From the IMG/VR virus record IMGVR_UViG_3300017527_000096, positions 1-24,076 of that record: a stretch of 24,076 nt of DNA. One strand, 5' to 3'. Position 1 is the stretch's first letter. Each line of letters begins with the position of its first letter. Both the position numbers and the translations under genes were made by a program. This document shows, piece by piece, positions 1 to 24,076 of the stretch. The DNA comes from a virus. The notes below the pieces were generated by a model that saw only the letters and a list, made by a program, of their open reading frames with translations, made no database searches and was not told the origin of the DNA.

Positions 1-444
1 CGGAAAGCCAGCCCATTCTTCGCCATCGTCTTGAGTTAAATCAAGAGTTGAGCCAATAAGCAATTTTTCACTGTGGCTTATTTGGGTGTCTTGCTTAGTT
101 TGTATTACTAATTGCTCTGTCTCTGTTGATGCGTCAGGAGCCAAAACAGGAGTGCCACTAGAACCTCCTAGAGACAAACCATTAGCTTTTTTAGCTAACT
201 CTCTTAAAGCTGTCTCTAATTGTGCGAAGGTTCCCGAAAAAGCTACCCCATCAATTTCGCTAACAGTAACGTCAACATCAACGTGATTTTTATCCTCTCC
301 TCTGATGATAATTGAGTCAATCTTATCTAAGGTATCGACAACTATTTGAGGTTGTATATAAACTTCCTGCCCGCTATTCAAGAAAACACTAAGCTTGCCA
401 TCTTCTAAAACACTAATAGTTTTAGCTAAATTTTTAGTACTCAT
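1..444 (-). CDS. Unrecognised virion-region protein, partial (C-terminus off left edge)
   Basis: The frame is open from an ATG at 444 to the first base of the window, giving 148 residues with no stop, so the gene continues beyond the left edge. The start is preceded by an A/T-only leader, as at other genes here. The N-terminus (MSTKNLAKTISVLEDGKLSV) is followed by a beta-rich, acidic stretch and then a low-complexity Gly/Ser/Pro/Thr segment around residues 97-110, which looks like a linker. It lies 10 bases after the head-tail connector candidate and appears to belong to the same operon. The position suggests a structural or neck/tail protein, but I do not recognise the family. Confidence 0.7.
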   Translation of the reverse strand, partial: MSTKNLAKTISVLEDGKLSVFLNSGQEVYIQPQIVVDTLDKIDSIIIRGEDKNHVDVDVTVSEIDGVAFSGTFAQLETALRELAKKANGLSLGGSSGTPVLAPDASTETEQLVIQTKQDTQISHSEKLLIGSTLDLTQDDGEEWAGFP

Positions 445-454
445 TTTTTATATT

Positions 455-1030
455 TTATCTGAAAACAAAACCGCCTGTTCTGCCTAAATCGCTTTTAGTT
501 TGGTCGCATTCGCCACAATAAGGTTCTGCATCCCACAAAGGATACTTATCTTTATTGTCGCAAAGGTATTTTATAATATCGGGCTGCATCCCTTCTAAGG
601 TCTGCAATGCTGAATCTTTAAGGAACTTTAAGCCCTTAATGCCTACATTGTCACCATATTCTGTATGATTTACAAATCCACCATTAGATCCTATCTGAAT
701 AACAATATTGTCCAAAGATTCATGATAACAAGCCCTAGACAAGAAAGGGAAAAACTTCTCTTTCCAGAGTGTTTCGTAATCTGCATTAGTAGGGAATGCT
801 TCGACTAAAGCCCCTAAATCTGAATTATAATTGCTGGGTGTTGGGTTTTTCTCTGCTACTAAATCATTATAAAACTCATCATTAATAAACGTCTTGAAAA
901 ACCTTCTTTCAGCCTCTCCTATATTCGGGCTAATCTGTGAAGCATCAAAACGACTAGACAAAGGAGAACCCTTTAGGATTCCTTGATTTACTACTTCTGC
1001 CGCCTGTATTAGTGTTGTCTCAGTACTCAT
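455..1030 (-). CDS. Head-tail connector candidate (DUF6712-like)
   Basis: This 191-residue protein starts with MSTETTLIQAAEVV. It has a helical centre with the pattern AERRFFKTFINDEFYNDLV near residues 40-58, followed by a conserved-looking QIGSNGGFV segment near residues 111-119. That layout recalls the DUF6712 proteins of Bacteroidota phages, which sit after the portal gene and are thought to be head-tail connector or adaptor proteins. It begins five bases after the portal stop codon, which fits. The C-terminus carries two cysteines in a CGEC motif. The family assignment is from memory of the pattern; the connector role is inference from position. Confidence 0.6.
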   Translation of the reverse strand: MSTETTLIQAAEVVNQGILKGSPLSSRFDASQISPNIGEAERRFFKTFINDEFYNDLVAEKNPTPSNYNSDLGALVEAFPTNADYETLWKEKFFPFLSRACYHESLDNIVIQIGSNGGFVNHTEYGDNVGIKGLKFLKDSALQTLEGMQPDIIKYLCDNKDKYPLWDAEPYCGECDQTKSDLGRTGGFVFR

Positions 1031-1035
1031 AAGTA

Positions 1036-2454
1036 TTAGTTTTGTCCTTCGCTTTCCTCGTCACTCATAGATTCAGGTTGATTTTCTTCAACTGGCTCAT
1101 AACCGAATACCTCACGAATTTCATTAGGCGAAAGGACTGCTTTAGGATCCAACATAGAGGCTAAAGATATAGGATTCATGTTAGCAATATGTAGCATAAT
1201 GCCTTTAATATCATCATTTACCTTCGCATTCTCTTTAATGAAAGGATTGACAATAGACTGCATTATCTTTCTCCTACCTTGCTTGATAGTTGTGTTTGTA
1301 ACAAATTCTAATTCATCCCTAATTTGTTGGTTACTTCCTAGTTTTCCACTAGTGGCAATTCCTGCAAGGCTTGTTGTCCAACGGTTAGCCGTTACAATTG
1401 CCTGACTAGCTAGTTTTTGCAAGTCCATGTAATTGCCATCTGATTTGTCTTCTAGGATATTAACAGAAGCCTTGTATTTTTCATCCCTAAGAACTTGTAC
1501 AAGTAGTTTTGAATTATTGCCTGTATCTGTAAAAGTCTCTTCAAAATCTTGAACAATTTTATTAGCTTCTTCTGGTGTCATTGAGCCAAAAAGCTGTATA
1601 AAAGCAGAAGGAACAAGCCCATTTTTGAACTTGGTAATATTGTACTTTGGTATTCTGTACTCCATTTCAGCCCAAAACCTAGCAGCTATATTCTCAGGTA
1701 AACCCCAATAAAAGAAACCAGGTGCATAGTTCTTGATGTGGATAGCAGCACGACCTTTGCTGTCAAAATCTGGATACATTGGTATCTCTGTGATCGTAGA
1801 AGGGTCTGTTTGCCCTTCTTGCCAATCAGGACAAACTCCAATAGCTTCAATTACATTATTGCTATTAGCTTTTTTAATGCCTACTTGGTCTAAAGGTAAG
1901 TGATACATTAAAACAACATCTTCACCGTTTCTTTTAGTCTGCCTTAATTCAACCATGGCGTTACCAAAAGCCCACCAATCAAAAGCAACTTTTTCAATTA
2001 CCTCTTCTAGTGTTTCGTTATTAAGGTTGACATTCCCTATTAATGTATTAACATCTTCAATTGCATCATCTTCTGATTTTTGAAGCCTAAACATTTTCCT
2101 AAGAGTCTGTAAAAAAGGCACCTTATCAGAAGCAATAGGGATAAACCCATCACCTAAAGTAAGGCTAGTCTTTTGATTTACTACATTCCTAAGAGTTGTA
2201 GAGTTTCCAACCAAAGCCATCATTCCTTTTAAGAAACTAGAACGAGCATTGAAGAACCTAACCCACTTATCATTGACAAGCATACCAGAGTAAGTACCGT
2301 TTTTGCTAGTGCTAAACTCTTCAAACAAGTCCTCTTCTAAGATATTGGTGTCTAGACCATGCACAATACTAGAAGAAGCCAAGATTTGTTTTTCTGGCTT
2401 CTTCCCTGTAGGTGTATTATTTTTCTTCTTGTTATTTCGACTGTACTGTGTCAT
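1036..2454 (-). CDS. Phage portal protein
   Basis: The portal forms the dodecameric ring at one capsid vertex through which DNA is packaged and to which the tail attaches. The 472-residue product has a long alpha/beta body, a segment near residue 360 (TTSLAGIATSGKLGSNQQIR) typical of portals in the clip/stem region, and a C-terminal LSPNEIREVFGYEPVEE motif that is a hallmark of portal proteins. The C-terminus is acidic. I chose the ATG at 2454 over a GTG at 2472, because the longer form would overlap the upstream gene by 41 bases instead of 23. It lies downstream of the capsid genes and far from the terminase, the reverse of the usual order. Confidence 0.85.
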   Translation of the reverse strand: MTQYSRNNKKKNNTPTGKKPEKQILASSSIVHGLDTNILEEDLFEEFSTSKNGTYSGMLVNDKWVRFFNARSSFLKGMMALVGNSTTLRNVVNQKTSLTLGDGFIPIASDKVPFLQTLRKMFRLQKSEDDAIEDVNTLIGNVNLNNETLEEVIEKVAFDWWAFGNAMVELRQTKRNGEDVVLMYHLPLDQVGIKKANSNNVIEAIGVCPDWQEGQTDPSTITEIPMYPDFDSKGRAAIHIKNYAPGFFYWGLPENIAARFWAEMEYRIPKYNITKFKNGLVPSAFIQLFGSMTPEEANKIVQDFEETFTDTGNNSKLLVQVLRDEKYKASVNILEDKSDGNYMDLQKLASQAIVTANRWTTSLAGIATSGKLGSNQQIRDELEFVTNTTIKQGRRKIMQSIVNPFIKENAKVNDDIKGIMLHIANMNPISLASMLDPKAVLSPNEIREVFGYEPVEENQPESMSDEESEGQN

Positions 2455-2680
2455 CCGTAGAAGGTTTTGCACTTAGTTTTTTAGCCTTTACTTTAGGTAG
2501 TTCTCCTATTAAGTGAGTGTCAACCGTTTTTTTGTTACAAACAGTAGCAAATTCAACAAGCATTTCTTCCGTAAAGTCATCCCATCCCATCCCTTCGGTA
2601 CAGTCAAACTTTCCGAATTTTCCATAAAACTTAGTACCCTTTAAATACTTCTTCGGTCTTAATTTATTATTGTAAGCCAT
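2432..2680 (-). CDS. Small basic protein upstream of portal, unknown
   Basis: This 82-residue protein is rich in lysine at both ends (MAYNNKLRPKKYLKGTKFYG at the N-terminus, KVKAKKLSAKP near the C-terminus), with a short acidic helical centre. Its last 23 bases overlap the portal start, which suggests translational coupling. It is the first gene after the intrinsic terminator at 2697-2733. I do not recognise a family. Its place between the tail-tube candidate and the portal suggests a minor head or neck component. Confidence 0.65.
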   Translation of the reverse strand: MAYNNKLRPKKYLKGTKFYGKFGKFDCTEGMGWDDFTEEMLVEFATVCNKKTVDTHLIGELPKVKAKKLSAKPSTDDTVQSK

Positions 2681-2696
2681 TGTTATTTTTTTGTAT

Positions 2697-2733
2697 AAAA
2701 AAAAGAGAAGAGAAATTAACCCCTTCTCTTTTT
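2697..2733 (-). terminator. Intrinsic terminator after the tail-tube candidate
   Basis: On the minus strand an 11-bp perfect stem (AAAAAGAGAAG pairing with CTTCTCTTTTT, plus-strand arms 2700-2710 and 2723-2733) closes a 12-base loop and is followed by a run of T. It lies in the only sizeable gap in the virion block, between the stop at 2759 and the start at 2680. Partial termination here would lower portal and connector transcripts relative to capsid and tube. The stem is AT-rich, so efficiency is uncertain. Confidence 0.7.
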
Positions 2734-2758
2734 AAAAATATAGTTTAAATAGTATTTC

Positions 2759-3277
2759 CTATACTGGTATTCCTCCTTGTCCAAGTGTAAATTCTTGAGC
2801 AAAAATAGTAGATATTGCTTGCAATGAAGGAGCAACTTGATTTACATCAGTCTTTGCAGTTCCTGAGTCTCTATTAGCTGTAAATAGCTTCACTTCCTCA
2901 GTTTCTAATAAGCCCCAAATATAAGACAAGCCTGTATTCTCGCCATGAATAGCAACCATACCACAATTACAATCAGCCATTTCTAAAAGAGTATTTCTTT
3001 TATCTTGGTTCCATGACTCCCAAACCATGTTGTAAGTTTGAGTTATTTGAGTACCTCCCTCGTTAGAAAGGTCTTCAACGAATTGCGATTGATTAGAAGC
3101 AAATTCAAACTTGTAGAACACTTCACCTACAGCCATTGTGATACCTGTAACCTTACCATCTACATCTTCTACAACGGAAGCAACATTAACTCTATCAGCT
3201 AGATAAAGAAAATTAGATCCTCCTGTTGTTTTAGCAGCGCAACTCTTAGCATTACCGCCATTTAAACATCCAGCCAT
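2759..3277 (-). CDS. Major tail (tube) protein candidate
   Basis: The 172-residue protein has a Cys-rich start (MAGCLNGGNAKSCAAK), beta-strand-rich segments (SNFLYLADRVNVASV, GEVFYKFEFASNQSQFVEDL) and a central MADCNCGMVAIHGENTGLSY motif. This pattern is familiar from proteins encoded next to the capsid gene in Bacteroidota phages and usually annotated as structural or tail-tube protein. It starts 12 bases after the major capsid stop and is followed by an intrinsic terminator, as expected for a highly expressed structural gene. A second capsid-associated protein is the main alternative. Confidence 0.55.
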   Translation of the reverse strand: MAGCLNGGNAKSCAAKTTGGSNFLYLADRVNVASVVEDVDGKVTGITMAVGEVFYKFEFASNQSQFVEDLSNEGGTQITQTYNMVWESWNQDKRNTLLEMADCNCGMVAIHGENTGLSYIWGLLETEEVKLFTANRDSGTAKTDVNQVAPSLQAISTIFAQEFTLGQGGIPV

Positions 3278-3289
3278 AATAAGATAGGT

Positions 3290-4279
3290 TTAGTATGCAA
3301 TCACAAAGAATGCAGGGTGAACAAAGTTAGTTCCAAACTTACCATTAACTTTGATATAGTTTAGCTCATCTTTTCTATCGTACCAAACTTCAACTTTATT
3401 CAAGTCGCTTTTCATGTTGGTAGCCATGATTAGATTGTTAGGAGTAGTAAGCAAAGCCAAATGGCTGTCTACTTTTCCTAAATCATCTTCCATAATAGTA
3501 TCCCAATTACAATCTTGGATGATTTGAATACCTCTATATTGCATAGTGGTAACACCGCTGATTGTTTGAACTCTTCCAGCATCTCCACCTCCAAGGGCTT
3601 CATAGTCATTCTGTACAGCTTCCCATACTGAATTTGTAACGTAAAAACGTTTTTCAGAAGCTGGAAGACCTTTTAAAACCTTCGCTTGCTCCTCGTACAT
3701 CTTTTTAAGAAGTGCTAGACCATCGTCAGGAGCCAAAGGCGCACCGCTATTAGAATCAACATAAGGAGATAAATCATCATCAACTAATTGCTCAGCGTAA
3801 ACTGACCAAAAACCATTTGTTAGGTTTAAAGTTGGATCATCGCTTGACTTGTCACCAAACCAAAATAAGCGCTGATATTCCCCTGGTAAAGAGTCTTGAA
3901 TTAACTGAACGATATACGCCATGATTTCCGTACCAGTAAGGTCGTACTTCATGTTTCCAGTCTTTTTAAAATTCTCTGCAAGTACAGTGTCTTTAAACTG
4001 GTCAATACATTGCTCCATGTTAATCTTAACAGAATCAACTTCAATTGTTCTGTCGTAAATCTCCATTGAGCCTTTAGGTGTGAATTTACACCCTTCTGCT
4101 TTTTGTAGAATCTTGGTCAATTTCTTGATAAATCCAAGTTTCTTTTTATCTGAGATGTTTGGAAGTACTCTAAAAGTATCCAATTTCAGCATACTTTGCC
4201 AAACTGGCTCAAAGAATAACTTGTTAACGCCATTCTTAGGTGTCCAAGTAACATCCAAACTACGGTTTATTGTACCCAT
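3290..4279 (-). CDS. Major capsid protein (HK97-like fold expected)
   Basis: The 329-residue protein is the likely shell subunit. The C-terminal third contains the pattern LALLTTPNNLIMATNMKSDL, then EVWYDRKDELNYIKVNGKFG, ending in HPAFFVIAY. This is the typical ending of major capsid proteins of Bacteroidota siphoviruses. The segment around residues 205-225 (KGLPASEKRFYVTNSVWEAV) also matches capsid P-domain style. It follows the protease/scaffold and the candidate decoration protein, as in the usual head order. There is no long N-terminal delta domain, which fits with the scaffold being supplied by the protease fusion gene. Assignment is from pattern recognition. Confidence 0.8.
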   Translation of the reverse strand: MGTINRSLDVTWTPKNGVNKLFFEPVWQSMLKLDTFRVLPNISDKKKLGFIKKLTKILQKAEGCKFTPKGSMEIYDRTIEVDSVKINMEQCIDQFKDTVLAENFKKTGNMKYDLTGTEIMAYIVQLIQDSLPGEYQRLFWFGDKSSDDPTLNLTNGFWSVYAEQLVDDDLSPYVDSNSGAPLAPDDGLALLKKMYEEQAKVLKGLPASEKRFYVTNSVWEAVQNDYEALGGGDAGRVQTISGVTTMQYRGIQIIQDCNWDTIMEDDLGKVDSHLALLTTPNNLIMATNMKSDLNKVEVWYDRKDELNYIKVNGKFGTNFVHPAFFVIAY

Positions 4280-4307
4280 TGTTTTTTGTTATTTATAAAC
4301 TTAGTAA

Positions 4308-5177
4308 CTATGCTGCTACATCAGTTGTGATTGTGAAAGAAACAGAAGGTTTAACGCCTTCATTTAATACTGCAACTGTCATAGTTCCGCTTTTTACACC
4401 AGCAACATCAGTTTTAATTGTCAACGCATTTAATGCTTCAACAAAATCCTTAGTAATTGCATAAGGGAAAGTTACGGTATCTGCAAAACTAGCATAAGCA
4501 TCGTTGTTGGCTGGAGTAGGAGTTGAAGCAACAGGTTGGTTTCCTATCTTCTTGATTTGCAAGAAGAACTCATAAACCCCACCATTTACTAACTGTGCTA
4601 CTGTTGAGTAGTCATTGATATTAATAATACCACCATCAGCAATTTCAACACCCTCAACAGGAAACCCTGTGAAGTTAGCATCATCTGTAGATTCTAGCAT
4701 TAATCTAAATGAAACATTCTCCCATTGTGAAGCAGGAGGGATAGTGTCACCACTTCCACCAACTACGCCAATAATGCCCAAAGGTTTGCAGTATTCAAGA
4801 GAACACCCAGCATCTCCAACATCTCCACCTTCGCAGCCATAAAAGGACAACATCCATTCAGCTTTAGGATCAAGTGTACTTGTGTCTACTACAAAAGGAG
4901 TAGTACGAGCAGACAAATCAAGCGATTTTGTAACAGTTTTAGTACCATCGTAGATTTCTACACGGTAATACTTTAAATCAGCACCTAAATGCCCAGTTAA
5001 AGGAGTAATAGTTGCTGTTGCTCCACCTGCTGCAACGACAAAACCAACAGAAGCAAGATAATTACATTTCTCTGTCTTGTCAATTTTTAGTTTCACTACG
5101 CCACTCTGTGCGTATGGGTTCGTATAAAGGTAGTTGTCACTAAGACTGTTACCTTCTTTATAGTTATTATCAGCCAT
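4308..5177 (-). CDS. Candidate capsid decoration / structural protein
   Basis: This 289-residue protein is beta-rich, with Thr/Val/Gly-rich strands throughout, a cysteine cluster near residues 113-130 (YGCEGGDVGDAGCSLEYCK), and a C-terminal Ig-like pattern with alternating hydrophobics (VKSGTMTVAVLNEGVKPSVS). Its ATG overlaps the stop of the protease gene as TAATG, and the capsid gene follows 28 bases after it. A beta-rich protein between protease and capsid holds the place that decoration proteins hold in lambda-like head modules. I do not recognise the family by sequence, so the role is inference from position and composition. Confidence 0.5.
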   Translation of the reverse strand: MADNNYKEGNSLSDNYLYTNPYAQSGVVKLKIDKTEKCNYLASVGFVVAAGGATATITPLTGHLGADLKYYRVEIYDGTKTVTKSLDLSARTTPFVVDTSTLDPKAEWMLSFYGCEGGDVGDAGCSLEYCKPLGIIGVVGGSGDTIPPASQWENVSFRLMLESTDDANFTGFPVEGVEIADGGIININDYSTVAQLVNGGVYEFFLQIKKIGNQPVASTPTPANNDAYASFADTVTFPYAITKDFVEALNALTIKTDVAGVKSGTMTVAVLNEGVKPSVSFTITTDVAA

Positions 5178-6292
5178 TACGAGAACATTTCTTTAGCCAT
5201 TGCGTCAGCGTTTTCCAACTGTCCTGATTCCGCAAGGAGGTTATGAAAATCTTTTTCTTTGTCGGTCATTTTACTAAGGTCTGCTTTAGCCCCAGCACTA
5301 GAAGCACCGTTCTTTTCTTCTTCAAGCTTTTGAGCTTTTATTTCAGCTTTTTTTCTAGCTTCAATTTCAGCGTCTAGTTGCGCTTGTAAATCAGAAGTAT
5401 CATCATCATCATCTTCTTCTGAATCAGGTTCTTTGTAGAATCCGTGTTCTTTAGCGTATGCTATTGCTGCTTGTTTTTCAGCTTCTGCTTTTGCTTCTTG
5501 ATCTTCTTGCAAACCCTCAATAGCAGCCTGTGCTTCTTTTGGATTTGATTTAAACCAAGCTAGCATAGTATCAATAACACCTAGTTTTTTGGTATCATCG
5601 GTTTTTGGCTCTGCCATGTTTGCAATTGTTTTGACTTTATTTAAAAAAGTAGTAGGCACATTTTTGTACTTACTACATGAGTTTACTATTTCTTGCGCTT
5701 GAGCTTTGTTGATAAACTCCACCCCTTCGGTAAGCTTTTGGATGAAACCATGTTCAACAGCTTCTTCCGCTGTAAACCAAGTTTCATTATTTTGCCACTC
5801 TCTCACTTGTGCTTCTGTCTCTTCTCTACTATCATTAATAAGCTTTCCATTGGCTTCAATAGTATCAGCGTAGATTTGCACTAATTGATTATCAATAGTC
5901 TCTAATAATTCAGCAGTTCCTTTGTGGTCCTTAGCTTCTCCCCAAGTACCACCAGAAGCGTTGTGTATCATAAACAAAGAACCCTTTGCTATTGAAGTAG
6001 TTTTACCACTCAAAGCAATAGGCGTAGCAATTGACGCACACAAACCAAGGATTGAAGTACTAATGTTGATAGGATTAGACTTAATAAAAGCGCTTATGGC
6101 CATGCCTTCAAATACAGAACCGCCCCCTGAATTGATTTGCATCATTATTTCAGACGCTCCAGAGTTGGCAATGTCTTTAGCCATGTCACGAAGCCCAACG
6201 CCCCACCATGCGGAAATCTCCCCATCTATTAAGATGTTGGCCTTTTCGCTGTCTTCTGACTTATTAAAAATGTATTGTTTTGCTTCGCTCAT
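5177..6292 (-). CDS. ClpP-type prohead protease fused to scaffold-like tail
   Basis: Residues 18-190 match the ClpP/crotonase-type phage protease: MQINSGGGSVFEGMAISAFI, then the nucleophile region GLCASIAT (Ser87), then FMIHNASGGTWG (His110), and a likely acidic partner near Asp154, followed by the TAEEAVEHGFI helix. It would process head proteins during capsid maturation. Residues 230-371 are Lys/Glu/Asp/Ala-rich with a poly-Asp patch near 296 and a predicted coiled coil, which is typical of a scaffold domain. Protease and scaffold thus appear to be one polypeptide. It follows the 106-residue gene after 36 bases and is coupled by TAATG to the next gene. Confidence 0.85.
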   Translation of the reverse strand: MSEAKQYIFNKSEDSEKANILIDGEISAWWGVGLRDMAKDIANSGASEIMMQINSGGGSVFEGMAISAFIKSNPINISTSILGLCASIATPIALSGKTTSIAKGSLFMIHNASGGTWGEAKDHKGTAELLETIDNQLVQIYADTIEANGKLINDSREETEAQVREWQNNETWFTAEEAVEHGFIQKLTEGVEFINKAQAQEIVNSCSKYKNVPTTFLNKVKTIANMAEPKTDDTKKLGVIDTMLAWFKSNPKEAQAAIEGLQEDQEAKAEAEKQAAIAYAKEHGFYKEPDSEEDDDDDTSDLQAQLDAEIEARKKAEIKAQKLEEEKNGASSAGAKADLSKMTDKEKDFHNLLAESGQLENADAMAKEMFS

Positions 6293-6328
6293 ATCTACAA
6301 TAGTACGCTATTGTATCTAATTCGGCTG

Positions 6329-6649
6329 CTAGGTTTTGCGGTTTAGTCGGTCTTTAATCATAAAAAACGACTGGAAGCGGTCTAAAATGGTTCTAATCGT
6401 GGAGTAGGAACTGTTTACTTCCTCCTCTAGCTGCCATATTGCACACTTCTTAATGCCCATGTTTTCAGAGAGGGCGAAAGGGTATTTGTCTATTACTAGA
6501 AACCTCTTAATAGTCAAGTCAGTAACTAGTGACCTATTCACTAAGTACACGGCAAAGCCTTCGGAAGTTGGCTTAACTTCTTTACTTTTGCAATAGGCTT
6601 CATACTGTGCACTAATTACTTTTGTGAACTCTGTTCTTGTTTGCTCCAT
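6329..6649 (-). CDS. Unknown 106-residue protein, helical, possible HTH
   Basis: The start overlaps the end of the 82-residue gene by 34 bases in another frame. The protein is helical. Its C-terminal half (CAIWQLEEEVNSSYSTIRTI, from about residue 69) could be a helix-turn-helix, but I cannot confirm this. It sits between the tape-measure block and the head block. It may be a head-tail joining or regulatory protein. I do not recognise the family. Confidence 0.6.
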   Translation of the reverse strand: MEQTRTEFTKVISAQYEAYCKSKEVKPTSEGFAVYLVNRSLVTDLTIKRFLVIDKYPFALSENMGIKKCAIWQLEEEVNSSYSTIRTILDRFQSFFMIKDRLNRKT

Positions 6650-6864
6650 ATCTGACTGTACAATCTAAATACTTTTAAAACTCTTGCTACTTCTGTTCTG
6701 CAATTTATATCCTTGGGGGCATGAGGCGAAATGTATGTATTATAAGCTTCAAAGAGATATTCTAAGTGTCTTGGGGGAACAGCAGGAAGCCTATTGTTTA
6801 TGAAGTTATAAACATCTGTTATATCCTTCCTGTGTTCCTCTGGTATTTTATCACCCGCTGCCAT
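6616..6864 (-). CDS. Unknown 82-residue protein after tape measure
   Basis: The ATG at 6864 lies one base after the tape-measure stop, so the two are probably translated together. The protein is helical with a proline-containing centre (NRLPAVPPRHLEYLFEAYNT) and a conserved-looking CRTEVARVLKVFRLY segment. No signal peptide or membrane segment is visible. I do not recognise it. Its place suggests a small structural or packaging-related protein. Confidence 0.6.
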   Translation of the reverse strand: MAAGDKIPEEHRKDITDVYNFINNRLPAVPPRHLEYLFEAYNTYISPHAPKDINCRTEVARVLKVFRLYSQIWSKQEQSSQK

Positions 6865-6865
6865 A

Positions 6866-9658
6866 TTAAAAAGTTGTCATTGCTTCAAGTGTAGCATCAT
6901 TATCTTCTACATCTTGTAAATTATTCAAATCTAAAGACACGCCTATTCTGTCTATCCTTGCGTTTGTTGCTGCTGTGCTTGCCAAACTGGCAGACATAAA
7001 TTTATTGAACTGTTCGTTTACGTCAGTCGTTGCGTTGCCTACGCTTGGTGCTGAAATTGGAGTGCCTAGAACGCCACCATTAGCGAACCCTGGAACACCC
7101 ATTGAAGCAAAAGTTTTGTAACCTCCTAACATTGCCTGTTGAGATTCATTCAATATAACCTCTCCTGTTTTTACGGTTGCCAAAACATTGTCTCCATTGT
7201 TTTGTGTTGGTATGTTTGAACCTTTATTTATTCTACCATTACCAAGTACTAAACCACCTTTAGCAAACTTCTGAGAAGCAATCACCGCTATCTGTGCAGC
7301 CGTAGCAACACCCGTAGCAGCAGCAGCAATAAATGAAGCTGGAGGTGGTAAAGAAAAGGCGTTTGTTATACCTAGTGCAGCAGCAATAACGGCCTGAATA
7401 ATAGATATTGCCTTTTGGGCTTCTGCTTGTTCTTTTCTAGCTTTCTCTTTCGCTTTCGTCTCTTCTTCTAAGGCTTTCTCCTCCTGTTCAACTTGTTTTT
7501 CTAAGAATTTCTTATGTAGCCCTGTTGCGTTTTGAAGGTCTTCATTAAGCCTTGAGATACTTTCTTTCCTTGACTCAATAGCTGCGTCAAAACGTGCGTT
7601 TTCAGCTTCTGCTGCAATGTTTACAATGTCACTAATTGCACTAAATGTAGCATTCACCAAATCAACAACAGCGTCTTTTGTGGCTGCTGCTCTTTCTTTA
7701 CTGGATTCTATTTGCTTTGCTATTAATGCATCACTAGCTTCACCTTCTAATCTTTCTAATTCTTCGTACTCTGCTTCTGTACTAGCTATTTCGTCCTGAA
7801 ATGCTTTTTCATCTGCATCTGCTCTTGCTTTTGCGCCATCCGTTTCAATCTTTAAAAGCCTGTCTTGATGGGCTTGCTCTTGCTGTTCGGCTATTGTATT
7901 ATTTGTGGCTCTTAATTGCGAAAGTTGCGCTTCTGACTCATTGATAAAATCAATTAACTCCTTACTACTTGCGCCAAATAAAGCAACTATCTTCTTTTCT
8001 TGTTCCTCTACACCTTGTAATACTTCATTGTAATTAGCCTGTCTAAGTAGCTTTTCTTGCTCAAATCTTTCTTTTTCGGCTGCTAAAGCTCTATCTGTTG
8101 AATCGGATATAGCTGCTATTTGTAGGTTTCTTAATTCAGTATCCAAGTCAACAGCTATCTTAATTCGTGCTAAAGATTCAGTTTGAATTTGGGTCAACAG
8201 TTCGGCTCTAGCTTTTTTAAGATCTTCAATCCTTTTCTTTTCTGCTTTAGCTGCTTCTTTGGCTTGTTCCTCTCTTCTCTTCGCTGCAGCCAATCTCTTT
8301 TCTTCAACGGCAACTTCTTCTTCACTGTTCTTTTTAAACTCTTCCTGAGCCTTAATAGTAGCATCGTATCCTTCTTGGTATGCCTTGCCCACTCCAACGC
8401 TTTGCTCTGAAAGCTCTTTTTGTCGTGCGGTTATAGAGGCTATGTTTTTATTTATCTGGTCTGTGGATTCATCACTAAACGGGTTGAATTTATTAACTTC
8501 TTGGAATACTATTTGCAACTGTAAGCCCATTCTTTTGAATACATTGACTGTTGTTGTTGCAAAGTCTACCGCAGCAGCACTAATTCCCCCAAGTATAGCA
8601 GGAAAATCTGTAAAAATAGAACCTACAAAGCGCAAAGCTCTAGCAAATAGCCCCGTTCCTTCTGACGCACTTATAAAAGCATCACCTACTTTCGATACTA
8701 CAAAAGAAACATTGTCTATAATCTTAGTAATTCCACCACCAAATGCACCAAGTATTTTTTGGCCTACCTTCTGGAATGTGTTTTGAAGTCCTGCACCTGC
8801 ACTATTTAGATCAGCGAATTGTTCTTTTGCTTCATCACTTCCTGTTGCAATTTCCTTGAGGCCGTTGAAGATATTTCTAAGGCCGTTAGCTACACCACCA
8901 GCTATAGAACGCCCAACGCTTAATTTAAGAAGTGTCTTTCCAAGTCCAGCCTGTGCCTTTCTGTATAAACCTATACTACTTCTACCGTCTTTTATTCTGG
9001 TGTCAAGCTTTTGGATTCGCTTATTAGTCTTATCTAATTCTTTTCTAAGTTTACGCCCACCAATACTAAAAGTACTCTGTTGTGCACCACTTAAAGCGTT
9101 GTATTGTTTTTTTAAGGCTGCCGCCTTCGCCCTTAATTCGTCTAAACTCCCTGCACTTGCTTCGCTTGCCTTCTTTCCAGTTCTTAGTTCCTTCCTAAAT
9201 GCCTTAATAGCATCGTTATTCTTACTATATTCTTTGCCTAATTCCCTAAGTTCCTCAGATTGTTCCCCTGTTGCGCTCGTTTGTTCGATTAAGGTTTTCT
9301 TAAGTTCTTTATTCCTCTTGATTACGTCCTTAATCGTATCACTGTCAGACTCGAAAACCTTTTCGTTCTCCTTAATCTCCTTAGTGGTTTTATCTACTGC
9401 CTTAGTGACTTCTAAGTATCCGTTACCTAAATCCTTAACTACTTTGTTGCCTTGCTTGAAAGCACCGAACGAAGTTTTAACAACATCACCTAATTGTTTT
9501 GCCGAAGAACTAGCTTTACTAAAGTCGTTCTCTAAAGAATCTAATGATTTACCTACACCTACAAGTTGCTCATTAAGAAGCCCGAAGAGTTTTGTAGTAG
9601 TTACAATATCTTTCTGGCCTTTTATTTTTATCTCAAAACCTACTACTTTTGTTCCCAT
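6866..9658 (-). CDS. Tape measure protein
   Basis: The 930-residue protein sets tail length and occupies the tail lumen before DNA ejection. Residues 1-230 are charged and helical. Hydrophobic and Gly/Ala-rich stretches occur around 240-310. Residues about 430-750 form a long Glu/Lys/Ala coiled coil. Residues 750-796 are a very hydrophobic Ala-rich segment, followed by KFAKGGLVLGNGRINKGSN and a second FANGGVLGTP motif, which are typical C-terminal tape-measure glycine motifs. At roughly 1.5 angstrom per residue a tail near 140 nm would be expected. It begins three bases after the hub gene. Confidence 0.92.
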   Translation of the reverse strand: MGTKVVGFEIKIKGQKDIVTTTKLFGLLNEQLVGVGKSLDSLENDFSKASSSAKQLGDVVKTSFGAFKQGNKVVKDLGNGYLEVTKAVDKTTKEIKENEKVFESDSDTIKDVIKRNKELKKTLIEQTSATGEQSEELRELGKEYSKNNDAIKAFRKELRTGKKASEASAGSLDELRAKAAALKKQYNALSGAQQSTFSIGGRKLRKELDKTNKRIQKLDTRIKDGRSSIGLYRKAQAGLGKTLLKLSVGRSIAGGVANGLRNIFNGLKEIATGSDEAKEQFADLNSAGAGLQNTFQKVGQKILGAFGGGITKIIDNVSFVVSKVGDAFISASEGTGLFARALRFVGSIFTDFPAILGGISAAAVDFATTTVNVFKRMGLQLQIVFQEVNKFNPFSDESTDQINKNIASITARQKELSEQSVGVGKAYQEGYDATIKAQEEFKKNSEEEVAVEEKRLAAAKRREEQAKEAAKAEKKRIEDLKKARAELLTQIQTESLARIKIAVDLDTELRNLQIAAISDSTDRALAAEKERFEQEKLLRQANYNEVLQGVEEQEKKIVALFGASSKELIDFINESEAQLSQLRATNNTIAEQQEQAHQDRLLKIETDGAKARADADEKAFQDEIASTEAEYEELERLEGEASDALIAKQIESSKERAAATKDAVVDLVNATFSAISDIVNIAAEAENARFDAAIESRKESISRLNEDLQNATGLHKKFLEKQVEQEEKALEEETKAKEKARKEQAEAQKAISIIQAVIAAALGITNAFSLPPPASFIAAAATGVATAAQIAVIASQKFAKGGLVLGNGRINKGSNIPTQNNGDNVLATVKTGEVILNESQQAMLGGYKTFASMGVPGFANGGVLGTPISAPSVGNATTDVNEQFNKFMSASLASTAATNARIDRIGVSLDLNNLQDVEDNDATLEAMTTF

Positions 9659-9661
9659 AAC

Positions 9662-11821
9662 TTATGTTGAAAAGGTTGATACAACCCCTGTTAAATTACT
9701 ATTTTCTACATTGTCTAAGTCGTCCTCATCTGGATAAATATCCTCCCAAAATGAAAAACTAGTTGGTGCATCTATTACTGGATTGTACCCTTTTAAATTC
9801 TGGACGATGTATCTAAACCCATCAATAAACCCTTTGGTTCTAAATGTAAAGTTTAAGAAGTCTACACTATTGAATTTAATATACTTATCCTCTATCTTGC
9901 CTCTGTTATTCCTTGCTAATTCGTGTAAATAATACTTTTGAACTAGACCTATAGATTCTACACCGTTAACCGTTTCGTTACTGAAACTAAGGTTAGGGTC
10001 TAAACCTGTAGGGTCGTTATAGTTGACCATAAAAGCAAGGGGGTTAGCTGCTGGAACACCAAGAAATTCAAAGAACTCTATTTGTCCATCACCATAAGAA
10101 TCATCTCTTTGTCCAGCAAAATATAATATCCTTGGCTCTATATCAGTCTTCGCTTCTGTTGCCGTTGGGTCTAATACTTCGTTCTGTGGATATATCAAGG
10201 GGAATTGTGGAGGAATTAAAGTGTCAGGGTATCGTGCTAAATAGTCCAATAAGTGAATAGTTTTGGAGAAGAAAGGCACTTCTTTTGTCTCTACTCTTCC
10301 TGTATCTGCTCCACTATCCATTTTATAACGAGCTTCGTAAATACCTATCTCATTAACTCCTTCTAGCCAGTCTATTGTATCATCACTATCCGTTGCGTAC
10401 TTGTAAATATATTCTCCAGAAACATTAGGGTGCTTGTAAGATCCTTTCTTTTTCTTGTCAATTAATTGACTATAGTCTTTCTGTTCGCTCTTATAGAAAC
10501 CTTCTTTTAGTTCCGAAGTGCTTGGTGTTCTTGTTTGATTTAAGTACTGGTCTTTAGGTTCTATTGTCACTACTCTTGTTGCCTCGTTGGACTCAAAAGA
10601 AAGGTTATGCATTCCAATTACACCTTTTAGGAAGTCTTTAAATTTGTATGTACCTAATAGGTACTTAAAATCTATTGGCATTCCTTGAGATGGCACAGCC
10701 TCAGCATTGATTGTAAGTTTTGCAAAGTCTACCGTTATAGAAGAAGAAGCAAACGCCCAAATAAGCCCTGTTTGTATTGTGTCACCTGCATTGGCAAATA
10801 TAATATAGCTTATGTTTAATCTTTGCCCTGCTGGATAGTCTGGGAATGTAAAGCTAATATTATTAACACCTCCTACCGCTATAGGTGTTCCGTTCAGAGT
10901 ACAGCCACTACCAAAAGTGTAAGTTGGTCCAGGAGGAACAGGGGTAAGCGGAAATGTTAACTCATAGATTAGTTCATAATACCCATCTAAAGGGCATGTA
11001 TAAGTTCCCGTAACAAGGTCAAAAACAGTTGGATTAGCAACTGGCACTTTATCCAACGTGTCAAAAATAACAGTCGTTGACGTTCCGTTAGGATAAACTA
11101 CAGGAGCCGAAGCAGATACTTGACAATTAAGATACTTCTCATTGTACTCAAATGGCATCTTCTCAGGCAAAAAAGTAGGCATTGTTAGCTTCTTACCGTA
11201 GTCAGTATCAAAGAACTCGCTTTCTATTGTCCAACCTATAGAATTAAATGCTGCTGTTATTAGTGGTTTAAGAAATAGTAGTGGTGTAGTTTCGTAAAGA
11301 CTAGGTTGATATTGCAAAGTAGCCCCTGCGCCCGTTGAGTTTTCCCACTCTTTTAACTTAATAAGCGAAAATCCATAATCAATTACATCAGGTTGAGATA
11401 CAAAGCCTAGTAATATTTCAGCCTCGTCAAAGTCCACTATCAAATCTGTAAACTCTGATAAGTAAGAATCTCCAAGTAATGAAAACCAACTAGAATTATT
11501 GGATACTAAGTTGATTACATAAGTCTCCTTAATATCTGCATATCCCTGTGAAGTATTCTTACCCCTTCTAACTCTAGCAATTCCGTTAAAGCTTGGTTGT
11601 CCATCTACTTCTATTCTAAAAGGCTTGTACGCTCTTGTGTCTCCAAGTGTAGCCTTATTGTTTTTAGTAGCAGGAACAGTAATAGAAGCCCTTGAAAAGT
11701 CGCCTTGTATTTCACCATCAATAGAGTTGACTCTTCTGGTGATGTTTAAGGGTAAATCTTCAACCTTACTCAAATCAATTTCTTGATTATCTATGAACAG
11801 CTTTGTATAGAAGTTTGGCAT
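9662..11821 (-). CDS. Tail hub / baseplate protein candidate with inserted beta domain
   Basis: The 719-residue protein starts MPNFYTKLFIDNQEIDLSKV, a beginning often seen in large minor tail proteins encoded next to tape measures in Bacteroidota phages. Residues 1-230 and 380-719 appear to form the body. Residues about 230-375 look like an inserted beta-sandwich: VTGTYTCPLDGYYELIYELT followed by Gly/Ser-rich strands and an AGDTIQTGL turn, a C1q/TNF-like or carbohydrate-binding pattern. The gene lies between the distal-tail candidate and the tape measure. A hub or receptor-binding role is inference; the structural assignment is firmer. Confidence 0.65.
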   Translation of the reverse strand: MPNFYTKLFIDNQEIDLSKVEDLPLNITRRVNSIDGEIQGDFSRASITVPATKNNKATLGDTRAYKPFRIEVDGQPSFNGIARVRRGKNTSQGYADIKETYVINLVSNNSSWFSLLGDSYLSEFTDLIVDFDEAEILLGFVSQPDVIDYGFSLIKLKEWENSTGAGATLQYQPSLYETTPLLFLKPLITAAFNSIGWTIESEFFDTDYGKKLTMPTFLPEKMPFEYNEKYLNCQVSASAPVVYPNGTSTTVIFDTLDKVPVANPTVFDLVTGTYTCPLDGYYELIYELTFPLTPVPPGPTYTFGSGCTLNGTPIAVGGVNNISFTFPDYPAGQRLNISYIIFANAGDTIQTGLIWAFASSSITVDFAKLTINAEAVPSQGMPIDFKYLLGTYKFKDFLKGVIGMHNLSFESNEATRVVTIEPKDQYLNQTRTPSTSELKEGFYKSEQKDYSQLIDKKKKGSYKHPNVSGEYIYKYATDSDDTIDWLEGVNEIGIYEARYKMDSGADTGRVETKEVPFFSKTIHLLDYLARYPDTLIPPQFPLIYPQNEVLDPTATEAKTDIEPRILYFAGQRDDSYGDGQIEFFEFLGVPAANPLAFMVNYNDPTGLDPNLSFSNETVNGVESIGLVQKYYLHELARNNRGKIEDKYIKFNSVDFLNFTFRTKGFIDGFRYIVQNLKGYNPVIDAPTSFSFWEDIYPDEDDLDNVENSNLTGVVSTFST

Positions 11822-11824
11822 AAT

Positions 11825-13105
11825 CTAAAGTCTAGGTATTATTTTATCATTAGAAAGTATCGCAGTGATAGCCATCCTTATCTTTCCTGCACTCCTTGTA
11901 ATGCTTTGCGTTTTCTTGTCAATAACAACAGGAATAAAATTACCATCTATTTCAGCATAGACTTTAGGAGTCATTAGTAAGTCTTGTAGCCAATCGGCCT
12001 GAGCATTAGTTAAGATTCCACTATCTACATTGTAAGCTGTCATTCCTTCGCTCTTCAACTTCATCTTACCAACGTCACTCATATTGTGAGGGTTAGCACT
12101 TCCTATGCCCCAACCTAAAGCTTTAGAACCTTCATCGTAAGAGGTGGATAGCAATAAATCCTTATCATACTTAAACGTAAAAGAATCAGCACCGCCTAAT
12201 AAGTTCATCCAATGCAATCTAAGCGTTTTCTTTGGACAACAATTGCCCGTAACATTATAAATATACTTTTCTGTCTGTGCTAAGAATGTATAAGTTGGAC
12301 CACCCGACACGGTAATATAACCAAATTGAATTTCATAACTTCCAAATGTAACACCAGGAGGAAAGAAACCATTCAAAGCAACTAAGTTTGATAGTCCATT
12401 TAAACCTACATTTACAGTGAATTGCGAAGATCCAGCTTGCGCCCCTGTAAACGACAACATAAAGCCTATCAAAGCCCCTGTTTCATCAAAGAACTCTATT
12501 CTAATGCCATTAATAGCCTGTAAATCATCCTGTATAATAGTAATATATTCATTGTCATTACTACAAACCTTCTTAGGATTAGGGCTATTTGAAAGCCTAT
12601 TTGTATCAACACCAAAAGCGACACCCGTATAAGGTACTAAATTCATCTCAGTACTAAATTGGTGCTGTAGTGCTGTTGTGTAAACATAGAACTCGTTACT
12701 TATATCAACGCCTGGAGCATCTTCTAAAAGTCCTGTTGATGGATTTATTAACTGATAGCCTACCTCGATGGTAAACACACCAAAAAACTCAGTATCTTCC
12801 GTAGATAAAGGAATAGTAGATGTTGGGAAAATAGAAGGTAGATCTGCATAAGGCTCTAGTACGTCTTGGCAATACTTCTGTATATCGACCTCAAAGAAGT
12901 AATCAATTAGTCCAGGAAAAGAAATAGAGTCCTTCCCGCTTGATTTGATTATTACAGGCTTAGTGCTAATTGCAACGCCATTCTTTCTAATCTTTACCAC
13001 AGCGTTTTCTATAACCACACTAAACCCAGACAAGTAAGATAGCAAAAACTTAACTGGTCTATAGGCTGGTAGAATATTATAAGCTGGTTGTGCTATTAAA
13101 GTCAT
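11825..13105 (-). CDS. Distal tail / minor tail protein candidate
   Basis: The ATG at 13105 overlaps the preceding stop codon as TAATG; a TTG further upstream at 13138 would give 437 residues but is less likely. The 426-residue product is beta-rich. It has a CCPKKTLRLHWMNLLGGADS motif near residue 290, a pattern I associate with tail-tip or baseplate proteins of Bacteroidota phages. The C-terminus (AKIRMAITAI-like strands) resembles a distal-tail ending. It is followed after three bases by the hub candidate. Confidence 0.6.
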   Translation of the reverse strand: MTLIAQPAYNILPAYRPVKFLLSYLSGFSVVIENAVVKIRKNGVAISTKPVIIKSSGKDSISFPGLIDYFFEVDIQKYCQDVLEPYADLPSIFPTSTIPLSTEDTEFFGVFTIEVGYQLINPSTGLLEDAPGVDISNEFYVYTTALQHQFSTEMNLVPYTGVAFGVDTNRLSNSPNPKKVCSNDNEYITIIQDDLQAINGIRIEFFDETGALIGFMLSFTGAQAGSSQFTVNVGLNGLSNLVALNGFFPPGVTFGSYEIQFGYITVSGGPTYTFLAQTEKYIYNVTGNCCPKKTLRLHWMNLLGGADSFTFKYDKDLLLSTSYDEGSKALGWGIGSANPHNMSDVGKMKLKSEGMTAYNVDSGILTNAQADWLQDLLMTPKVYAEIDGNFIPVVIDKKTQSITRSAGKIRMAITAILSNDKIIPRL

Positions 13106-13407
13106 TATCCGAACATTATAGTGTATTGCTCTTCCCAAGCAACTAAAAAGGTTTTCTCTTTACTTTGGTTTACATTGGCCAATATTCCGATTAATGCAAA
13201 TTTACATTTTTTTGTATCGTCTCCAGCTATGTATTCTTCTTCTCTGTCTTTGGGCATTGAAGTTTCAAACCATGCGTCAATTTGGCCAATCTTAGATACT
13301 ATAGTTTCCCCAAGTTCATTAGCCTCATAGAATGCATTTCTAGTGCTTGAAGCTTCTGTTGCTGTTGCTTGGTCCATTTGTGGCAATGATGTTAATGTTA
13401 TAGCCAT
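13105..13407 (-). CDS. Unknown 100-residue virion-region protein
   Basis: The protein starts MAITLTSLPQMDQATATEAS and carries an acidic loop (KDREEEYIAGDDTKKCKF) near residues 53-70, then a hydrophobic strand region. It starts one base after the stop of the gp10-like gene, and its own stop overlaps the next start as TAATG, so it belongs to the tail operon. I do not recognise the family; a small minor tail protein is likely. Confidence 0.6.
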   Translation of the reverse strand: MAITLTSLPQMDQATATEASSTRNAFYEANELGETIVSKIGQIDAWFETSMPKDREEEYIAGDDTKKCKFALIGILANVNQSKEKTFLVAWEEQYTIMFG

Positions 13408-13408
13408 T

Positions 13409-13900
13409 TTATTTTTGCTTAAAGGTTAATTGTTCTTTTATCAATAAATCGATAGTAGCTTCAAAATAATCTGAAATAATAGCCTGTATCCTATCCTTAT
13501 CAGCTTCTAGTACATTACTTATAAATCCTATTTTCTTAGTCAATGGATAGCCCTCTTTCTTATGTTTGTGGGCTATAGCAAAGGCTATCTGTTTTGCTCT
13601 TCTTTTATCTGCTTTAAACTTAAGCCGTGCAAACTCCATCAAACCTTTGATGTATTTAGATGTTCCTCCTCGTGGTGATCCTCCTATAGTGTACGGTATT
13701 CTACTAGGTTTGATTCCGTATTCTAAAGATAAACCGTAATTATTCATTAAAAAGCCGTAAGTAACAGACTCGGCATCTTCATTTATTTGCAACTCAAAGC
13801 TTTTAATTAAGCTTCCTGTTAGCTTATGCCCCTGCCTAACTAACTCTTCAGCTAATTGCTCAAACACAAACTTAGATAATATTTGGGCTAATTCATTCAT
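13409..13900 (-). CDS. HK97 gp10-like neck / tail completion protein
   Basis: The 163-residue product has the layout of HK97-gp10-type proteins: an N-terminal helix, then GHKLTGSLIKSFELQI near residues 25-40, beta strands containing YGFLMNNYGLSLEYGIKPSR, and a basic helical C-terminal half. In this family the LxxS/G-xL helix followed by a YGxxxEYG-like strand is characteristic. These proteins join the head neck to the tail tube. The gene overlaps the preceding one by eight bases. Position beside the tail-terminator-like gene supports the role. Confidence 0.6.
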   Translation of the reverse strand: MNELAQILSKFVFEQLAEELVRQGHKLTGSLIKSFELQINEDAESVTYGFLMNNYGLSLEYGIKPSRIPYTIGGSPRGGTSKYIKGLMEFARLKFKADKRRAKQIAFAIAHKHKKEGYPLTKKIGFISNVLEADKDRIQAIISDYFEATIDLLIKEQLTFKQK

Positions 13901-14150
13901 TTCTCCATTGAGCCTTTTGCATCAATCTAACAGCTTTCTTGTGTGTTAACTTGGTAGCGATTAAAGGTGGGAATATTTCATCCCTGCTTATTCCTTCATT
14001 AATTTTCTTCTGTATTCGTTCCTTAGTGGTTTTAATTATAACCTTCTTTCCGCTTGAGTATCTTTGGTTCATGCTTACATCTAATGCATGTAATACACTT
14101 AAATCCTTATGCCTTCCTTTAGTCTTTAATAAATAGTAAATAGGTTTCAT
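13893..14150 (-). CDS. Unknown small basic protein
   Basis: I start this at the ATG at 14150 (MKPIYYLLKTKGRHKDLSVL), which gives 85 residues and no overlap with the upstream stop at 14161. A GTG at 14210 would add 20 basic residues inside the previous gene and is less likely. The protein is strongly basic and helical (KKVIIKTTKERIQKKINEG), and ends in a helix TKLTHKKAVRLMQKAQW. It may bind nucleic acid or be a neck component. I do not recognise the family. Confidence 0.55.
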   Translation of the reverse strand: MKPIYYLLKTKGRHKDLSVLHALDVSMNQRYSSGKKVIIKTTKERIQKKINEGISRDEIFPPLIATKLTHKKAVRLMQKAQWRNE

Positions 14151-14160
14151 GTGTTGTTGT

Positions 14161-15594
14161 TTATGTCGGAACGTCCGAAGAAATTGCCGAATACGGTAAA
14201 CCCATACCACTTATAGAAGGGTTAAAGTTATTGTTAGACTCGTCAGGGAACACCATTTCTGTAGGCCCTGCCATTGCTCCTTGGCCACCTTTCCACCCTA
14301 CAATAAGATTTGCTGGATGAATTGCACTTTCAAGCATTAGACCATCGTTGTGGTCAGCCAAGAAATCCGCAGCACTTAATTCTATATTCCAGCCTCTAAT
14401 ATACCCAAGGCTTCCACCGAGTCTATTATGAACATCAACACCAAAGCGCAAGTCTTCGCTGCTTAATATAGAACCGCCTAATGTGTCGCTAACTGGAGGG
14501 GCGAGAGTAACTAAAGCCCCATTTACAGACATTTTTATTCCGCTTGCATTCCCTGAGCCGTCAGAACTAAAACCAATTGTGGTCCACGTGTTATTTATTA
14601 ACCCTGCTCCTGAAGAGGTAATATCTATTCCCGTGGGATTAGTATCCCTCATTACTAGCCTCAATTCACCAGCGTTTACTTGCCAAACAAAGCCAATGTA
14701 AGTTCCAGATCGTTTTGATACCACGGGGGATATTACACTAACATTCGACACCTTCACCCTAGCCGTGAAACTCCAAGGTTTATTAAAGTCAAAATCAGAG
14801 TACTGAGGAATATCGCCAGCGAGAATGTAATCACTGATGCCATCGAGTATAATACTGCTTTGAGGTAGCACAGGAGCCGTACAAAGTCGGGCAGTCATAT
14901 CTACGTGCTGCTCTGGCGTTGTGTTACTCCAGACATCATCGTCTGCAAAGTTATAAGTAGGCAATAGGCATTCGTTTCGTTGCTCTTCTGTTAACGAAGC
15001 CAATAGTGCCAAGCAAGCATCTACAGCACTATCTCCACGCTCGATGTCGGTTCCCTCTATTGTGTCAGGAAGTAAATCAAGGTCAATCTTATATTGGTCT
15101 TCGGTACATGGTGTTTGATGAGTGAGATTAAAAGACACCTCCCATGTTATAAGCTTCTGATTATGTAGGTTGGAGCGAACAACATACTTAGGCTTGTCAA
15201 TATGTCCAATATTATATTTATCCACACCAATAACCTCTACTACATTTGCCATGAAGTCATTAGCGATTATCTTTAGTGCGTCCTCTTGCTCAATTAAATT
15301 AAGAGTATTAGCACTACCATCGTTATTGTAATCCTGCAATGTATCAAAATACAGAATCATTTCAATAGTTTCGTCCTTCTCTATGTAGCTTGGCTCTTGG
15401 TCTTCTTGAAATCCATCAGGCTTATCAAGGTGTACAGCAGGAAATTTCCTGCCCTTGCTAAACTTAGGGTCAAAATTGTTAGCAACATTCTTATTTATAT
15501 CACTACGCCATCCGTAATGGTAGTACTTTATCCTAGTATCAGCCTGACACATCAGATTGAATATGTTGCTTATTTGTGTTAGTGTTGTTGACAT
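14161..15594 (-). CDS. Tail-terminator-like domain fused to LamG-type domain
   Basis: The 477-residue protein has two parts. Residues 1-165 (QISNIFNLMCQADTRIKYYH and following) have the alpha/beta layout of tail-terminator or neck proteins, and the gene sits beside the gp10-like gene as such genes do. Residues about 245-415 look like a LamG/concanavalin-type beta sandwich: ILDGISDYILAG, then WSFTARVKVSN, then NNTWTTIGFSSDGSG, then LGYIRGWNIELSAADF. This is a sugar- or surface-binding fold often used in phage adhesins. The start overlaps the previous stop as TAATG. A decoration-type sugar binder at the neck is inference. Confidence 0.65.
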   Translation of the reverse strand: MSTTLTQISNIFNLMCQADTRIKYYHYGWRSDINKNVANNFDPKFSKGRKFPAVHLDKPDGFQEDQEPSYIEKDETIEMILYFDTLQDYNNDGSANTLNLIEQEDALKIIANDFMANVVEVIGVDKYNIGHIDKPKYVVRSNLHNQKLITWEVSFNLTHQTPCTEDQYKIDLDLLPDTIEGTDIERGDSAVDACLALLASLTEEQRNECLLPTYNFADDDVWSNTTPEQHVDMTARLCTAPVLPQSSIILDGISDYILAGDIPQYSDFDFNKPWSFTARVKVSNVSVISPVVSKRSGTYIGFVWQVNAGELRLVMRDTNPTGIDITSSGAGLINNTWTTIGFSSDGSGNASGIKMSVNGALVTLAPPVSDTLGGSILSSEDLRFGVDVHNRLGGSLGYIRGWNIELSAADFLADHNDGLMLESAIHPANLIVGWKGGQGAMAGPTEMVFPDESNNNFNPSISGMGLPYSAISSDVPT

Positions 15595-15980
15595 TAGTTG
15601 CGAAGGTTTTTAGCTGTCTGATGTTCTTGCTCAATATTAATAACAATAGGCTTAACGCCCATCATAGGAAAGTCTTTGTGATAAAAAACTACTTTGTTAT
15701 GTTCGTAGCCATGTACAACATTAAACCCTCCATATGCGATTAGTTCACCTTTTTCGTTTAGAAACAACCCATAATATACTCGTTTGAGCGCAAACACTAA
15801 AGACTCTTGTACGTAATGCGGAATCGACACATAGAAACCATCCTGCAAACACATCCCGTTAGAATGACTAACTCGTTTAGTTTGATTAATCCCTGCATTT
15901 AAAATATTAATCAAATGCACGCCAACCTTTAAGTTGAAATCCTCTATTTCTTTATCTATGTCTGTGTTATGAGCTTCCAT
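15594..15980 (-). CDS. Unknown 128-residue protein after the tail chaperone
   Basis: The ATG at 15980 overlaps, as TAATG, the stop codon of the -1 frame extension of the tail chaperone; the stop of the shorter chaperone product lies about 150 bases upstream. The protein has an N-terminal acidic helix (IDKEIEDFNLKVGVHLINIL) and a beta-rich centre (YYGLFLNEKGELIAYGGFNV). No signal peptide or membrane segment is visible. I do not recognise the family. Confidence 0.65.
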   Translation of the reverse strand: MEAHNTDIDKEIEDFNLKVGVHLINILNAGINQTKRVSHSNGMCLQDGFYVSIPHYVQESLVFALKRVYYGLFLNEKGELIAYGGFNVVHGYEHNKVVFYHKDFPMMGVKPIVINIEQEHQTAKNLRN

Positions 15981-16917
15981 TAAAACTTTGCTTTTTCTAA
16001 ATTACTTAATGCATTTTGATGTGCCAAATAGTTAAACGCTTCATACAAATTAGCCTGTTCTGCACATTCTAAAGCAGTCAAGCCCGAACCACCTATGTTA
16101 AACTGGCCACTCTCACTAATCCTATAAATTACACTAGCCCATCCGTAGCGCTCTTCAAAATCTTTGCTTCCATTCTTGACTTTTCCCCCACCAGCGTATA
16201 GATCAGCAAATTGTTCTTCAATGTTTCGCTTAGTTTGAGCAAAAAAAAAGCTGTGTTAATCACATTGTCCATTGTCGTGCCCAGAAACATTTTACGCCTT
16301 CTGTTGTGTTTCATCTCGGTATAGCTGTACTTTTCTCCTTTTGGCCTACACAATACACACATTACATCTGCCATTGCTTTGTAGTCTCCATTCTCAACGT
16401 CTTTCATTCTCGTTTGGAACTGTGCTGATTCGGAAAACTCTAAGACTGTTGATTCTGTCATGTGTTTAGTAGGTATTCCAAACCACTCCCCATTGATTTC
16501 AAAGCCTGTAAATTCTTCGTTAACTTTGGCGTTAGCTGGGTTCATTTCGTATTGCAGCAACCAAAACACCTGTTCTAATTGTTCCAAGTTCATTGCTTCT
16601 TGGATAATATTTGGTTCAATGTCGCACCAAAAACCAACGTCAAGACAATAGAACTCGTAACACTTAAACTTATCTTGAGGAGGCATTGCAGCCATTCGAG
16701 CCTTAAACATCAAAACACCAAGGCTTTCTTTTTCCTCTGGTGTTAGTGATTCGTCTATGGTGGCTAATTCCTCAGAGTGTTCTTTAATGAACTGGTCTAG
16801 CTCTTCGGGTCTTTTTGGATCTATATCGTCTAAGTATTCAAAGAACCTAGAGAATAGTATATCTGACCATTCAGGCGTTTTATAACTCTTGTCTTCTATT
16901 TTAAAGGTTGCTGGCAT
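15980..16917 (-). CDS. Tail assembly chaperone, predicted -1 frameshift product (GT-like)
   Basis: If ribosomes slip -1 on the T9 run at 16241-16249, they leave the zero frame after codon 225 and read an open frame to a TAA at 15980-15982, giving a 312-residue fusion with 87 new residues. The extension is protein-like (FEERYGWASVIYRISESGQF, then LTALECAEQANLYEAFNYLA), as in T domains that bind the tail tube. The -1 frame has a TAA four codons before the T-run and no ATG, GTG or TTG in its first half, so it cannot easily start alone. Its stop overlaps the next gene's ATG as TAATG. Confidence 0.75.
16129..16917 (-). CDS. Tail assembly chaperone, short form (G-like)
   Basis: This is the zero-frame product, 262 residues. 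Chaperones of this type coat the tape measure during tail assembly. Evidence is the layout: an N-terminal acidic domain (PEWSDILFSRFFEYLDDI), a helical middle with CRPKGEKYSYTEMKHNRRRK near residues 190-209, and a hydrophobic helix NVINTAFFLLKLSETL near 217-232. The codons for Ala223-Phe224-Phe225-Leu226 contain nine consecutive T bases, a slippery run, and an open -1 frame follows it. The gene starts one base after the preceding stop. The family call rests on layout plus the frameshift, not on a database match. Confidence 0.75.
   Translation of the reverse strand: MPATFKIEDKSYKTPEWSDILFSRFFEYLDDIDPKRPEELDQFIKEHSEELATIDESLTPEEKESLGVLMFKARMAAMPPQDKFKCYEFYCLDVGFWCDIEPNIIQEAMNLEQLEQVFWLLQYEMNPANAKVNEEFTGFEINGEWFGIPTKHMTESTVLEFSESAQFQTRMKDVENGDYKAMADVMCVLCRPKGEKYSYTEMKHNRRRKMFLGTTMDNVINTAFFLLKLSETLKNNLLIYTLVGEKSRMEAKILKSATDGLV
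16241..16251 (-). promoter_or_regulatory. Slippery site for -1 frameshifting
   Basis: On the minus strand the zero-frame codons read GCT TTT TTT TTG. The nine T bases allow P- and A-site tRNAs to re-pair one base back, as in the X XXY YYZ rule. The run falls at codons 223-226 of the chaperone gene. No obvious strong downstream hairpin was found by eye; a homopolymer this long can slip without one, and RNA polymerase slippage is an alternative. Confidence 0.75.
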
Positions 16918-16918
16918 C

Positions 16919-17524
16919 TTATCCTTTTATGTCTCTCTCAATACTGTTACCTTTCGATTTGTTGCTACTGGCTAACAGATTACCGCCCTTGTTTTTCTTC
17001 ATCTTAGAAAGAACACCGTTAACCTTTTCAATGACGATCATCAATTCATCAGATATTTGGACAGGATTATAGCCATCCAATGCTAATTTCTTGATGTTAC
17101 CAATCTGCTCTTGGTTCAACCTCCTAGGATTAGCTTTCTCTTTCTTGTCAGACACAACTTCTTCAGCTTTGAACAAATCCTTCTTCTTAGCCTTGTTTCT
17201 AATCTGTTTTGATTCTGTTTCTAATACATCATTGGGCGTGAACATACCCTTCTTTGCGTTATTCTTTATAGCCTTGCTATCCTTGTCAACCTCTAATTTA
17301 CCAACCTTATTACTAGCCTTCTTGAAGAACCCTTTTTTAGAGTAAGGTTTTGCCTTCTTCTCTACTGGCTCCCTGTGTCCTAAGTTTCTAAGAATACGTT
17401 TCTGTATCACTAGGATTTCCGAACACTTTCTTTTAAGGTCGTGCGGTGCTGAATCGTGAGCCTTTTGATAGTCTGCTACAACCTTAAGCTGTGCATCAAT
17501 TAGTGTTTGTTTTGTTACTTCCAT
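16919..17524 (-). CDS. Lysine-rich protein with KK-motif repeats and HTH-like C-terminus
   Basis: The 201-residue protein is very basic. It has three imperfect repeats with a KKGF/KKGMF/KKDLF core at about residues 63, 91 and 114, each followed by an acidic or neutral stretch. Residues 137-175 (NQEQIGNIKKLALDGYNPVQ, then ISDEL...EKVNGVL) look like a helix-turn-helix of the resolvase/small-terminase type. The C-terminal 25 residues are Asn/Lys/Ser-rich. It lies between the large terminase and the tail chaperone. A DNA-binding role is likely; whether it serves packaging or transcription cannot be told. Confidence 0.6.
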   Translation of the reverse strand: MEVTKQTLIDAQLKVVADYQKAHDSAPHDLKRKCSEILVIQKRILRNLGHREPVEKKAKPYSKKGFFKKASNKVGKLEVDKDSKAIKNNAKKGMFTPNDVLETESKQIRNKAKKKDLFKAEEVVSDKKEKANPRRLNQEQIGNIKKLALDGYNPVQISDELMIVIEKVNGVLSKMKKNKGGNLLASSNKSKGNSIERDIKG

Positions 17525-17538
17525 TTTATAGTTTTGTT

Positions 17539-19008
17539 TTATGCAATATAAGGATTAATTCCTTCAATAAAATATTCATACACAGCATAACAAAGTACAT
17601 CAACTTTATCATCATGTTTTCCATTAGGGAATACTTCACATTGTGTAATGAATCCATCTATCCAATTTCCATCTTCAATTAAAATAACTCTTCCTGCTCT
17701 TAAAAATGTTTCTATTGCTTCTACTCTTGTATGCTTACCAAGTTTTACAATATCATTATTAATTTCTGTACAATTATAACCTGCTTCAGTTAGGAAATCT
17801 AGAAAGGCATAACCACTAGACTTCTTTTCAATATGAAATAGACTTTGGTAATTACAACCTGCTACCCTTGAATCTAATTTAATGTATTCTATTGCCTTAG
17901 ATATTCGTTTTCTAAAGCCTGATACTCTACGAATGTACAACAATTTGTTCACTTTATCAAAATAAACGTATGCCTGTGCTGTTTCATCGTTCTTAACTTT
18001 TTCAGTCCAGGCACCATCTAAAAACATATTCCAAACAACATCGTCAATATTAAAAGGTAGTTCATTAGGTTGTTTTCTAACAAACCATTCGCCCTTAATC
18101 ATATCACCACCTTTTGCAACAGGTCTTTGTTGATAAAGACCATCAAAAGTTCTAGGATTCTTTTCTTTTATTTCTTCTAGTCTAGCCTGGCTATGTAAGC
18201 CATGAAATAAAGCTTCACCTATTTTTCTTGGATCGTTTTTATCTTCTAAATCTTCCCTAAGTGCAGGAAGTGTAATAACTTTCCATTTACCACCATCTTC
18301 TGTTGTTCCATCCCTTTTAATTAACCTACCTGCTAAATCATCATCATGCCTTCTAGTAATTGTGAAGGCAACTTTTGAATCATTGTGTAAACGTGCTTCT
18401 AATTCGTCAGTGTACCATTCATAAACATTATTTCTGTAGGTTTCACTTTTGGCTTCCTTTACATTCTTAATTACATCATCCATGAAGGCCAGCTTTGCAG
18501 GATTCCCAGCAATACCACCATCTACACCAACAGACTTCAAGAAGCCCCTACCACCAACAATTTCAAATTCTTCTGAATTCTTTATTGCATCAGAAGAAGA
18601 AACACTTTTATCATTCAGCTTTGTATTAGGGAATATCTTCTTATACTTAGGTGTTCCCATTATTCGCTGAATCTTCCTATTATATTTCTTAGCCATTGTA
18701 CTATTGTACATCACTAATAAGGCTTGATAGTCTATATTCTGACCAAACGCCCACGCTGGTAAGTACTCTGTCATCATGGTACTCTTTTGATGCTGCGGGG
18801 GCATGAATATCATAAGAAAAGGATGCTTGTCTGTTAGGATCCAGTCTTGCAGAACTTTGCAAACATATTCATGGTGCCAATTCCAAGTAAATTCACTAGG
18901 AGACATGAGCTTGAGAAAGGTGTAAAAGTCCGTTCTAGCCTTTCGCCTTTCCATCTCTAGGAGGTTGGCTACGTATTGGGCTTTTGTTATTTCTTGTTTT
19001 TTTGCCAT
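17539..19008 (-). CDS. terL: Terminase large subunit
   Basis: The 489-residue ATPase-nuclease packages DNA into proheads. The ATPase half has a Walker A-like MPPQHQKST at residues 69-77 (a variant of the common PPRHGKS) and Walker B LAFMDD at 173-178. The helix FDGLYQQRPVAKGGDMIKGE around 288-306 is typical of the linker. The nuclease half shows an RNase H-type acidic set: Asp331 in MFLDGAW, Glu394 in FHIEKKSSGY, and the cluster HDDKVDVLCYAVYEY near 465-479. The start overlaps the preceding gene by 22 bases. The length is normal for the family. Confidence 0.93.
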   Translation of the reverse strand: MAKKQEITKAQYVANLLEMERRKARTDFYTFLKLMSPSEFTWNWHHEYVCKVLQDWILTDKHPFLMIFMPPQHQKSTMMTEYLPAWAFGQNIDYQALLVMYNSTMAKKYNRKIQRIMGTPKYKKIFPNTKLNDKSVSSSDAIKNSEEFEIVGGRGFLKSVGVDGGIAGNPAKLAFMDDVIKNVKEAKSETYRNNVYEWYTDELEARLHNDSKVAFTITRRHDDDLAGRLIKRDGTTEDGGKWKVITLPALREDLEDKNDPRKIGEALFHGLHSQARLEEIKEKNPRTFDGLYQQRPVAKGGDMIKGEWFVRKQPNELPFNIDDVVWNMFLDGAWTEKVKNDETAQAYVYFDKVNKLLYIRRVSGFRKRISKAIEYIKLDSRVAGCNYQSLFHIEKKSSGYAFLDFLTEAGYNCTEINNDIVKLGKHTRVEAIETFLRAGRVILIEDGNWIDGFITQCEVFPNGKHDDKVDVLCYAVYEYFIEGINPYIA

Positions 19009-19343
19009 TCACCGTAACGCTCTATTATAGAATCATACTCTTCCTTTTCGCTTGGCAAAAGTTTTTCAGCGCTTGCTACTTGTATCGTTGGGGTGCGTCC
19101 GTCTATTGCGCTCACTAAAATATGCCAGTCAGAAAGAACTGTTTGCATGTGCTCGGAAAATTGCTCTGCTTCTCGTCTGGTGATACTAGCCCTAAATAAC
19201 AAAACAGGCTTAGGTCTAAACACCCTATCGTGCTTGACTCTTTGCTCTGCGTACTCTGCTGCTGCGAAAGCCCTAGCTGCTTCTACATTTCCGTAATGGG
19301 CTATTTTTGCCTTTAGAATATCATCGTATTTTGGTGCTTCCAT
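18987..19343 (-). CDS. Unknown 118-residue protein upstream of terminase
   Basis: The protein starts MEAPKYDDILKAKIAHYGNV, with an Ala-rich helix AARAFAAAEYAEQRVKH and then a beta-alpha segment that ends in a charged helix (KLLPSEKEEYDSIIERYGEW). The stop lies 22 bases inside the terminase gene. I do not recognise a family. Its position between the small-terminase candidate and the large terminase suggests a packaging-related protein. Confidence 0.6.
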   Translation of the reverse strand: MEAPKYDDILKAKIAHYGNVEAARAFAAAEYAEQRVKHDRVFRPKPVLLFRASITRREAEQFSEHMQTVLSDWHILVSAIDGRTPTIQVASAEKLLPSEKEEYDSIIERYGEWQKNKK

Positions 19344-19355
19344 TTTTATGTGGTT

Positions 19356-19541
19356 TTATTTGCCCTTATTAGATAGATCGTCTTGATGGATTCTACCGCC
19401 AAAAGCAACGGACACAACCATGTCACTAGTATTGCTCTCTACCTCTTTAGTGTACCAATCAATCAACTCTTTTGGTATCTGTTTCGTGTCTATCTTAATC
19501 GGGTCATCCATAATTAAGACTCGTTCGTTTGGTGTACTCAT
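19356..19541 (-). CDS. Small unknown protein (61 residues)
   Basis: The ATG at 19541 lies two bases after the previous stop. The protein starts MSTPNERVLIMDDPIKIDTK and has an acidic helical centre (IPKELIDWYTKEVESNTSD). No motif is recognised. Tight spacing within the operon supports it being real. Confidence 0.5.
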   Translation of the reverse strand: MSTPNERVLIMDDPIKIDTKQIPKELIDWYTKEVESNTSDMVVSVAFGGRIHQDDLSNKGK

Positions 19542-19543
19542 AG

Positions 19544-19759
19544 TTAAATCTGTTTTTCCAAGAACGCCATAGCCTCCTTGCTATTTTCGTTATAGCTCTC
19601 ATCGTTATCATCCACTACCTCGAAGCGGTCAAAAGGACATGAGTAGTGTTCAGTCAAAAAGTCAGAGAGCTGCCTATTGCTTATTTTCCCAATCAAAACC
19701 CTACCAGAACTTTCAATCATATAAAACGCAAACCTTCGCTTAACTTTGCAAATCTCCAT
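19544..19759 (-). CDS. Small unknown protein (71 residues)
   Basis: The start overlaps the stop of the small-terminase candidate as TAATG. The N-terminus forms beta strands (KVKRRFAFYMIESSGRVLIG) and the C-terminus is acidic (EVVDDNDESYNENSKEAM). Its function is unknown; coupling suggests it belongs to the packaging block. Confidence 0.55.
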   Translation of the reverse strand: MEICKVKRRFAFYMIESSGRVLIGKISNRQLSDFLTEHYSCPFDRFEVVDDNDESYNENSKEAMAFLEKQI

Positions 19760-20169
19760 TACTTATTCCTTTTTTCATAATCAGCAATCTCTTTCTCAAG
19801 CTCCTCGTTTGTCTTTTCACCTATATTTAAGCTTTGTTTTGATTCTATTTTTTGCATTGGCTTTCCGTTTGCCCTGTCCATCATCTTCTCTATTATCTCA
19901 AAGCCTTTTTTACTTAGCATCTCTTTTGAAACAATACGGTTTATCATCGGCTGGCTCTTGTCGCTTGCTATCTTTGTTAGCTGTTCCTGTGTAAGTGACA
20001 TCAAAACTTGGTAGGTTTGTTCTACTAGTGACCTAGTGACTAATTCGCCCTCCTCCTTTAGTTCTGCAAGGATAGACGATACTAGCTTTTTAGGTCTGCC
20101 GTTAGGGTTTCCGCTTTCGCCTTTCTTCCAAGGCTTCTTTAATCCTTTTGTGTTTTTCTTCTTTGCCAT
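19759..20169 (-). CDS. DUF5681-like protein, candidate terminase small subunit
   Basis: Residues 11-28 read KKPWKKGESGNPNGRPKK, the signature GxSGNPxGRP segment of the DUF5681 type, which phages often encode just before the large terminase. The rest is helical, with a Lys/Glu-rich C-terminus. Such proteins are thought to bind the packaging site. The length, 136 residues, is normal. Three small genes separate it from the large terminase. The small-subunit role is inference from motif and position. Confidence 0.65.
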   Translation of the reverse strand: MAKKKNTKGLKKPWKKGESGNPNGRPKKLVSSILAELKEEGELVTRSLVEQTYQVLMSLTQEQLTKIASDKSQPMINRIVSKEMLSKKGFEIIEKMMDRANGKPMQKIESKQSLNIGEKTNEELEKEIADYEKRNK

Positions 20170-20201
20170 CTTATACGCTGTTTATTACGGTGTTTAAGCT
20201 A

Positions 20202-21395
20202 CTAAAAAGGAACTTGTGAACCTTTGTACTCTTTGCCGTTTATCTTTACTTCTAAGCTACTGTCTAGCTTCATCATTCTGTCAATTATTACTTGGCAGTA
20301 TTTCGGGTCTAGTTCCATGCCGTAGCACTTACGTTTTAGTTGGTGCGCTGCTACCATAGTTGAACCGCTGCCGAGAAATAAATCTAAAACCAAGTCATTT
20401 GTTTTGGTTGAATGATTAAGCGCGTATTCTATAATTTCAATAGGTTTCATTGTAGGGTGAAGGTCTGACTTCTTCGGTCTTACAAAATCCCATACATTCG
20501 TAAGAGTTCTATTATCGGTAAATGATTTCCCAGTCTTTACCCATCCAAACCAACAAGGCTCATACTTGTTTTGGTACTTTGCTCTCCCTAGTGTGAATTG
20601 GTCTTTATTCCAAATTATAGTAGTGCTATTATGTAGGCTCTCGTCTAGAAGAGTAAACATTGCACGACCATCAGCTCCTTGCCCAGCCCAACAGTAAACA
20701 ATCCCATCACAGAATAAAATAATATTACTTATAAAGCCTTTGCAAAACTCTTTAAATTCCTCAGTAGTCATATCGTCATTCTCAATAGCCCTTACCTTGA
20801 ATTTCTCGTGTTTAATGTTCCCGTAGTTGCAATTATAAGGAGGGTCTGTGTAAACAATTACAGCCTTTTCTCCATTCATCAACCTAGCAACCGCATCACT
20901 ATCCGTACTATCTCCACACAATAACCTATGCTCACCTATTTCTATCAAATCCCCTTCAACAACATCAACCTGCATTTGTTCGGGTTCTTCGTAATCGTCC
21001 TCTTCTGCTTCAAGTTCTACCTCATCCATAAAGTCGGGAATATCTAAACCCCACTTATCTAAATCCTCACTATCCCACTCATTAGCTAGTGCATCCCAAT
21101 CCCAAGCACCAAAGCCTACATTATCTTTTATGATGAACTCTTGCTTTTCTTCTTCTGATAGGTTTAGAACTTGCTTAACCCATTCTTCAGGCACTTCTTT
21201 ATATCCTAACTCTTTTAATGCCTTATATCGCATATTCCCACCTAATAGAATGTTATTCTCATCTATTACCATAGGACGTAAGGGCATCATCTTTTCTCCA
21301 AAGGTTTTTAAGCTTTCTACTAGCTTGTGAAACTTGTCATCTTTTACTAGTCTTGGATTGTTTGGGTTTGGTTTTACTTTGCTTAACTTTATCAT
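20202..21395 (-). CDS. ParB-like domain fused to DNA adenine/cytosine-N4 methyltransferase
   Basis: Residues 1-70 are a ParB/sulfiredoxin-like domain with NPR (13-15) and GGNMRYKAL (52-60). Residues 145-395 are an amino-methyltransferase of the beta-class order: DPPY at 184-187 (catalytic motif IV), HPTMKP at 313-318, then the SAM-binding LDLFLGSGST at 337-346. An acidic linker (120-140) joins the parts. It methylates DNA, probably to hide the phage from host restriction or to mark packaging sites; the target sequence cannot be read. No restriction enzyme gene is nearby, so it is likely an orphan enzyme. The length is typical for this phage fusion. Confidence 0.88.
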   Translation of the reverse strand: MIKLSKVKPNPNNPRLVKDDKFHKLVESLKTFGEKMMPLRPMVIDENNILLGGNMRYKALKELGYKEVPEEWVKQVLNLSEEEKQEFIIKDNVGFGAWDWDALANEWDSEDLDKWGLDIPDFMDEVELEAEEDDYEEPEQMQVDVVEGDLIEIGEHRLLCGDSTDSDAVARLMNGEKAVIVYTDPPYNCNYGNIKHEKFKVRAIENDDMTTEEFKEFCKGFISNIILFCDGIVYCWAGQGADGRAMFTLLDESLHNSTTIIWNKDQFTLGRAKYQNKYEPCWFGWVKTGKSFTDNRTLTNVWDFVRPKKSDLHPTMKPIEIIEYALNHSTKTNDLVLDLFLGSGSTMVAAHQLKRKCYGMELDPKYCQVIIDRMMKLDSSLEVKINGKEYKGSQVPF

Positions 21396-21431
21396 ACTCT
21401 TATCTTATCCTTAGTCTCTTGTGTGTGTTTA

Positions 21432-21587
21432 CTACCTTTCTTCATTTTTATTTTCTTTTTCAGCAGCTTTAAAACTCATGACGGCAAGCCTCTGATTCTT
21501 ATTCCTTTTAGTAGCTTCCTCTTTGCCAAATTCTTTATTTATGACTCTTGCGATATGCCCCATTGACTTTCTGTAATCACTTGTCAT
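21432..21587 (-). CDS. Small basic unknown protein (51 residues)
   Basis: This short frame fills the gap between the barrel-like gene and the methyltransferase. Its ATG at 21587 overlaps the preceding stop as TAATG. The protein begins MTSDYRKSMGHIARVINKEF and is Lys/Glu/Asn-rich and helical to its end. No family recognised. The coupling and codon use like its neighbours support translation. Confidence 0.55.
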   Translation of the reverse strand: MTSDYRKSMGHIARVINKEFGKEEATKRNKNQRLAVMSFKAAEKENKNEER

Positions 21588-22033
21588 TACTCTATAGTTT
21601 TTAACAATCCAATACTAACAGGACAATAATAAAACTTACTATTATTCGTCATTATGCCTATTTTACCACCTACACTAAACAAATACCCCTCATTCTTACC
21701 TACATAAAAAGCTGCTCCTATTTGTACCTCTATTGCATGTTGCTGTAATGTCTCGTTATTTGAATGGTAAGCATAATTAATACCAATCACTAAGCCTGTA
21801 CTACTTGCGAATAATAAGCCTACTCTACTAACGCTTCCAAGACTTATCCTTAGTGCTGTTGATTCCTTTTGTATCATTATATCTACTGAAGGAATAAGCG
21901 AATACTCTTGTATAGGGTTTTCGTTAAGGAAGAATACAGGTTGATAAGAAGCTCCTATATTTACATTAAAATTCCTTTGAGCTGCTAGGCTAAAAGATAG
22001 TAGTATTAATGATATGGTTACTATTTGCTTCAT
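21587..22033 (-). CDS. Exported protein, predicted outer-membrane barrel-like
   Basis: The 148-residue protein starts with a clear Sec signal peptide (MKQIVTISLILLSFSLAAQ, cleavage after Ala18 or Gln19). The mature part alternates polar and hydrophobic residues in several strands (VNIGASYQPVFFL, SLIPSVDIMIQ, TGLVIGINYAYH, IEVQIGAAFYVG, YLFSVGGKIGIM), as in small outer-membrane beta barrels, but it does not end with the usual aromatic residue (it ends KTIE). An exported barrel in a phage could block receptor use by other phages. Its ATG overlaps the stop of the 40-residue gene as ATGA. Function is inference. Confidence 0.65.
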   Translation of the reverse strand: MKQIVTISLILLSFSLAAQRNFNVNIGASYQPVFFLNENPIQEYSLIPSVDIMIQKESTALRISLGSVSRVGLLFASSTGLVIGINYAYHSNNETLQQHAIEVQIGAAFYVGKNEGYLFSVGGKIGIMTNNSKFYYCPVSIGLLKTIE

Positions 22034-22152
22034 AGTGCATCTAAATAAATTAATTCTGTTCTATTCGCTTTGTGTGTTGCTGGCTCCTTTGGAGCAGTGG
22101 ATTTATAAACTAAATCATTCAAGGCTGTTGCAATTCTTCCTAGTGCTTTCAT
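22030..22152 (-). CDS. Very small unknown protein (40 residues)
   Basis: The frame runs from an ATG at 22152, which overlaps the YopX-family stop as TAATG, to a TGA overlapping the next ATG as ATGA. It begins MKALGRIATALNDLVYKSTA. Both ends coupled to neighbours is the main evidence that this is a real gene. There is no family match that I know of. Confidence 0.5.
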   Translation of the reverse strand: MKALGRIATALNDLVYKSTAPKEPATHKANRTELIYLDAL

Positions 22153-22511
22153 TATTCAACCAACAAGCCAGCGTTTTGAAAAATATTACCTAACACTTCA
22201 CATTTATAAGGGTAGAAATGGTCATGCTTTGTATGCTCTATACAAAAAGCCCCATTATGGAACACTACTTTACCTCTCCCTCCCCAATATCTAACAATAT
22301 CACCTTCATAGATTTCTTTTCCGTTCTTATCTTTTAAGCCAGTGTATTGCATCCAAACAAATTCCTTCTTTCTTAGTATTCCATGAAGAAGCGAATAGTT
22401 GGAGCAATTAACGCCATCCCAATATCCATCGTCATACTTAGAATCTAATTCACTAGACACCATCTTCTCTTCCGAAACATCCCAACCTCTAAACTTTGCT
22501 ATTCTATTCAT
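22152..22511 (-). CDS. YopX family protein
   Basis: The 119-residue protein has the full YopX layout: IAKFRGWDVSEEKMV at the start, WMQYTGLKDKNGKEIYEGDI at residues 53-72, then a small beta-barrel part (GKVVFHNGAFCIEH) and VLGNIFQNAGL. YopX proteins are common in phages of many hosts; their biochemical role is unknown. I start at the ATG at 22511; a TTG two codons upstream is less likely. The first eight bases overlap the preceding gene. Confidence 0.85.
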   Translation of the reverse strand: MNRIAKFRGWDVSEEKMVSSELDSKYDDGYWDGVNCSNYSLLHGILRKKEFVWMQYTGLKDKNGKEIYEGDIVRYWGGRGKVVFHNGAFCIEHTKHDHFYPYKCEVLGNIFQNAGLLVE

Positions 22512-22674
22512 TCTCAAACGCTTTGCTTAAATAACTATTAGCCTTTTCCAGTCTTTTAATTTCCTTACCTATTCCTTTAAGGCTTTTGGATTGGATTATT
22601 TCTTTTTCAATGATATTTTCTAAAGCTTTGTTCCCATGCCTTAGCCCTCTTTTCAGGTATAGCTCTTTCTTCAT
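22504..22674 (-). CDS. Short coiled-coil protein, unknown
   Basis: I start at the ATG at 22674 (MKKELYLKRGLRHGNKALEN), giving 56 residues that are charged and helical to the end. An in-frame ATG at 22746 would add 24 residues, but those codons run through the strong hairpin and U-run at 22689-22723, so the shorter form is preferred. The stop overlaps the YopX gene. This is the first gene of the long run toward the terminase. Function unknown. Confidence 0.5.
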   Translation of the reverse strand: MKKELYLKRGLRHGNKALENIIEKEIIQSKSLKGIGKEIKRLEKANSYLSKAFENE

Positions 22675-22688
22675 TCGCACATGTTGTA

Positions 22689-22723
22689 AAAACGAGACAG
22701 CCGATCCCCCAACCGACTGCCTC
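22689..22723 (-). terminator. Hairpin plus U-run downstream of the tRNA (terminator or attenuator)
   Basis: On the minus strand a 12-bp stem with three G-U pairs (GAGGCAGTCGGT with ATCGGCTGTCTC; plus-strand arms 22694-22705 and 22712-22723) closes a six-base loop and is followed by GTTTTT. It is more GC-rich than its surroundings. It lies between the tRNA and the ATG at 22674 with no room for a promoter after it, so it ends the tRNA transcript or regulates read-through into the next genes. Confidence 0.65.
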
Positions 22724-22754
22724 TGCACTCCAAATTTTAAAATCATCTTTATTG

Positions 22755-22828
22755 TGCTACTACAGGGAATCGAACCCCAAACCTTCTGAGTACAAATCAG
22801 ACGCTCTAGCCAGTTGAGCTAGTGTGGC
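22755..22828 (-). tRNA. tRNA-Thr (UGU)-like, acceptor stem degenerate
   Basis: A 74-base cloverleaf can be drawn. The D stem GCTC/GAGC with GG in its loop is perfect, as is the anticodon stem TCTGA/TCAGA around the loop TTTGTAC, giving anticodon UGU (reads ACA, Thr). The T loop TTCGATT is standard, with two G-U pairs in its stem. The acceptor stem, however, pairs only at positions 1, 2, 4 and 5: 3-70, 6-67 and 7-66 are mismatches. No CCA is encoded. It may be a decaying tRNA or one needing repair. Confidence 0.6.
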
Positions 22829-22836
22829 ATTTTAAA

Positions 22837-22931
22837 AACAGCCCCAACAAATCATTCCGATTAAAAACAAAAATACCAACAGCTTAAAATCAGCTAGTTA
22901 GTTAAAATTTTTAATTAATTTCGGGGCTGTT
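22837..22931 (-). terminator. Inverted repeat with U-run upstream of the tRNA
   Basis: A 9-bp perfect stem (AACAGCCCC with GGGGCTGTT on the minus strand; plus-strand arms 22837-22845 and 22923-22931) brackets a 77-base AT-rich loop, and the distal arm runs into TTTAAA. It follows the 71-residue gene's stop. The loop is long for a terminator and contains a promoter-like box, so its role may be regulatory rather than plain termination. Confidence 0.4.
22868..22875 (-). promoter_or_regulatory. Possible Bacteroidota-type -7 box upstream of the tRNA
   Basis: The minus strand reads TATTTTTG, a full match to the TAnnTTTG -7 element of Bacteroidota primary-sigma promoters. It lies 40 bases before the tRNA. 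No good -33 TTTG is present at the expected distance, so the call is weak. Confidence 0.3.
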
Positions 22932-22949
22932 ATCCCATTTTTTACCTAT

Positions 22950-23165
22950 TTAGGCAAAAACTTCTTTTAATCTACTTAAAACCTTCTTCTCTTTATTGTT
23001 CTTTTTCGCCTCTGAGTATAACTGAGAAGCAAACACCCAACAAGACCCATCTAAATTAACCATTCTTAATATTTTAGGAAACTCAATCTTTAAAAACATC
23101 CACCTCCTATCGCTATTGTATAAATGATCAACAACAAGCGCCTCTATTTTATCTCTATCATCCAC
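22950..23165 (-). CDS. Unknown 71-residue protein, GTG start
   Basis: The frame starts with a GTG at 23165 that follows hairpin 23185-23234 after a short A-rich leader; no in-frame ATG lies near it. The protein is acidic at the start (DDRDKIEALVVDHLYNSDRR) and basic and helical at the end (SEAKKNNKEKKVLSRLKEVF). No family recognised. The gene lies alone between two hairpins, so it is probably a single transcription unit. Confidence 0.5.
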   Translation of the reverse strand: MDDRDKIEALVVDHLYNSDRRWMFLKIEFPKILRMVNLDGSCWVFASQLYSEAKKNNKEKKVLSRLKEVFA

Positions 23166-23184
23166 AATAGTTTCTTTAAAAACA

Positions 23185-23234
23185 CCCGTTCTGTTTACAA
23201 TAAAAAATTAGTGAATAATTTTCATCAGAACGGG
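23185..23234 (-). terminator. Inverted repeat with U-run before the 71-residue gene
   Basis: A 9-bp perfect stem (CCCGTTCTG with CAGAACGGG; plus-strand arms 23185-23193 and 23226-23234) encloses a 32-base loop, which itself holds a 7-bp inverted repeat (AAAATTA with TAATTTT). On the minus strand TGTTTTTAAA follows. It lies after the stop of the 116-residue gene and may end its transcript. Confidence 0.5.
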
Positions 23235-23280
23235 GGCTTTATTCTCTTGTAAGGTACGCTTTTTTGCTGTAAAATGCAAA

Positions 23281-23631
23281 TTACTTATGCTTGCGTTTCC
23301 CTATCTGGATACTCATATCCACAAACTTAGCTGTCTCTAGCCCTGCCTTTACTCCTTGCAGAACAAGGTCTTTAGCTTCTTGGTCTTGGATAGACAATTC
23401 CTTTGCCACACCTAGTACGATTTGATTCATGTACTCTTCTGAGGTCTTTAATCTATTCCAGTCAGCAGGGAAGTCTCCTATTCCTCTGATAATTGGGATT
23501 AAACCTAGGGCGTTATCCCAGAAACCTAACCCTTCCATCCAATCGACTTTGTTGTCTTCTAAGTCTTTTGCAATTTCTGCTCCTAATTTTGCGCCCCATT
23601 CTAAGGCTTTTTGCATTACTCCTTTGTTCAT
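23281..23631 (-). CDS. Unknown 116-residue protein
   Basis: The protein starts MNKGVMQKALEWGAKLGAEI, has a hydrophobic centre (ALGLIPIIRGIGDFPADWNR) and an amphipathic C-terminal half ending in IGKRKHK. It has no clear membrane helix. It starts 10 bases after the 59-residue membrane protein, so the two are likely co-expressed. I do not recognise it; a lysis-associated or accessory role is possible only by position. Confidence 0.65.
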   Translation of the reverse strand: MNKGVMQKALEWGAKLGAEIAKDLEDNKVDWMEGLGFWDNALGLIPIIRGIGDFPADWNRLKTSEEYMNQIVLGVAKELSIQDQEAKDLVLQGVKAGLETAKFVDMSIQIGKRKHK

Positions 23632-23641
23632 TTCTTATTCT

Positions 23642-23821
23642 TTATTTATTCAAAAATCTATTTAATACAGCCAAAAGCACAAAGCCTATTGCATAAAACG
23701 GCCATAGCTCAATTGCTATTTGCATTTGTGACATTTCTGGGTACATAAACCAATGTATGATAGGATAAACAAAGCAACCTATCATTAACACCACCATTGG
23801 ACCAAAAACTATGCGCTCCAT
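23642..23821 (-). CDS. Small two-helix membrane protein, holin-like
   Basis: The 59-residue protein starts at the ATG at 23821 after an A/G-rich leader. Two hydrophobic segments are visible, about residues 6-26 (FGPMVVLMIGCFVYP...) and 34-54 (IAIELWPFYAIGFVLLAVLN), separated by a short loop, with a basic end (NRFLNK). This is the size and shape of class II holins, which form holes in the inner membrane at lysis, but other small membrane proteins look similar. No endolysin is seen in the window. An overlapping 64-residue frame is rejected in favour of this one. Confidence 0.6.
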   Translation of the reverse strand: MERIVFGPMVVLMIGCFVYPIIHWFMYPEMSQMQIAIELWPFYAIGFVLLAVLNRFLNK

Positions 23822-23838
23822 TTCTTTTACTTTTAAAA

Positions 23839-23869
23839 ACAGGGCAGCAATACCATTTAACCGCCCCGT
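23839..23869 (-). terminator. Hairpin plus U-run in the leader of the membrane-protein gene
   Basis: On the minus strand ACGGGGCGG pairs with CTGCCCTGT (9 bp with two G-U pairs), closing a 13-base loop and followed by TTTTAAA. Plus-strand arms are 23839-23847 and 23861-23869. It lies 17 bases before the ATG at 23821 and after a promoter-like sequence, so it could be an attenuator rather than the end of an upstream transcript. Confidence 0.6.
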
Positions 23870-23875
23870 AACGTG

Positions 23876-23903
23876 ATTTTAAACAAGTCCGCATTAATGC
23901 CAA
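23876..23903 (-). promoter_or_regulatory. Weak promoter candidate
   Basis: The minus strand carries TTGGCA (23898-23903), 16 bases, then TAAAAT (23876-23881), which resembles a -35/-10 pair. Bacteroidota promoters usually differ, so this is only a candidate. Transcription would begin about at the base of hairpin 23839-23869. Confidence 0.25.
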
Positions 23904-23910
23904 TATTGGC
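23891..23910. promoter_or_regulatory. Twin palindrome, operator-like
   Basis: GCATTAATGC (23891-23900) is a perfect 10-base palindrome, and GCCAATATTGGC (23899-23910) is a perfect 12-base palindrome sharing two bases with it. They overlap the TTGGCA of the weak promoter candidate. Such symmetric sites are typical protein-binding operators; no repressor gene lies in this window. Confidence 0.4.
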
Positions 23911-23947
23911 TTATGTAAAAATGTTAATCTTTATATTTTTTAAACAG

Positions 23948-23972
23948 AGGGCGCAGCAGTCAACCACGCCCT
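23948..23972 (-). terminator. Hairpin after the right-edge gene
   Basis: On the minus strand AGGGCGTGG pairs with CTGCGCCCT (9 bp, two G-U pairs) around the loop TTGACTG, followed by CTGTTTAAAAAA. Plus-strand arms are 23948-23956 and 23964-23972. It lies 34 bases after the stop codon at 24006 and is a likely terminator, although the U-run is short. Confidence 0.6.
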
Positions 23973-24005
23973 TTAAATACTCAATAATTCTGGTTAAAAA
24001 ATTAT

Positions 24006-24076
24006 TTATTCTTCTTTCTCTTCCTTGTCGCCCTGAACGTGCTTCTTTAACACCCTCCCAACGTACTTATTTAAAC
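24006..24076 (-). CDS. C-terminal end of a gene entering from the right edge
   Basis: The frame is open from the right edge to a TAA at 24006-24008. The visible end (LNKYVGRVLKKHV and then QGDKEEKEE) is a basic helix followed by a charged tail, as often found at the end of holins and other small membrane proteins. Too little is present to name it. Confidence 0.5.
   Translation of the reverse strand, partial: LNKYVGRVLKKHVQGDKEEKEE

Follow-up and report, generated by a model that had tools for sequence, protein, structure and literature searches.

Results

A run of nine thymines at the head of the tail module

The window, meaning the whole stretch of DNA that was analysed, is a 24,076-base virus record. 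On its minus strand it carries a 262-codon open reading frame that contains a run of nine thymines, the sole homopolymer of at least nine bases in the window (Table 1). This gene, which we call the T9 gene, belongs to a series in the order terminase, T9 gene, several tail-side genes, tape measure, head protease, structural protein and portal. The tape-measure gene lies ~6.3 kb downstream, with several genes between. Conserved neighbours recur in relatives, several of which have a terminase called upstream or a homologue of the tape measure downstream. The homologue of the gene at 14161-15594 is only about 150-190 aa long in several relatives. Elsewhere in the window, the protein encoded at 20202-21395 matches both ParB-like nuclease and DNA methyltransferase families, and a tRNA-Thr (tgt) gene lies at 22756-22829 on the minus strand.

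The run begins at position 3 of codon 223 and ends at position 2 of codon 226. A first-pass annotation, made from this sequence alone, had proposed a programmed -1 frameshift in a tail assembly chaperone gene, and much of its description of the site is borne out: the T9 at codons 223-226 is followed by an open -1 frame, a stop in that frame precedes the run, and the TAA ending the extension (15982..15980) overlaps the ATG of the next gene by one base (15980). Two distances need correcting, as the extension has 89 codons counted from the run rather than 87, and the preceding TAA is three codons 5' of the run rather than four. The annotation had also described the first half of the extension as lacking start codons. 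Neither ATG nor GTG occurs within the window's extension, for which the ORF list gives just one in-frame start, a TTG late in the extension at 16081.

Table 1. Features of the T9 gene and its neighbourhood in the window
Feature	Position	Strand	Basis
Terminase large subunit, start of late operon	17539..19008	-	PHROG 38, E 5.9e-86
Weakly conserved 201-aa gene, flanked by terminase and T9 gene	16919..17524	-	Relatives' contigs
0-frame ORF, predicted short product (N-terminal body and 0-frame tail)	16129..16917	-	262 codons; ORF list
TAA closing the -1 frame, 5' of T9	16256..16258	-	Sequence
Candidate slippage site T9, GCT TTT TTT TTG in the 0 frame	16241..16249	-	Sequence and conservation
Putative dual-coding overlap of the 0-frame tail with the -1 frame	16129..16240	-	Variation pattern in relatives
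-1-frame extension, 89 aa and TAA, predicted to be joined to the N-terminal body by the slip	15980..16249	-	Homology and codon-position substitution pattern
TAATG, extension stop overlapping the next gene's start	15978..15982	-	ORF list
Next gene, 128 aa	15594..15980	-	No match in terminase-linked relatives
Gene with a LamG-like C-terminal part; its conserved first ~185 aa recur behind the T9 gene in relatives	14161..15594	-	Homology
163-aa protein conserved in relatives' tail module	13409..13900	-	Homology
Tape measure protein	6866..9658	-	PHROG 3336, E 1.3e-10

The run and both frames are conserved in two clades

The T9-gene protein had no match in PHROGs, Pfam, an annotated phage collection or a direct scan of viral contigs. 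The family was entered through the neighbouring terminase, which drew in related IMG/VR contigs. Both the 0-frame protein (~40% identity) and the extension (44-50%) are present in six terminase-linked contigs, at an identical CTTTTTTTTTGCT, and alignments grown from these six reached 73 and 19 loci. Clade 1, to which the window belongs, was gathered by six-frame HMM searches and comprises 73 distinct genes with both frames open; in every one of them exactly nine Ts begin at codon position 3, with G as the next base. In the more distant members, the 0-frame protein drops to ~17-30% identity with that of the window. The G after the run, which gives Leu TTG, is also present in the L091 group of this clade-1 set; TTA is usually the commoner Leu codon in AT-rich representatives, and the use of TTG may stem from the residue in the -1 frame or from the slip. 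One relative, L278, has a 0-frame ORF ending at 3333 and a -1 ORF opening at 3401, and is either a damaged copy or a sequence error.

A scan with the homologue from phage P12024S yielded clade 2, with 48 distinct genes in which both frames are open, 47 with T9 and one with T10. Across both clades, T9 is thus found in 120 of 121 distinct homologous genes. In the T10 gene (L117) the 0 frame is kept and the base preceding the run had become T. The two clades are homologous in both halves of the protein by hhalign (N-terminal, 97.9%, E 5.9e-13; C-terminal, 97.7%, E 1.8e-12). The GC content of the representatives ranges from 31 to 54%, and T9 is kept even in the 54% GC genomes; conditioned on the amino acids and on the codon usage of each genome, the mean probability of T9 per representative genome is 0.03. 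An alignment of homologues, which the first-pass annotation had put forward as a check on the run and the -1 frame, therefore finds both conserved in 121 genes of two clades.

The site is also recognisable at the DNA level. Among the matches listed in a scan for the 19-mer T9ATCATTTAGG, 113 of 119 loci carry the T9 gene with the run in the frame overlap; the other loci among these matches comprise four with the extension only, one with both parts and the run outside the tested overlap, and one with no match. Because the 19-mer word itself contains T9, the scan was repeated asking only for five Ts, and this pattern returned 60 T9 runs, one T10 and no shorter run. The alignments designated A3 and A4 were too diverse to serve pattern scans, and a scan of genome contigs with the 0-frame alignment found no relative.

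Cultured members of the family were found in the Nonlabens/Persicivirga phages P12024S and P12024L. The P12024S homologue, gene 38, immediately follows terminase. It has T9 and a -1 extension of 83 codons, part of which appears in GenBank as gene 39, and P12024L is alike. The pairs of hypothetical genes 38/39 (P12024S, L103, 23136-23827) and 40/41 (P12024L, L105) are most likely one frameshifted gene each, joinable at T9. Downstream in P12024S there is weak similarity to tail completion/Neck1 proteins (E 4e-4) and a weak tape-measure match.

The extension is under coding constraint

Substitution patterns in a close group of relatives (L046-L083) point to translation of the extension. Past the 0-frame stop, variable sites number 8/60, 44/60 and 12/59 at -1-frame positions 2, 3 and 1, respectively, while upstream the usual 0-frame third-position excess is seen (87/100). 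Because the substitutions are concentrated at -1-frame third positions, the extension appears to be translated, which agrees with the first-pass description of it as protein-like. Within the overlap of relatives, variation is suppressed or evenly spread across codon positions, so both tails seem to be constrained in these relatives.

Several explanations of the two frames that do without programmed slippage can be weighed against these patterns. Homopolymers are error-prone on some sequencing platforms, and were the real run T10 by insertion, the frames would fuse into a single ORF. This reading, in which the two frames reflect a sequencing or assembly error or a decayed gene, is however refuted by the 121 distinct genes, from independent assemblies and including the isolates P12024S and P12024L, in which both frames are open around T9 (or an in-phase T10 that arose by substitution), and the 0-frame tail is itself constrained in relatives; we regard it as practically discounted. 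Long homopolymers mutate fast and phase-variable tracts are common in bacteria, so the DNA tract could instead gain and lose bases to switch the long form on and off. That is highly improbable, as no member is in the fused state and the T10 sequence retains the 0 frame. Very little also speaks for the -1 ORF as a separate gene, which is how GenBank annotates P12024S_39, with its start placed within that frame: in clade 1 the stretch from T9 to a conserved GW motif is free of ATG (0/71), and homology of the extension begins at the T-run itself. Since that stretch offers no ATG, the extension in clade 1 would be made as a fusion. By the evidence of these alignments, selection keeps the T9 site in place, and the extension is a coding sequence whose whole product can arise only by fusion. 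Programmed access to the -1 frame, as the first-pass annotation had proposed, is strongly supported by the conserved run, the two open frames and the coding constraint on the extension.

Slippage by RNA polymerase or by the ribosome

The two clades differ in how the run is placed over codons, with xxT TTT TTT TTG (A/S/G-F-F-L) in clade 1 versus xTT TTT TTT TAT (V/L/I-F-F-Y) in clade 2. The flanking residues change in compensation between clades, so that the length stays nine while the phase shifts. The L091 group has the clade-1 phase, yet the tree places it with clade 2 at 100/100. Run length is conserved and codon phase is not, a contrast that rests on one phase switch on the tree and is partly confounded by amino acids. 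Downstream of the run there is no excess of RNA folding (mean z near 0). In the ORFs of these phages, runs of A9 or more are depleted (11 observed, 26.3 +/- 4.3 expected), as is T8 (7 observed, 18.0 +/- 3.6 expected), although depletion of long runs has other possible causes. Nine is the run length typical of slippage by bacterial RNA polymerase. It is also the length at which selection against A/T runs shows in a large proportion of bacteria, and in Shigella mxiE two ORFs are joined when a single non-templated base is added at a U run (PMC1088944). The T9 family shares the defining feature of this 9A/9T class, an A/T homopolymer of at least nine joining two frames (nine in all but the single T10 gene).

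Both routes are possible, because all members of the two clades have an in-phase T TTT TTT. Tandem Phe-tRNAs could slip one base on U UUU UUU (with U UUU UUG in clade 1), and lambda and many dsDNA-phage chaperones are known to use ribosomal -1 frameshifting (PMC5009743), with a frequency of 6-7% measured for an HK97-like cluster (PMC3711429). Length conservation alone is no proof of a slip by RNA polymerase, since T9 in either phase contains a perfect ribosomal heptamer, and the residues encoded in one frame or both dictate some of the additional Ts. However, seven Ts would be enough for the ribosome, and runs shorter than nine are never seen; the codon phase has shifted while the length was kept; and Shine-Dalgarno-like words occur upstream in only 14/73 genes of clade 1 and 4/48 of clade 2. 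The missing downstream structure also speaks against a ribosomal site, though not all such sites have stimulators. We accordingly give ribosomal frameshifting a substantial but minority share of our expectation. Judged by these patterns of length, phase and context, transcriptional slippage seems the likelier source of the shift at T9. Of the first-pass proposal, access to the -1 frame stands, and the translational route is not established, with the evidence leaning to transcriptional slippage.

A probable chaperone-like pair by architecture

Searches of PHROGs and Pfam for function, and hhalign comparisons with N15 G and T and with the chaperone of Flavobacterium phage 1/32, gave no similarity. 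The first-pass annotation had looked to similarity between the extension and T domains, and none was found by sequence or profile, the comparison with N15 T included. The two halves were modelled separately with AlphaFold, which gave a mean pLDDT of 86.7 for the 262-aa protein and a poor model (61.6) for the extension alone. A BFVD search with the 262-aa model matched a Nonlabens phage P12024S protein, and lower-ranked fold matches include annotated tail assembly chaperones (N15 GT, Kitkat) and, in the PDB, HK97 2ob9. These chaperone matches are weak (BFVD probability at most 0.84; PDB 2ob9, E 7.9). A weak fold relative in Flavobacterium phage 6H (L104, 10352-10927), which has a T-domain-like -1 frame, was left out, as a -1 stop follows its T6 and it has no usable run.

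Because all sequence and profile membership tests failed and the fold hits are weak, we do not file the T9 gene as a member of the G/GT family. Its architecture is nevertheless that of such a gene: the conserved overlapping frames and coding constraint predict two products with a common N-terminus through access to the -1 frame, and the gene belongs to the tail module upstream of the tape measure, though not adjacent to it. By analogy, the short and long products probably act as a G/GT-like tail assembly chaperone pair. The lambda logic claimed at first pass is in this sense plausible from the architecture and the position at the head of the tail module, but draws nothing from sequence or profile similarity, and neither the weak folds nor the ~6.3 kb to the tape measure help it. 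The same shortage of sequence, profile or strong fold matches, together with the position directly after terminase, would suit a real frameshifted gene for some other late protein. We consider this less likely, as a short helical product with a rare C-terminal extension heading the tail module is the chaperone layout, and the named phage proteins among the weak BFVD matches are mostly chaperones.

Discussion

Our proposal is that the T9 gene encodes two proteins from one start. Most messages would give the 262-aa product, and the fraction with a one-base shift at T9 would give a ~312-aa fusion of the same body to the 89-aa C-terminal domain. RNA polymerase would add one U on the T9 tract, and ordinary ribosomes would then read the extension in frame on the resulting U10 mRNA; ribosomal -1 slippage on U UUU UUU may contribute or be the true cause. 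The short form may coat the tape measure and the rare long form recruit tail-tube subunits, as gpG and gpGT do in lambda. Taken whole, as a two-product gene for a chaperone-like pair with the shift made at T9 by RNA polymerase, this explanation is one that we favour by a little. The broader claim is more tentative, and we would put it at somewhat under an even chance: that a large, mostly uncultivated phage group sets the ratio of two chaperone-like tail proteins by RNA-polymerase slippage at T9 and not by the ribosome, so that the G/GT dosage rule would be preserved but would operate at transcription and no longer at translation.

Phage tail genes with programmed frame changes are already known, as is 9A/9T slippage in bacteria. 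In the parts of the literature on tail assembly chaperones and transcriptional slippage that were available to us, we found no description of such a gene and, as far as those sources and our searches reach, the T9 family, its fixed T9, its shifted phase and the cultured P12024S system are new. If the proposal is confirmed, annotation has overlooked the long form of a phage gene family that is widespread, with P12024S and P12024L each given two hypothetical genes, and in one clade the slip site can be recognised by a single DNA word in more than a hundred contigs. The family would also offer a natural test, with a cultured system, of RNA polymerase, and not the ribosome, as the means by which a phage sets the stoichiometry of a two-form protein.

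The closest comparison is with genes 38-39 of P12024S and 40-41 of P12024L (PHROG 32199, 38404), which resemble the window in their place after terminase, the T9, a -1 extension with the GW motif and synteny to a tape-measure-like gene. They differ in that their run starts one base earlier relative to the codons, with A as the next base, and in their annotation as separate genes. The chaperone of Flavobacterium phage 1/32 (F132_37/38) likewise changes frame at a long homopolymer, but is not homologous by profile, uses an A-run and lies directly before the tape measure. Its frame changes at or near A10 (L014:19353-20092), and a relative in tant8-1 (L013:24819-25589) has A11 and an uninterrupted frame. 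It is possibly another homopolymer-slip chaperone, and no relatives of it were found in viral contigs.

Like gpG/gpGT of lambda, HK97 and N15, the T9 gene has one start, a predicted short product and a predicted C-terminally extended -1 product, sits in a late operon with the tape measure, and has an extension whose stop overlaps or abuts the next gene. Unlike those chaperones, it shows no detectable sequence or profile similarity to them, has a pure T9 and not a GGGAAAG-type site, lies several genes before the tape measure, and has a 0-frame tail that continues ~20 to 90 codons past the slip and is constrained in relatives. With Shigella mxiE and the bacterial IS elements that use 9A/9T transcriptional slippage it shares overlapping frames joined at an A/T run of about nine; in those systems one extra base gives the long product (PMC1088944), whereas in the T9 family, with its different genes and hosts, the slippage is predicted.
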